A stretch of 54,722 nt of DNA from Actinokineospora pegani (GTDB lineage: Bacteria > Actinomycetota > Actinomycetes > Mycobacteriales > Pseudonocardiaceae), in the NCBI RefSeq assembly GCF_009745975.1, contig NZ_WHOL01000101.1:36159-90880 (forward strand). Reading direction: 5' to 3'. Positions 1 to 54,722 of this stretch are shown here, piece after piece. The notes under the pieces are model-generated. The model had not been told where the DNA came from, searched no databases, and saw only the letters and a list, made by a program, of their open reading frames with translations. The translations under genes were made by a program, and so were the position numbers. How positions within the stretch are numbered: position 1 is the first letter of the stretch; every line of letters starts with the position of its first letter.

Positions 1-2
1 AC

Positions 3-572
3 CTAGCCGGGAGGCGGGCGGCGGGCCAGGACGGCTATCGCGGGCCAGCAGACCTGGGCCCCCGCCAGCACCCGCTCGGTGAGCCCGACCAGGTGACCCG
101 CCTGCAACGACCACCCGAACCCCGCCAGGCAGGCCACCAGGACCGCCGTCGCCGCCCACGAACTCCGCCTCCCCGGCGCCCCCGCCACCGCGGGCCACAC
201 CGACAACGCCCCGAACGCCACAGCGGCGGCGATCGCATGCCCGCCCAGGGGGTCGGGAACAGCGGCGACCGCGGCGGTGCCCACCCCGCCCACCGCCAGC
301 AACACCCGCCCGGCGGGCCGCGCCCCGGTCAGCCCCACCGCGGTCACCACGTGGCAGACCCCGACCACCGCCAGCCCCGCGGTCATGATCCACCGGTGCG
401 GCGCCCCCACCGCCGCCAAGGCGCTGATCGTCTGCCGCGCCTGGTCGAACCCGGGTCGCGCGGCGGCAGCCAGCGTCCAACCCCCGATCAACGCCACCGG
501 GGCGAGCAGCGACGACGCCACGGCCCACCCGCGCGCGGTCATCGGCCGCGGCCTGCTTGATCGAGGTGCCAC
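3..572 (-). CDS. DUF998 family membrane protein
   Basis: A 189-residue, largely hydrophobic protein with about six predicted membrane segments, arranged as in DUF998 proteins (a first helix, then the conserved DQARQTIS-like loop around residues 42-49, then further helices). The molecular role of DUF998 proteins is unknown. The listed start is a GTG at 572; an ATG at 542 giving MTARGW is equally plausible because neither has a clear Shine-Dalgarno. It is transcribed away from the antiporter gene, and the 114-base space between them (573-686) must hold both promoters. The stop lies only two bases from the window edge, so what follows is unknown. Confidence 0.75.
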   Translation of the reverse strand: MAPRSSRPRPMTARGWAVASSLLAPVALIGGWTLAAAARPGFDQARQTISALAAVGAPHRWIMTAGLAVVGVCHVVTAVGLTGARPAGRVLLAVGGVGTAAVAAVPDPLGGHAIAAAVAFGALSVWPAVAGAPGRRSSWAATAVLVACLAGFGWSLQAGHLVGLTERVLAGAQVCWPAIAVLARRPPPG

Positions 573-686
573 CCGGCGAGCCTAGGGGAGGGGGCTTCTG
601 GGCAGGCGGCCTCACTGAACAGGGTTAAGAGGACGTGACGACGGGTAATTAGAGTCGACGCGCTCGGGTGGAGATGGAGGTACCTG

Positions 687-1982
687 GTGGCTGACCCCGG
701 ACCGTGGGTTTACGCAGCGGCAGGAGTGGGCACCCTGGCCGCCGCGGTGCTGCCCCGGGTGCTGTCCCGGCTCCCCATCTCGATGCCCATGATCTTCCTG
801 GGCGCGGGAGCCTTGGTCTTCTGGCTCGTCGACGGCCTGCCCGACCCCGACCCGCTCGCGCACAGCGACATCACGCAGCACCTGACGGAACTGTGCGTGA
901 TCGTGTCGCTCATGGGCGCGGGTCTCGCGCTGGACCGGCCGGTCGGGTGGCGGCGCTGGTCGACGACCTGGCGGCTGCTGGGGATCACCATGCCGCTGTC
1001 GATGCTGGCGGTGGGGGTGCTCGGGTGGGCCGCGCTCGGGCTGGGCGCGGCGGCGGCGCTGCTGCTGGCCGCCGTCCTCGCGCCGACCGACCCGGTGCTG
1101 GCCACCGAGGTCCAGGTGGGCGAGCCCGCGGACGACGAGGAGGACGACGAGGACGAGGCGCGGTTCGCGCTCACCTCGGAGGCCGGGCTCAACGACGGCC
1201 TGGCGTTCCCGTTCACCTACGCGGCCATCGCCGTCAGCGTGGTCGGCGTCGCGCCGTCGGGCTGGCTGCCGCACTGGCTCGGGGTGGACGTGCTGTGGCG
1301 GCTCGCCGTCGGGATGGCGCTCGGGGCGCTGGTCGGCTGGCTGCTGCGCAAGCTGGTCTTCGCCGCCCCGGACGAGGACTTCCGGCTGGCCAAGCACGCC
1401 GAGGGGTTCGTGGCGCTGGCCGCCACCTTCCTGGCCTACGGGGCCGCCGAACTGGCCAACGGCTACGGCTTCATCGCGGTGTTCGTGTGCGCGTGCACCC
1501 TGCGCGCGGGCGAGCGGTCCGATGGCTACCACCAGGTCCTGCACAGCTACGTCGAGCAGGCCGAGCGGATGCTGACCGTGCTGGTGGTGTTCTTGCTGGG
1601 CGGCGCCGTGGTGACCGGGCTGTTCGACGGCCTGCGCTGGGTGGAGGTCGGCTTCGCGGCCGCGGTGCTGTTGATCATCCGGCCGCTGGCGGGCGTCGCG
1701 GGCCTGGCGGGCGGTCGCACCGGCCCCCGGGAACGGGTGGTCATCTCGTTCTTCGGCGTCCGCGGCGTCGGCTCGCTGTTCTACATCACCTACGCCCTCG
1801 GGCACGGCGAGTTCGCCGACCCGCAGACCCTGTGGCGGGTGGTCGCCCTGGTCGTCGTCGGCTCGATCCTGCTGCACGGCCTCACCGCCGCGCCCGTCAT
1901 GTACTTCCTCGACCGCAGGCGCAGGCGAGCCGCCAAGGTCGAGCACGGCGACGCGGACGAGGCCGCGAACACGGCCGTGTGA
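687..1982 (+). CDS. cation:proton antiporter, NhaP/CPA1 type
   Basis: A 431-residue polytopic inner-membrane protein exchanging Na+ or K+ for protons. The pore motifs of the CPA1 family are visible: TDPV at residues 134-137, LTSEAGLND at 162-170 with the essential acidic residue, and FFGVRGVGSLFY near the C terminus. The length is usual for the family. The GTG start is chosen because GGAGATGGAGG lies at 670-680. An unusual feature is a run of nine acidic residues out of ten (DDEEDDEDEA, about 149-158) in the loop before the LTSEAGLND motif; close relatives usually have a shorter acidic loop. Ion specificity cannot be read from the sequence. Confidence 0.9.
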   Translation: MADPGPWVYAAAGVGTLAAAVLPRVLSRLPISMPMIFLGAGALVFWLVDGLPDPDPLAHSDITQHLTELCVIVSLMGAGLALDRPVGWRRWSTTWRLLGITMPLSMLAVGVLGWAALGLGAAAALLLAAVLAPTDPVLATEVQVGEPADDEEDDEDEARFALTSEAGLNDGLAFPFTYAAIAVSVVGVAPSGWLPHWLGVDVLWRLAVGMALGALVGWLLRKLVFAAPDEDFRLAKHAEGFVALAATFLAYGAAELANGYGFIAVFVCACTLRAGERSDGYHQVLHSYVEQAERMLTVLVVFLLGGAVVTGLFDGLRWVEVGFAAAVLLIIRPLAGVAGLAGGRTGPRERVVISFFGVRGVGSLFYITYALGHGEFADPQTLWRVVALVVVGSILLHGLTAAPVMYFLDRRRRRAAKVEHGDADEAANTAV

Positions 1983-2060
1983 CGACACCGCCGCTCGCGG
2001 GTACCTCCCCGGTGGAACTGGATCATGACAGGGCTGGATCACGACGGTGGGAGGTCGCGG

Positions 2061-3467
2061 GTGCGGTGGGCACTGGTCAGCGGGGACGGGTTGCCGGTCA
2101 GCGGGCTCCTGACGATCTTCCGCAACGTGGTCGACCGGGCGCGGGCGGCCGGCCTGCTCGACGTCCCGGTGACCGCCGACCTGGGCTACTCCTGGCGGGC
2201 GGACAAGAAGGGCTTCTTCCCCCGCGGCCTGCCCGGCGCCGAGTACCCCGACTGGCTGCGCGTGTCCGACGCCGTCCCGGTGGACCTGCCCGTCGACGAG
2301 TGGGGGGCCGCGCTCGACGAGATCCGCGCCGACGTCGCCGCGGCCGACGAACTCGACGAGGGGCGCCGGGCGGCGCTGCGGCAGCGGATCGAGGCCCACA
2401 CCGACGCCTACGCCGAGTACTTCCACCGCTGGTTCACCGATCACGACGTCGACTGGGTCGTCGCCATCAACCTGACGCTGCCCGACGCCGTGTTCGTCAC
2501 CGCCGCCCTGCACCGCGCCGCCGACCGCCGGTGGGGCGACGGGCGCGACGGCGGTGTCCTGCACTGGGACCACGACCTGTTCGGCAGTTGCGCGATCTTC
2601 GAGGACGGCAGGCGCTTCTACCCCGCCGCCCCCAACGAGTTCACCCCGCTGCCCGGCAGCAGCCCGTCCGACCGGTGGGCGGTCATCTCCCCGGCACTGC
2701 TGCGCGAGACCGCCGCCTACCCCACGGACCTCGTCCCCGAACTGCTGACGAACGTCCTGCCGCTCATCCCCGACGGCGGCCTGGAGCAGCGCCACCACGA
2801 GTTCCTCGGCGGACGCGGCATCGACCCCGACCGGCCCGTCGTCCTGGTCCCGGTGCGGGTGTTCGCGGTGAAGGGGGTGGAGATCTCGGTCGAGGTCTTC
2901 GCCGCCGCGCGCGCGGCGCACACGGCCGCGGGCCTGCCCGAACCAGTCCTCCTGGTCTTCGGCAGCCTGGACGAGGACCCCGCCTACGCGGGCGTCGTCC
3001 GCCGCGCCGTCGCCCGCACCGGGGCCGGGTCCGCCATCCACTTCCTCGACGGCGTCCCCGTCTCCAGCCACCGCGACCGCACCGGCACCTGGCGCCTCGA
3101 CGAGGTCGACCTGCTCCGCCTCGCCCGCGCCACCTCCGGCGCGGTCCTGTTCACCCCCAACCAACCCGACGTCGAGACCGTCGGCCTCGGCCCCGCCCTG
3201 GCCGCCCTGGCGGGCGTCCCGTGCGCGGTCACCCCGTACAACGCCTTCGACGACCACTTCGGGCCGGAGTACGCTCGCGTGGCGGTCGACCCGGCCGCGC
3301 CCGCCGAGGCCGGGGCTGAGCTGTCCCGGTGGATGGCTGAGCCGGACGCCGGACTGCTGCGGGTCAACCGGGCCTTGGTGCGGGACCGGTTCCCGGACAA
3401 ACCGTGGCGGGAATACCTGGCCGCCATGGCGAACAAGGCCGACCAGCCCCCCGGAGGACCATCCTGA
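2061..3467 (+). CDS. GT-B glycosyltransferase-like protein
   Basis: A 468-residue soluble protein. The C-terminal half resembles the nucleotide-sugar binding half of GT-B glycosyltransferases: a VVLVPVRVFAVKGVEI segment like the usual R(I)xxxKG beginning, then PVLLVFGSLDEDP, and an acidic stretch FTPNQPDVETVGLGPALAA that occupies the place of the donor-binding E-x7-E element. The N-terminal half is not recognisable to me. The GTG at 2061 is preferred to the ATG at 2025 because GGGAGG sits six bases before it, while the ATG has no clear site. The stop overlaps the next gene's start by one base (TGATG), so the two are probably translationally coupled. The acceptor and donor are unknown. Confidence 0.6.
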   Translation: MRWALVSGDGLPVSGLLTIFRNVVDRARAAGLLDVPVTADLGYSWRADKKGFFPRGLPGAEYPDWLRVSDAVPVDLPVDEWGAALDEIRADVAAADELDEGRRAALRQRIEAHTDAYAEYFHRWFTDHDVDWVVAINLTLPDAVFVTAALHRAADRRWGDGRDGGVLHWDHDLFGSCAIFEDGRRFYPAAPNEFTPLPGSSPSDRWAVISPALLRETAAYPTDLVPELLTNVLPLIPDGGLEQRHHEFLGGRGIDPDRPVVLVPVRVFAVKGVEISVEVFAAARAAHTAAGLPEPVLLVFGSLDEDPAYAGVVRRAVARTGAGSAIHFLDGVPVSSHRDRTGTWRLDEVDLLRLARATSGAVLFTPNQPDVETVGLGPALAALAGVPCAVTPYNAFDDHFGPEYARVAVDPAAPAEAGAELSRWMAEPDAGLLRVNRALVRDRFPDKPWREYLAAMANKADQPPGGPS

Positions 3468-4423
3468 TGCGCTACCGGCTGCTCGGCAACACGGGTCTGC
3501 GGGTGTCGGAGCTCTTCCTCGGCGCCATGCGCTTCGGCGGCGGCGGCACCTCGCGCGAGGAGTGCGCCCGGATCATCGACCACTACACCGAGGCGGGCGG
3601 AAACGTCATCGACACCGCGGTGAACTACGGCGACGGGGAGAGCGAACGCGCGATCGGCGCCGTCCTCGGCGCCCGGCGGGACCGCTTCGTGCTCTCGACC
3701 AAGTACACGCTCTCGCGCGACCCCGGCGACGCCAACGCCGCGGGCAACCACCGCAAGAACCTGGTCCGCTCGTTGGAGGCGAGCCTGCGCCAGTTGGGCA
3801 CCGACCACATCGACCTCTACTGGGTCCACGTGTGGGACCGCGACACCCCGGTCGAGGAGACCATGCGCGCGCTCGACGACGTCGTCCGGGCCGGGAAGGT
3901 GCTCTACATCGGCATCTCCGACACCCCCGCGTGGGTGGTCTCGCGGGCCAACACGCTCGCCGAGCTGCGGGGGTGGACGTCTTTCGCGGGCATCCAGGTC
4001 CCGTACAACCTGCTGGAGCGCGACGTCGAGCGCGACCTGCTCCCGATGGCGGAGGCGCTGGGCCTCAGCGTCGCCGCGTGGTCGCCGCTGGCCCACGGCG
4101 CGCTGGCCGCCGCCCCGGACGAGCGGACCCGTGCGGTGGTCACCGAGCTGCGGGCGGTGGCGGCCGACCTGGGCGCCACCCCCGCCCAGGTCGCCATCGC
4201 CTGGCTGCTGGCGCGCCCCGGGGCGGTGCACCCCATCACCGGGGCGGGCACCGTCGAGCACCTGGCGGACACCCTCGGCGCCCTCCGCCTCGAACTCCCG
4301 GCCGAGGCCGCGGACCGGTTGACCGCGGCTGGGCGGTTCACCCCGGGCTTCCCCCGGGACTTCATCGAAGGTTTGCCGCCGTGGGTGTTCGGGGACGCCC
4401 ACTCCTCGCTGGTGCGGCGCTGA
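3467..4423 (+). CDS. aldo/keto reductase
   Basis: A 318-residue NAD(P)H-dependent oxidoreductase of the aldo/keto reductase superfamily, a TIM barrel acting on aldehydes, ketones or sugars. The catalytic tetrad is intact: D49, Y54 (in NVIDTAVNY), K79 (LSTKY) and H121 (YWVHVWD). The ATG at 3467 is supported by GGAGGA at 3453-3458 and by its one-base overlap with the preceding glycosyltransferase-like gene, which suggests the two work on the same sugar-derived molecule (inference). The length is normal for YajO/Tas-like members. The substrate is not deducible. Confidence 0.9.
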   Translation: MRYRLLGNTGLRVSELFLGAMRFGGGGTSREECARIIDHYTEAGGNVIDTAVNYGDGESERAIGAVLGARRDRFVLSTKYTLSRDPGDANAAGNHRKNLVRSLEASLRQLGTDHIDLYWVHVWDRDTPVEETMRALDDVVRAGKVLYIGISDTPAWVVSRANTLAELRGWTSFAGIQVPYNLLERDVERDLLPMAEALGLSVAAWSPLAHGALAAAPDERTRAVVTELRAVAADLGATPAQVAIAWLLARPGAVHPITGAGTVEHLADTLGALRLELPAEAADRLTAAGRFTPGFPRDFIEGLPPWVFGDAHSSLVRR

Positions 4424-4431
4424 GACCCAGC

Positions 4432-4761
4432 GAAACCGCCCGCGAGGAGGTCCCCTGCGGTCGTGTTCCCGTCCCGGCGAGGGAGGCGGAGGTGCTGCTG
4501 AGGGTGACCGGCGCGCTGGACGCCCGCGCGGCGCCGATCCTGTCCGAGGCGCCGCACCGGCTGCGGCTCGACGGTCAGGGGGACGCGGACGTTCGCGGGG
4601 TGGTGCTGGTCCCGCGTGGCCTGCGGTTCCTGGGCGGCGGGTGCTGGTCGAGGCCCGCACGCGACGACCCGGCGCTGGAGCCGACCGGCCTCGACCGGTT
4701 CCTCGACCTCCGGTCCACGCTGGTGGGACCCGGCCGCGCCGCCGCGCGGGGCGAGGGCTGA
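4432..4761 (+). pseudogene. decayed STAS-domain (anti-sigma factor antagonist) gene
   Basis: The frame that ends at the TGA at 4759-4761 still reads like a STAS antagonist: EVLLRVTGALDARAAPIL, then DVRGVVLVPRGLRFLGGG, then EPTGLDRFLDLRSTL. A normal STAS domain has about 25 more residues between the FLG strand and the ELTGLDR helix. The expected continuation VLVEARTR is present but in the next frame (from about 4640), after which the match returns to the first frame. This is the signature of small deletions and frameshifts. A GTG at 4492 behind GAGGGAGGCGGAG could still start an 89-residue product. The serine region that RsbW-type kinases phosphorylate is lost. I infer a dead gene. Confidence 0.6.
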
Positions 4762-4762
4762 G

Positions 4763-5788
4763 TCACGCCGCCTTGCGCAGCGGGGCGCCCACCTCGTGCA
4801 GGTGGCGCAGGACGTGGCCCATGGACGTCATGAAGCCGCACTGGGCGTACTCGATGCCGTTGCGGGCGCAGAAGGCCCGGACCATGACCTGGGCGTGGCG
4901 CAGGTTCGGCCGGGGCATGTTCGGGAACAGGTGGTGCTCGATCTGGTAGTTCAGCCCGCCCAGCATGAAGTCCACGACGCGGCCGCCCTTGACGTTGCGG
5001 CTGGTCATGACCTGCTTGGTGAGGAAGTCCAGCTTGGTGCCCGGCGCGACGGTCGGCATGCCCTTGTGGTTGGGCGCGAACGAGCAGCCCATGTACACGC
5101 CCCACAGGCCCTGGTGGACGGCGATGAACGCGATCGCCAGCGGCGGGGACAGCACGAGCACCACGGCGGTCACGTACAGCGCGACGTGGGCGACCAGCAG
5201 CAGCAGCTCCCGGCGGGGGGCGCGCAGTTCGCCGCTCATGGCCGCGCGGAACCCGGCCAGGTGCAGGTTGAGGCCCTCGAGCAGCAGCAGCGGGAAGAAC
5301 AGGAACGCCTGGTTCTTGGTCGTCCACCGGACGAACCCGCTCTTGGTGTGCGCCTGCGACCGGGAGAACGCCAGCAGCGGGATGTCCAGGTCCGGGTCGT
5401 CCTCCTCGTGGTTCGGGTTCGCGTGGTGGCGCACGTGCTTGCTGATCCACCACTGGTAGCCGATGCCGACGAGGCCGCCGTGCAGGTTGCCGACCAGGTC
5501 GTTGGCCCGGTGCGTGCGGAAGATCTGCTTGTGCCCGGCGTCGTGGCCGATGAAGGCGAGCTGGGCGCACATCACCGCGAGGAAGGCCGCGGTGAGCAGT
5601 TGCCACCAGGAGTCGCCCAGCAGGAAGAAGGCGACCCAGCCCGCGGCGAAGGCCACGAGGTTGAGCCCGATCCGCACGGCGTAGTACCGGCGGCGGCGCT
5701 CCAGCAGCCCCGAGCCGCGGACCTCCCGCATCAGCGCGGTGAAGTCCTCCGTGCGGTCGGGGGAGAAGGATGAGGACAGTGTTGACAT
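4763..5788 (-). CDS. membrane fatty acid desaturase
   Basis: A 341-residue di-iron acyl desaturase that inserts a double bond into lipid- or CoA-bound acyl chains at the cytoplasmic membrane. The three histidine boxes are clear: HDAGH at 82-86, HVRHH at 118-122, and QIEHH with the histidine pair at 285-286. The glutamine-start third box is typical of front-end or omega desaturases of the DesA3-like group. Hydrophobic helices lie around residues 40-80 and in the middle of the protein. The ATG at 5788 has GGGAGG close upstream; an upstream in-frame extension of 43 residues lacks desaturase features and is rejected. The electron donor partner is not encoded nearby. Confidence 0.9.
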   Translation of the reverse strand: MSTLSSSFSPDRTEDFTALMREVRGSGLLERRRRYYAVRIGLNLVAFAAGWVAFFLLGDSWWQLLTAAFLAVMCAQLAFIGHDAGHKQIFRTHRANDLVGNLHGGLVGIGYQWWISKHVRHHANPNHEEDDPDLDIPLLAFSRSQAHTKSGFVRWTTKNQAFLFFPLLLLEGLNLHLAGFRAAMSGELRAPRRELLLLVAHVALYVTAVVLVLSPPLAIAFIAVHQGLWGVYMGCSFAPNHKGMPTVAPGTKLDFLTKQVMTSRNVKGGRVVDFMLGGLNYQIEHHLFPNMPRPNLRHAQVMVRAFCARNGIEYAQCGFMTSMGHVLRHLHEVGAPLRKAA

Positions 5789-5891
5789 TCGGCCTCCCGG
5801 CAGTCGGGTTCGGCGCGTCGCCGAGCCGCCGGGGTCATGGGCGGTGTCGGTCTGCGGGGGTGTCCGTCCGGAGCGGACGGAGTGGGGCGGA

Positions 5892-6647
5892 TCAGGACAT
5901 GGGCTGTTTGCCCGCACCCAGGATCACACGCGGATCGAGTGCCCGCGTGACGATCTGGCGGGCGACATCGGACAGCCGGGCGTTGTTCCCGCGCCCGTAA
6001 ACCCGCAGCGCCTGGAACGCCGCGTCCATGTCGACCTGGCCCGCGTGCGCCAGCACGCCCTTGGCCTGCTCGATGGTCACCCGGTTGTTCAGGGCGTTCT
6101 GCAACTGCTCGGTGAGCACCTCGCCGCGGTGGATGGCCCGCTCCTGCATGATGCCGATGGTGGCGGTGTCCGCCAGCGCGCGGGCCAGGTCGGTGTCCTG
6201 GGCGCGCAGTCGGCCGGGGCGCGCGCCGAACAGGTTGAGGGCGCCGATGGTCTCGCGGCGCAGCCGCAGCGGGATGGCGTGCACCGAGGCGAAGCCCTGG
6301 TCCAGCGCTCTGGGCACGAACCGGGGCCAGCGGGCGGTCTCGGCGGCCAGGTCCGGCGCGAAGACCGGCTCGCCGGTGGTGACGCAGTCCAGGCAGGGGC
6401 CCTGGTTCGTCTGGACCTGGAACAGCTCGAGCAGCCGCGTCTCCTCGGTCGAGGACGCCAGCACCTGCAGGCCGCCGCGCTGGTCGGAGAGCACCAGCCC
6501 GGCCGCGTCCGCGTTCAGCAGGCTGACGCAGTAGGCCACGAGCTGGTGCACCAGCTCCACGATGTCGTAATCGTCGACCAGGGTGTCGGCCATCCTGACG
6601 AACGCGGTCAGTAGCTGCGATTCGCGCGCTGATTCTGATGTCTCCAC
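5892..6647 (-). CDS. GAF-ANTAR regulator
   Basis: A 251-residue cytoplasmic regulator. Residues about 10-165 form a GAF sensor domain (including the NQGPCLDC segment), and residues about 175-240 form an ANTAR RNA-binding domain (LQNALNNRVTIEQAKGVLA). ANTAR proteins bind pairs of small RNA hairpins and act by transcription antitermination; this is family knowledge, and the target here is unknown. The start is a GTG at 6647. A second GAF-ANTAR gene lies immediately upstream on the same strand, 70 bases away, so the pair may be co-transcribed. The conserved GPC-x-D-C cysteines may matter for sensing (inference). Confidence 0.9.
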   Translation of the reverse strand: METSESARESQLLTAFVRMADTLVDDYDIVELVHQLVAYCVSLLNADAAGLVLSDQRGGLQVLASSTEETRLLELFQVQTNQGPCLDCVTTGEPVFAPDLAAETARWPRFVPRALDQGFASVHAIPLRLRRETIGALNLFGARPGRLRAQDTDLARALADTATIGIMQERAIHRGEVLTEQLQNALNNRVTIEQAKGVLAHAGQVDMDAAFQALRVYGRGNNARLSDVARQIVTRALDPRVILGAGKQPMS

Positions 6648-6717
6648 GACAGGGACCTCGTTCCTCTCTCCTCGGGTCAGCGTAAGGGCCTGGGCGGCGG
6701 GGCTGCCGCGCGAGCGG

Positions 6718-7437
6718 TCACGGCGGACCCAGGGCGACGGGCGCCAGCCTGCGCGACACCAGGTCGTCGGCGACGTCGTCGACGAGGCGGCCGATGGCGA
6801 AGGCGTACCCGCGCAACCGGGCCAGCGCCTGCTCGGCGGGGATGGCGAACTCCGCGATGAGCATTCCGGTCGCCTGGTGCACCTGGGCGTGGCTCAGCGG
6901 CAGGTCGGTCCACGCGCCCTGGACCTCGCCGAGCCGCAGCCCGAGCAGCACGAGGGTCGCGATGTCGACCACGCGCAGCGCGACGGCGACCTGGTCGCGG
7001 GACAGCCAGCCCGGCGCGCGCCGGTACATGTCCAGCGCGCCGATGCTGATAGCGCCGCTGACCAGCGGGAAGGCGAAGACCGCCCCCACCGGTTCGGTGA
7101 CGATCTCGGCCGCGAACACCGGCCACGCCGCGGCGCCGGTGGCCCGCACGTCCGGGGTGAACACGGGGCGCTGGGTGTCGAACGCCTGGAAGCAGGGCCC
7201 CTCGCCGAGGCTGAACTGCAGCGCCTCGATGCGGCTCGCCGTCAGGTCGCTGGCGTAGAGGCTCTCCCGGCTGGCCACACCGGTCATCACCGAGACCGAC
7301 GCGCCGTCCACCGGCAACAGGTCCACGCACGCGCGGCACACCGACTCGATCGCGGCGAGGCCGGTGCCACCGCCGCGCAGGCCGGTGATGACAGCGTCCC
7401 GGACGTGCTGGACCGCGTCGTCGCCCGTCTCACCCAC
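6718..7437 (-). CDS. GAF-ANTAR regulator
   Basis: A 239-residue paralogue in architecture of the next gene downstream: an N-terminal GAF domain (about 10-155, with LGEGPCFQAF) followed by a C-terminal ANTAR domain (about 165-230, LSHAQVHQATGMLIAEF). The usual ANTAR alanine-rich three-helix pattern with R-x-Y-A is present near the end. It has no recognisable phospho-receiver, so it should respond to a ligand through GAF rather than to phosphorylation (inference). The GTG start at 7437 has only a weak ribosome site. It is followed by the second GAF-ANTAR gene on the same strand. Confidence 0.9.
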   Translation of the reverse strand: MGETGDDAVQHVRDAVITGLRGGGTGLAAIESVCRACVDLLPVDGASVSVMTGVASRESLYASDLTASRIEALQFSLGEGPCFQAFDTQRPVFTPDVRATGAAAWPVFAAEIVTEPVGAVFAFPLVSGAISIGALDMYRRAPGWLSRDQVAVALRVVDIATLVLLGLRLGEVQGAWTDLPLSHAQVHQATGMLIAEFAIPAEQALARLRGYAFAIGRLVDDVADDLVSRRLAPVALGPP

Positions 7438-7473
7438 GGAGGGCCTGCTGGGAGCGTGCCCGAGCCGGGGTGC

Positions 7474-7710
7474 TCACCCGCGAGAGGGCTCGTGGTCACC
7501 GCTGATCGGCTCACGGGTGGAGTTCGCGTACGTCATGCCCGCGGAGTGCCCGGAGCACATGCAGCCCCGCGCGTTCCCGCTGACCGTCGTCGCCCCGCAG
7601 AAGCGCAGCGCGATGGCGTCGTGGGCGGTGAGGGGGTGCGCGCAGGCCTGGCAGCCCGCTTCTTCCTGGAGGGTGTCGCCCGTGGGGGGTGAGTTGGCTT
7701 CGTAAGACAA
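7474..7710 (-). CDS. small cysteine-rich protein, putative metal binder
   Basis: A 78-residue protein with a CQAC pair, a nearby H-x3-H-like segment (HPLTAHD), and a second cluster RFCGATTVSGNARGCMCSGH. Six Cys/His positions of this kind suggest a zinc or iron-sulfur site, but I cannot name a family with certainty. No ATG lies in this frame near the conserved part; the TTG at 7710 is chosen because GAAAGG precedes it by eight bases and the protein then starts MSYEAN. It sits 36 bases upstream of the GAF-ANTAR pair on the same strand. A shorter product or a GTG start about 40 bases further upstream is possible. Confidence 0.5.
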   Translation of the reverse strand: MSYEANSPPTGDTLQEEAGCQACAHPLTAHDAIALRFCGATTVSGNARGCMCSGHSAGMTYANSTREPISGDHEPSRG

Positions 7711-7838
7711 GGTGGGGGCCTTTCGCTCGGGTTCGAGGCGATCGAGAAGAACGCTCGACCACTGCGGTCGACCCCCGGGCCGCGAAGCGCCCGACGGGAG
7801 ACTCCTCGAGTCTACGCCTCGGCGACCCCCGGCGCTCT

Positions 7839-7853
7839 GGTCCACTGTGGACG
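7839..7853. repeat. GGTCCAC-T-GTGGAC palindrome
   Basis: A short dyad, GTCCAC/GTGGAC around a central T, in the 197-base space between a YggT gene and the small cysteine-rich gene. The same core TCCACTRTGGA recurs at 28282-28296 and 28972-28985, also outside genes. It may be a regulator site or a short repeat family. Nothing else recognisable lies in 7711-7907. Confidence 0.4.
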
Positions 7854-7907
7854 ATGATGGCGACGGCGGTCCCGCCCGGCGCGTGCGCGGCGGAAACCCG
7901 GTGGCGC

Positions 7908-8183
7908 TCAGAGCGAGAAGGCCACCGATCGCAGGATCAGCGCGAGCACGAAGACCACTGTGAACGCCAGGTCGATGCCGATGCCCCCCGCCCGCAGCGG
8001 CGGCATCAGGCGGCGGACCGGGGCGATGACCGGCTCGGTCACCGCGTGCGTGACCCCGCGCGCCCGGTCGACCCAGTGCGGTCCGCGGCGGGCCACGGCG
8101 ACCCAGTCCAGGACCACCCTGACCACCAGCACCAGGATGAAGGCGCTCAGCAGGTAGCCCAGTAGCGTGCCGATGGCACCCAT
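7908..8183 (-). CDS. YggT family membrane protein
   Basis: A 91-residue protein with two hydrophobic helices, one at residues about 3-25 (GTLLGYLLSAFILVLVVRV) and one near the C terminus, separated by the conserved VTEPVIAPVRRLMPP loop that defines the YggT family. In actinobacteria yggT usually lies next to sepF and wag31 in the division cluster; here it stands alone, so this is probably a second copy with an unassigned role. The ATG at 8183 has GAGAGGAAC upstream. An in-frame extension to 8237 carries no conserved residues. Confidence 0.85.
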   Translation of the reverse strand: MGAIGTLLGYLLSAFILVLVVRVVLDWVAVARRGPHWVDRARGVTHAVTEPVIAPVRRLMPPLRAGGIGIDLAFTVVFVLALILRSVAFSL

Positions 8184-8254
8184 GTACGTTCCTCTCCGTC
8201 GTAGCCTCTCGTGGGGGCAACGAACCGCAAGCCGCAAAAGTGTCAGGGGACGTG

Positions 8255-8752
8255 GTGGACAGCGCGCGAGAGCAGCGGGAGAAGACCTGGGCGGGGTGGG
8301 CGGCGTTCTACTGGGCGGGCGCGTTCGCGCTCGTCAGCCTCTACTGGGCGCTCGGCGGTGAGGTCGGCATCGACACCGTCGGCGGGACCATCGCCGACCT
8401 GGTCCGCAGGGGGGACAGCGCGGCGTCGCTGCTCGCGTGGGGGGCCGTCGTCGTGAAGGTCGCGGGGATGGCCCTCGCGCTCGCGCTCGTCCAGCGGTGG
8501 GGGCGCGTGTTCCCGCGGTGGCTGCTCCTGGCGGGAGGGTGGGCGGGCACGGTGCTGCTCATCGGCTACGGGGGGACGATCGTGGTCACCGAGGCGCTGG
8601 TCGTCGTGGGGGTGATCGACGCGCCGCCCGGCACGGACTGGTACGCCTTCTACTGGCACCTGTTCCTGTGGGACCCCTACTTCGTGCTGTGGGGCGTCCT
8701 GCTCGGTGTCGCCACCGCGCACTTCGCCAGGGCCACCCGCCCGATCGGGTAG
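8255..8752 (+). CDS. DUF3995-like membrane protein
   Basis: A protein of about 165 residues with four hydrophobic segments, beginning WAGWAAFYWAGAFALVSLYWALGG; the W-rich first helix and the overall four-helix size fit DUF3995 proteins, whose function is unknown. Aromatic residues cluster in the loop before the last helix (DWYAFYWHLFLWDPYF). The GTG at 8255 is preferred because AGGGGA lies just upstream, but GTG codons at 8240 and 8252 are alternatives. It is divergent from yggT and not obviously linked to the protease operon that starts 108 bases later. Confidence 0.65.
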   Translation: MDSAREQREKTWAGWAAFYWAGAFALVSLYWALGGEVGIDTVGGTIADLVRRGDSAASLLAWGAVVVKVAGMALALALVQRWGRVFPRWLLLAGGWAGTVLLIGYGGTIVVTEALVVVGVIDAPPGTDWYAFYWHLFLWDPYFVLWGVLLGVATAHFARATRPIG

Positions 8753-8860
8753 GCGGCTGTCCAGGGCAACGTACGGTTTACGGCCGATCGGGTGATTCGG
8801 TGGCCGGAAACGTCCGAGCCGGGCCCGGTCGCCGGACGGCCGCCCTAGTCTCTGGCCTCA

Positions 8861-10333
8861 GTGAGCGAGCACAGAGGCGAGACCGACTGGCGCTCTGCGG
8901 ATTCGGAACCCTGGCGGGTGTGCGTGCTGGGGTTGTCGGGTGAGGCAGTGGGTGCCGGGATGCTGCTGGGCGGGTCCACCGTGCTCACCTGCGCGCACGT
9001 GGTCGAGGATGCCCGGAGGGGGCGGCCCGCCGATCAGCCGCCCGAGGTGCTGGTGCGGTTCGTGGGGTGCCCGGGGATGCCGGAGTCCCGCGCGCGGGTC
9101 CGGGGTGACGGGTGGGCGCCCGCGCTGGAGGACGGGCGGCGGGACATCGCGTTGCTGGAACTGGACACGGCCTTCCCCGAGGTCCCGGGGGCGCCGTTGG
9201 TGCGGCTGGGGTTCGTGCGCGACCGGGTGGTGCGCACCTACGGGTTCCCCCACCCCCACCAGTACGGCGTCTGGGTCAACGACGCCCAGTTGGCGGGGCC
9301 CGCGGGCGCGGGCGGCGAGTGGGTCCAGCTCAACTCCAAGCAGCCGGGGGAGCGGGTGCGCGGGGGGTTCAGCGGGGCCGGGGTGATCGACAAGGCGACC
9401 AACGCGGTGCTGGGCATGGTGGTCACCGAGTACACCGACGACCGGGTGGGGCTCGCCTACCTGATCCCGGTGGAGGTGATCGTCCAGTACGTTCCCGTGG
9501 TCGCCGGGTGGGTGGGGGCGCCGCCCAGCGCGCGGCCCGACCTGGACGTGGCCGACGACGAGGAGGCCGGCTGGGACGGGTGGGCGGGCGTGTTCGTCGA
9601 CGCGGCGGGCAAGACCCCGGCGCAGGTGGCCGAGCGCATCAGCGGGGAGAGCGGCGGCAGGCCGGACACGGGGCCGACCGGCGGCGCCCCGCTCGCGGTG
9701 ACCAGGATCGACGACTCCCGCGCGCCGGAGAAGGTCCTCACCGAGACGGTGTGGCCGCTGTTGCGCGGCGGGACCCCGGTCGTGGTCCAGTTCAGCGGGC
9801 TGGACTCGTCCGCCGCGCGCCTGGCCCGGCGCTGGCAGGAGGAGGGCAACGCCGCCCGGTTGGCGCGGCTGGCGATGCTGGCCGAGATCGTCGAGGCCGA
9901 GGAGGACCGGACCCGCGCGCTGGCCCTGCGGTTCCGCACCCCCGGCCACCCCCCGGCCGCCGTCCCCGGGCACGCCGCCGAGCTGCGGATGCGGCTGGGC
10001 GCGCTGCGGGCCGCGCGGGGGGTGGGGACGGGCCGGATGCGGCGCGCGCTGGTCTCGACCGAGCACCACGCCGAGCGGGTCCACCGCGAACTCGTCGGCC
10101 TGCACGCCGACCTGGTCGCGCGCGCCGCGCGGCTCGACGAGCTGCGCGGCCTGCTGCGCGCCTACAACGCCAGGGTCGCCGACTCGGGCCTGATGGAGGA
10201 CGAGGGGCTCGGTGTCCCCTACCGCGCGGCGATGACGGCGCTGTCCGCCGGGCTCGGCGGCGACCTCGCCGCCGCGGACGAGTTGGTGCGGGGCTACATC
10301 GATGCGGTCCGGCGCAGGGTGGGGGCGATGTGA
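8861..10333 (+). CDS. trypsin-like serine protease with helical C-terminal region
   Basis: A 490-residue protein without signal peptide. Residues 15-210 are a chymotrypsin-fold protease with an intact triad: H46 (TCAHVVE), D95 (RDIALLEL) and S171 (GGFSGAGV). Residues about 230-490 are rich in Arg, Ala and Leu and look helical, with no family I recognise; a short stretch at about 290-310 (PVVVQFSGLDSSAARLARRWQ) resembles the start of an alpha/beta domain. The lack of a secretion signal suggests a cytoplasmic, regulated protease, as in bacterial conflict and signalling operons (inference). It is the first gene of the PknG operon and overlaps pknG by four bases. No Shine-Dalgarno precedes the GTG, so the message may be leaderless. 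Confidence 0.85.
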   Translation: MSEHRGETDWRSADSEPWRVCVLGLSGEAVGAGMLLGGSTVLTCAHVVEDARRGRPADQPPEVLVRFVGCPGMPESRARVRGDGWAPALEDGRRDIALLELDTAFPEVPGAPLVRLGFVRDRVVRTYGFPHPHQYGVWVNDAQLAGPAGAGGEWVQLNSKQPGERVRGGFSGAGVIDKATNAVLGMVVTEYTDDRVGLAYLIPVEVIVQYVPVVAGWVGAPPSARPDLDVADDEEAGWDGWAGVFVDAAGKTPAQVAERISGESGGRPDTGPTGGAPLAVTRIDDSRAPEKVLTETVWPLLRGGTPVVVQFSGLDSSAARLARRWQEEGNAARLARLAMLAEIVEAEEDRTRALALRFRTPGHPPAAVPGHAAELRMRLGALRAARGVGTGRMRRALVSTEHHAERVHRELVGLHADLVARAARLDELRGLLRAYNARVADSGLMEDEGLGVPYRAAMTALSAGLGGDLAAADELVRGYIDAVRRRVGAM

Positions 10334-12555
10334 CGGGCGGTGCGCTGTGGTGCCACGGTCGACCGGTCGAGGCCATCGGGTTCTGCGAGGTGTGCGGGCA
10401 CGCCCCGGGAGCCCACGACGTGACGGCGACGAACGACGGGCTGATCACGTCGACGGGCACCGGCCCGGACCTGTCGGCGTCCACGACCGAGATCACCCGG
10501 CGCAGCGCCGAGCACCGGGGCGACGACGACTTCCAGGCGCTGCCCCCGGTCGAGGTGCCGGACCCGGCGCGGCTCATCCTCCCCGACCCCGAGTTCCCGG
10601 AGCGGCACCGGCACTGCGGCTTCTGCGGGGAGCCGGTCGGCCGCGCGTACCCGGCGGCGAACGAGCCCGCCTACGCCGAGGGCTTCTGCGAGAACTGCGG
10701 CGAGCCGTTCTCCTTCCTGCCCAAGCTCTCCTCGGGGGAGCGGGTCGGCGACCGCTACGACATCCTGGGCTGCTTCGCCCGCGGCGGGCAGGGCTGGATC
10801 TACCTGGCCACCGACACCGCTCTCGAGGGCCAGCACGTCGCGCTCAAGGGCGTGATCAACACCAACGACCCGGCGATGCGCGCGCTCGCCGCGCAGGAGA
10901 GCAAGGCGCTCGTCCGGCTCGACCACCCCAACATCGTCCGGGTCACCGACTCCGTGCGGCACCCGGCGCCCGGTGGCGGGCAGGACACCTACCTGGTGAT
11001 GGAGTACGTCGGCGGGCGCTCGCTTCGCGACCTGGTGTCGCACGGGCCGCCGCTTCGCGTCGAGCACGTGTTCGTCTACGGGCGGGCCATTCTCTCGGCC
11101 CTGGCGTACATGCACGGCGAGGGCCTGCTCTACTGCGACATGAAGCCGGAGAACGTGATCCACGGCGACAAGCGGGTCAAGGTCATCGACCTCGGCGCGA
11201 CCCGCTCGATCGGCGACCCGTCCGGCCGCAACGTGGGCACCCGCCCGTACCAGGTGTCCCAGGCCGAGATCGACGAGCACGGCCTGACCGTGCGCTCCGA
11301 CCTGCACACCGTGGGCTGGACGCTGCGGGACCTGCTGGCCGCGGTCGCCGACCCCGGCAGGCACCGGCCGGTGGGCGAGCTCGACGCCCTCGAGCGGGTG
11401 ATAGCCCGCGCGGTGGCCCCGTTCGAGCAGCGGTTCGCAGGCGCGGCGGACATGCTCGAGCAGCTCGACGGCGCGCGCCGGGAAGTCCTGTCCCTGCGCG
11501 ACGGGCACCCCCGTCCCACGCCGTCGACCCTGTTCGAGGACACCGCCGACCTGCTCGACGCGGAACTGGGCACGGTGCCCGACCTGGGCCGCTGGGTCGC
11601 GGGCGACCCGCTCGGCGGGCCGCTGGACACCCTCGTGCTCGACAGCCGGGGCGGCGCCGCGCGGCTGCCCGTCCCCCGGCTCGACCCGGCGGACCCGGCG
11701 GCGGAGTTCATCGCCACCGCGGCCGCCTCCGGCCCGCAGCGCTGGCTCACGACGCTGTCGCTGTTCGGCGAACCGTCGGTCGAGCTCCAGCTGGCCCGCG
11801 CCCGCGCGCTGGTGGCGCTCGGCGACGTCCACGGCGTGCTGCACGCGCTCGACGCGGCCAGGGACCTGCTCGGCGCCGCGGCCGCCCGCGACTGGCGGCT
11901 CGCCTGGCACCACGGGCTCAAGGACCTGCTCCGAGGCCACCCGGCCGACGCGGCGGAGAGGTTCGCGCAGGTGCGCCGGGCCTGGCCCGGCGAGGTCGCG
12001 CCCAACCTGGCGCTCGGCTTCTGCGCTGAGCTGCGGGGCGAGACGGGCACGGCCGAGCGCCACCACCGGGCCGTGTGGAGCCGGGACCACGGCCAGGTCA
12101 ACGCCGCGTTCGGCCTGGCGCGGTGCCACCTGCGCAGCCGGGGCCGAGACGCCGCCGTCGCCGTGCTGGACGACGTGCGACCCGTCTCCCGGCACCACGA
12201 CGCCGCCCGGATCGCCGCCGTGCGGATCAGGGTGGGCCGCCTGGCCGCAGGCCCACCCGGCCCAGCCGACCTCGCCGACGCCGTGCGGCGGCTGGCGGCG
12301 CTCGACCTCGACGGCGACGCCAAGGACCGCATGGAGGCGCTGGTCCGCGAGGCCGCGTTGGACGCCCACCTCGCCGACGGTGGGGGACCTGGGTGGAGTG
12401 GTGGCGCCCTGCTGGGGGAGCCGGTCACCGAGCACGGCTTGCGCACGCTGCTGGAGAAGTCCACGCGCAGGCTCGCCGAACGGGCCCGCGACCGCGATGA
12501 GCACGGCGTGCTGGTGGACCGGGCGAATTCCCACAGACCCAAGACCAGGAGGTGA
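10330..12555 (+). CDS. pknG: PknG-type serine/threonine protein kinase
   Basis: A 741-residue soluble kinase with the complete PknG architecture (the M. tuberculosis protein has 750). Order: an extra N-terminal cysteine knuckle (C8, FCEVC at 19-22), a Thr/Ser-rich linker with likely autophosphorylation sites, a rubredoxin-like double CxxCG (C96/C99, C120/C123), the kinase domain from about 142 (ARGGQGW loop, K173, non-RD catalytic YCDMKPEN with D270, DLG D287) and C-terminal TPR-like helices to about 700. In mycobacteria PknG phosphorylates GarA to control glutamate and TCA metabolism; that role is family knowledge. The GTG start overlaps the protease stop by four bases. The second cysteine knuckle is the unusual part. 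Confidence 0.95.
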   Translation: MTGGALWCHGRPVEAIGFCEVCGHAPGAHDVTATNDGLITSTGTGPDLSASTTEITRRSAEHRGDDDFQALPPVEVPDPARLILPDPEFPERHRHCGFCGEPVGRAYPAANEPAYAEGFCENCGEPFSFLPKLSSGERVGDRYDILGCFARGGQGWIYLATDTALEGQHVALKGVINTNDPAMRALAAQESKALVRLDHPNIVRVTDSVRHPAPGGGQDTYLVMEYVGGRSLRDLVSHGPPLRVEHVFVYGRAILSALAYMHGEGLLYCDMKPENVIHGDKRVKVIDLGATRSIGDPSGRNVGTRPYQVSQAEIDEHGLTVRSDLHTVGWTLRDLLAAVADPGRHRPVGELDALERVIARAVAPFEQRFAGAADMLEQLDGARREVLSLRDGHPRPTPSTLFEDTADLLDAELGTVPDLGRWVAGDPLGGPLDTLVLDSRGGAARLPVPRLDPADPAAEFIATAAASGPQRWLTTLSLFGEPSVELQLARARALVALGDVHGVLHALDAARDLLGAAAARDWRLAWHHGLKDLLRGHPADAAERFAQVRRAWPGEVAPNLALGFCAELRGETGTAERHHRAVWSRDHGQVNAAFGLARCHLRSRGRDAAVAVLDDVRPVSRHHDAARIAAVRIRVGRLAAGPPGPADLADAVRRLAALDLDGDAKDRMEALVREAALDAHLADGGGPGWSGGALLGEPVTEHGLRTLLEKSTRRLAERARDRDEHGVLVDRANSHRPKTRR

Positions 12556-12559
12556 CCGG

Positions 12560-13984
12560 GTGCGCGACCACCCGAGCCTGTCGTTCGCCGTCCAGGTCAA
12601 CCAGAACAAGTACCTCGCCCCCACCGACCAGGGCATGCACGTCGTCGTCACCGTCCGGGCGAGCAGGGCAGGCGCCCCGGCCGCCTGCGCGCCGCCGCGG
12701 GTCGCCGAGGTGCTGCTGGTGGACTGCTCGAGCTCGATGGACTGGCCGCCGACGAAGATCGACGCCGCCCGGCACGCCTGCCGGGTCGCCATCGACACCC
12801 TGCGCGACGGCGCGCTGTTCGGGGTGGTCGAGGGCACCGGCGCGGCCAAGCTGGTCTACCCGGCCGGGCCGGGGCTGGCGGTGGCCGACGCGCGCACCCG
12901 CCGCGAGGCCAAGGCGGCGGTCTCCGGGATGATCGCCAGCGGCGGGACCGCGATGAGCACCTGGCTGGACCTGGCGCGCGAGCTGTTCGAGCGGTCCCCG
13001 GCCCCGGTCCGGCACGCCGTGCTGCTCACCGACGGCAACAACCAGAGCGAGGCCCCCGGCGCCCTCGACGACGCCCTCGACCGGTGCCGGGACCGGTTCG
13101 CCTGCGACGCCAGGGGGATCGGCGCGGACTGGGAGCCGATGCAGCTGCGGCGCATCGCCTCGGCGCTGGGCGGCCGGGCGGACGCGGTGGTCGCCGACGA
13201 CCTGCTCGCCGACGACTTCCGGCAGCTCGTCGAGCAGGCGATGGGGCGGACCGCGCCCGAGGTCCGGCTGCGGCTGCGGCTCATGCCCCGCACCGGGTTG
13301 CGGTTCGTCAAGCAGGTCTTCCCGGCGCTGGTGGACCTGACCGGGCGGTGCCGGGACGCGGGCGAGGCGATCGAGGTGCCCATCGGGGACTGGGGCCAGG
13401 ATCAGCGCGAGTACCACCTCTGCCTGGACGTCGACACCGCCGCGCTGACCCGGGGCCGCGATCGGCTGCTGGGCGTGGTGGCGCTGGTGGTCGCGGACGA
13501 GCACGGGACGGGCGCCGAGCGCGCGGTCGTGGGCCACCTGACCGACGACCTGGAGCTGTCCAGCGTGCTGGACAACAACGTCGCCCAGGTCACCGACCAG
13601 GCCGAGCTGGCCAGGGCGGTGGACGGCGGCTGGGTGGCGGTCAACCGCGGCGACCTGGTCGAGGCGGCGCGCGAGTGGGGGGCCGCGCACCGGCTGGCGA
13701 TCGCGCTGGGCCACACCGAACTCCGCGACCGGCTCGAGAAGCTGATCGAGGCGCGCCCGGGCGGCCAGGTCGTGATCAAGGACGAGGTGGACCCGCGCTA
13801 CCGCCACTCGGCCATCCTGCCGCCGACGATCTCCAGTCACGTCAACGTCAACCCGCTCCCGCGCTCCCCGCTGGTCCAGGAGGCGGGGGCGCCACGCACG
13901 TGCGGCGGCTGCGGGCGAGCGGCGCGGCCCACCGCGAAGTGCTGCGGGCACTGCGGCACAGCGTTCACGGGGGACACGCCATGA
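12560..13984 (+). CDS. von Willebrand factor A protein with C-terminal zinc ribbon
   Basis: A 474-residue protein. The VWA domain (about 48-230) has an intact metal-ion adhesion site: DCSSS with D55, S57 and S59, the threonine in ASGGTAMS, and the aspartate in LLTDGNN. A beta-rich middle part (about 240-380) follows, then a helical segment, and a zinc ribbon at the end with C448/C451 and C462/C465. There is no signal peptide or membrane helix. AGGAGG sits seven bases before the GTG start, the strongest ribosome site in the operon, implying high expression. It lies between pknG and the membrane sensor gene. I infer a scaffold or substrate of the kinase; the cysteine ribbon echoes the CxxC elements of PknG. 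Confidence 0.9.
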   Translation: MRDHPSLSFAVQVNQNKYLAPTDQGMHVVVTVRASRAGAPAACAPPRVAEVLLVDCSSSMDWPPTKIDAARHACRVAIDTLRDGALFGVVEGTGAAKLVYPAGPGLAVADARTRREAKAAVSGMIASGGTAMSTWLDLARELFERSPAPVRHAVLLTDGNNQSEAPGALDDALDRCRDRFACDARGIGADWEPMQLRRIASALGGRADAVVADDLLADDFRQLVEQAMGRTAPEVRLRLRLMPRTGLRFVKQVFPALVDLTGRCRDAGEAIEVPIGDWGQDQREYHLCLDVDTAALTRGRDRLLGVVALVVADEHGTGAERAVVGHLTDDLELSSVLDNNVAQVTDQAELARAVDGGWVAVNRGDLVEAAREWGAAHRLAIALGHTELRDRLEKLIEARPGGQVVIKDEVDPRYRHSAILPPTISSHVNVNPLPRSPLVQEAGAPRTCGGCGRAARPTAKCCGHCGTAFTGDTP

Positions 13985-15105
13985 CCGGCGGACCGAGGAG
14001 CACCACCCGCAAGACCCTGTCGCGGCTGCGGTTCGGGCTGGTGGCGGGCAGCGGGCTGGTGCTCGCCACCGCCCTGGCGACCCTGCTCGGCATCCGGTCG
14101 GACCTCGCCGAGGTGCGCGAGCGGACCGCGCCCGCGGTGCTGGAGGTGTCGCTGGCCAAGGAGGCGCTGGTGTCCGCGCACCGCGCGGCGGTGTCGGCGT
14201 TCGACGACGGCCACGCCCGGCTGACCGGGCCCGGCGAGCGGTACGAGGACGAGATCGCGCGGACCAGCCAGCAACTGGCCCAGGTCGCCGAGCACAACGC
14301 CGCGGGCGCGCCGGGCAGCCGGACGCTGCGGCTGGTCGAGGGCCTGCTGCCCACCTACAACGGCTTCATCGGGCAGGCCGACGCACACTTCCGGCAGGAC
14401 GCGGGCGGCCCGCTCGCGGCGCACAACCTGCTCTCGGCCTCGGCCCTGCTCACCGCCGACCAGAACGGCATCCTCGCCCAGCTCGACGCGCTCGGGGCCG
14501 CGCAACGGGAAGCGCTGCGCGAACAGCTCGACGACGGCTGGCTGCACCCGGCGGTCATGCTGGTGTGGGCGGCGCCGCTGCTCGTCCTGCTCGTGGCCCT
14601 GTGGTGGGCGCAGCGCTTCCTCGCCGCCCGCTTCCGCCGCTCGCTGAACCCCGCCCTGCTCGCCGCCACCGCGACGCTGCTGCTCCTGGGCGTCGCGATG
14701 TCCTTCCTGGCCGGGGCCCGGTCCGGCGCAGGCGACAGCGCGGCCGCACTGGCGCGCGCCGTCGACGCCCGTTCGGCCGCCACGGCGGCCGAGGACGTCG
14801 AGGCCCAGCGGACGCTCGTCCAGGTCGTGCAGGCCCAGTGCGGTGGCCCGGGGGCGGTCACCTGCGGTGACACGGTGGCCGCCTTCGCCGCGGCCGCGCC
14901 GTCCACCGAGCCGGTCGCGCCGTCGCCGGAGGTCGACCGGTCGGCGCCCGCGGGAGCCGGGTTCGCGGAACCGCCGTGGAGCGGGGCGCTCGGCGCCGGG
15001 GTGCTGGTGTCGGCCCTGGGCGCCGGTGTCCTGATCGTGGTCGGCTTGCAGCCGCGCATCGACGAGTACTGGTTCCGCAGGGCGAGGGGACGGGCGGACC
15101 GGTGA
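13981..15105 (+). CDS. GlnX-like membrane sensor protein
   Basis: A 374-residue protein with four predicted helices: about 18-37, 191-210, 224-243 and 336-355. The 150-residue loop after the first helix (40-190) is helical and extracytoplasmic, like a four-helix-bundle sensor, and a second outer loop spans 245-335 with two cysteines (C287, C295) that could form a disulfide. Topology and operon position match mycobacterial GlnX, which transmits the state of the lipoprotein GlnH to PknG; sequence similarity cannot be measured here. ATG overlaps the VWA stop by four bases, and the stop overlaps the next gene by four bases. Confidence 0.75.
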   Translation: MTGGPRSTTRKTLSRLRFGLVAGSGLVLATALATLLGIRSDLAEVRERTAPAVLEVSLAKEALVSAHRAAVSAFDDGHARLTGPGERYEDEIARTSQQLAQVAEHNAAGAPGSRTLRLVEGLLPTYNGFIGQADAHFRQDAGGPLAAHNLLSASALLTADQNGILAQLDALGAAQREALREQLDDGWLHPAVMLVWAAPLLVLLVALWWAQRFLAARFRRSLNPALLAATATLLLLGVAMSFLAGARSGAGDSAAALARAVDARSAATAAEDVEAQRTLVQVVQAQCGGPGAVTCGDTVAAFAAAAPSTEPVAPSPEVDRSAPAGAGFAEPPWSGALGAGVLVSALGAGVLIVVGLQPRIDEYWFRRARGRADR

Positions 15106-16415
15106 TCAAGAAGATCGTCGCGCTGGCGGCGGCCGCCGTGCTGGTGGCCCAGGTCGGCCTGTCCGGCTGCGCCGGGGACGCCGATCAGGACACGGTGACG
15201 GTGCTCGGGCCGTGGACGGGCAGCGAGGAGGTCGCCTTCGAGCGCGTGCTCGACGACTTCCGGGCCAAGACGGGCTACCAGGTGCGGTACGAGGGGACCC
15301 GCGCGCAGAACCAGGTGCTGCGCAGTGACGTGCAGCAGGGCGTCCCGCCGGACATAGCGGTGCTGTCCAACCCGGCCGAACTCGCGCGCTACGCCCGCTC
15401 GGGCGACCTCCAGCCGCTCGACGCCGTCCTCCGCGCGGAGGCGGCCGCCGCCTACAGCCCGCAGTGGCTCCGCCTGCAACGGCTCGGCACGGACTCGGTG
15501 TACGCGGTCGCGGTGAAGGCCGACTTGAAGAGCATCATCTGGTACGACCCGAAGGCCCTCACCCGCCCCGAACCGACCACCTGGGACGAACTGGTGGCGA
15601 CCAGCCGCGCGCTGACCTCGGCCGGCCGGACGCCGTGGTGCCTGGGCATGGGCGCCCCGCCCAACTCGGGTTTCCCGGGCACCGACTGGATCGAGGACAT
15701 CCTGCTGCACACGGCGGGCCCGCGGGCCTACCGGGACTGGGCGGCGGGCGAGCTGGCCTGGACCGACCCGGCGGTGCGCGCGGCCTGGCAGCGGTGGGGC
15801 CAACTCGTGCTGCCGCCGGGCGCGGTCCGCGGCGGGCCGACGGCCGCGCTGCTCACCACGTTCGGCGACGCGGGCAAGGCCATGGTCACCGACCCGCCCG
15901 GCTGCGCCATGGACCACCTGGGCTCGTTCGCCATCGGCGGCTACGCCGACGCCCAGCGCCCCGGCGGGCCACCCCGGCCGGACCGGGACTTCCGCTTCTT
16001 CCCGTTCCCCGGCGCGGGCGACGGCGGCCCGTCGGAGGTCGCCGCCGACCTGGCGGGCATGTTCCGCGACACCCCCGGCGCCCGCGCCCTCATGGCCCAC
16101 CTCGCCAGCGAACGCGGCCAGCGCGTGTGGCCCTCGGACGGCACGACCTTCTCCGTCCACCAGCGCCTGGTCGACCAGGACCTCTACCGGACCGACGTCG
16201 GCAAGCGGATCGCGCGCACCCTGGCCCGGGGCGCCGAACTCTGCTTCGACGCCTCGGACCTGATGCCCTCGGCCATGAGCAGCGCGTTCTACCAGGCCGT
16301 CCTGGAGTACCTGGCCCACCCGGACCGGCTCGACACCCTGCTCGCCGAACTGGACCGCGTCCGCGCGGGCGTCGACCCGCGGCAGTGGCTCGACCTGCCC
16401 TGCGGCACGACCTAG
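15102..16415 (+). CDS. lipoprotein solute-binding protein (ABC family 1 type)
   Basis: A 437-residue extracytoplasmic binding protein. The signal peptide MIKKIVALAAAAVLVAQV ends in the lipobox LSGC with C23 as the lipidated cysteine. The body shows a carbohydrate-type family-1 pattern: TVLGPWTGSEEVAFERVLDDF, PPDIAVLSNP, and IIWYDPKAL...PTTWDELVA. No permease or ATPase is encoded nearby, and it is the last gene of the PknG operon, in the position of glnH. I therefore infer that it works as a ligand sensor rather than a transporter component. It is larger than GlnH (about 330) and of a different fold class, so the ligand may not be an amino acid. Confidence 0.85.
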   Translation: MIKKIVALAAAAVLVAQVGLSGCAGDADQDTVTVLGPWTGSEEVAFERVLDDFRAKTGYQVRYEGTRAQNQVLRSDVQQGVPPDIAVLSNPAELARYARSGDLQPLDAVLRAEAAAAYSPQWLRLQRLGTDSVYAVAVKADLKSIIWYDPKALTRPEPTTWDELVATSRALTSAGRTPWCLGMGAPPNSGFPGTDWIEDILLHTAGPRAYRDWAAGELAWTDPAVRAAWQRWGQLVLPPGAVRGGPTAALLTTFGDAGKAMVTDPPGCAMDHLGSFAIGGYADAQRPGGPPRPDRDFRFFPFPGAGDGGPSEVAADLAGMFRDTPGARALMAHLASERGQRVWPSDGTTFSVHQRLVDQDLYRTDVGKRIARTLARGAELCFDASDLMPSAMSSAFYQAVLEYLAHPDRLDTLLAELDRVRAGVDPRQWLDLPCGTT

Positions 16416-16489
16416 CCCAGTCCCCTTCGCCCTCGGCCCGGGCCTCGCGGTGTTCGGTGGAACGACCGCGCCAGTCATCTGAGCCGTTA

Positions 16490-16550
16490 TGGCATCAACT
16501 TGGCTCAAGATGGCTTGATGCGGTGCCAAGCGTGTGCCATAGTGATGCCA
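16490..16550. promoter_or_regulatory. six-half-site dyad operator (TGGC/GCCA)
   Basis: Three TGGC boxes at 16490, 16501 and 16511 are mirrored by three GCCA boxes at 16525, 16536 and 16547, all symmetric about 16520. Spacing is 10-11 bases, one helical turn, so all sites face the same side of the DNA. The outer pair extends to TGGCATCA/TGATGCCA. The array covers the promoter and reaches the ATG of the ribbon-helix-helix gene. This is the classic form of an autoregulatory operator for a cooperative RHH dimer (inference). Confidence 0.7.
16515..16543 (+). promoter_or_regulatory. predicted promoter of the RHH gene (leaderless)
   Basis: TTGATG at 16515-16520 and CATAGT at 16538-16543 are separated by 17 bases, a fair match to a housekeeping promoter. 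Transcription would start about seven bases later, at or next to the ATG at 16550, and there is no Shine-Dalgarno, so the transcript is probably leaderless. Both hexamers lie inside the operator array. Confidence 0.55.
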
Positions 16551-17050
16551 TGGACCTGACCCCCTATGTGGCTTCCCTCGGTCGCGAGCTGCTCACAGCG
16601 GTCGAGACCGGGGACGGCGAGGCAGGCGCGCTGGTCGAGCGGCTGACCGTGTCGATGGAGTCGGCCATCCGGCTCGCGTTGCTGGAGGCGTTGTCGGCCG
16701 CGGCCGACGAGATCACCCGCGACCTGGCCCCGGGGTCGGTGCAGGTGCGGTTGCGCGGGCGCGACCCGGACTTCGTCGTGACGACCCAGCCGGTCAAGCA
16801 GTCCGCCGCCGAGCCCGCGCCGGTGGACGAGCCCCCGGCCGGCATCGAGGACGGTCCCGCGACGCGGATCAACGTCCGGCTCCCCGAGCAGCTCAAGGCC
16901 GCGATCGAGGAGGCGGCGGCCAAGGAGGGGCGGTCGCTCAACGCCTGGCTGGTCCGGGCCGCCGTGGGCGCGCTCCAGCCGCCCGCGCGCGCCCAGACGC
17001 GCAACGCGGGCAAGCCCGGTCCGCAACGCCACACCGGCTGGGCGCGCTAG
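16550..17050 (+). CDS. HicB-like ribbon-helix-helix DNA-binding protein
   Basis: A 166-residue protein. The C-terminal third has an Arc/MetJ-type ribbon-helix-helix: the strand TRINVRLPEQLKAAIEEAA and the helix GRSLNAWLVRAAVGAL. The N-terminal part (residues 1-60) is helical with many acidic and hydrophobic residues and may hold an oligomerisation or ligand domain; 60-85 looks like a beta strand pair (VQVRLRGRDPDFVVTT). Such proteins are often annotated as HicB-family antitoxins, but no HicA toxin gene is adjacent, so I infer a transcriptional regulator. It precedes a DUF4097 gene and a DrrAB-type exporter and sits behind its own dyad operator. The extreme C terminus is basic. Confidence 0.75.
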   Translation: MDLTPYVASLGRELLTAVETGDGEAGALVERLTVSMESAIRLALLEALSAAADEITRDLAPGSVQVRLRGRDPDFVVTTQPVKQSAAEPAPVDEPPAGIEDGPATRINVRLPEQLKAAIEEAAAKEGRSLNAWLVRAAVGALQPPARAQTRNAGKPGPQRHTGWAR

Positions 17051-17124
17051 CCCGGGTCGCCGCCACACTCTCACCCGCTCCCACCAGCGGGGATGTACTC
17101 CCGACTCACCACTAGGGGACAGCC

Positions 17125-17973
17125 ATGCCTGTTTTCGCCACCCCGGGACCGATCTCGGTGACCATCGACCTCTACGCGGGCACGGTCCGGCTCATCGCGA
17201 GCGACCGGGCCGACACCGTGGTCGAGGTGCGCCCGAGCGACGAGTCCGACGACTCGGACGTGAAGGCCGCGCAGAAGACCCGGGTCGAGCACGCCGACGG
17301 CGCGCTGACCGTCCGCGGGCCCAGGGCGCGGGCGCTCGACTTCTCCAGGAAGACCCGGTCGGTCGACGTGCTGATCGAATTGCCCGAGGGCTCAGCCGTG
17401 CACAGCGACGTGACGGCCGGGGACGTCCGCGGCACCGGCTCGCTGGGGGTGTGCCGGTTCTCGGCGTCCCTCGGCCACTTCCAGCTCGACCGGGTCGACT
17501 CGCTGCGGTTGACCACCTCGGCGGGGCACGTCACCGTCGGCGCGGTCGCGGGCGACGCCGAGGTGTCCACCGGCACCGGCCGGGTCCGCCTCGGCGCGGT
17601 CGGCGGCTGCGCGCGGGTCAAGAACTCCAACGGCCACACCGAGATGGGCCCGGTGGCCGGGGAACTGCGGGTGCGCTCGGCCAACGGCGACATCTCCATC
17701 GACCGGGCCGAGTCCACAGTAGACGCCAGGACCGCGTGCGGCGCCATCCGCGTCGACGGGGTCGTGCGCGGCTCGGTCGCGCTGAGCTCCGCCGCGGGCG
17801 ACCTGGAGGTCGGCGTCGTCGAGGGCACCGCCGCCTGGCTCGACCTCAACACCGGCCACGGCCGGGTGCGCAACGAGCTGACCGACGCCGCGAGCGGGCC
17901 GGAGCGGTCCGAGGAGACCGTCGAGGTCCGCGCGAGCACCTCGTACGGCGACATCACCGTCCGCCGTTCCTGA
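17125..17973 (+). CDS. DUF4097 beta-strand repeat protein
   Basis: A 282-residue protein made of short repeated beta strands (for example GHVTVGAVAGDAEVSTGTGRV and NGHTEMGPVAGELRVRSANGDISI), typical of DUF4097 right-handed beta-solenoid proteins. It lacks a signal peptide and membrane helices. The function is unknown; in actinomycetes these genes are commonly next to HicB-like and ABC exporter genes, as here. AGGGGAC precedes the ATG, and the next gene follows after 24 bases, so the three genes downstream of the operator probably form one operon. Confidence 0.85.
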   Translation: MPVFATPGPISVTIDLYAGTVRLIASDRADTVVEVRPSDESDDSDVKAAQKTRVEHADGALTVRGPRARALDFSRKTRSVDVLIELPEGSAVHSDVTAGDVRGTGSLGVCRFSASLGHFQLDRVDSLRLTTSAGHVTVGAVAGDAEVSTGTGRVRLGAVGGCARVKNSNGHTEMGPVAGELRVRSANGDISIDRAESTVDARTACGAIRVDGVVRGSVALSSAAGDLEVGVVEGTAAWLDLNTGHGRVRNELTDAASGPERSEETVEVRASTSYGDITVRRS

Positions 17974-17997
17974 CCACACCACCAGGGGGTTCGACCC

Positions 17998-18954
17998 ATG
18001 ACCACACAACCGGCGATATCCACCACCGGCCTGCGCAAGTCCTACGGCGACCAGGTGGTGCTCGACGGGATCGACCTGCACGTCCCGCGCGGGACCGTCT
18101 TCTCGCTGCTCGGGGCGAACGGCGCGGGCAAGACGACCATGGTCAAGATCCTGTCGACCCTGATCGGCGCGGACGGGGGCAGCGCGCGCGTCGCGGGCCA
18201 CGACCTGGCGGCCGACCCGGACCGGGTGCGCGCCGCGATCGGCGTCACCGGTCAGTTCTCCGCGGTCGACAACCTGCTCACCGGCCGGGAGAACCTGGCC
18301 CTGATGGCCGACCTGAACCACCTGGGCCGGGCGGCGGGCCGGGCCAGGGTGGCCGAGCTGCTGGAGTGGTTCGACCTGGTCGAGCCCGGGCGGCGGACGG
18401 CGGCGACCTACTCCGGGGGCATGCGCCGCAGGCTCGACCTGGCGATGACCCTGGTCGGCTCGCCACAGGTGATCTTCCTCGACGAGCCGACCACCGGCCT
18501 CGACCCGCGCAGCCGCCGGGGCATGTGGCAGATCGTGCGGGACCTCGTCGCGGGCGGCACCACCGTCTTCCTCACCACCCAGTACCTGGAGGAGGCCGAC
18601 GAGCTCGCCCACCGGATCGCCGTGCTCGACCACGGCCGGATCGTCGCCGAGGGCACCGCCGACGAGCTCAAGCGGCGCATCCCCGGCGGCCACGTCCTGC
18701 TGCGCTTCGCCGACCCCCGCGACCTCGCCGCCGCCGCGCGCGCCGTGGGCCAGTCCAGTGGCGCTGGTGATGGCGGTGCGCTGTCGCTGCGGGTGCCCCA
18801 CGACGGCAGCCTGGCCTCGCTGCGGGCGCTGCTCGACCGGCTCGACCGCGACCGCGTCCCGGTCGACTCGCTCAGCGTGCGCACCCCCGACCTCGACGAC
18901 GTCTTCCTCGCCCTCACCGGCGACCCCGACACCGCGAAGGCGGCCACCCGATGA
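17998..18954 (+). CDS. ABC exporter ATPase, DrrA type
   Basis: A 318-residue ATP-binding subunit. Motifs are complete: Walker A GANGAGKTT, the Q-loop, signature YSGGMRRRLDLAM, Walker B VIFLDEPTTGLD, and the H-loop (TTQYLEEAD). The C-terminal extension of about 90 residues (after residue 230) is typical of the DrrA/daunorubicin-resistance family, which powers efflux of hydrophobic drugs or glycolipids. AGGGGG lies eight bases before the ATG. The stop overlaps the permease start by four bases. Confidence 0.92.
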   Translation: MTTQPAISTTGLRKSYGDQVVLDGIDLHVPRGTVFSLLGANGAGKTTMVKILSTLIGADGGSARVAGHDLAADPDRVRAAIGVTGQFSAVDNLLTGRENLALMADLNHLGRAAGRARVAELLEWFDLVEPGRRTAATYSGGMRRRLDLAMTLVGSPQVIFLDEPTTGLDPRSRRGMWQIVRDLVAGGTTVFLTTQYLEEADELAHRIAVLDHGRIVAEGTADELKRRIPGGHVLLRFADPRDLAAAARAVGQSSGAGDGGALSLRVPHDGSLASLRALLDRLDRDRVPVDSLSVRTPDLDDVFLALTGDPDTAKAATR

Positions 18955-19733
18955 CCACCCTGTCCCTGGCCATGACCGACTCCACCACGATGCTGCGCCG
19001 CAACCTCCGGCGCATGGCGCGCTACCCCTCCATGACCGTGACGCTCATCGGGATGCCGGTCGTGTTCCTCCTGCTGTTCTCCTACGTCCTCGGCGGCACG
19101 CTCGGCGCGGGCATCGGCGGCGGCCGCGACCAGTACATCGCCTACGTCACCCCCGCGATCCTGCTGATGACGATCTCCGCGGCGGTCCAGGGCACGGCCA
19201 TCTCGGTGGCCATGGACATGACCGAGGGCATCATCGACCGGTTCCGCACGATGTCCATCGCCCGCGTGTCCGTCCTCACCGGACACGTCCTGGGCAGCCT
19301 GATCCAGACCATGTTCAGCGTCGTGGTCGTCATGGGCGTCGCGCTGCTCATCGGCTTCCGCCCGTCGGCGGGCCCCGGCGGCTGGTTCGCCGCGGTCGGC
19401 CTCGCACTGCTCGTGGCGTTCGCCCTCGTCTGGCTGTCGGTCGCGCTCGGCCTGGTCAGCAAGGGCGTGGAGTCGGCGAGCAACGTGGGGATGCCGTTGC
19501 TGCTGCTGCCCTTCCTCGGCAGCGGGTTCGTCCCGACCGACTCGATGCCCGCGGCGCTGCGCTGGTTCGCCGAGTACCAGCCGTTCACCCCGATCATCGA
19601 GACGCTGCGCGGCCTGCTGATGGGCACGCCGGTCGGCGACCACCTCGCCCTCGCGCTCGGCTGGTGCGTCCTCACCGCACTCGTCGGGTACGGGTGGGCG
19701 AAGCGGTTGTTCAACCGGGAATCCACGCGGTGA
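18951..19733 (+). CDS. ABC-2 type permease, DrrB type
   Basis: A 260-residue inner-membrane subunit with six predicted helices and the ABC-2 family pattern: the N-terminal cytoplasmic stretch LRRNLRRMARYPSM before helix one, and the MPLLLLPFLGSGFVPTDSMP motif before the last helices with PFTPIIETLRG. It pairs with the overlapping ATPase gene to form an exporter. The substrate is unknown. A strong hairpin follows 44 bases after its stop. Confidence 0.92.
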   Translation: MTTLSLAMTDSTTMLRRNLRRMARYPSMTVTLIGMPVVFLLLFSYVLGGTLGAGIGGGRDQYIAYVTPAILLMTISAAVQGTAISVAMDMTEGIIDRFRTMSIARVSVLTGHVLGSLIQTMFSVVVVMGVALLIGFRPSAGPGGWFAAVGLALLVAFALVWLSVALGLVSKGVESASNVGMPLLLLPFLGSGFVPTDSMPAALRWFAEYQPFTPIIETLRGLLMGTPVGDHLALALGWCVLTALVGYGWAKRLFNRESTR

Positions 19734-19777
19734 GAACCGCTTCACCCCGCTGACCGACCTGATCACTCCATAGTGGC

Positions 19778-19813
19778 GGCCGCGTCCTCGCCCTCCCGGG
19801 CGAGGGCGCGGCC
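19778..19813 (+). terminator. intrinsic-type hairpin after the DrrAB-like operon
   Basis: GGCCGCGTCCTCGCCC (19778-19793) pairs with GGGCGAGGGCGCGGCC (19798-19813) around a TCCC loop, a 16-bp stem with one G-T wobble. No T tract follows, as is common in high-GC actinobacteria. Its right arm ends 12 bases before the next start codon. Confidence 0.6.
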
Positions 19814-19825
19814 ACAATCGCGCGC

Positions 19826-21523
19826 ATGAGTCCCGTGCTGCCCGCACCCGTCCTCGACCGGAGCCCGGTCGCACCGCCGCCACCGCCCGTCGAGTCCCGG
19901 CGCGCGGGCGGCCTCGGCGCCGTCGCGGCGGTGGCGGTCCCCGGCTCGGTGCTCGCGGCGCACGCCTGGGCGTACGGGCGGTGGATCGTCGACGACGCGG
20001 CCATCACCTTCGCCTACGCCCGCTCGGTCGCCGAGGGGCTCGGCCCGGTGCTGCAACCCGGCGCGGACCCGGTGGAGGGGTACTCGAACCCGGCGTGGCT
20101 GGCCCTGCTCGTCGTGGGCCGCCTGCTGGGGCTGTTCGACCACGGCTCCTGGTGGGGCGTCCCGGATCTGGTCGCCTTCCCCAAGCTGCTCGCGCTGCTC
20201 TGCGCGCTCGGGGTGTTCGCGTGCTTCCACGCGATCGCCCGGGTGCTGACGCGGCGGCCCGCGCTGGTGGCCGCGGTGGCGGGGGTGGTGCTGGCGTGCG
20301 TGCCGTCGTGGGTGGTCTGGCTCATGTCCGGTCTGGAGAACGGCTTGCTCGCCCTGGCCACGGCGGGGATCGCGACGGTGCTGGCGCGGGCGGTGGCCGC
20401 GGGCGGGCTGCTCCGCGCCGGCCCCGCGGTCGCTTGTGGACTGCTCGCCGCCCTCGCCGCGCTGACCCGCCCGGACGGGCTGATCTACGCGGGCGCGTAC
20501 CCGGTCGCCGTCCTTCTCCTGCGCGGTGGCGAGCCGGTGCGCCGCGTTCTGTCGGCCGCCGTCGTGGGCGTCGTGGCGTTCGCCCTGCCCGCAGGCGCCT
20601 ATCTGGCGTGGCGGATCTCCGCGTTCGGGGAGCCGCTGCCGAACACGGCGCTGGCCAAGGCGCAGGGGACCCCTGGCCTGGACGCGTTCGAACGCCCGGT
20701 GGAGCTCGCAGGCTACCTCGGTCCGGTGCCCGTGGTGGTCGCCACCGCGCTCGTCGTTGTCGCGCTGGCGCGTCCGTGGCCCGCTCGGGCGGCGCTCGGC
20801 GTGCTGCTCGTGCCCTTCGGCCTGGCCGTCGCCGCGCACGCCATCCTGGAGCAGGACTGGATGGGCCAGCAGCGGTTCGCCACCCCGGTCTGGACCCTCG
20901 GGGTGATCGTCACGGTCGCCGCCGCCGCGCGTGTCGTGCGGGTCCTCGCCCCGCGGTGGCGCGCGCCCGCCGTGGGTGCCCTGGTGGTCGCGACCGTCGC
21001 CTCCGGCGCCGCGCTGGTCGGCGACGTCCGCGACTTCCGCGCCCGCCCGACCGTCCCGATGTGCCTGGTCGCCGAGGTGGGCCACGCCGCCGACGGCTAC
21101 GCCGACCGCCTCGGCCTCGCCTCCGGCACCGTCCTGGCCCCCGACATCGGCGGCCTGGCCCTGACCACCCGCCTCACCGTCGTGGACCTCGTCGGCCTGG
21201 CCGACGCCCCGATCGCCCGGCACTGGGCCGCACAAGACATGCCCGCCCTGCGCGACCACGTCTTCGACACCGTCCAACCGACCATGATCATGGCCCACTC
21301 CCACTGGCTGACCACGACCGGCATCGACACCGACCCCCGCATCACCCGCGACTACGCCCGAGTCGCCTGGACCGTCGACGGCGGCCACTGGGTCCGCCGC
21401 ACCGCCATCCCCTCCCGGCCCACCCTCCACACCCTCCGCGACTACGCCACCCAGACCGTCCGGCCCGCCGACGCGGCCGCCCGCCGATCGCCCCGCGCCT
21501 CCTGCCCGACCGCACAGCGTTAG
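19826..21523 (+). CDS. GT-C membrane glycosyltransferase, arabinofuranosyltransferase-like
   Basis: A 565-residue polytopic protein with about ten membrane helices and a soluble C-terminal part from about residue 400. The first extracytoplasmic loop has the DDAAITFAYARSVAEG element followed by VEGYSNPAWLALL, the arrangement seen in AftB-like and ArnT/PMT-like transferases that use decaprenyl- or polyprenyl-phosphate sugars; the paired acidic residues are the expected catalytic site. No Shine-Dalgarno precedes the ATG; CACAAT at 19813-19818 could be a -10 element for a leaderless transcript. Role in arabinogalactan or another envelope glycan is inferred. The last 40 residues are Arg/Ala/Pro-rich and probably disordered. 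Confidence 0.75.
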   Translation: MSPVLPAPVLDRSPVAPPPPPVESRRAGGLGAVAAVAVPGSVLAAHAWAYGRWIVDDAAITFAYARSVAEGLGPVLQPGADPVEGYSNPAWLALLVVGRLLGLFDHGSWWGVPDLVAFPKLLALLCALGVFACFHAIARVLTRRPALVAAVAGVVLACVPSWVVWLMSGLENGLLALATAGIATVLARAVAAGGLLRAGPAVACGLLAALAALTRPDGLIYAGAYPVAVLLLRGGEPVRRVLSAAVVGVVAFALPAGAYLAWRISAFGEPLPNTALAKAQGTPGLDAFERPVELAGYLGPVPVVVATALVVVALARPWPARAALGVLLVPFGLAVAAHAILEQDWMGQQRFATPVWTLGVIVTVAAAARVVRVLAPRWRAPAVGALVVATVASGAALVGDVRDFRARPTVPMCLVAEVGHAADGYADRLGLASGTVLAPDIGGLALTTRLTVVDLVGLADAPIARHWAAQDMPALRDHVFDTVQPTMIMAHSHWLTTTGIDTDPRITRDYARVAWTVDGGHWVRRTAIPSRPTLHTLRDYATQTVRPADAAARRSPRASCPTAQR

Positions 21524-21537
21524 GCGGCCTTCCACCG

Positions 21538-21672
21538 CTACGGGACGATGCCGTGCTCCCAGGCCCAAGCGGCGATCTCGACGCGGTTGCGCAGCGACAG
21601 CTTGTCCTGGATGCGGCTGAGGTGGGTCTTGATGGTGCCCAGTGACAGGAACATGTCCCTGGCCACCTCCTG
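21538..21672 (-). pseudogene. 3' fragment of a LuxR-type response regulator
   Basis: Read on the minus strand, this stretch encodes QEVARDMFLSLGTIKTHLS, then RIQDKLSLRNRVEIAAWAWE and HGIVP before a TAG at 21538-21540. This is the C-terminal helix-turn-helix of a NarL/LuxR response regulator. The receiver domain and the start of the HTH are missing; similarity stops at about 21672, exactly where a permease fragment on the other strand begins. It has no start codon of its own and is a dead remnant. Confidence 0.8.
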
Positions 21673-21903
21673 GCCTGGGAGGCGGCCCTGATCGCCACGT
21701 GCGCGATCGTCCCCGGCCTGCTGCTGGGCATCGGCTACGGCGCCCTCGTCGCGCGGGCCTTCCCCCAGTTCGAGGTCGCCGTCCCGCTCGGTCAGCTCGC
21801 ACTGGTCGCGCTCGGCGCCCTCGCCCTGGCCCAGCTCGCCTCGGTCCTGCCCGCCCGCCGCGCCGCCACGACCTCGCCGCTGATCGCCCTGGCGGCGGCG
21901 TGA
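21670..21903 (+). pseudogene. 3' fragment of an FtsX-family ABC permease
   Basis: From 21670 the plus strand reads LAWEAALIATCAIVPGLLLG, a helix, then a loop with FPQFEVAVP, a last helix and ASVLPARRAATTSPLIALAA before TGA at 21901-21903. This is the typical end of MacB/FtsX permeases, where the final helix is followed by PARRAA-x-x-P-x-x-AL. All upstream domains are missing and an in-frame stop lies at 21643-21645. Together with the truncated response regulator it marks an internal deletion. Confidence 0.8.
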
Positions 21904-22006
21904 ACGGGCCCGACCGCGACCGCGGCGGGCGGCGGCACCCCTCCGGGCGCGCGCCGGATCTCGCTATCCTGGCCCCATCGGGCACGACCGAACCGGCGAG
22001 GTGCAC

Positions 22007-22225
22007 ATGCGCGAGCTCATCAGGTCCAACAACGCAGTCCTCCTGTCCTTCGCGGCCTCACTCCTGGCCGAGGCGGGCATCGACCACCACCTGGCCCACT
22101 CCCACGACGCCATGCTCGAGGGCTCCATCGGCGTGGTCCAGCAACGCCTCCTGGTCGCCCCCGACCGCTACGACGAGGCGCACAAGCTGCTGGTGGACGC
22201 GGAAGCGATCGAGACCCCCGTCTGA
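22007..22225 (+). CDS. DUF2007-like small protein
   Basis: A 72-residue protein, MRELIRSNNAVLLSFAASLL and onward, with the DUF2007 pattern: an initial strand, a helix carrying LLAEAGI, then a strand ending in RLLVAPDRYDEAHKLL. DUF2007 proteins have a ferredoxin-like or PII-like fold and are called putative signal-transducing proteins; their role is unproven. GCGAGG precedes the ATG at 22007, which is preferred over a GTG at 22001. The gene converges with the amino-acid transporter operon, with only 12 bases between the stops. Confidence 0.75.
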   Translation: MRELIRSNNAVLLSFAASLLAEAGIDHHLAHSHDAMLEGSIGVVQQRLLVAPDRYDEAHKLLVDAEAIETPV

Positions 22226-22227
22226 TC

Positions 22228-22248
22228 GCCCCGGTCCTCAGCCGGGGC
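22228..22248. terminator. short bidirectional hairpin between convergent genes
   Basis: GCCCCGG (22228-22234) pairs with CCGGGGC (22242-22248) around a 7-base loop. It sits between the DUF2007-like gene and the amino-acid ABC operon and overlaps the stop codon of the latter. The stem is only seven base pairs with no T tract, so its activity is uncertain. Confidence 0.4.
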
Positions 22249-23026
22249 CCAGGACCCGGGTGAGGAAGCGGCGCGTGCGCTCCTCCCGCGGGTCGCCGAT
22301 GACCTGGGCGCTGGACCCCCGTTCGACGATCACCCCGCCGTCGAGGAAGAGCACCTGGTCGGCCACCTGCTCGGCGAACCGGATCTCGTGGGTAACGACC
22401 ACCATGGTCCAGCCGGTCGCGGCCAGGTCCTTGATGACGGCCAGCACCTCGCCGACCAGCTCCGGGTCCAGCGCCGAGGTCGGCTCGTCGAACAGCACGA
22501 CCCGGGGCTTGAGGGCCAGGGCCCTGGCGATGCCGACGCGCTGCTGCTGGCCGCCGGAGAGCTGGGCGGGGTAGGCGTCTGCGCGGTCGGCGAGGCCCAC
22601 CTGGTCCAGCAGCGCCTTGGCGTCGGCGACGGCCTCCTCCCGGGGGCGGCCCTGGGCGATGACGGGACCCTCGATGACGTTCCCCAGCACCGTGCGGTGC
22701 GGGAACAGGTTGTGGGACTGGAAGACCATCCCGCTCTGCGCGCGCAGCCGGACGCCCTCCCGGCGGCCCGCCCTGCCCGCGGGCAGGCGGGCGAAGTCGA
22801 CCTCGACGTCGTCGATGCGGATGATGCCGCTGTCCGGGGTCTCCAGGGCGTTGAGCGAGCGCAGGACGGTGGTCTTGCCCGATCCCGAGGGGCCCAGCAG
22901 GACCGTCGAGGTGCCGCGCGGGGTCTCGAAGTCGACGCCGCGCAGGACCGGGGTGTCGCCGAAGGCCTTCTCCAGGCCCCGGACCTCGATGCGGGGCGCG
23001 GCGGGGTGCTCGGTGGTGTCGGTCAT
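22238..23026 (-). CDS. polar amino-acid ABC transporter ATPase
   Basis: A 262-residue ATPase of the GlnQ/HisP family. Visible motifs are Walker [11 protein letters not shown]-loop [11 protein letters not shown], signature [15 protein letters not shown], Walker [16 protein letters not shown] and the H-loop [17 protein letters not shown]. The family energises uptake of polar amino acids such as glutamine, cystine or arginine. ATG at 23026 overlaps the stop of the upstream fused gene by four bases. A stretch of about 20 extra residues ([19 protein letters not shown]) between Walker A and the Q-loop is longer than in GlnQ but common in this subgroup. Confidence 0.95.
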
Positions 23027-24501
23027 GAGGTCACGTACCTGCTCAGTCTGGTCTCCAGTCGTTTCTGCGCGGCGGACAGGCCGACGCAGATGATCCAGTA
23101 GTACAGCCCGGCGAAGGCGTACAGGGCGAGGAACTCGTTGCTCTCGGCCGCGGCGAGCTGCGACTCCCGGAACAGCTCGGTCAGCAGCACCACCGAGCCC
23201 AGGGAGGTGTCCTTGAGCAGGGAGATCAGCGTGTTGGACAGCGGCGGCACCGCCGTGCGCGCCGCCTGGGGCAGCACGATCCGGCGCAGCGTCAGCGGGT
23301 AGTCGAGGCCGATCGCCGCCGCCGCCTCGAACTGCCCCTTGGGCACCGACAGGATCGCCGAGCGGACCACCTCGGCGGCGTAGCCCGCCACGTTGAGGCT
23401 GAAGGCGATCAGCGCCGCGGCGAACGGCGAGAACTTGAGCCCGAGCTGCGGCAGCCCGTAGAAGACGATGAAGAGCTGCAACAGCAGCGGTGTGCCCCGG
23501 ATGAGCGAGATGAACGCCCTGGCCAGCCCGGAGAGGACCCGGTGGTTGGAGATGCGGGCGAGCGCGACGAACAGCGCGAGCGTGAGCCCGATGGCGAAAC
23601 TCAGCGCCGTCAGCGGGATGGTCACCTTGACCAGCCCGACGAACATCGGCCACGCCGTGGCGCCCACGACCTCCCACGTGCCGCGCTGGCCGCGCCCCCC
23701 GGACAGGTCCGCGTCGCCGCCGCCGGGCACCGACACGTCGGCCTGGAAGTACCGCTGGGAGATCTCGCGCAGCGTCCCGTCGGCCTTGAGCGCGCTGATC
23801 GCCCGGTTGGCCTGCTCGCGCAGCGCCTGGTCGCCCTCGCGGAACGCCAGCGCCTGCTCGCTGGTCTCCTGGCCCGCGTCCCCGGCGATCTCGACCTCGG
23901 TCGACCCGGTGCTGGCCAGGTAGTCCAGGACGGCGATGTTGTCGTTGACGATCGCGTCGACCCGGCCCTGGGCCAGCAGCGCCGCCGCCTGCGCGAACCC
24001 CTCGACCGCCTCGACCCGCGCCCCGGCGTCGCGGGCCACCCCCGCCCAGTTGCTGGTGCTCGACTGCGCCGTGGTCCTGCCCCTGATGTCGGCCAGGGAC
24101 TTGATGCTCTCATCACCCGTGCGGCGCACCACCACACCGCGCGAGTAGGTGTAGGTGTCCGACATCCCGTACCTGGCCTGGCGCTCGTCGTTGACCGAGA
24201 CCTGGTTGGCGATGAGGTCGACCCGGCCCGCGTCCAGCGCGGGGAAGACCGCGTCCCACTGCGTCTCGACGAACTCCAGCCGCCACCCGGCCTTCTCGGC
24301 GATCGCCTCGACCACCTCGATGTCGTACCCGGTGAGCTCCTGGGTCCGCGGGTCGTGGAACGAGAACGGGGGATAGGTGCCCTCCGTGCCGACCCGGACC
24401 ACGGGCCGCCCACTGTCCTGTCCGGACGCGGGCCCCGCCGTCGCGGGCAAGGTCAGCGCGAGCAGCAAGAACAACACCACGCCCCTGAGCACGTGCCGCA
24501 T
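23023..24501 (-). CDS. fused amino-acid binding protein and ABC permease
   Basis: A 492-residue single polypeptide. Residues 1-28 are a signal peptide; 34-260 form a family-3 solute-binding domain ([43 protein letters not shown]); 285-492 form a HisM-type permease with the conserved [14 protein letters not shown] segment and the ATPase contact loop ([20 protein letters not shown]). Fusion puts one binding domain on every permease chain of the homodimer. Such fusions are known in Firmicutes (GlnP-type) and scattered actinobacteria. GAGGGAG precedes the ATG at 24501. Together with the overlapping ATPase gene it is a complete importer. The ligand is probably a polar amino acid (inference). Confidence 0.93.
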
Positions 24502-24590
24502 CGACCACTCCCTCGACCTCGTCCCGCGGGCGGGGCCCCGCCACCGTGCAGCGGAGGATAAGGCCATCACCCGATCGGCGTCCGGTGACG

Positions 24591-25367
24591 TCAGAGGAGC
24601 AGCAGTGCCAACAGCAGCGCGGCGCCCGCGCCCATCAGGGCGTACCCCTGCCACTGCTGCGCCTGGACCGCCTTGTTGCGGCTCCGCGCGGTCTCCCGGA
24701 CGGCCCACTCCGGTTTCGTCGAGATGAGGAACGGGCCGCCGTCGAGGGGCCTGCCGATCTCGACCGTGCCCGCGCGCAGGTCGTGGGCCTCGCTGTGGAC
24801 GAAGACGCGCTCGCCCGCGCGCAGCGCGTGCTCGGTGGTGACCAGCGCGGTGGTGACCTCGCGGTCGACGAGGCGGTCCAGCAGCGACTCGGGCTCGTCG
24901 TCGACCCGCTCGGTGTCGCTGAAGACCTCCTCGGCCCCGCTCACCTCGGCCCCGTCGGGCCGGACCGTCAGGACGCCGGTCCCGTCGACCAGGGTGAAGG
25001 GGGCGCGGCTCCAGTTCTGGCCGACGACGCGACTGCCGGGGACCCGTTCGCCGTTGACCACCGTGTAGTAGCGCTCGACGGTCTCCACGCGCCACCAGAC
25101 GCACTCGACCCGGCCCCTCGACGTGGTCAGCGGACCATCCGCGCCTGCCTCGACCGCCCCGGCCACCCCGACCCGGCGGCGGAAGCGGCCCTCGCCCGCG
25201 ACCTCGACGCTGCCCTGGCGCAGCGCCTCGACCTCCTCGACGGTCCATGTCTCGGTCCCCGCGACGGGCTCGGCCGACGGGTCGCTCCCGTGGGACTCCC
25301 GCAGCTTGGTCCACCCGAAGATCCCGCAGCCGACCGCGACGAGGAGCAAGAGCGTTTCGATGGTCAC
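24591..25367 (-). CDS. GIDE-domain membrane protein (E3 ligase-like, no RING)
   Basis: A 258-residue protein with an N-terminal helix (residues 3-20), a soluble region of about 210 residues, and a C-terminal helix. The middle matches the GIDE (BAM) domain of eukaryotic MUL1/MULAN mitochondrial E3 ligases: CVWWRVETVERYYTVVNGER, PFTLVDGTGVLTVRPDGAEV, and the E-x-ALRAGERVFVHSEA strand. There is no RING finger and no cysteine cluster, so ubiquitin-ligase activity should not be assumed. In bacteria these proteins often accompany LemA-type genes, none of which is visible here. The GTG start is at 25367. The function is unknown. Confidence 0.75.
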   Translation of the reverse strand: MTIETLLLLVAVGCGIFGWTKLRESHGSDPSAEPVAGTETWTVEEVEALRQGSVEVAGEGRFRRRVGVAGAVEAGADGPLTTSRGRVECVWWRVETVERYYTVVNGERVPGSRVVGQNWSRAPFTLVDGTGVLTVRPDGAEVSGAEEVFSDTERVDDEPESLLDRLVDREVTTALVTTEHALRAGERVFVHSEAHDLRAGTVEIGRPLDGGPFLISTKPEWAVRETARSRNKAVQAQQWQGYALMGAGAALLLALLLL

Positions 25368-25505
25368 CGTGCCGACCTTTCGTGGTTCTCCGCGGCGTTC
25401 CGGGTCACCCTAGGGGCTGAATGGCGTGAGACAGGGGCTTACAGGGCTTCCTGACGGCGATCAGCGATCGGAAGATGAGGGCCCATGTAACTCACGGAGG
25501 CACCC

Positions 25506-26303
25506 ATGAGCTTGTTCCGCCCTGCCCTGCGCGCCGTGGTCGTGGCCGCGGCGGCCGTCTGCGCGGTCGGTTTGACCTCTCTGCCCGCGTCCGCTGCCGC
25601 GGGCAAGTACGTCGCGCTCGGCGATTCCTACGCTTCCGGGACCGGGGCGGGCAGCTACGGCAGCAGCGGCGCCTGCAAGCGCAGCGCCAAGTCGTACGCC
25701 CAACTGTGGGCCAACGCCAACAGCCCCTCGGCGTTCTCCTTCGTGGCCTGCTCGGGCGCGGTCACCGGCGACGTGCTCGACAAGCAGGTCTCGGCCGTGA
25801 CCGCCGACGCCGCGCTGGTCACCGTCTCGGTCGGCGGCAACGACGCCGGGTTCGCCGACGTGATGATCACCTGCAACACCAGCTCCAACTCGACCTGCGT
25901 CGCCCGCAACGACCAGGCCCAGGCCTTCGCCCGCTCGACCCTGCCGGGCCGGTTGGACGCGGTGTACAGCGGCATCCGCGACCGCGCGCCCTCGGCGAAG
26001 GTCGTCGTGCTCGGCTACCCGCACATCTACAAGATCGGCGGGAACTGCTCCATCGGCCTCAGCGAGACCAAGCGGGCGGCGATCAACAAGTCCGCCGACG
26101 TGCTCGCCTCGGTGATCTCGGCCCGCGCCGCCGCCCACGGGTTCACCTTCGTCGACGGCCGCGCGGCGTTCTCCGGCCACGAGATCTGCGCCTCCGGCGC
26201 CCGCTGGATCAACAGCGTCACCTTCCCGATCGACGAGTCCTACCACCCCAACGCCGCGGGCCACAACGGCGGCTACTACACCGCGCTCGAGCGCGTGGCC
26301 TAG
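25506..26303 (+). CDS. secreted SGNH/GDSL lipase-esterase
   Basis: A 265-residue secreted hydrolase. The signal peptide spans about residues 1-31, ending SLPASAAA. The SGNH blocks are all present: block I YVALGDSYASGTGAG with nucleophile S41, block II glycine in the CSGAVTGD region, block III VGGNDAGF with the oxyanion asparagine, and block V with H247 in YHPNAAGH. Paired cysteines (for example C59-C81 region, CNTSSNSTC) suggest disulfides, as in Streptomyces lipases of the same size. GGAGG lies before the ATG. A perfect 14-bp hairpin follows the stop. Confidence 0.93.
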   Translation: MSLFRPALRAVVVAAAAVCAVGLTSLPASAAAGKYVALGDSYASGTGAGSYGSSGACKRSAKSYAQLWANANSPSAFSFVACSGAVTGDVLDKQVSAVTADAALVTVSVGGNDAGFADVMITCNTSSNSTCVARNDQAQAFARSTLPGRLDAVYSGIRDRAPSAKVVVLGYPHIYKIGGNCSIGLSETKRAAINKSADVLASVISARAAAHGFTFVDGRAAFSGHEICASGARWINSVTFPIDESYHPNAAGHNGGYYTALERVA

Positions 26304-26311
26304 AGGATGTC

Positions 26312-26346
26312 GCGTTCCCGGGGCGTCTCGCTCGCCCCGGGAACGC
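26312..26346. terminator. bidirectional terminator hairpin
   Basis: GCGTTCCCGGGGCG (26312-26325) and CGCCCCGGGAACGC (26333-26346) form a perfect 14-bp stem with a 7-base loop. It lies between the convergent lipase and PYGGQ-repeat genes and can serve both. Confidence 0.75.
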
Positions 26347-26386
26347 CGCGGGGCGAGCTGGGACCGGGCTCGACAGCGCGTCCGGC

Positions 26387-27430
26387 TCAGATGACGACCA
26401 CGCGCAGGTTGTGCACGCACCACGGACCGTCGTAGTTGGTCACCCAGAGGTTGCCCGACGGGCCGTTGATCTGCTGGCCCTTCGCGGTGCCCTTGAGGTA
26501 GAGCTGGAACGAGCTGTCCCCGGAGGAGACGCCCTCCTGCGCGGCGTCGATCGACAGGCTGGGCTGGTAGCCGATGATCTCGTCGAGCTTGTCGCGGGTG
26601 AGGATCGATTCGTCGCAGAGCTGCGTGGCGGCCTTGGCGCCGTCACCGGCGTTGAGGCTGTCGAGGAACGTGCTCATCTCCGCCAGCGCCTCCGGGGCGA
26701 CCGCGCGGCCACCCGCGGTGGGCGTGCCGTTGGTGCTCGCGGGGGTGCTCCTGGTCGACGGGCTGCCCGCGGTCGACTGCGGGGAGCGGACCCGCTCGAT
26801 CTTCTGCCAGCACCACTCGCCGCCCTCCTTGACCAGGGTGAGCTCGTCCTCCTCGGTGCCCCGGCTCGTGGTGACCTCGACGGTCGCGACGACCTCGTCG
26901 GCGGACTCCTCGGTGTCGAGCAGCTTGGCGCCCTTGACCGCCGAGACGCTGCGGATCGCGCTGGCCACCCGCGAGTGGGCGTCCGCGCACTCCAGTTCCT
27001 TGAGCGCGTCGCCGTCCGCCTCGTCCAACCCCGCGACCAGCGCCTCCACCGCCTTCTCCGAGCCGTTGCCCGGGGTGGTCGACGAGGTGGGCGCGGGAGC
27101 CGGGGCGCCGCCGCCGTTGTCGTCGCCGAGGAAGAACCCGGGCGCGACGAACCCGGTGAACCCGAGCACGCCCAGCAGCAGCACCACACCCGCCACCGCG
27201 ATGACAGGCCCGGTCTTGCTCTTCTTGGGCGGTGGCGCGCCGAACCCGCCCCCGTACCCGGGCTGCGGCTGGCCGCCGTAGGGAGGCTGACCACCGTAGG
27301 GCGGCTGGCCGCCGTACGGTGGCTGGCCCGGGTGAGGCTGTTGCCCGCCGTACGGCGGTTGACCCCCGTAGGGCTGCTGACCCCCGTATGGTTGCTGTCC
27401 GCCGTCGTGCGGCTGCTGCGGGTATGTCAT
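26387..27430 (-). CDS. membrane protein with PYGGQ-repeat cytoplasmic tail
   Basis: A 347-residue protein. Residues 10-62 are an uncharged, low-complexity tail of tandem PYGGQ units; residue 68-72 is a Lys cluster (PPPKKSK), followed by one membrane helix at about 76-100 and an extracytoplasmic part. The outer part contains two similar alpha+beta units of about 110 residues separated by a Ser/Thr/Pro linker (about 218-240). Both resemble NTF2-like/DUF4878 lipoprotein domains: each has a helix with a cysteine (ELECADAHSR, TQLCDES) and ends with a tryptophan-cysteine strand (GEWCWQKIERV, GPWCVHNLRVV), so one disulfide each is likely. GGGGAG precedes the ATG. The role is unknown. Confidence 0.7.
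   Translation of the reverse strand: MTYPQQPHDGGQQPYGGQQPYGGQPPYGGQQPHPGQPPYGGQPPYGGQPPYGGQPQPGYGGGFGAPPPKKSKTGPVIAVAGVVLLLGVLGFTGFVAPGFFLGDDNGGGAPAPAPTSSTTPGNGSEKAVEALVAGLDEADGDALKELECADAHSRVASAIRSVSAVKGAKLLDTEESADEVVATVEVTTSRGTEEDELTLVKEGGEWCWQKIERVRSPQSTAGSPSTRSTPASTNGTPTAGGRAVAPEALAEMSTFLDSLNAGDGAKAATQLCDESILTRDKLDEIIGYQPSLSIDAAQEGVSSGDSSFQLYLKGTAKGQQINGPSGNLWVTNYDGPWCVHNLRVVVI
27245..27397 (-). repeat. tandem PYGGQ coding repeat
   Basis: About eight near-identical 15-18 base units encode P-Y-G-G-Q-Q/P in the N-terminal tail of the membrane protein. Unit number is likely to vary between strains by slippage, and the encoded tail should be disordered and prone to phase separation (inference). 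Confidence 0.75.
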
Positions 27431-27553
27431 GTGCGCTCCCCGTTGGTCTTCGGTCTCCGCTCCGACGAAACGGACACCGTTCGCGTTCCCTGCAGTATCC
27501 GTCCCATGAGCACAGTCGACCGGACAGGGGGTCCCGCGCCACCCGATCCCGCC

Positions 27554-28171
27554 TCAGCCCTCCAGGTCGGCCAGGACCGCCTCGCCCTTGGTCAGCCAGG
27601 CCAGGCCGAACGCGAGGATCGCCGCGGTCTCCAGCCACAGCGCGGGCCGCAGCGCCTCGGCGAGGCCGAGCAGGGCGCAGAGCGCGATCAGCACCAGGCT
27701 CGCGACGATCACCAGACCGCACGCCAGGTAGACGCCGTTGCGGGCCCGCTTGCGCGGGGTGGGGGCGGTGTCGTCGGACCGGCGGAACAGCACCAGGCAG
27801 AAGAAGGCCAGCGCCAGGAAGAAGACGCCCGCGAAGACCAGGTGCAACACCCCGAACACCCGTTCGGTCCCGTCCGCGTCCGCGGGCGCGGTGGGGAACA
27901 GCGCCACCCCGATGGCGGCCACGGCCGCGACGTTGCCCACGACCTCGTCCACCCGGTCGTAGCCCCGGTAGGAGATCAGGAAGACCCCGACCGCGCACAT
28001 GGCACCGACGAAGACGTCCCGCAGCGAACCGTGGTAGTAGCCGCTGATGGAGCCGGCCAACCCGCCATCGGCGAGCAGGCCCCCGACGATGAGCACCACC
28101 GGCAACAGCAACCCGATGACGCCGATCGCCCGGCGCAGGAAGAGGTAGGAGTGAACGAGGGTGCCCCGCAT
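27554..28171 (-). CDS. DUF998-like membrane protein
   Basis: A 205-residue protein with about six hydrophobic helices. The segment SISGYYHGSLRDVFVGAMCA after the second helix, and the H-L-V-F-A motif of the fourth, resemble DUF998 and related six-helix proteins. The function is unknown. GGGAGG lies before the ATG at 28171. The gene is on the same strand as the PYGGQ-repeat gene, 123 bases upstream of it. Confidence 0.65.
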   Translation of the reverse strand: MRGTLVHSYLFLRRAIGVIGLLLPVVLIVGGLLADGGLAGSISGYYHGSLRDVFVGAMCAVGVFLISYRGYDRVDEVVGNVAAVAAIGVALFPTAPADADGTERVFGVLHLVFAGVFFLALAFFCLVLFRRSDDTAPTPRKRARNGVYLACGLVIVASLVLIALCALLGLAEALRPALWLETAAILAFGLAWLTKGEAVLADLEG

Positions 28172-28281
28172 GGTCGCCTCCCGGGTCCGCGACGTTGTGC
28201 CGTCAAGCGAACCACAGGGGGTGCCGCGGTGTCAGGGTGAATCGGCAGGGTGAGGCCGATCGCCGCGCCGTCGGCGCTGGC

Positions 28282-28296
28282 GGTCCACTATGGACC
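28282..28296. repeat. GGTCCA-CTA-TGGACC palindrome
   Basis: A perfect 6-bp-arm dyad located just after the STAS gene (reading on the minus strand) and before the DUF998-like gene. It shares the TCCACTRTGGA core with the sites at 7839-7853 and 28972-28985. Confidence 0.4.
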
Positions 28297-28304
28297 AGGG
28301 GGTG

Positions 28305-28652
28305 TCAGGCGTTGGCCCGGGCGGGGGAGCTGTCCAGCACCGCGAAGACCTGGTTGAGCGCGGTCAGCTCGATCGCCCGGCGGGGCGCGCCGCCCCTGGG
28401 GGCCACCACGGCGTACTCGATGCCGGTCTGCTCGCAGCGCTGCGCCGCCGCGGTCAGCGCCGCCAAGCCCGCCGAGGCGAAGAACGCGCACTCGCCGAGG
28501 TCGATCACCAGGCGCGCGGTGTGCTCCGCCAGCGCGTCGCCGATGGCGGCGCGCAGGGCGGGGGCGTTGGACATGTCGACCTCGCCGCGCACGCGCACCA
28601 GGATGTCGGGTGCCGCGTCGACGACGGCGATGTCGGCCAGGTTTGCGGTCAC
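28305..28652 (-). CDS. STAS-domain anti-sigma factor antagonist
   Basis: A 115-residue single-domain protein. The STAS fold is clear: ILVRVRGEVDMSNAPALRAA at the start, then VIDLGECAFFASAGLAALTA, where the serine in FASAGL is at the position phosphorylated by RsbW/SpoIIAB-type kinases. Such proteins release sigma factors in the partner-switching pathway when dephosphorylated. GGAGGAACC precedes the GTG at 28652. It could be a target of the RsbP-like phosphatase encoded at 37096-38313 (inference; no anti-sigma kinase is in the window). Confidence 0.9.
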   Translation of the reverse strand: MTANLADIAVVDAAPDILVRVRGEVDMSNAPALRAAIGDALAEHTARLVIDLGECAFFASAGLAALTAAAQRCEQTGIEYAVVAPRGGAPRRAIELTALNQVFAVLDSSPARANA

Positions 28653-29106
28653 CGGTTCCTCCAGCGGGGGCGAGATGGAGCCGGCGGCTGCTGTTCACCG
28701 CCTGCGATGGGATCACGTTACCGATTTACCGGCGTGAGCGCAGCGCTCCGGCCGGGTGACCCCCGGCCAGGCTATGTGGGGATCGGCGACACGGTGGGTT
28801 CGGATCGGCGGTCAGGTCGGGTCCGACCACGGCGGCCGGGGCCCCGGCAGGCACCGCCCCGTCGAGGCCTGCCCGCGCCGGTGACCCGACGCCCGCCGGC
28901 ACGATGGCCGGGCCCGGGGCCGCGCCGAGCCGCGCGCCCGCCTCGGCGGCAGGGTGTCGGGGTGCTCGGCGATCCACTGTGGAACCCGATCGCGGCCCGG
29001 TCAGGAGTACGGGCGCGGACGGGGGGCCGGGTTGGCGTGCCAGTCTGGTGTGGACGCCGTGCTCGTCGTCAGCTCCGTCAGGGGTTCACGTCAAGCCGGT
29101 GCGCGC
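28653..29106. other. 454-base gene-free region
   Basis: No convincing coding sequence on either strand. It holds the ribosome site and promoter of the STAS gene, a tandem TTACCG repeat at about 28718-28731, a 7-bp hairpin GGCCGGG/CCCGGCC at 28750-28768, and one TCCACTGTGGA dyad at 28972-28985. The rest is unremarkable GC-rich sequence. Confidence 0.6.
28972..28985. repeat. TCCACTGTGGA palindrome
   Basis: A third copy of the dyad TCCACTGTGGA in a gene-free stretch, 120 bases beyond the end of the membrane protein gene at 29107. See also 7839-7853 and 28282-28296. Confidence 0.35.
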
Positions 29107-30228
29107 CTACCGGTTCAGCACCGGGATCGTGCGCAGCGAGGGCTCGTTGGCCCGCATGAGCCACGGCTGGGTCCTCTCCTCCGGGGTGTCCCGATCGGGT
29201 TGCACCACGCCGAGCGTCAGCGCGGGCACCCCCGGGACCCCGGCCGCGACGGCGCCGCCGCTGGGCGTCCCGGCGGTCCACAGGACGCCGGTGTCGGCGA
29301 TGTTGGCGATGACGTCCGGGTTGGGCAGGGGGAACTGGACCAGCGCCAGGCCGCCGGGCAGTTGGGCCAGGCCCGCCACCGCGCGGCCGGGCTCCCAGGG
29401 GAACAGGGTGAACGGCGCCTGGGTCCACCGCGAGGCCGAGCGCAGGCCAGCCACGGCCTGGCGGTACCACGGCCCCAGGACCAGCATCGGCGCCGCCAGC
29501 GCCCCGCAGACGAGCAGCAGCCCGCCCGCGACCAGCCCCGCGATCGCGAGCGGCGCGATGCTCAGCAGGACCAGCGCGGCGCCCAGGGCGGTGGGGACGG
29601 CGGGCCACAGCCACGCGCGCGTGCCCCACCGGAACACGTCGAACGCCTGCGCCACGGCGGTGTCGTCCAGCGGCCGTTCGGAGGAACGCGGCTCCCGTTC
29701 GCGCGGGCGGGCCTCGGCGTCGTCGACCCGGGCCCGGAAGAGCTGGCACAGGCCCGGCGCCCGCAGCACCACCCGGCCCGCCTCGTCCGGTCCGACCAGG
29801 AACACCTCTTGCCGGTCGAGCACGAGACCCAGCGCGTCGGTCAGCACGCCGCGCACGACCAGCGTGCCCGAGTCGTCGAAGACGATCAGCCGCTCGAACG
29901 CCGAAGCCCGCTCCGGCGGGGCCGCGACGGTCGCCGGGCGGCGGCGCCACGGGCCGCACAGCAGCCCCCGGCGCGTCATCCGCCGGTCCGCGCGGGAGAC
30001 CAGGGACGCGACGGCGCAGATCAGGGCCAGCAGTCCCAGGAGCGCCGCGGCCACCACGTTGCCCGCCGCGCCGGGCAGGAACAGGGCGGTGCCGAGGCCC
30101 GCCGGGACGAGCACGGCAAGGGCGGCGCGGCCGACCCGGCCCGCGGCGCGCGACTCGGCGAGGATCAGCGCGGTGGACCAGTCCTCGGCCGCGGGCACGT
30201 CGGTCCGGGGCTCCAGGTAACGTCGCAT
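29107..30228 (-). CDS. membrane protein of unknown function
   Basis: A 373-residue protein with two hydrophobic hairpins: helices at about 36-55 and 58-77, and again at about 210-228 and 230-255. The part between them (80-200) is soluble and cytoplasmic, beginning with an Arg-rich stretch; the C-terminal 115 residues are also soluble and contain a WTQAPFTLFPWEPGRAVAGL segment. The duplicated helix-pair-plus-soluble-domain layout suggests an internal duplication. I do not recognise the family. GAGGGGG precedes the ATG at 30228. The gene is divergent from the carboxylase gene. Confidence 0.6.
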   Translation of the reverse strand: MRRYLEPRTDVPAAEDWSTALILAESRAAGRVGRAALAVLVPAGLGTALFLPGAAGNVVAAALLGLLALICAVASLVSRADRRMTRRGLLCGPWRRRPATVAAPPERASAFERLIVFDDSGTLVVRGVLTDALGLVLDRQEVFLVGPDEAGRVVLRAPGLCQLFRARVDDAEARPREREPRSSERPLDDTAVAQAFDVFRWGTRAWLWPAVPTALGAALVLLSIAPLAIAGLVAGGLLLVCGALAAPMLVLGPWYRQAVAGLRSASRWTQAPFTLFPWEPGRAVAGLAQLPGGLALVQFPLPNPDVIANIADTGVLWTAGTPSGGAVAAGVPGVPALTLGVVQPDRDTPEERTQPWLMRANEPSLRTIPVLNR

Positions 30229-30581
30229 AAGACCCCCTCGACGCGCAGGATAGCGGGCGCCGTCCCGTCGTCGTGGGATGTGGGAGCGGGGTGGTCAGAT
30301 CATCAGCCTGTCGTGGCGGGCGCGCTGGTTCCCGCCGCTGATAACACAGTTACGGTCGCCGGTGGGCGCGGCGTCCCAAGTGGCCTGATGCTGACAGGTG
30401 TTCACCTTCGTGTGACACGGGGTTTTCCCGACCGGTGGCTGTTTGTCGATCTTCGCGTGTTCTGGCCTCCGGCAAGCCGCGGGACCACTACACTCCCGTC
30501 CTGGCAAACACCCGTCGCACAGCGGAACCGACCGACAGGCGATCGAGACCGGCTTGTGCCCTGGAAAGGGAGCCCTGGTCA
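30229..30581. promoter_or_regulatory. 353-base divergent upstream region of the carboxylase
   Basis: No gene fits here. For the carboxylase, TACACT at 30489-30494 is a possible -10 element, without a convincing -35 at the right distance. An imperfect dyad GTGTTCAC-CTTCG-TGTGACAC at 30398-30418 could bind a regulator of lipid metabolism (speculative). The region is locally richer in A and T than the genes. Confidence 0.35.
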
Positions 30582-33500
30582 GTGTTCAGGCGCATCGTCA
30601 TCGTCAACCGTGGTGAGGCTGCGATGCGGCTGATCAACGCCGCTCGGGAGCTCGCCGCGGAGACCGGCACGCGGATCGAGACCGTCGCGTTGCACACCGA
30701 CGTCGACCGGACGGCCACCTTCGTCCGCGAGGCCGACTTCGCCTACGACCTGGGCCCGGCCGCCGCGCGCCCCTACCTCGACCTGGCGGTGCTCGAGCGC
30801 GCGCTGGTCGAGACCGGGGCCGACGCGGCCTGGGTCGGATGGGGCTTCGTCGCCGAGGACCCGGCGTTCGCCGAGCTGTGCGAGAAGGTCGGCGTGACCT
30901 TCGTCGGACCGAGCCCGGACGCCATGCGCAGGCTCGGCGACAAGATCGGCGCCAAGCTCATCGCCGAAGAGGTCGGCGTCCCGGTCGCACCGTGGAGCCG
31001 GGGCGCGGTCGAGACCCTGGACGCGGCGGTCGCGGCGGCCAACGAGATCGGCTACCCGCTGATGCTCAAGGCCACCGCGGGCGGCGGCGGGCGCGGCATC
31101 CGGGTGGTCACCACCGACGCCGAGCTGGTCGAGGCCTACGAGCGCACCAGCCAGGAGGCGGCCAGGGCCTTCGGCAGCGGCGTGGTCTTCCTGGAGCGCC
31201 TGATCACCGGGGCCCGGCACGTCGAGGTCCAGGTCATCGCCGACGGCCAGGGCGCCGCGTGGGCGCTGGGCGTGCGCGACTGCTCCGTGCAGCGGCGCAA
31301 CCAGAAGATCATCGAGGAGTCGGCCTCGCCGGTGCTGCGCGCCGAGCAGGCCGCCGAGCTCAAGGCCTCCGCCGAGCGGCTGGCCATCGCGGTCGGCTAC
31401 CGCGGCGCGGCGACCGTCGAGTTCCTCTACCACCCCGGCGACCAGGTCTTCGCCTTCCTCGAGGTCAACACCCGGCTGCAGGTCGAGCACCCGATCACCG
31501 AGGCCACCACCGGGTTCGACCTGGTCAAGGCCCAGCTTCGGGTGGCGGCCGGGCACCAGCTCACCGGCGGGCCGCCGGTCGAGCGCGGCCACGCCGTCGA
31601 GGCCAGGCTCAACGCCGAGGACCCCGACCGCGACTTCGCCCCCGCCCCCGGCCGCATCGCCCGGCTCGACCTGCCCGCCGGGCCCGGTGTCCGGGTCGAC
31701 ACCGGCGTCGGCGAGGGCGACACCATCCCGGCCGACTTCGACTCGATGATCGCCAAGGTCATCGCGCACGGCCGCGACCGCGCCGAGGCGCTGGGCAGGC
31801 TGCGCCGCGCCGTCGCCCAGACCACCGTCATCATCGAGGGCGGGGCGACCAACAAGAGCTTCGTGCTCGATCTGCTCGACCGGCCCGAGGTGGTCGACGG
31901 CAGCGCCGACACCGGCTGGATCGACCGGGTGCGCGGCGAGGGCGACCTGGTCTCGCACCAGCACTCCGCGGTCGCCCTGGCCGCCGCCGCCATCGAGGGC
32001 TACGAGGAGGGCGAGCGCGTCGAGCGGCAGCGGCTGCTGTCCACCGCCTTCGGCGGGCGCCCGCAGGTGCAGCACGACAGCGGCAGGCCGCTGGACCTCA
32101 AGCTGCGCGGCGCCACCCACCGGGTGCGGGTCGCCCGCGTCGGCCCGGACCGCTTCCGGGTCGTCCTCGGGTCCGACGCCGACGCGCTCAGCGCCGACGT
32201 CGAGCTGGACCGCTTCGACGCGCACACCGGCCAGATCGTGGTCAACGGCAGGCGCCACCGGCTGCTGACCAGCACGCACGGCCCGACCCACCTGGTCGAG
32301 GTCGACGGGGTCGCGCACCGGGTCAGCCGCGACGAGGGCGGCGTCGTCCGCTCGCCCGCGCCCGCGCTGGTCGTGGCCACCCCGCTGGAGGTCGGCGACG
32401 AGGTCGAGGCCGGGGCGCCGGTCCTGGTGCTGGAGAGCATGAAGATGGAGACGGTGCTGCGCGCGCCGTTCGCCGCGCGGCTCAAGGAGCGCGCGGTGTC
32501 CGTCGGCAGCCAGGTCGAGACGGGCCAGCCGCTGCTGCGCCTGGAGCTGATCGTCGACGACGCCCAGGGGCAGGCCGACACCGCGGGCGACCCCGGGGCG
32601 GTCGAGCTGGACCTGCCCGCCGCCCCGCGCGGCATCCCGTCGCAGTTGCGCGCCGCGCGCGGCCAGGAGGACCTGCGCGGCCTGCTGCTGGGCTTCGACG
32701 TCGACCCGCACGACGAGCGCCGGGTGCTGGCCGACTACCTCGAGGCCCGCCGCGACGCCACCGAGGACGGCGACCGGCCGCTGGCCGCCGAGGCCGCCCT
32801 GTTCGACGTGTTCGCCGACCTGGCCGCGCTCAGCCGCAACCGGCCCGCGGGCACCGACCCCGCCGACACCGGCAGCGACCGCGAGTACTTCCACACCTAC
32901 CTGCAGAGCCTCGACGTCGAGCGGGCCGGACTGCCCGAGTCGTTCCTGGACAAGCTCGGCACCGCGCTGGGCCACTACGGCGTGGACGACCTCGAGCGCA
33001 CCCCGCCGCTGGAGGCCGCGGTGTTCCGGGTCTTCCTCGCCCAGCAGCGCGCCGCGGCCGACGCCGCGATCGTCACCACGCTGCTGCGCGCCTGGCTGGC
33101 CGAGCCGCCGCCGCAGCAGGCCCAGCGCGAGCTGGTCGGCCGGGTGCTCGAACGGCTGATCTCCACCACCCAGGTCCGCTTCCCGGCCATCGCCGACCTG
33201 GCCCGCACCGTCGTCTTCTCCTGGTTCGCCCGGCCGCTGCTGCGCCGCGCCCGCGCCCGGGTGTACGCCGACGTGCGCGCCCACCTGCGCCACCTCGACG
33301 CGAACCCGGACGCCGCGGACCGCGCCGAGCGGGTCGCCGCCATGGTCGGCAGCACCGAGCCGCTGGTCCGGCTGCTCGGCCAGCGGCTGGTGCACGCCGA
33401 CCTGGACAACACGGTCATGCTCGAGGTCCTGACCCGCCGCTACTACGGCAACAAGGGCCTCACCGGCGTCCGCACCGCCGAGGTCGACGGCGGCTCGTTC

Positions 33501-36050
33501 GTCGTCGCCGAGCGCGGCGGCTCGTGGTTGGCCTCGGCCGCGGTGCGGTTCGAGGCGCTGGGCGACACGCTGCGCGGACTCGCCCGGCTGGCTGCCGGCG
33601 CCGGGGCCGTCGAGGTCGTCGAGGCCGACATCTACCTGGCCTGGGAGGGACAGCCCGAGGGCTCCGAGGACGCGGCCGCCGCGCTGCGCGAGGTCGTCGC
33701 CGCGCACCCGCTGCCCGACCGCGTCCGCAGGCTCACCACCACGGTCGCGGGCCGCGGCGGCGCGGTCATGCACCACCACTTCACCTTCCGGCAGTCGGAC
33801 TCCGGGATGGTCGAGGAGCGGCTGATCCGCGGCCTGCACCCGCACATCGCCCAGCGGATGCAGCTCGAGCGGCTCAACCGGTTCGACCTGACCCGCCTGC
33901 CGTCGGTGGACGAGGAGGTGTACCTGTTCCGCTGCGTGGCGCGGGAGAACCCGGCCGACGACCGGCTCGTGGCCTTCGCCCAGGTGCGCGACCTGACCGC
34001 GCTGCGCGAGCGGGACGGCAGGTTGGTCGCGCTGCCGACCGCCGAGGACACCGTCGCCGCCTGCCTGGACTCGATCCGCCGCGCCCAGGCCCTGCTGCCG
34101 CGGCGCGACCGGGTCAGCACCAACCGGATCGTCGTCTACGTCTGGCCGCCCAGCGAGCTGACCCGCGACGAGCTGCGGATGATCGCCGGGCGCGTGCTGC
34201 CCACGACCGCGGGCGCCGGGCTCGAGGAGATCCTGTTCATCGCCCGCCAGCGCGACGAGACCACCGGCGAGCTGGTCAAGACGAGCGTCCGGGTGTCGTT
34301 CGACGTCACCGGCGGCGCGCAGCTCACCTTCGACGAGCCCGTCGACGAGCCGGTCGAGCCGGTCGACGAGTACCGGCGGAAGGTGCTGCGCGCGGGCAGC
34401 CGCGGCACGGTCTACCCCTACGAGCTGACCGGCCTGCTCGGCGAGTTCACCGAGCACGACCTCGACGCCGACCACGCCCTGGTCCCGGTCGACCGGCCCA
34501 AGGGCCGCAACACCGCGGCGATCGTGGCGGGCGTGGTCACCACCGCCACCGCCCGCCACCCGCAGGGCGTGACCAGGGTCGTGCTGCTCGGCGACCCGAC
34601 CAAGGCGCTCGGCGCGCTGTCGGAGCCCGAGTGCCGCCGGGTGATCGGCGCGCTCGACCTCGCCGAGCGGATGGGCGTGCCGCTGGAGTGGTACGCGCTG
34701 TCCGCGGGCGCCCGGATCTCCATGGAGTCGGGCACGGAGAACATGGACTGGGTCGCCGCCGCCCTCAAGCGGATCGTCGAGTTCACCCAGGACGGCGGCG
34801 AGATCAACATCGTGGTCGCGGGCATCACCGTCGGCGCGCAGCCGTACTGGAACGCCGAGGCCACGATGCTCATGCACACCAAGGGCGTGCTGGTGATGAC
34901 CCCGGACTCGGCCATGGTGCTGACCGGCAAGCAGTCGCTGGACTTCTCCGGCGGGGTCTCGGCCGAGGACAACTTCGGCATCGGCGGCTACGACCGGGTG
35001 ATGGGCCCCAACGGCCAGGCCCAGTACTGGGCGCCGAACCTCGTCGCCGCGCGGGACGTGCTCATGTCGCACTACGAGCACACCTACACCGCCCCCGGCG
35101 AGACCGGCCCGCGCCGCACCACCACCACCGACCCGGTCGACCGCGACGTGTCCGACTTCCCGCACGCCGTGGTCGGCAGCGACTTCCGCACGGTCGGCGA
35201 GATCTTCTCCGCCGAGGCCAACCCGGACCGCAAGAAGCCCTTCGACATCCGCACCGTCATGCGCGCCATCGCCGACATCGACCACCCCGTGCTGGAGCGC
35301 TGGGCGGGCATGGCCGACGCGGAGACCGCGGTGGTGCAGGACGCCCACCTCGGCGGCATCCCGGTGTGCCTGCTCGGCATCGAGTCCCGCTCGGTGCCCC
35401 GTCGCGGCTTCCCGCCCACCGACGGCCCCGACACCTACACCGCGGGCACCCTGTTCCCGCGCTCGTCGAAGAAGGCCGCGCGGGCGATCAACGCCGCCTC
35501 CGGCAACCGGCCGCTGGTCGTGCTGGCCAACCTGTCTGGCTTCGACGGCTCCCCGGAGTCGATGCGCAAGCTGCAACTGGAGTACGGCGCGGAGATCGGC
35601 CGCGCCATCGTCAACTTCAAGGGCCCCATCGTCTTCACCGTCATCTCCCGCTACCACGGCGGCGCGTTCGTGGTCTTCTCCAAGGCCCTCAACCCCACCA
35701 TGACCGTCCTCGCCCTGGAGGGCTCCTTCGCCTCGGTCCTGGGCGGGGCCCCGGCCGCGGCGGTCGTGTTCTCCGGCGACGTCAACGCCCGCACGGCCGC
35801 CGACCCCCGGGTCCAGGACCTGCAGACCCGCTCCGCCGCGGCCACCGGCCCGGCCCGCGAGGCGCTCGTCGCGGAACTGGCCGAACTGCGCTCCTCGGTC
35901 CGCGCCGAGAAGATCAGCGAGGTGGCCGCCGAGTTCGACCGGGTCCACAGCATCCACCGCGCGGTCGAGGTCGGCTCGGTCGACGCCGTCATCAGCGCCG
36001 CCGAACTGCGCCCGCGGGTCATCGCCGCCATCGAGGCCCGCCTGGTGTGA
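30582..36050 (+). CDS. single-chain acyl-CoA (acetyl/propionyl) carboxylase
   Basis: A 1822-residue enzyme carrying all parts of a biotin-dependent carboxylase: biotin carboxylase (1 to about 450; ATP-grasp loop KATAGGGGRG with K163, FLEVNTRLQVEHPITE), a linking beta domain, biotinyl carrier (VLESMKMET, biotin on K621), a large central region (about 680-1240) and carboxyltransferase (about 1260-1810; AEDNFGIGGYDRVM, then LANLSGFDGS and GGAFVVFSK). The order BC-BCCP-central-CT, and central-domain stretches such as EVYLFRCVARENP, match eukaryotic-type acetyl-CoA carboxylase rather than the usual split actinobacterial AccA/AccB/AccD sets. GTG at 30582 follows AAAGGGAG. It makes malonyl- or methylmalonyl-CoA; which one cannot be read reliably. 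A perfect palindrome follows the stop. Confidence 0.92.
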   Translation: MFRRIVIVNRGEAAMRLINAARELAAETGTRIETVALHTDVDRTATFVREADFAYDLGPAAARPYLDLAVLERALVETGADAAWVGWGFVAEDPAFAELCEKVGVTFVGPSPDAMRRLGDKIGAKLIAEEVGVPVAPWSRGAVETLDAAVAAANEIGYPLMLKATAGGGGRGIRVVTTDAELVEAYERTSQEAARAFGSGVVFLERLITGARHVEVQVIADGQGAAWALGVRDCSVQRRNQKIIEESASPVLRAEQAAELKASAERLAIAVGYRGAATVEFLYHPGDQVFAFLEVNTRLQVEHPITEATTGFDLVKAQLRVAAGHQLTGGPPVERGHAVEARLNAEDPDRDFAPAPGRIARLDLPAGPGVRVDTGVGEGDTIPADFDSMIAKVIAHGRDRAEALGRLRRAVAQTTVIIEGGATNKSFVLDLLDRPEVVDGSADTGWIDRVRGEGDLVSHQHSAVALAAAAIEGYEEGERVERQRLLSTAFGGRPQVQHDSGRPLDLKLRGATHRVRVARVGPDRFRVVLGSDADALSADVELDRFDAHTGQIVVNGRRHRLLTSTHGPTHLVEVDGVAHRVSRDEGGVVRSPAPALVVATPLEVGDEVEAGAPVLVLESMKMETVLRAPFAARLKERAVSVGSQVETGQPLLRLELIVDDAQGQADTAGDPGAVELDLPAAPRGIPSQLRAARGQEDLRGLLLGFDVDPHDERRVLADYLEARRDATEDGDRPLAAEAALFDVFADLAALSRNRPAGTDPADTGSDREYFHTYLQSLDVERAGLPESFLDKLGTALGHYGVDDLERTPPLEAAVFRVFLAQQRAAADAAIVTTLLRAWLAEPPPQQAQRELVGRVLERLISTTQVRFPAIADLARTVVFSWFARPLLRRARARVYADVRAHLRHLDANPDAADRAERVAAMVGSTEPLVRLLGQRLVHADLDNTVMLEVLTRRYYGNKGLTGVRTAEVDGGSFVVAERGGSWLASAAVRFEALGDTLRGLARLAAGAGAVEVVEADIYLAWEGQPEGSEDAAAALREVVAAHPLPDRVRRLTTTVAGRGGAVMHHHFTFRQSDSGMVEERLIRGLHPHIAQRMQLERLNRFDLTRLPSVDEEVYLFRCVARENPADDRLVAFAQVRDLTALRERDGRLVALPTAEDTVAACLDSIRRAQALLPRRDRVSTNRIVVYVWPPSELTRDELRMIAGRVLPTTAGAGLEEILFIARQRDETTGELVKTSVRVSFDVTGGAQLTFDEPVDEPVEPVDEYRRKVLRAGSRGTVYPYELTGLLGEFTEHDLDADHALVPVDRPKGRNTAAIVAGVVTTATARHPQGVTRVVLLGDPTKALGALSEPECRRVIGALDLAERMGVPLEWYALSAGARISMESGTENMDWVAAALKRIVEFTQDGGEINIVVAGITVGAQPYWNAEATMLMHTKGVLVMTPDSAMVLTGKQSLDFSGGVSAEDNFGIGGYDRVMGPNGQAQYWAPNLVAARDVLMSHYEHTYTAPGETGPRRTTTTDPVDRDVSDFPHAVVGSDFRTVGEIFSAEANPDRKKPFDIRTVMRAIADIDHPVLERWAGMADAETAVVQDAHLGGIPVCLLGIESRSVPRRGFPPTDGPDTYTAGTLFPRSSKKAARAINAASGNRPLVVLANLSGFDGSPESMRKLQLEYGAEIGRAIVNFKGPIVFTVISRYHGGAFVVFSKALNPTMTVLALEGSFASVLGGAPAAAVVFSGDVNARTAADPRVQDLQTRSAAATGPAREALVAELAELRSSVRAEKISEVAAEFDRVHSIHRAVEVGSVDAVISAAELRPRVIAAIEARLV

Positions 36051-36053
36051 TCG

Positions 36054-36087
36054 CATGGCCCGGCCCGGTCGACCGGGCCGGGCCATG
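36054..36087. terminator. perfect 34-bp palindrome, bidirectional terminator
   Basis: Every base from 36054 to 36087 is self-complementary about the centre GTCGAC at 36068-36073; the arms are CATGGCCCGGCCCGG and its complement. It lies three bases after the carboxylase stop and 60 bases from the stop of the converging peptidase gene. The AT-rich patch that follows (about 36098-36135) is unusual for this genome. Confidence 0.7.
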
Positions 36088-36146
36088 TCTCTGGAACGGC
36101 TAACAACTATCCACTATCAAGATATCAACGTTGGGCTGAATGGGGA

Positions 36147-37103
36147 CTACCTGACCGCAAACCCCGCGAAAGCAGCCCGGATAACGGCCCGCATCGAGTC
36201 GCTGGCGGCGTGGCCGGAGTCCTCGACGATGTGCAGCCGTGCGCCTGGCCACGCCTTCGCCAGCTCCCACGCGGTGTGCACGGGGCTGCCCATGTCGTGG
36301 CGGCCGTGGACGAGGACGGCGGGGATGCCCGCGAGCTTGTGGGCGTCGCGCAGCAGTTGGTCCTCCTCCAGCCAGGCGCCGTTGCTGAAGTAGTGGGAGC
36401 AGATCCGCACGAAGGCGATCCGGGCGTCCACCTCGCGGGCGCTGTACATGCCCGGCTTGCCGTTGGGCTCGTCGGCGATGATCGCGTCCTCCCAGGTCAG
36501 CCAGGCGGTGGCGGCCCGCTCGCGGACGGCGCGGTCCGGGTTCTCCATCAGCCGCGAGTACGCCGCCACCAGGTCGTCGCGCTCGTCCTCGGGGACGCCC
36601 TCGCGGAAGCGGTCCAGGGCCTCGGGGTAGAACCGGCCCGCGCCCCCGCAGAGCCAGTCGATCTCGGACCGGCGGGTCGTGGTGACGGCTGGAATGATCA
36701 TCTCGGTGACCCGGTGGGGGTGTCGCTGGGCGTAGGCCAGGCTCAGCGTCGACCCCCACGAGCCGCCGGTCAGCAGCCACTTGTCGATGCCCAGGTGCGC
36801 GCGCAGCCGCTCCATGTCGTCGATCAGATGCTGGGTGGTGTTGCGGCTCATGTCCGCCGCCGGGTCGCTGGCGTGCGGGGTGCTCCGGCCGCAGTTGCGC
36901 TGGTCGAACAGGATGACGCGGTAGTGCTCGGGGTCCCAGAGGCGCGCGGGACCCTGTCGCGCACCCGATCCCGGGCCGCCGTGGACGGACAGGACGGGCT
37001 TGCCGTCGGGGTTGCCGAGCTGCTCGTAGTACACGCGGTTGCCGTCACCGGTGTCGAGGTGGCCGTGGTCGTAAGCGGTCGTCGGCGGGTAGAGGTCAAC
37101 CAT
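36147..37103 (-). CDS. pip: proline iminopeptidase
   Basis: A 318-residue alpha/beta hydrolase of peptidase family S33 that removes N-terminal proline from peptides in the cytoplasm. The oxyanion segment HGGPGSG is at 41-47, the DQRNCGRSTPH signature at 67-77, and the nucleophile S115 is in GGSWGS; the acid and histidine are in HGRHDMGSP and DSGHAA. Size is standard. The ATG lies inside the end of the upstream rsbP-like gene, overlapping by eight bases (ATGGTTGA), so translation is coupled. A metabolic peptidase in a stress-signalling operon is unexpected. Confidence 0.93.
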   Translation of the reverse strand: MVDLYPPTTAYDHGHLDTGDGNRVYYEQLGNPDGKPVLSVHGGPGSGARQGPARLWDPEHYRVILFDQRNCGRSTPHASDPAADMSRNTTQHLIDDMERLRAHLGIDKWLLTGGSWGSTLSLAYAQRHPHRVTEMIIPAVTTTRRSEIDWLCGGAGRFYPEALDRFREGVPEDERDDLVAAYSRLMENPDRAVRERAATAWLTWEDAIIADEPNGKPGMYSAREVDARIAFVRICSHYFSNGAWLEEDQLLRDAHKLAGIPAVLVHGRHDMGSPVHTAWELAKAWPGARLHIVEDSGHAASDSMRAVIRAAFAGFAVR

Positions 37104-38313
37104 GATCGGCGATCATAGGGATGCTGAAGGCCAGGAGCGCGGTGTCGTCGTCGACCCCCTGGCCGAACTCGCGGAGGAGTTCGGCCAGCGCGTCCGTCAC
37201 CGCCTGGGCGGAGGTCGGCGCCATGGCCTCGAGGTGCGCCTGCAACTGCTCCTCGCTGAACCGGGTGGTCAGCTCCGAGCGGGCCTCGATGAGGCCGTCG
37301 GTGTAGAGCAGGAGGGTGTCGCCGGGGGACAGGCGCGTGCGCACGGTGGTGAAGCGGGCGTCGGGGAGGGCGCCGACGAGCATGCCGCCGGGGGTCTCGA
37401 GGACATCGAGGGCGCCGTTCGCGCGGATGACCAGGGCGGGTGGGTGGCCGCCGCTGGCCAGGACGACCTCGCAGCCGGTGGCGTCCGGTGTGAGCAGGCC
37501 CTGGATGACGGTGCAGAAGTGTTTGATCACGCCCCGGTGCTCGTGGTTGAGGACGGTGTTGAGGGCGTTGAGCACCGCGGCGGGCGCCGGGTCGTAGACG
37601 GCGGCGGCGCGCAGGGTGTACCGGGTCAGGGAGGTCACGACCGCCGCGCCCGCTCCCTTGCCGGAGACGTCGCCGAGGAAGAAGGCCCAGGTGTCGCCGG
37701 TCAGCGGGAACAGGTCGTAGAAGTCGCCGCCCACCTGGTCGGCCGAGGCCGGGTGGTAGTAGCCCGCGACCCGCATCCCCGGCACGTCGGGCAGTTTCGG
37801 GGGCAGCAGGGTCTGCTGCAGGGTGCTGGCGAGCCGTTGGAGGCGGTCGCGGTCGCGCTCGGCGGCCTGGCGGGCGCGCAGCAGCTCCTCCTCGTAGGAG
37901 CGCCGGTCGCTGGCGTCGAAGATCGTGGTTCGGATCAGCTTGGCCTGCCCGTCGCCACCGGTCTTGACCTTGGAGGTGACCAGGACGGGCAGCCGCCGCC
38001 CGTCCGCCGCGCGCAGCTCCAGCGCGATGCCGCCGATCTCGCCCTGCAGGCGCAGCAGCGGGGCGAAGTGGGTCTCGTGGTACATCCGCCCGCCCACTGT
38101 CAGCAGGTCGGTGAACCGCCGCTTGCCGACGAGCTCGTCGCGCTGGTAGCCGAGCCAGTCGAGGAGGGTGGCGTTGACCTTGGCGATCGTGCCGTCGAGC
38201 AGCGTCGACAGGTAACCGCAGGGCGCGTTGTCGTAGAGGTCCTCGGCGCTGTCCTCCAGCAGCGCCGAGAAGTCCTGACCGGGATCGTCGCGGGCGCTGC
38301 GCGCACCCGTCAC
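37096..38313 (-). CDS. rsbP: RsbP-like PAS-PP2C (SpoIIE) phosphatase
   Basis: A 405-residue serine phosphatase, the same length as Bacillus RsbP (about 403). A PAS domain spans about 22-140 (APCGYLSTLLDGTIAKVN, VGKRRFTDLL), then a coiled coil (about 145-175, LLRARQAAERDRDRLQRLA) and the PP2C domain (about 185-400). Metal-binding acidic residues are visible in DQVGGDFYDLF, FLGDVSGKGAGAA and GVDDDTALL. RsbP dephosphorylates the STAS antagonist RsbV to activate a stress sigma factor. The GTG overlaps the end of the rsbQ-like gene by four bases, exactly the partner RsbP needs. Its likely target could be the STAS protein at 28305-28652 (inference). Confidence 0.88.
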   Translation of the reverse strand: MTGARSARDDPGQDFSALLEDSAEDLYDNAPCGYLSTLLDGTIAKVNATLLDWLGYQRDELVGKRRFTDLLTVGGRMYHETHFAPLLRLQGEIGGIALELRAADGRRLPVLVTSKVKTGGDGQAKLIRTTIFDASDRRSYEEELLRARQAAERDRDRLQRLASTLQQTLLPPKLPDVPGMRVAGYYHPASADQVGGDFYDLFPLTGDTWAFFLGDVSGKGAGAAVVTSLTRYTLRAAAVYDPAPAAVLNALNTVLNHEHRGVIKHFCTVIQGLLTPDATGCEVVLASGGHPPALVIRANGALDVLETPGGMLVGALPDARFTTVRTRLSPGDTLLLYTDGLIEARSELTTRFSEEQLQAHLEAMAPTSAQAVTDALAELLREFGQGVDDDTALLAFSIPMIADHG

Positions 38314-39119
38314 AGGGCGCCCGCGAAGGCCGAGATCGCCTCGGCGACGGCCTCGGGCGCGCTCAGCTGCGGGCAGTGGCCGGTGGTGTCGAGCGTGATC
38401 AGCGTGCTGCCCGGGATCTGCTCGTGGGTGTACCGGCCGACCTCGGGCGGGGCGATCGCGTCCTGCGCGCTGTCGACGACCAGGGCGGGCACGGTGACCG
38501 CGGCCAGGTCGGCCCGGTTGTCGGACAGGAAGGTGGCGCGCGCGAACACCCGGGCGATCTCCGGGTCGGTCCGGCAGAAGCTGTTCGCCAGCTCCTCGCC
38601 CAGCTCCGGCCGGTCCGGGTTGCCCATGATCACCGGGGCCATGGTCGCCGCCCAGCCCAGGTAGTTCGACTCCAGCGAGGCCAGCAGCTCGTCGATGTCG
38701 TCGCGGCTGAACCCACCCCGGTAGCCGTCGTCGTCGAGGTAGCGGGGTGAGGGGGCCAGCAGGACGAGCCCGGCGAACCGGTCGGGTTCGCGGTTGACGG
38801 CGAGGACGCCGATCATCGCGCTGACCGAGTGGCCCACCAGGACCACCTCGCGCAGGTCCAGCTCCCGGCACAGCAGCAGGACGTCCTCGGCGTAGGCGTC
38901 CAGGCTCGCGTACCGCCGCGCCGACCAGACCGACCGGTCCGACTTGCCCGCGCCGGTGTGGTCGAACAGCACCACCCGGAACCGCTCAGCCAGCTTGGGG
39001 ACCACGAGCCGCCACAGGTGCTGGTCGCACCCGAAACCATGCGCGAGCAGCAGCGTGGGCCCGTCCGCACGTCCGGTGACCACGACGTTGTTCCTGCGCT
39101 GCACGTCCACCTGGACCAT
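38310..39119 (-). CDS. rsbQ: RsbQ-like alpha/beta hydrolase
   Basis: A 269-residue hydrolase, the same size as Bacillus subtilis RsbQ. Similarity to RsbQ is strong along the chain: HGFGCDQHLW, RVVLFDHTGAGKSD, VVLVGHSVSAMIGVLA, NYLGWAATMAPVIMG, FCRTDPEIARVFARATFLSD, GHCPQLSAPE. The triad is S98, D220 and H248. RsbQ is thought to supply a small hydrophobic ligand to the PAS domain of RsbP, and is related to the plant strigolactone/karrikin receptors D14 and KAI2. It precedes and overlaps the rsbP-like gene. ATG at 39119 has a weak GGATGG upstream. Confidence 0.92.
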   Translation of the reverse strand: MVQVDVQRRNNVVVTGRADGPTLLLAHGFGCDQHLWRLVVPKLAERFRVVLFDHTGAGKSDRSVWSARRYASLDAYAEDVLLLCRELDLREVVLVGHSVSAMIGVLAVNREPDRFAGLVLLAPSPRYLDDDGYRGGFSRDDIDELLASLESNYLGWAATMAPVIMGNPDRPELGEELANSFCRTDPEIARVFARATFLSDNRADLAAVTVPALVVDSAQDAIAPPEVGRYTHEQIPGSTLITLDTTGHCPQLSAPEAVAEAISAFAGAL

Positions 39120-39157
39120 CCTGCCATCCGTGTCGATGGCTCGGCACCGCGCGGACC

Positions 39158-39556
39158 TCACCCCGCGACCGGCGCCACCTCGGCCGTCGAGGTCGCCGTG
39201 TTGTTCGTGGTGTCGACCTCGGCGCCTGCCACCGAGATGGCCGTGCGCGCCGAGATCGGGCCCGAGAGGCGCCGGTCGACGGTGACCTCGATCCGCACCG
39301 GCGGGTAGGACTCGCCCGCGGACAGGGGTTGCTTGGACATGCACGACACCTCGTGCCCGGTGATCGAGCAGCTCCACCCCTGTCCCGCCGCCGAGCGGGC
39401 GGTCAGGCCCGCGGGCAGGAAGTGCTCGACGGCGACCAGCCTCTCCGACGGCCCGAAACCCGGCTCGACGGTGACGACCACCGTGTACGCGCCGGTCCCG
39501 CCCGCGACCCACGGCCCGTCGTTGCTCACACACACCGTCAGGTCGGCGTCTGACAT
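39158..39556 (-). CDS. DUF11-like single-domain protein
   Basis: A 132-residue beta-rich protein resembling one DUF11 repeat: an opening LTVCVSNDGPWVAGGTGAYTV, then VEHFLPAGLTARSA, a WSCSITGHEVSC pair of cysteines and a final strand ending in TNNTATSTAEV. DUF11 domains are usually parts of secreted surface proteins, but here there is neither signal peptide nor anchor. GGGAG is upstream of the ATG at 39556. It stands between paaZ and rsbQ on the same strand, 38 bases before rsbQ, so it may be co-transcribed with the stress module. Function unknown. Confidence 0.65.
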   Translation of the reverse strand: MSDADLTVCVSNDGPWVAGGTGAYTVVVTVEPGFGPSERLVAVEHFLPAGLTARSAAGQGWSCSITGHEVSCMSKQPLSAGESYPPVRIEVTVDRRLSGPISARTAISVAGAEVDTTNNTATSTAEVAPVAG

Positions 39557-39653
39557 CCCTGCTCCCATGGTCCGGTCGGGGACCGCGCCCCCGATCACCC
39601 CTCCATGATCGCCGACCACCGCCCAACCGCGCCCCCACCCCCCACAACAGCGC

Positions 39654-41702
39654 TCAGACCCCCGCACCACGTGGCCACGACTTGGCCACGAGCGTCAGGA
39701 CGTCGTACGTGGCCACCGGCTCGCCTGCCTGGTTCGTCACCACGGCGTCCCAGCGGACCTCGCCGTGGTCGGCGTTGGCGCGGGGGGTGATCTGCTTGAC
39801 GGTCAGGGCCACCGCGATGGTGTCGTCCACTTTGACGGGGGTGCGGAAGCGCAGGTCGTCCACGCCGAAGTTGGCCAGGACCGGGCCGGGGGCTGGATCG
39901 ACGAACAGCCCCGCGGCCAGGGAGACGACCAGGTAGCCGTGGGCGACTATGCCGCCGAAGAGGGGGTTCTCGGCGGCTGCCCGCGGGTCTGTGTGGGCGT
40001 AGAAGGTGTCGCCGGTGAAGTCCGCGAAGTGGGCGATGTCGGCGCGGGTCACCCGGCGCGGGGCGGACGTGGTGGAGTCGCCGACGCGGAGGTCGGTCAG
40101 GCTCTTGCGGAAGGGGTGGGTGTCTTCGACGCGGCGGTGGGAGCCGGGGGTCCAGCGGCCGGTGATGGCGGTGAGCATGTCCGGGGAGCCCTGGACGGCG
40201 GTGCGCTGCATCAGGTGGAGCACGCCGCGGACGCCGCCGAGCTCCTCGCCGCCGCCCGCGCGGCCGGGGCCGCCGTGCACCAGGACGGGCAGGGGGCTGC
40301 CGTGGCCGGTGGACTCGGCCGCCGCGGTGCGGTCGAGGACCAGGACGCGGCCGTGCCAGGGGGCGAGTCCGATCGTGACCGCGCGGGCGACCTGGGGGTC
40401 GTGGGTGACCAGGGAGCCGACCAGGCTGCCCCTGCCGCGCGCGGCCAGGGCGATGGCGTCGTCCAGCGACGAGTAGGTCAGCACGGTGCTGACCGGGCCG
40501 AACGGCTCCACGTCGTGCGGCTCGGGGGCGCCCGCGGCGGCCTCGAGCAGGATCGGGGACAGGAACGCGCCCCGCTCGGCGTCGGCGTCGAGCACGGTGA
40601 CCCGCTCGGGGTCGCCGAAGACGACCTCGGCGGACCCGCGCAGCGCCGCGACGGCCTCGCGGACCTCCCGGCGCTGGTCCAGGCTCGCCAGCGGGCCCAT
40701 GTCGACGTCCTCGACGGCCGGGTCGCCGACGGTGACCTCCGCCAGGCGGGCGGTCAGCGCGTCGACCACGGCGCCGGACAGGGCCTCGGGGACGATGGCG
40801 CGGCGGATGGCGGTGCACTTCTGGCCCGCCTTGACCGTCATCTCGGTGACGACGCCGGTGACGAACAGGTCGAACTCCGGGTCGTCCGGGGTGACGTCGG
40901 GACCCAGGATGGAGCAGTTCAGCGAGTCCGCCTCGACGCCGAGCCGGGTGCCGCCGCGCACCACGGACGGGTGGGCGCGCAGGACGCCCGCGGTGTGCGC
41001 GGAGCCGGTGAAGCCGACGAAGTCCTGCTCGCCCAGCTCGTCGAGCAGGCCGCGCGGGCTGCCGGACAGCAGTTGCAGGGCGCCCTCGGGCAGGACGCCG
41101 GACTCGATGACCCGCCGGACCACGGCCTCGGTCAGGTAGGCCGTCTGCGCCGCGGGCTTGACGATGCTGGGCAGGCCCGCGAGGAAGGCCGGGGCCAGCT
41201 TCTCCAGCATCCCCCACACGGGGAAGTTGAACGCGTTGATCTGCACGGCCACCCCGGGGCGCGAGGTGTGGAGGTGCTGGCCGAGGAAGGTGCCGCCCCG
41301 GCCGAGCCGCTCCACGCCGCCGTCGAGGACGATCGTGTCGTCGGGCAGCTCGCGGACGCCCTTGCCCGCGTAGCTGAACAGGGTGCCGAAACCGCCGTCG
41401 ATGTCCACGCCCGAGTCGCGGCGGGTGGCGCCGGTGCGGGCGGACAGCGCGTAGAAGCCCTCCTTCTCGGCCATCAGCAGCTTGGCCAGCTCCTTGAGCA
41501 TGGCAGCGCGCTGGTGGAACGTCAGATCGCGCACCGCGGGGCCGCCGACGGTCCGGGCGTGGTCGACCATCGCGCGCAGGTCGAGGCCGCGGCTGGACAG
41601 CCGGGCGACCTCCGCCCCGGTGACCGCGTCGGGCAGCGGCTCGCCGTCGTCGTCCGCGCGGAACCAGCGGCCCGCGGCGTAGCTCTCCAGCAGTGCGCTC
41701 AC
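39654..41702 (-). CDS. paaZ: bifunctional PaaZ: oxepin-CoA hydrolase and semialdehyde dehydrogenase
   Basis: A 682-residue enzyme, the same length as E. coli PaaZ. The N-terminal aldehyde dehydrogenase domain (1 to about 520) has the catalytic cysteine in GQKCTAIRR; the C-terminal MaoC-type hydratase domain (about 535-680) contains [18 protein letters not shown] with the Asp-His pair. It opens the oxepin-CoA ring and oxidises the aldehyde to 3-oxo-5,6-dehydrosuberyl-CoA. Some bacteria have only the dehydrogenase or separate proteins; this one is complete. The GTG start at 41702 follows AGGAC. It is divergent from paaABCDE across a 115-base regulatory space. Confidence 0.95.
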
Positions 41703-41775
41703 CGGTCGGCGTCCTCTCCCCGTGCGGCGTGGGGACCGCGAGACGTTGCGCGGACCCCGTCCTCTGTGCCACCGT

Positions 41776-41797
41776 AATACAGAACGTTCGGTCAGTA
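41776..41797. promoter_or_regulatory. candidate PaaR operator between paaZ and paaA
   Basis: CAGAACGTTCGG at 41780-41791 is a near-perfect dyad around AACGTT, extended by TACA on the left and TCAGTA on the right. Its form (ACCGAACG-type arms) is that expected for a TetR repressor, and paaR lies at the end of the operon. The position suits repression of both divergent promoters. TAGGAGG of paaA begins at 41807. Confidence 0.6.
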
Positions 41798-41817
41798 AAT
41801 CGCCCGTAGGAGGTCTG

Positions 41818-42768
41818 ATGACCACCGCCGCCGAGCCGCGACTCGCCGAGCACTTCGAGGCCACCATCGCCCGCCACGACCGGATCGAGCCGCGGGACTG
41901 GATGCCGGAGGCGTACCGCGCGACGCTGGTGCGCCAGATCGCGCAGCACGCGCACTCGGAGGTCATCGGCATGCAGCCGGAGGGCGACTGGCTGACCCGG
42001 GCCCCGTCGCTGCGGCGCAAGGCGGTCCTGCTGGCCAAGGTGCAGGACGAGGCCGGGCACGGGCTCTACCTGTACTCCGCGTGCGAGACCCTCGGCGTCA
42101 CCCGCCGCGAGCTGACCGAGAAGCTGCTCGACGGCAGGCAGAAGTACTCCTCGATCTTCAACTACCCCACGCTGTCCTACGCCGACGTCGGCACCATCGG
42201 CTGGCTGGTCGACGGCGCCGCCATCTGCAACCAGGTGCCGCTGTGCCGCACCTCGTACGGCCCCTACGGCCGGGCGATGATCCGCGTCTGCAAGGAGGAG
42301 TCCTTCCACCAGCGGCAGGGCTTCGAGCTGCTGATGACGATGATGCGCGGCACCGACGAGCAGCGCGAGATGGTCCAGGAGTCGGTGAACCGGTTCTGGT
42401 GGCCCGCGCTGATGATGTTCGGCCCGCCCGACGACGCCTCGCCCAACACCGCGCGGTCGATGGCCTGGGGCATCAAGCGCGACACCAACGACGAGCTGCG
42501 CCAGAGGTTCGTGGACATGTCCGTCCCGCAGGCCGAGGTCCTGGGCGTCACGCTGCCCGATCCGGAGCTGGCCTGGAACGAGCAGCGGCAGGCGCACGAC
42601 TTCGGCGAGCCGGACTGGGACGAGTTCTGGGCCGTGGTCAACGGCGACGGCCCGTGCAACGCCCAGCGGATCGAGCACCGGCGCCGCGCCCACGACGACG
42701 GCGCCTGGGTGCGCGCGGCCGCGACCGCCTTCGCCGCCCGGCAGGCAGAAGGAGGGCGGGGCCGGTGA
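41818..42768 (+). CDS. paaA: phenylacetyl-CoA epoxidase catalytic subunit PaaA
   Basis: A 316-residue ferritin-like di-iron oxygenase subunit. It makes 1,2-epoxyphenylacetyl-CoA with PaaC, PaaB and the reductase PaaE. Iron ligands are visible in [28 protein letters not shown] (E-x2-H) and [11 protein letters not shown] (E-x2-H). Length is normal. TAGGAGG lies six bases before the ATG. It is the first gene of a five-gene epoxidase operon, and its stop overlaps the paaB start by four bases. Confidence 0.97.
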
Positions 42769-43064
42769 GCGGGCGCGAGACCAGCCCCGAGTGGCCGCTG
42801 TACGAGGTGTTCGTGCGCGGCAAGCGCGGCCTCAACCACGTCCACGTCGGCTCGCTGCACGCCGCGGACGACACGATGGCCGTCCTGCACGCCCGCGACG
42901 TCTACACCCGCCGCAACGAGGGCGTGAGCGTGTGGGTGGTGCGCTCCGCGCACATCACCGCGTCCAGCCCGGACGAGAAGGACCCGATGTTCGCCCCCAG
43001 CGGCGACAAGGTCTACCGGCACCCCACGTTCTACGAGATCCCGGACTCCGTCCCGCACATGTGA
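42765..43064 (+). CDS. paaB: phenylacetyl-CoA epoxidase subunit PaaB
   Basis: A 99-residue structural subunit. The family core is present: [40 protein letters not shown]. PaaB bridges the PaaAC heterodimers of the epoxidase. The GTG overlaps the paaA stop by four bases and has GGAGGGCGGGG upstream. Confidence 0.96.
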
Positions 43065-43075
43065 GGGGTTCTCCC

Positions 43076-43987
43076 GTGCCTGCGCACCACGATCACGAAT
43101 CCGTCTACTCGGGACTGCTGGTCAACGACGCGCACTGGGCCTTCGGCACCGACTTCGAGGACCCGCTGGCGGGCGTCGACACCACCGTCCCCGACGGCGT
43201 CGACCCGGCCGTGCTCGCCCGCTACTGCCTGGTGCTCGGCGACGACGCGCTGGTCCTGTCGCACCGGCTGACCGAGTGGTGCGGCCGCGCCCCGGACCTG
43301 GAGGAGGACATCGCGCTGGCCAACATCGCGCTGGACCTGCTCGGCCAGGCCCGGCTGCTGCTCGCCCGCGCCGCCGCCGCGGACCCGTCGTGCGTGCCCG
43401 CGCTGCCCGAGGGCTCGCCGGTGCCCGCCGAGGACGCGCTCGCCTACTTCCGCGCGGACCGCGACTTCGGCAACGTGCGCCTGGTCGAGGTCCCCAACGG
43501 CGACTTCGCCGAGACCACCGCCCGGCTGCTGCTGTTCGCCACCTGGCGCCTGGCCCTGTTCGAGCGCCTGGCAGGCAGCCGCGACGCGGTGCTGTCCGCC
43601 GTGGCCGCGAAGGGCCGCAAGGAGCTGTCCTACCACCGCGACTTCGCGGGCCGCTGGTTCCTGACCCTGGCCCAGGGCACCGAGGAGTCGCGCCGTCGCG
43701 TGCTCGACGCGCTCGGGGGCCTGTGGCCGCTGTGGCCGGAGCTGTTCCGGTCGCACCCGGTCGAGACCGCCGCCGCCCAGGCCGGTGTCGGCGTCGACCC
43801 CGCCTCGGTGGCGGCCGAGGTCGACGCGGTCCTGGCGCGGGTGTTCGCGGCGGCGGACGTGCCCCGCCCGGAAGCGGCGCCGCGGGTGGGCGGAGCGGGC
43901 CGCGACGGCGCGCACACCGAGGCGCTGGGCCGCATGCTGGCCGAGATGCAGGTCGTCGCCCGCGCCCACCCCGGGGGCCGGTGGTGA
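43076..43987 (+). CDS. paaC: phenylacetyl-CoA epoxidase structural subunit PaaC
   Basis: A 303-residue ferritin-fold partner of PaaA without the iron site. The stretch LEEDIALANIALDLLGQARLLL and the later ELSYHRDFAGRWFLTLAQGT are typical of PaaC. It is somewhat longer than E. coli PaaC (248), mainly through a C-terminal extension ending in a Gly/Arg-rich tail. GTG at 43076 follows GAGGGG by seven bases. The stop overlaps paaD by four bases. Confidence 0.95.
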   Translation: MPAHHDHESVYSGLLVNDAHWAFGTDFEDPLAGVDTTVPDGVDPAVLARYCLVLGDDALVLSHRLTEWCGRAPDLEEDIALANIALDLLGQARLLLARAAAADPSCVPALPEGSPVPAEDALAYFRADRDFGNVRLVEVPNGDFAETTARLLLFATWRLALFERLAGSRDAVLSAVAAKGRKELSYHRDFAGRWFLTLAQGTEESRRRVLDALGGLWPLWPELFRSHPVETAAAQAGVGVDPASVAAEVDAVLARVFAAADVPRPEAAPRVGGAGRDGAHTEALGRMLAEMQVVARAHPGGRW

Positions 43988-44484
43988 CGACCCTGGACCG
44001 CGCCCGCGCCGCCGCCGAGTCGGTGGTGGACCCGGAGCTGCCGATGCTGACCCTGGCCGACCTCGGCGTGCTGCGCGCGGTCGAGCTGGCCGCCGACGGG
44101 GCGGTGCGGGTGGCGATCACCCCCACCTACTCCGGCTGCCCGGCCATGGCCGCCATGCGCGACGACCTGGTCCGCGAGCTGCGTGGCGCCGGGTTCGCCG
44201 AGGTGCGGGTCCGGATCGCGCTCGACCCCGCCTGGACCACCGACTGGATCACCCCGCGCGGCCGGGCCGCCCTGGCCGCCGCGGGCATCTCCCCGCCCGG
44301 CCCGGCACCGCGGCGCGGCGGCCCGGTCGTGCTGGACCTGCTGCCACCCCGGCGCGACGTGCGCTGCCCGCGCTGCGAGTCCGCCGACGTCGAGCTGACC
44401 TCGGAGTTCGGCTCCACCGCGTGCAAGGCGCTCTACCGCTGCCGCGCCTGCCTGGAACCGTTCGACCACGTGAAGGAGATCTGA
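43984..44484 (+). CDS. paaD: phenylacetyl-CoA epoxidase maturation protein PaaD
   Basis: A 166-residue protein of the SufT/MIP18 (DUF59) type, needed for a functional epoxidase, probably by assisting iron or iron-sulfur insertion. The DUF59 signature VVDPELPMLTLADLGVL is at 14-30, and TPTYSGCPAM carries the conserved cysteine. The C terminus has a zinc-ribbon-like pattern, CPRCESADVELTSEFGSTAC and CRACLEPF. The GTG overlaps the paaC stop by four bases. Confidence 0.94.
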   Translation: MTTLDRARAAAESVVDPELPMLTLADLGVLRAVELAADGAVRVAITPTYSGCPAMAAMRDDLVRELRGAGFAEVRVRIALDPAWTTDWITPRGRAALAAAGISPPGPAPRRGGPVVLDLLPPRRDVRCPRCESADVELTSEFGSTACKALYRCRACLEPFDHVKEI

Positions 44485-44485
44485 G

Positions 44486-45562
44486 GTGACCAGCACGGTC
44501 GCAAGCCCCCCGACCCGGTTCCACACCCTCACCGTGGCCAGGGTCGACCAGGTCACCGACGACGCCGCCGCGATCACCCTCGAGGTCCCCGACGAGCTGC
44601 GCGCGGTGTTCGACTTCGCCGCGGGCCAGTCGCTGACGCTGCGCCGGGTGGTCGACGGGGTCGAGCACCGGCGCGGCTACTCGATCTGCGCGGCGGTGGG
44701 GGAGCGTCCGCGCATCGGCGTCCGCGAGATCCCCGGCGGCGTGTTCTCCACGTGGCTGGTCCGCGAGGTCCGGCCGGGGGACGTGATCGAGGCGCGGGCA
44801 CCGACCGGCGGCTTCCGCGCCGACCCGGGCGCGGGCGGGCGGCACCTGTGCGTCGCGGCGGGCTCGGGCATCACGCCGGTGCTGTCCATCGCCTCGTCGG
44901 TGCTGCGCGACCCGGACAGCCACGTCACCCTGCTCTACGGCAACCGCGACACCGGCTCGGTGATGTTCGCCGAGGAGCTGGCCGACCTCAAGGACGCCCA
45001 CCACCACCGCTTCGACCTCGCGCACGTGCTCTCCCGGGAGCCGCGCGAGGTCGAGCTGTTCTCCGGCCGCCTCGACGCCGACCGCCTGCGCCGCCTGCTG
45101 CTGAGCCTGGTGCCGGTCGCCGCCCTCGACCACGTGTGGCTGTGCGGGCCGGTGGGCATGCTCGCCGACGCCCGCGCCGTCCTGGCCGAGCTGGGGGTGG
45201 ACCCGGCCAAGGTCCACTTCGAACTGTTCTACGTCGACGAGCCGCCGCCCCGGTTGCGGCACGCGGACAAGGTCGCCGAGGGCGCGACCAGCGAGGTGAC
45301 CCTCGTCCTCGACGGCCGGAGGACCACCACGTCGCTGCCGCGCGGCACGACCGTCCTCGACGGCGCCCAGAGGGTGCGCGGGGACGTGCCGTTCGCGTGC
45401 AAGGGCGGGGTCTGCGGCACCTGCCGGGCGCTGGTGCGCGGCGGTGAGGTGGACATGGTCCGCAACTACGCCCTCGATGCCGACGAGGTCGCCCGCAACT
45501 TCGTCCTGACCTGCCAGAGCTTCCCCGTCACCGCCGCGGTGACCGTCGACTTCGACGCCTGA
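44486..45562 (+). CDS. paaE: phenylacetyl-CoA epoxidase reductase PaaE
   Basis: A 358-residue flavoprotein that passes electrons from NADPH to PaaA. Domains: FAD binding (about 10-115; RRGYSICAA), NAD(P) binding (about 118-245; GSGITPVLSIASSVL, LCGPVGML) and a C-terminal plant-type ferredoxin with cluster cysteines C305, C310, C313 and C343. It begins two bases after the paaD stop and ends the epoxidase set. No paaF, paaG, paaH, paaJ or paaK is in the window, so the rest of the pathway must be elsewhere. Confidence 0.96.
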   Translation: MTSTVASPPTRFHTLTVARVDQVTDDAAAITLEVPDELRAVFDFAAGQSLTLRRVVDGVEHRRGYSICAAVGERPRIGVREIPGGVFSTWLVREVRPGDVIEARAPTGGFRADPGAGGRHLCVAAGSGITPVLSIASSVLRDPDSHVTLLYGNRDTGSVMFAEELADLKDAHHHRFDLAHVLSREPREVELFSGRLDADRLRRLLLSLVPVAALDHVWLCGPVGMLADARAVLAELGVDPAKVHFELFYVDEPPPRLRHADKVAEGATSEVTLVLDGRRTTTSLPRGTTVLDGAQRVRGDVPFACKGGVCGTCRALVRGGEVDMVRNYALDADEVARNFVLTCQSFPVTAAVTVDFDA

Positions 45563-45629
45563 TGCCCCGGTGGCGGCGTCCCGGCACCGGCCGACCGCGC
45601 GTTCGCCACGGGGTGCGAGACTGCCGGGC

Positions 45630-46256
45630 ATGTCCCGCGCAGGCCGACCAGCACCCCCCGACCCCGGGGCCAAGCGGCGCGGCAGGCCGGGCTACGACCT
45701 GGAGACGCTGCTGACCGCCGCGGCCACGCTGTTCACCGAGCGCGGCTACGACGGCACCAGCATGGAGCACCTGTCCCAGCGGCTGGGCATCACCAAGTCG
45801 GCCATCTACCACCACGTGCCCAGCAAGCAGGAGCTGCTGCGGCTGGCCGTGGACCGGGCGCTCGACGGCCTGTTCGAGGAGGTCGAGCGGGTGGCCGCGG
45901 TCGAGGGCCCGGCCATCGACCGGCTCGAGCAGCTCGTGCGCGGCAGCGTCCGGGTCCTCGTCGAGCGGCTGCCCTACGTGACCCTGCTCCTGCGCGTGCG
46001 GGGCAACACCGAGCCGGAGCGGGCGGCCCTGGCCCGCCGCCGCGAGTTCGACCACATCGTCGCCGCCCTGGTGGCGCGCGCCGCCGAGGAGGGCGACCTG
46101 CGCCCGGACGTCGACCCGGCCACCGCCACCCGCCTGCTGTTCGGCATGGTCAACTCCATCACCGAGTGGTACCGCCCCCGCCGCGGCGCCGATCCGGCCG
46201 CGCTCGCCGACACCGTCGTCGCCGTGGCGTTCGCGGGGTTGCGCACCCGGGGTTGA
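45630..46256 (+). CDS. paaR: TetR-family regulator of the paa cluster
   Basis: A 208-residue TetR repressor. The DNA-binding region spans about 22-68 and includes the recognition motif LSQRLGITKSAIYHHVPSKQ. The ligand domain ends in MVNSITEWYRP, a pattern shared by PaaR-type repressors that respond to phenylacetyl-CoA (family knowledge). It lies 67 bases after paaE on the same strand. ATG at 45630 is preferred; a GTG 60 bases upstream would add a basic tail without conserved residues. Its probable operator is at 41776-41797. Confidence 0.85.
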   Translation: MSRAGRPAPPDPGAKRRGRPGYDLETLLTAAATLFTERGYDGTSMEHLSQRLGITKSAIYHHVPSKQELLRLAVDRALDGLFEEVERVAAVEGPAIDRLEQLVRGSVRVLVERLPYVTLLLRVRGNTEPERAALARRREFDHIVAALVARAAEEGDLRPDVDPATATRLLFGMVNSITEWYRPRRGADPAALADTVVAVAFAGLRTRG

Positions 46257-46491
46257 GTTCGGGGTGAGACGGCCGGGCCCGGTGTGCTGTCAACTCGCGC
46301 CGGAGGCCAAGCCCGCCTCGGTTGCGGGCGGTGCGGACGCGGTCGTCGAGCCGATCCGGCGCGACGCCCAGGTGGACACCGGCGGCGCGCTGTCGCCGGT
46401 CAACGCGTGGACGCCCCCGCCACCTCCGCGCCCTCCTGCCCAGCCGCCTGAAGCTCGACCTGCGCCTGCGCGGCCGGGGACCGGGCGTGGG

Positions 46492-46752
46492 TCAGGCGCC
46501 GGTCTGGTGCACGAAGCACCAGCGCCAGGTCTCGCCCGGTTCCAGTGAGCGGATCACCGGGTGCTTGAGCGCGGCGGCGTGCCTGCTGGCGTGCCGTTGC
46601 GGCGAGGAGTCGCAGCAGCCCACCCTGCCGCAGGTCAGGCACAGGCGCAGGTGGACCCAGCGGGTGCCGTCGGCCAGGCAGTCCGCGCAGCCGTCCTGGG
46701 TGCTGGGGACCGGGTCCGGGGTGCTGTCGGCGAGTTCGGGGCAGATGGGCAC
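46492..46752 (-). CDS. UBP-type zinc finger protein
   Basis: An 86-residue protein that is almost wholly a zf-UBP domain: CADCLADGTRWVHLRLCLTC, then GRVGCCDSSPQRHASRHAAA, KHPVIRSLEPGETWRWCFVH. The cysteine and histidine ligands of the fold are all present. In eukaryotes this domain binds the free C terminus of ubiquitin; in bacteria the ligand is unknown. GAGGAG lies seven bases before the GTG start. The 235 bases between paaR and this gene (46257-46491) show no gene I can support. Confidence 0.85.
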   Translation of the reverse strand: MPICPELADSTPDPVPSTQDGCADCLADGTRWVHLRLCLTCGRVGCCDSSPQRHASRHAAALKHPVIRSLEPGETWRWCFVHQTGA

Positions 46753-46864
46753 GGGGCGCTCCTCGCTGTGGCGGCGTGGTGGGCCGAAAATAACCCCTGC
46801 GGCCCGGTCCGGCCACGGCAGCGCGGGCGACCTGGGTCCGCGCCCGGTGGTCGCCGCCCGCGGT

Positions 46865-48121
46865 CTAGAGCGTGTGGTGGGAGACGAAGTCCCAGATGAC
46901 GGTGTTGGCGTCGAGGTCGCGGCCCGCGACCCCGAGCCACGGCACGGGGTAGGCGTCACCGCCCGGCCAGGCGTGGCCCGCGCCGACGACCTGGTAGAGC
47001 ACCACGGGGGCGGCGCAGCCGGTGTAGTCGTGGCGGACGGCCGTGGTGCCGTCGTCGGGGTGGGTGTCGGGCAAGGGGGTGGAGGTGGGCTGGGGGGCGC
47101 AGCCGTTGTGGCGGGCCCAGAACCGCGCGGCGGGGACGGTGGTGGAGTAGGGGACCAGGGGGTCCGCGTCGCCGTGGACCATGGCGATGGGGATGGGGCG
47201 CGCGGGGGCGCACGTGCTCGGGTCGTTGAGCTGGCCCGCGACGGGGGCGTAGGCGGCGAAGACGTCGGAGAGCAGGCAGGCGGTGAGGCTGGTGAAGAAG
47301 CCGCCGTTGCTCATGCCGGAGGCGTAGGTGCGCCGCTGGTCGCCGCCGAAGCGGTCGTGCACCTGGGCGAGCAGGGCGCGCACGAACCCCGGGTCGTCGA
47401 CGTCGGGGGCGGGGGTGCCCGCCAGGACGCCCTGCCAGCCGATGCCGAAGTGCTCGGGGATGACCAGCAGGTAGCCCTCCCGGTCGGCGTGCGGGGACAG
47501 CTTGTCGAACTGGTCGGAGATGGCGGGCGACTCCAGCATCCCGGGGAAGTGCACCAGGACCGGCAGCCCGCGCACCCCGCCCAGCCCGGCGGGCACCCGC
47601 ACGACCGCGTTGCGGTCCTGCCCGGCGTGGCGCAGCCGCACCGCGTGGTCGCCGGGGTCGAGCACCCGGTCGACGACGGTGATGGTGGCGGGCACCAGGC
47701 CGCGCTTGCCCGCCTTGGTCACCTCCACCAGCCCGGACCAGCGCACGGTGTCCGCGGCGACCCGGTCCACGCCACCGGACACCGACGCCTTGACCCGCAC
47801 GCCCGCGTCCTCGACGGTGATCTCGCCCGTCAGCCCGATGATCCCGCGCCGCAGCCCGAACGCGGCCGTCGCCCCGTTCGCGAGCCCGGCCCGCCCACTG
47901 ACCTCCTTGACGCGGTAGTCGCCGATGTCGTCCAGCACCGCGATCCCGCCGTCGACGACCGACGAGGTCAACCGGTAGTCGGGGGTCGACACCTCGACCA
48001 GATCCGCGGGCCCAGCCTGCGCGGCGACGGCGGCGCCACCGCCGGACCCGGTCAGCGAGCCGACCACGGCGACGGCCACCGCCAGCACACCGATCGGCCG
48101 TAGCACCGTCCGAACGCGCAA
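46865..48121 (-). CDS. secreted PHB depolymerase-like esterase
   Basis: A 418-residue secreted protein: signal peptide 1 to about 34 (LAVAVAVVGSLTGSGGGAAV), a beta-rich N-terminal region of about 110 residues that I do not recognise, then an alpha/beta hydrolase of the LpqC/PHB-depolymerase group. Catalytic elements are the serine in YASGMSNGGF, the aspartate in VHGDADPLVPYS and the histidine in GAGHAWPGG. It acts outside the cell on polyesters or feruloyl/acetyl esters (inference). The start is a TTG at 48121, chosen because AGGAGG precedes it by five bases; that ribosome site is buried in a perfect 9-bp hairpin. Confidence 0.85.
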   Translation of the reverse strand: MRVRTVLRPIGVLAVAVAVVGSLTGSGGGAAVAAQAGPADLVEVSTPDYRLTSSVVDGGIAVLDDIGDYRVKEVSGRAGLANGATAAFGLRRGIIGLTGEITVEDAGVRVKASVSGGVDRVAADTVRWSGLVEVTKAGKRGLVPATITVVDRVLDPGDHAVRLRHAGQDRNAVVRVPAGLGGVRGLPVLVHFPGMLESPAISDQFDKLSPHADREGYLLVIPEHFGIGWQGVLAGTPAPDVDDPGFVRALLAQVHDRFGGDQRRTYASGMSNGGFFTSLTACLLSDVFAAYAPVAGQLNDPSTCAPARPIPIAMVHGDADPLVPYSTTVPAARFWARHNGCAPQPTSTPLPDTHPDDGTTAVRHDYTGCAAPVVLYQVVGAGHAWPGGDAYPVPWLGVAGRDLDANTVIWDFVSHHTL

Positions 48122-48122
48122 A

Positions 48123-48150
48123 GGGGCCTCCTGCTCTCGCCGGAGGCCCC
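48123..48150 (-). promoter_or_regulatory. hairpin covering the ribosome binding site of the depolymerase gene
   Basis: In the transcript GGGGCCTCC pairs with GGAGGCCCC around a 10-base loop; the second arm contains the GGAGG ribosome site and ends one base before the TTG start. Folding would block initiation. It could be a thermosensor, an attenuator or simply a terminator-like stem of the upstream gene. Confidence 0.5.
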
Positions 48151-48243
48151 ATGCTGGCAGTCACCCAGCCCGCGGTCCTAGTACCGCCGCGGACAACTTC
48201 CCCGGCGGCTTTGTGGTGCCCGGTGACGGAAACACGGCCCAGG

Positions 48244-49428
48244 TCACGGCTTGAAGAGGATCTTCACCGCGCCGTCTTCCTTCTTCTGGAACATCTTGTA
48301 GGCGTCCGCGGCGTCGGCCAGCGGCACGTGGTGGGTGGCGAAGGAGTCCACGCCGAGCGGGTCGTCGTCGGTCAGGTGCGGGAGGATGTCGTCGACCCAG
48401 CGGTGGACGTTGGCCTGGCCCATCCGCAACTGGATCTGCTTGTCGAACATGGTCATCATCGGCAGCGGGTCGGCCATCCCGCCGTACACGCCGGACAGCG
48501 AGATGGTGCCGCCGCGGCGGACCACGTCGATGGCCAGCCGCAGGGCCTCCAAGCGGTCGATGCCCACGGTGGTCATGAGCTTCTCGGCGATGGCGTCGGG
48601 CAGCAGGCCGACGGCCTTCTGGGCGAGTTCGGCGACCGGGGCGCCGTGCGCCTCCATGCCGACCGCGTCGATCACCGAGTCCGCGCCGCGCCCGCCGGTC
48701 AGGTCGCGGATGACCTCGCCGACCTTGGACCCGTGCTCGCGCAGGTCCACCGTGCGCACCCCGTGGGCGGCGGCCCTGGCCAGCCGCTCGGGCACCAGGT
48801 CCACGCCGATGACGTCCTCGACCCCGCGCAGCCGGGCGATCCTGGTCGCCATGTCCCCGATCGGGCCCAGGCCCAGCACCACCAGCGACCCGCCCTTGGG
48901 CACGTCGGCGTAGGCCACCGCCTGCCAGGCCGTGGGCAGCACGTCGGACAGGTACACGAACCGGTCGTCGGCCGGGCCGTCCGGGACCTTGATCGGCAGC
49001 TTGTCGGCGAAGGGCACCCGCAGGTACTCCGCCTGCCCGCCGGGGACGCTGCCGTAGAGCTTGGTGTAGCCGAACAGCGACGCGCCCATGCCCTGCTCGC
49101 GCACCTGGGTGGTCTCGCACTGGGAGTGCAGGCCCTGGCCGCACATGAAGCAGTCGCCGCAGGAGAGGTTGAACGGGACCACCACCCGGTCGCCGACCTT
49201 GAGCGAGTTGACCCCCGGCCCGACCTCCTCGACCACGCCCATCGGCTCGTGGCCCAGGATGTCGCCCTCGGTGAGGAAGGGGCCCAGCACCTCGTACAGG
49301 TGCAGGTCCGAGCCGCACAGCCCGGACGAGGTCACCCGGATGATGGTGTCCGTCGGGTCCTGGATCACCGGGTCCGGGTGGGTCTCCACGCGGACGTCGC
49401 GCTTGCCGTGCCAGGTGACAGCCTTCAC
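48244..49428 (-). CDS. zinc-dependent alcohol dehydrogenase
   Basis: A 394-residue medium-chain dehydrogenase, glutathione-independent formaldehyde dehydrogenase-like in length. The catalytic zinc ligands are in SGLCGSDLHLY and GHEPMGVV; a structural-zinc region has CGDCFMCGQGLHSQC with four cysteines; the NAD fold is VVLGLGPIGDMATRIAR. The acceptor aldehyde or alcohol is not known. GGAGGAACG lies directly before the GTG at 49428. It is divergent from the SRPBCC/SDR pair. Confidence 0.93.
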   Translation of the reverse strand: MKAVTWHGKRDVRVETHPDPVIQDPTDTIIRVTSSGLCGSDLHLYEVLGPFLTEGDILGHEPMGVVEEVGPGVNSLKVGDRVVVPFNLSCGDCFMCGQGLHSQCETTQVREQGMGASLFGYTKLYGSVPGGQAEYLRVPFADKLPIKVPDGPADDRFVYLSDVLPTAWQAVAYADVPKGGSLVVLGLGPIGDMATRIARLRGVEDVIGVDLVPERLARAAAHGVRTVDLREHGSKVGEVIRDLTGGRGADSVIDAVGMEAHGAPVAELAQKAVGLLPDAIAEKLMTTVGIDRLEALRLAIDVVRRGGTISLSGVYGGMADPLPMMTMFDKQIQLRMGQANVHRWVDDILPHLTDDDPLGVDSFATHHVPLADAADAYKMFQKKEDGAVKILFKP

Positions 49429-49534
49429 CGTTCCTCCAAGGGAGATCGTGGTTCCCCGAGGCCTACCCGCCAGTCGGGACGACAAACGCCCGGTGCGTGG
49501 GGTTGACCCGGCGGTGTGCGGGTACCACAGGGAC

Positions 49535-49978
49535 ATGGCCGAAGTGACCAGAGTCGTCGATGTCCCCGCCCAGAGCCTGTGGGCCGTGATCGCGGACGGG
49601 TGGACCTACGCTGGGTGGGTCGTGGGCGCCTCCCACATCCGCCGCGTGGATCAGACCTGGCCCACGGTCGGCTCGCACATCCACCACAGCGTGGGCTCGT
49701 GGCCGCTGACCATCGACGACACCACCGAGGTGCTGCGGATGGAGCCCCAGCGCCTCATCGAGCTCAACGCCCGCGCCTGGCCCACGGGGGAGGCGCGGGT
49801 GCGCATCGAGCTGGACCCGGTGACCGCGGACAGCACCCGGGTGCGGATCGTGGAGCAGGCCTCCAGCGGCCCCGGCGCCCTGCTCCCCAAGCCGCTGCAG
49901 GACGCGATGCTGGTCCCGCGCAACCGGGAGACCCTGAGCAGGCTCACCGACCTGGCCCTGCGCCGCAGCGGAGGATGA
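49535..49978 (+). CDS. SRPBCC (polyketide cyclase-like) protein
   Basis: A 147-residue START-like domain protein: the opening strand VTRVVDVPAQSLWAVIADGW, the loop YAGWVVGASHIRRVD, and a long last helix. Such proteins bind hydrophobic ligands. ATG at 49535 follows CAGGGAC. It overlaps the following SDR gene by four bases, so the two probably act on the same lipid or ketone (inference). Confidence 0.88.
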   Translation: MAEVTRVVDVPAQSLWAVIADGWTYAGWVVGASHIRRVDQTWPTVGSHIHHSVGSWPLTIDDTTEVLRMEPQRLIELNARAWPTGEARVRIELDPVTADSTRVRIVEQASSGPGALLPKPLQDAMLVPRNRETLSRLTDLALRRSGG

Positions 49979-50763
49979 CCGTGCGCACGATCCCAAACCC
50001 CTTGGCCGTCGTCACCGGCGCCTCCAGCGGCATCGGCCTGCAACTGGCCAGGCAGTTCGCCGACCAGGGCATCCCCGTGGTGATGGTCGCCGACGACGAC
50101 CGCGTGCACGCCGAGGCCGAGAAGCTGCCGGGAGCCCACGCGGTCCAGCTCGACCTCCGGCTGCCGGAATCGGTGGACGAGCTGGTCAAGCGCGTCGTCG
50201 AGATCGGCCCGCCGACCGCGCTGGCGGTCAACGCGGGCGTCGCCGCGGGCGGGGCCTTCGTGCACGAGACCTCGATGGCCGAGCAACTGTCCGGGGTGGA
50301 CCTGAACGTGCGGTCGGCCGTGCAGCTCGCCAAGGCGCTCATCCCCGGCATGGTGGACCGCGCACACGGCCGCGTCCTGTTCACCTCGTCGATCGTCTCG
50401 GTGACACCCGGCCCGTACCAGTCGGTCTACAACGCGTCGAAGGCGTTCCTGAAGACCTTCGCGGGCGGCATCCGGGAAGAGCTCAAGGGCACCGGGGTCA
50501 CGATCACCACCCTGATGCCGGGCCCGACGGGCACCGACTTCTTCGCCAGGGCCGGGATGCTGACCACCCGCCTGGCCACCTCGGTGCCCAAGGACGACCC
50601 GGCCGTGGTCGGGCGCCAGGCGTTCGACGCGATGATGTCGGGCAAGGCCTCGGTCATCAGCGGGTCCCCGCTGAACCACCTCGGCTACCTGGCGGCGCTG
50701 CTCGTCCCCGACCGGGTGATGGCCGTCGCGCACAAGTGGATCTCCAAGCCGCGCGCCGCGTGA
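49975..50763 (+). CDS. short-chain dehydrogenase/reductase
   Basis: A 262-residue classical SDR. Cofactor motif TGASSGIG at 15-22, the NAG element AVNAGVA, catalytic serine in LFTSSIVSV, and Y-x3-K in YNASKAF. The acidic stretch VADDD after strand two suggests NAD(H) preference. GGAGG directly precedes the overlapping ATG. It ends just before a transposase remnant. Confidence 0.93.
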   Translation: MTVRTIPNPLAVVTGASSGIGLQLARQFADQGIPVVMVADDDRVHAEAEKLPGAHAVQLDLRLPESVDELVKRVVEIGPPTALAVNAGVAAGGAFVHETSMAEQLSGVDLNVRSAVQLAKALIPGMVDRAHGRVLFTSSIVSVTPGPYQSVYNASKAFLKTFAGGIREELKGTGVTITTLMPGPTGTDFFARAGMLTTRLATSVPKDDPAVVGRQAFDAMMSGKASVISGSPLNHLGYLAALLVPDRVMAVAHKWISKPRAA

Positions 50764-50769
50764 CCCGGA

Positions 50770-51005
50770 CGTTCGCTGGATGGCGGTCTAGGACGAGTTT
50801 GTCGTAGCGGGTCGCGGCGGTGCCGTGATTGCGCCGAGGTCACCCCGGCCTCGGCGCGGCCTTGGACCTGTCGCTTGAGCCGCGCCCACGTCCCGTCGGC
50901 CACCACGGCCCTGCCCTGGTATCGGCGATAACGGCATCCGTCAGATCACCATGCGCCACACGACGAGCTGATCAAAGCCCTCGATCAACGTTCGGCGGAC
51001 ACGCC
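50770..51005 (-). mobile_element. remnant of an IS5-family transposase
   Basis: Minus-strand reading gives broken transposase pieces: VADGTWARLKRQVQGRAEAG (an N-terminal IS5-type segment) and, in another frame, TAATRYDKLVLDRHP, close to the ATRYDK end of IS5 transposases. The DDE core is missing. The right edge is GGCGTGTCCGCCGAACG on the minus strand, typical of an IS end; no matching left end or target duplication is visible. I infer a decayed, internally deleted copy. Confidence 0.5.
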
Positions 51006-52598
51006 CTAGCCGTGCAGCGCCCTGGTGACCCGGCGCATGCCCGCGCGGTAGGCGGGGCCGTACCAGGACTGGGCGGCCAGCGCGGCCTTGGCGGCGTTCG
51101 CGCCCGCTGACCCGTGGACGCCGCCGCCCGGGTGCGCCGACGCCCCGGCCAGGAACAGGCCGTCGACCACCGTGTCCGGCCGGGCCAGTCCGGGGGTGGG
51201 GCGGAAGACGAGCTGCTGGTGGATGCCTGCGGTGCCCTGGTTGATCGCGCCGCCGCTGAGGCTGGGGTTGGCGCGTTCCAGGTCGCCGGGGCCCGCCACC
51301 GAGCGGCCCAGGACGAGGTCGCGGAAGCCGGGGGCGTGGTGCTCGACGATCCCCTCGAGCTGGTCCGCCGCGCGGGCCAGCTCGTCGGCCGACCACTTCT
51401 TGGCGCGGGGCAGGTGGGTGTAGGCCCAGGCCGTCTCCGTGCCCGCGGGGGAGCGGCTGGGGTCGGCGGTGGTCATCTGGCCCATGAGCAGGAACGGGTG
51501 CCCGGGGACCCGTCCGCTGTCGAGGTCGTGGGTGGCGGTGGCCAGGCCGTTGAGGTCGACGCCGAGGTGGACGGTGCCCGCCCCGGCGGCGTCGCGGGCC
51601 CGCCAGGGGATCGGGCCGGACAGCGCCCAGTCGACCTTCAGCGTGGCGTCGTCCCAGTCGAAGCGGTCCAGGTCGCGGCGCAGACTGCCGGGCAGCAGGT
51701 CGGCGCCCACCAGGTCGAGCAGCAGGGTCGGGGCGGGGACGTCGGCCAGCACGGCGCGGGTCGCCCGGATGTCGTCGCCGTCGGCGGTGCGCACCCCCAG
51801 CGCCCGGCCGTGGCCGACGTGGACCTTGGTGACGGGCCTGCCGCACTCGACCCGGCCGCCCGCCGCCCGCAGCCGCGCCACCAGCGCGTCGACCAGCCCG
51901 CCCGCGCCGCCCCGCGGCACGGGGAAGCCGACGTCCTGGGCGAGCATGCACAGCAGCCAGCCGAACACGGCGCTGCCTGCCTGGTCGGGTCCGAGGTCGG
52001 TGTGCTGGGCGTTGCCCGCCAGCAGGATGCGCGCGCCGTCGCCGTCGAACAGCTCCTCGCCGAACCGGCGCGCGGGCAGGGTCAGCGCCCGGGCGTCGCG
52101 CAGCGCGCCGCCGAGGCCCAGCGTGCGCAGCAGGCCCAGCCCGGCGCGCACCGGCGGGAACGGGCGCAGCAGCACCGCCAGCAGGTCGTCGCGGATGTCG
52201 AGGTAGTGCCGGTACAGGGAACACCACGCCCGGCCGTCCCCGGCGCCGAACGCGTCCACCGACGCGGCGGTGCGGTCCAGGTCGCGCGACAGCAGCGCCA
52301 CCCGGTCGTCCGGGAAGACGTGCGCCAGCACGTCCGGCGCGTGCTCCCAGCGCAGGCCGTGGCTGCCCAGGTCGAGCTCCTGGACCACGGGGGACCCGGC
52401 GCCGAGCGGGTAGAAGGCGCTGAACACGTCGTGCCGGAACCCGGGAACGGTCAGCTCCGCGGTCTTCACCGCCCCGCCCGGCTCGTCCGCCCCCTCCAGC
52501 ACCAGCACGTCCCAGCCCGCGTCCGCCAGCAGGTTCGCCGCCACCAGCCCGTTGGGCCCCGCCCCGATCACCACCGCGTCGACCACGTGGCTCCTCAC
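51006..52598 (-). CDS. FAD-dependent oxidoreductase, phytoene desaturase-like
   Basis: A protein of about 530 residues with an N-terminal FAD dinucleotide fold AVVIGAGPNGLVAANLLADA at 8-27 and the later GGAVKTAEL. The C terminus has the second flavin motif GLFLAGASAHPGGGVHG, typical of the CrtI/PYROXD2 family. No other carotenoid genes are adjacent, so the substrate is open. Two starts are possible: GTG at 52598, or GTG at 52586 with GAGGAG four bases upstream, giving MVDAVVIG. It lies next to the IS remnant. Confidence 0.87.
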   Translation of the reverse strand: MRSHVVDAVVIGAGPNGLVAANLLADAGWDVLVLEGADEPGGAVKTAELTVPGFRHDVFSAFYPLGAGSPVVQELDLGSHGLRWEHAPDVLAHVFPDDRVALLSRDLDRTAASVDAFGAGDGRAWCSLYRHYLDIRDDLLAVLLRPFPPVRAGLGLLRTLGLGGALRDARALTLPARRFGEELFDGDGARILLAGNAQHTDLGPDQAGSAVFGWLLCMLAQDVGFPVPRGGAGGLVDALVARLRAAGGRVECGRPVTKVHVGHGRALGVRTADGDDIRATRAVLADVPAPTLLLDLVGADLLPGSLRRDLDRFDWDDATLKVDWALSGPIPWRARDAAGAGTVHLGVDLNGLATATHDLDSGRVPGHPFLLMGQMTTADPSRSPAGTETAWAYTHLPRAKKWSADELARAADQLEGIVEHHAPGFRDLVLGRSVAGPGDLERANPSLSGGAINQGTAGIHQQLVFRPTPGLARPDTVVDGLFLAGASAHPGGGVHGSAGANAAKAALAAQSWYGPAYRAGMRRVTRALHG

Positions 52599-52673
52599 CT
52601 CGATCCTGCCGGAGATCTACCTGTTCCCCCACCAGCCAACCACGCGGCCCTCCCGGCTGCTGGAAAGCGCCGG

Positions 52674-53723
52674 TCAGGCGTAGTCGGCGAAGATCCGGCG
52701 CTCGGTCCCGTCAACGGTGATCGGGCCGCCGTGCGGGAGGACCCACTGCGGTCTGGTGTGTCCGAAAGGGACACCCACGCAGACCACCGCCTCGGGGTTG
52801 TACCGGGAGATCACGGCGACGACCGCGTCGCGCTGGGCGGCGCGCAGCGCGACGCGGTCGGCCGCCGGGGGGCGGCGGGTGAGGTCGGACACCGGAGGCC
52901 TGGCGAGGAGGACGGCGTCGACCGCGCCGAGGAACCCGCGTTCCCCCAGGGCCCGGACGATCCACGCGACCTCGCGCGCGGGCAGCAACTCCTCGGACGT
53001 CTCGACGATCAGCACGCCCCCGTCGAGGGCCCGCGGCGGGAAGGCGAACCGCCCCGCCGTGAGAATCCACTGCAACACCTCGACGCACCCGCCCCAGCTC
53101 CGCCCGGTCACCGAGCGCGCGGGCCCGTGCCAGCTCCACGGCTCGGTGGCCTCGCGCTCGCCGAAGGACACCAGCGCCCGCGGGTCGTCCCAGGAGACGC
53201 CGACGTCCTCGGACTCGCCGGGATCGGTGACCTCGAGCCGTTCCCCGGTCAGCAGGGCCGCGCGCAGCGACCGCGCGTGGACGTCGTCCACCGCGGGCCC
53301 GGGGCCGAGGTGGACCTGGGACGACCCGCCGTAGAAGCTCGCGATGCCGTTGCCCCACAGCCACTGGTGCAGGTTGGTGTTGTCACTGGTCCCCAGGAAC
53401 GGCTTCGGGTCGGCCCTGGCCTTCTCCGCGTCCAGGTGCGGGACCACGGTGATCTGGTCCTCGCCCCCGACGACGGCCAGGATCGCCCGGATGCCCGGAT
53501 CGGCGAACGCCGCGTTGACGTCCGCCGCCCGGTCCCGCGGGTCCGCCCCGGTCCGGCGGGTCGTCGGGTACTCGACGGGGACCAGCCCGGTCACCTCGAC
53601 GAGCCTGCGCATCGCCTGCTCGTGCACCTCGGGGAACGCCCCCGCCGCCGCGAACGACGGCGAGAGCACGGCGACGCGGTCGCCCTCCCGGGCCTTCGGT
53701 GGGTGGACGAGTTCTCGCGCCAT
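52674..53723 (-). CDS. S66 family peptidase (LD-carboxypeptidase / MccF-like)
   Basis: A 349-residue serine peptidase. The start REGDRVAVLSPSFAAAGAFP and the nucleophile S113 in FLGTSDNTNLHQWL are typical of the S66 family; the glutamate and histidine of the triad are in LIVETSEE and GVPFGHTRP. The SDNTNLH motif points to the MccF branch, which cleaves the bond between microcin C-like aminoacyl nucleotides as well as the LD-carboxypeptidases that trim peptidoglycan. ATG at 53723 is chosen; an upstream extension is basic and not conserved. No microcin-like genes are adjacent. Confidence 0.88.
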   Translation of the reverse strand: MARELVHPPKAREGDRVAVLSPSFAAAGAFPEVHEQAMRRLVEVTGLVPVEYPTTRRTGADPRDRAADVNAAFADPGIRAILAVVGGEDQITVVPHLDAEKARADPKPFLGTSDNTNLHQWLWGNGIASFYGGSSQVHLGPGPAVDDVHARSLRAALLTGERLEVTDPGESEDVGVSWDDPRALVSFGEREATEPWSWHGPARSVTGRSWGGCVEVLQWILTAGRFAFPPRALDGGVLIVETSEELLPAREVAWIVRALGERGFLGAVDAVLLARPPVSDLTRRPPAADRVALRAAQRDAVVAVISRYNPEAVVCVGVPFGHTRPQWVLPHGGPITVDGTERRIFADYA

Positions 53724-53765
53724 GCCCGAGATGCAAGCACGCCGCCCGCGGCGGCGCACCCGGGT

Positions 53766-54557
53766 TCAGCGGCCGCCCGCGACCAGGTCGCCCAAGGTGC
53801 TGACCATGACCGCGCGCAGCGTCCGGTCGTCGAGGGGGCTGACGGTGACCCACTGGCGGCCGTCGGCGGCTGTGGTGGTCACGGCCTGGTAGCGGCCGTC
53901 GTCGGCGCGGTCGAACCAGCGGGTGGCCAAGAGGCGGGCGCGGTGGCCCGCGGCGTCCCGGGCGCAGGCGGCGATCTGGCCGCCTGCGGGGTGGGGGGTG
54001 CGGAGGAGTTCGCGCAGCTCCCCCGACACGGCGGTCCCGCGCTCCCAGGGCGAGTCGGCGGCGGTGGTGGGGGCCGTGAGGGCGTCCAGGGGCACCGGGT
54101 CGGGGCGCCAGGCACCCGGTGGGGTGTAGGGGAGTTCGGTGGCGACGGGGTGGGTGAGGTCCGGGTCGTCGAGTTCGGTGATCCGGACGTCACCGCCGCG
54201 GTGGGGGGTGGGGCCGGGCTCCTGGCGCAGGTGGACGACGTGGCCGTCGCGGCGGGCGGTGATGACGCGGACGGGGGAGTCGCCACCGGCCAGCCAGGTC
54301 GAGTCGAACCAGGTGTCGGCGCGGGCCAGGGTGGTCAGGGCGGCGGCCAGGCGGGGGTCCGGGCCGGTGTGGAACAGCCCGGCCGCCCGCAGCTCGGCCT
54401 TGGCGCGGTCGACCAGGGCCGCCCGCTCGGACGCGGTCCGCCCGACGCGCCCGGCCTGCACCGGGAACGGCAGGTCGCCGAGGTTGAGCCAGTCCCACAC
54501 GAGGCGGAACCGGCCTGCCTCGAACGACCACTCAGCCACCGATGACAGGCCGCGCAT
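53766..54557 (-). CDS. espG: EspG family ESX secretion-associated protein
   Basis: A 263-residue cytoplasmic chaperone-like protein of type VII secretion. The EspG pattern is visible: FRLVWDWLNLGDLPFPVQ near the start, LARADTWFDSTWL in the middle, RDGHVVHLRQEPG and the later VTTTAADGRQWVTVSPLD. EspG proteins bind the helical tip of PPE substrates. GGGGGAG precedes the ATG at 54557; a GTG at 54539 is an alternative. It overlaps the end of a PPE-like gene by 26 bases, confirming the pairing. Confidence 0.85.
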   Translation of the reverse strand: MRGLSSVAEWSFEAGRFRLVWDWLNLGDLPFPVQAGRVGRTASERAALVDRAKAELRAAGLFHTGPDPRLAAALTTLARADTWFDSTWLAGGDSPVRVITARRDGHVVHLRQEPGPTPHRGGDVRITELDDPDLTHPVATELPYTPPGAWRPDPVPLDALTAPTTAADSPWERGTAVSGELRELLRTPHPAGGQIAACARDAAGHRARLLATRWFDRADDGRYQAVTTTAADGRQWVTVSPLDDRTLRAVMVSTLGDLVAGGR

Positions 54558-54722
54558 ACGGCTCCCCCGGGGAGAACAGCCCGCTGTCCTGCTTCTGGAC
54601 GAACTTCGTCTGGTGCTCCTGGTCCTCCTCGCGCCGCGCCCCCGCGCCGCCGCCCGCGCCGAACGGCCCGGCGCCGGGCCGTGCCGACGACCCGCCCGCC
54701 ACCCGGCCCGAGGCGGGCGGGG
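54532..54722 (-). CDS. C-terminal end of a PPE-like ESX substrate (partial)
   Basis: Only the last 62 residues are in the window: a Gly/Ala/Pro-rich low-complexity stretch followed by EEDQEHQTKFVQKQDSGLFS and a final YARPVIGG. Charged E-H-x-T-K-(F/Y)-V tails ending in PVIG are typical of PPE/WXG-type proteins encoded upstream of espG in Pseudonocardiaceae. The start lies beyond the right edge. It overlaps espG by 26 bases. Confidence 0.6.
   Translation of the reverse strand, partial: PPASGRVAGGSSARPGAGPFGAGGGAGARREEDQEHQTKFVQKQDSGLFSPGEPYARPVIGG

Follow-up and report, generated by a model that had tools for sequence, protein, structure and literature searches.

A PknG-type kinase operon with a trypsin-like protease, a VWA protein and a family-1 binding lipoprotein in Actinokineospora pegani

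Organization of the Operon

The window, by which we mean the whole stretch of 54,722 nucleotides that was analysed, lies on contig NZ_WHOL01000101.1 (C101) of Actinokineospora pegani. Its positions 8861-16415 on the forward strand are occupied by an operon of five genes which, together with the features inside them, are the following:

8861-10333, +, protease made up of a trypsin-like domain, an NTPase remnant and, at the C-terminus, the helical ADC domain, 490 aa (Pfam Trypsin_2)
8915-9511, +, trypsin-fold domain with the triad H46/D95/S171 (alignments, AF2 model, Foldseek)
9542-9790, +, small alpha/beta region like the P-loop NTPases of large WD40 proteins, without Walker A (sequence matches, AF2 model)
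9809-10327, +, long helical hairpin and ADC domain (ADC profile, AF2 model)
10330-12555, +, PknG-type Ser/Thr kinase (rubredoxin, kinase, TPR), 741 aa (Pfam; motifs VALK, YCDMKPEN, IDLGA)
12560-13984, +, VWA protein with intact MIDAS, 474 aa (Pfam, alignment)
13901-13954, +, Cys4 zinc ribbon at the C-terminus of the VWA protein (sequence, alignment)
13981-15105, +, GlnX-like membrane sensor with a shortened second extracellular segment, 374 aa (NF058618, 3.6e-29)
15055-15078, +, cytoplasmic GlnX tail RIDEYWFR (sequence)
15102-16415, +, family-1 solute-binding lipoprotein, 437 aa (SBP_bac_1, 9.7e-23)
15168-15170, +, Cys codon of the lipobox LSGC of the binder (read by eye)

Reading frames, Pfam and NCBIfam agree on these five genes and on their junctions (in order an overlap of 4, a gap of 4 and two further overlaps of 4 bases), as given in a preliminary description of this DNA. 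The nearest named relative at the protein level is Actinokineospora sp. G85 (84% for the VWA protein, 87% for the protease). Related loci occur in a protease form (class I), which includes the window, and in a phosphatase form (class II). In the protease-form loci scored, window included, the stop codon belongs to an NTGA tetramer of the kind that a 4-base overlap produces in 41 of 46 protease, 29 of 46 kinase, all 46 VWA and 40 of 43 GlnX genes, each gene being scored on the stop side only (gene calling in the fetched loci was GC-based, with HMM rescue for GlnX). Because NTGA stops are this widespread and the gene order recurs in other genera and families, the order of the operon is not due to chance.

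Domain Architecture and Active Sites

The protease is recognised by Trypsin_2 (E 9.4e-8), and in its AF2 model (42-row alignment, mean pLDDT 87.4, pTM 0.71) residues 19-217 are trypsin-like, residues 228-310 make a small alpha/beta part and residues 317-489 form long helices. Foldseek retrieves chymotrypsin-fold enzymes with the first part (E 1e-8), which thus combines the fold with the His-Asp-Ser triad of S1-type enzymes. The triad, described earlier as intact, is invariant in 24 rows, at least 90% conserved in 42 rows and, if the window is counted, present in 45 of the 47 protease-form loci; the exceptions are L040, in which the D is replaced by N, and L044, which has R/E/G and none of the three residues, and they count against the explanation that we favour below. 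A Foldseek comparison with viral proteins returned trypsin-like proteases and polyproteins, nothing specific. The middle part matches large NTPase-WD40 proteins, of which those of L115 and L116 contain a Walker A motif that is missing from the window protease. The C-terminal helical domain of about 170 residues, for which we use our own name ADC, scores at E 6e-31 against a profile whose alignment itself includes the window protease, and it also matches proteins without trypsin that are encoded beside PknG in phosphatase-form loci.

The three domains of the PknG family are all found in the kinase, namely PknG_TPR (PF16918; 1.7e-65, 221.5 bits, cut-off 27), Pkinase (PF00069; 2.4e-25, 89.9 bits, cut-off 31.7) and PknG_rubred (PF16919; 2.1e-16, 60.1 bits, cut-off 28.5), the last with two CxxC pairs. 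The kinase lysine is present in 46 of 47 protease-form kinases (the remaining row has a gap), and the rows displayed also retain the catalytic and DLG-type aspartates. The VWA protein (VWA_3, 5.3e-15), in which Pfam finds no effector domain, does have the intact metal site ascribed to it, with D55/S57/S59, T130 and D158 of the MIDAS invariant in 24 rows; among protease-form VWA proteins DxSxS occurs in all 39 rows displayed of 47, the T in 45 displayed, and the D in 47 of 47. Its terminal zinc ribbon is likewise evident as a Cys4 pattern, both in the window sequence and in the 24-row alignment, and the pattern recurs in 42 of 47 protease-form VWA proteins vs. 1 of 49 from the PP2C form.

The sensor matches the NCBIfam profile of the GlnX family (NF058618) at 3.6e-29 with a score of 102 bits, which falls short of the curated cut-off (250), and leaves profile positions 309-370 of 416 unmatched. 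Since this shortens the second extracellular segment, the earlier designation as a four-helix sensor can be retained for the first segment at best. Its cytoplasmic tail is of a type, R(L/I/V/F)xEY, that ends 37 of the 43 protease-form GlnX frames scored; in slightly varied form it also ends those listed from classes II and III and that of the canonical locus L004, the only canonical GlnX examined. The tail is missing from five class I frames of Streptomyces and varied in L022, which counts against the favoured explanation. The binding lipoprotein is indeed of the larger family-1 type (SBP_bac_1, 9.7e-23), and no match to a family-3 (amino-acid) binder was listed by Pfam up to E 1. Its closest solved structures, 7eho (6e-12), 3vxb, 2b3b and AcbH, are all sugar binders (chitin-oligosaccharide, sugar-lipoprotein, glucose and AcbH proteins), which suggests a carbohydrate as the ligand.

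PknG Loci of the Host Genome

PF16918 identifies three loci in the genome, on contigs C47, C101 (the window) and C39. The locus on C47 (L004) is a canonical glnX-glnH-pknG operon. C39 (L005) holds a paralogous protease-PknG-VWA set, with identities to the window of 32% for the protease (372 aligned columns), 43% for the kinase (721) and 39% for the VWA protein (476). On C39 the VWA gene is followed by a Trypco1 gene (PF19493, 1.5e-26), the sole match in the genome, so that contig C101 has none, and a family-3-type binder and a GlnX are encoded on the opposite strand. The module is therefore present twice in this genome, with different binders. Four FHA matches and eight MoxR-type matches (PF07726) were found in the genome, none of them on C101, and no PP2C profile match was obtained in the window.

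Conservation and Two Forms of the Operon

Conservation was followed in two overlapping sets of genomes, an order set of 199 and a class set of 246, with at most 6 to 10 candidates scored per genome, so that absences in these searches are soft. PknG_TPR was found in 81 of the 199 order genomes (79 over cut-off). With the VWA profile, a threshold of E 1e-20 gave 34 places in 31 genomes of the set. In 32 of these places PknG lies within 1.3 kb; the other two, which count against a fixed association, are both in G103, a genome without a PF16918 match. In the class set 63 of 76 VWA places have PknG within 3.1 kb, and 13, again counting against the association, have none within 5 kb (for ten the contig has no PknG match at all, and for three PknG is distant on the contig). 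Trypsin-ADC proteases of the order set, read by hand, stand inside a protease-PknG-VWA locus in 15 of 16 cases, the contrary exception being a protein in G108:C156 (L106) that is encoded beside a DNA polymerase I gene, without PknG. Proteins that match ADC only were within about 2.5 kb of PknG in 12 of 12 cases of the order set (read by hand) and within 5 kb in 42 of 44 among the matches listed for the class set, the two others being located on other contigs of genomes that have PknG. The preliminary description regarded the five genes as one system, and they do recur as a conserved unit, in the same order in other genera and families; in the 199 genomes the VWA and protease genes are not regularly found without pknG (32/34 and 15/16 with it).

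Eighty loci were named, the best 80 of 567 by VWA likeness; being anchored on VWA, they are uninformative on loci without it. Classified with profiles built from the window and the fetched loci, they comprise 37 of the protease form (class I), 37 of the phosphatase form (class II), three with ADC, kinase and VWA but without a recognised trypsin (L041, L042 and L081, the last cut by a contig end) and three without a kinase. Two of the latter (L051, L103) are at contig ends; the third, L082, has a VWA gene and no kinase in its 10-kb flanks and counts against the favoured explanation. Among these best 80 of 567, class I loci combine trypsin, ADC, kinase, VWA, GlnX and family-1 binder in 35 of 37 cases (the ADC domain of L046 being counted via the class II profile), and the remaining two, L039 and L048 from Saccharothrix, resemble L005 in encoding Trypco1 and, in inverted orientation, a family-3 binder with GlnX. 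Trypco1 is present in 22 of the 37 and its absence from the window operon counts against the favoured explanation. All 37 class II loci encode kinase, PP2C and VWA, 36 of them FHA and 35 an ADC protein, with GlnX in 31 and a family-3 binder in 27, some of these losses reflecting contig ends; Pfam confirmed PP2C and FHA in L006 and FHA also in L009. Within the same selection no locus out of 74 classified has both trypsin and PP2C matches, and no protease-form locus out of 37 has an FHA match. The trypsin-bearing named loci belong to four families (Pseudonocardiaceae, Streptomycetaceae, Micromonosporaceae and Streptosporangiaceae).

The view that protease and VWA protein are two additions to a PknG chain consequently holds for the trypsin head only, since the VWA protein also stands beside PknG in the PP2C/FHA sister form and is no addition peculiar to the protease version. 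Judged by comparison of the loci, the specific additions of the protease form are the trypsin head on the ADC domain, a changed binder class and, in relatives, Trypco1. The head itself can be exchanged. In L042 (Actinomadura chibensis, Thermomonosporaceae) the ADC protein carries a nucleotide-cyclase fold in place of trypsin, recognised by VIA-align re-alignment of Foldseek candidates and a profile search of the PDB. Foldseek alone on the head model gave nothing under 0.001, with adenylyl cyclase 7yzk at E 3.1, and Pfam did not recognise the head; the protein modelled (P0197) is the annotated form, which starts later than others in its alignment. As L041 encodes an ADC protein without any recognised head, and L042 one with the cyclase fold, proteolysis is not an obligate output. 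A caspase-like head had been suspected by eye on the ADC protein of L009, for which neither Pfam nor a sequence search of the PDB returned anything, and this reading was dropped.

Evolution and Covariation

In a tree of 105 kinases (quick LG+G4 with SH-aLRT only; some long rows were flagged, and the stem leading to class I is long), class I and the three trypsin-less relatives form one branch of 50 rows with an SH-aLRT of 100, which lies inside class II. The four canonical kinases used as outgroup do not make up one side of a branch. On the simplest reading the protease form would have arisen once from a phosphatase/FHA ancestor. Pairwise distances between components of the loci covary most strongly for GlnX and binder (rho 0.76), followed by kinase and VWA (0.64), kinase and ADC (0.61) and trypsin domain and Trypco1 (0.60), all figures being inflated by shared descent and the better match being used in loci with two GlnX copies. 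The lowest value, 0.17 for trypsin domain and binder, counts against the explanation favoured here.

A Proposed Signalling Unit and Its Alternatives

Gene content, order, domain make-up, active-site conservation and the exchange of input and output parts emerge from this comparison of sequences, and on that basis we favour, with moderate confidence, the reading that the five genes encode a single PknG-type unit for signalling across the membrane, with proteolysis as its output. The reasons are that the order is conserved, that VWA, ADC and protease genes are found near PknG, that a second, paralogous set exists, that the kinases form a single branch, that the active sites are kept and that the distances covary. 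The lipoprotein would bind a small solute outside the cell, probably a sugar or oligosaccharide, and the loaded binder would contact the extracellular part of GlnX, from which the signal might reach the kinase at its TPR region by way of the short RxxEY tail; binder, GlnX and kinase are placed in this sequence by analogy, the outline following studies of the canonical pathway. Next, the kinase would phosphorylate a partner, the best candidates being the VWA protein and the protease in its helical part. A complex of VWA, as a peptide-binding metal site, and ADC could change in response and so link kinase to protease, the trypsin domain being freed or aimed at cytoplasmic targets, and in many relatives Trypco1 may assist or restrain the trypsin. 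As in the preliminary description, an outside solute would control a kinase and possibly a proteolytic step, and we infer that proteolytic output here replaces the phosphatase/FHA branch.

Some of the same parts could instead make up a conflict or dormancy system, in which a PknG-triggered trypsin, assembled from parts of the conflict systems predicted for multicellular bacteria, responds to an outside cue and acts on the cell itself. Trypco1 accompanies 22 of the 37 relatives among the best 80 of 567, and, in the accessible part of PMC7159879, Trypco1/2 are neighbours of trypsins in VMAP systems, whose alternative heads parallel the exchange of trypsin for a nucleotide-cyclase fold. Trypsin-domain relatives carry TIR or EAD2 (P0169, P0187, P0195, P0196), the NTPase remnant matches large NTPase-WD40 proteins, and the distribution in the genus is patchy (five genomes, with the protease form in G000, G012 and G118, the phosphatase form in G161 and no VWA match in G137). 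However, none of the eight PF07726 MoxR-type matches lies on the operon contig, the window VWA protein has no effector domain in Pfam, and the protease has no plasmid match at E 1e-20 in 72,556 records. PADLOC returned only a weak RT-Protease match for the protease (1.1e-5), kinase matches that we mostly read as general kinase likeness, and nothing for VWA, GlnX or binder. We regard this possibility as rather unlikely.

Still less probable, in our estimation, is a metabolic regulator of the canonical sort, whose kinase phosphorylates a GarA/OdhI-type FHA protein encoded elsewhere, the protease and VWA protein serving to scaffold or trim. The retention of rubredoxin, kinase and TPR parts, the four FHA matches outside the operon and the FHA protein encoded beside PknG in the sister operons would suit it, but the genome already possesses a canonical glnX-glnH-pknG operon (L004), trypsin does not occur together with PP2C (0/74) nor FHA in protease-form loci (0/37) among the best 80 of 567, and 45 of 47 loci retain the protease triad. 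That the five genes merely share a promoter, as the low covariation of trypsin domain and binder (0.17) might suggest, is hardly credible given an order that recurs across families, a second paralogous set and the rarity of VWA or ADC away from PknG. Beyond the signalling unit itself, we tentatively consider it possible that PknG, VWA and ADC are the constant core of a modular platform, with an exchangeable input (a binder for amino acids or for sugars, each with its own GlnX) and an output exchangeable between trypsin-Trypco1, a cyclase fold and phosphatase-FHA.

Comparison With Known Systems

Work on PknG in mycobacteria and corynebacteria treats the kinase as a regulator of metabolism that takes amino acids as its input and gives a phosphorylated FHA protein as its output. 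The loci compared here are best read as a modular pathway with input and output exchangeable, in which the operon in the window would probably take a sugar-type ligand in and give proteolysis out. If this is true, PknG would be the middle of a plug-in pathway, represented by a sister system with sugar-type input and a protease or cyclase output, and one could study directly how proteolysis inside the cell is governed by a binding lipoprotein. Nutrient sensing by PknG would moreover be connected with the effectors of conflict systems predicted in multicellular actinobacteria, and the two paralogous sets in one genome make the proposal testable by gene deletion. As the preliminary description supposed, no functional description of the version with protease and VWA was found in the literature searched, which covered few subscription journals. 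The term “pkng” is absent from the main text of PMC7159879 and of PMC10907252; PMC1262709 concerns, in its accessible part, other kinases. For Streptomyces, the available excerpt of PMC6069109 links other kinases to binding proteins and does not mention a protease.

Triads of vWA, PP2C and kinase, named TerY-P type, share with the operon a vWA protein and a Ser/Thr kinase; here there is no PP2C match, and the kinase is of the PknG type. The kinase-PP2C-vWA theme also appears in the accessible part of PMC7159879. The VMAP and MoxR-vWA ternary conflict systems of Kaur et al. (2020; PMC7159879, where Trypco1 was defined), as far as that text could be consulted, have in common with our loci the trypsin, the vWA protein, Trypco1 (in relatives) and exchangeable heads including cyclases, whereas here no MoxR match occurs on the contig and the input consists of PknG, GlnX and a binding protein. 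The sister PknG operons with PP2C, VWA and FHA (class II) share ADC domain, kinase, VWA and GlnX, but their ADC protein lacks trypsin, they encode PP2C, usually FHA, and a GlnH-type binder, and 48 of 49 of their VWA proteins have no terminal zinc ribbon.

The kinship to the GlnH-GlnX-PknG chain of mycobacteria and Corynebacterium glutamicum that had been proposed for the locus is supported by a PknG kinase with TPR, a GlnX-like sensor and a binding lipoprotein in one operon. In the canonical case the three proteins act in one chain and GlnX has been proposed to touch the TPR domain, according to the accessible parts of the respective papers (PMC6069109, PMC9769921 for the chain; PMC8546545, PMC9769921 for the contact). 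In contrast to the canonical family-3 protein for Asp/Glu, the binder here is of family 1 (sugar type), and the operon further differs in the shortened second GlnX segment, the added VWA protein and trypsin-ADC protease, and the order of its genes.

Operon relatives in the host genome and the window

The genome of A. pegani carries a second protease-PknG-VWA set besides the window operon:

L005, 5548-13265 (G000:C39): second protease-PknG-VWA set

A gene for Trypco1, the partner of trypsins in predicted conflict systems, forms part of this set, and a pair of GlnX and family-3 (amino-acid type) binder genes lies convergent to it. The window holds two further features:

Window, 16553-17050: ribbon-helix-helix protein (RHH_1, 1.5e-6), just downstream of the operon
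Window, ~23.7 kb, minus strand: family-3 binding-protein profile match

The ribbon-helix-helix gene takes the position that Trypco1 holds in many relatives. The family-3 match is perhaps an ordinary transporter component.

Components in other contexts

The C-terminal helical domain of the protease (ADC) also occurs in other proteins and at other sites:

L042, 6595-7683: ADC protein of Actinomadura chibensis, nucleotide-cyclase-fold head in place of trypsin
L009, 12736-13866, minus strand: ADC protein of a class II (phosphatase-form) operon in Actinokineospora, the genus of the window
L106, 8723-10414, minus strand: trypsin-ADC protein adjoining a DNA polymerase I gene

A caspase-like N-terminal region suspected by eye in the L009 protein was not confirmed by Pfam and PDB sequence searches. 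No PknG match was found near the L106 protein. Genome G103 encodes two VWA relatives (L020 and L107), one within a frame of ~1430 residues, and gave no match to the PknG_TPR profile PF16918.

Variation of the operon and its input genes

Two loci (L011 and L019) represent a distant third form, comprising PknG, VWA, a gene with an FHA-profile match, GlnX and a family-3 binder; two further trypsin matches and one Trypco1 match lie near L011. In five Streptomyces class I (protease-form) operons (L046, L063, L070, L086, L094) the GlnX frames lack the conserved R(L/I/V/F)xEY tail, and their last segment contains Cys. An Actinokineospora locus (L015 and L066) combines one protease-PknG-VWA set with two adjoining GlnX-binder pairs, each binder class being represented once; this arrangement could represent an intermediate stage in the exchange of inputs.
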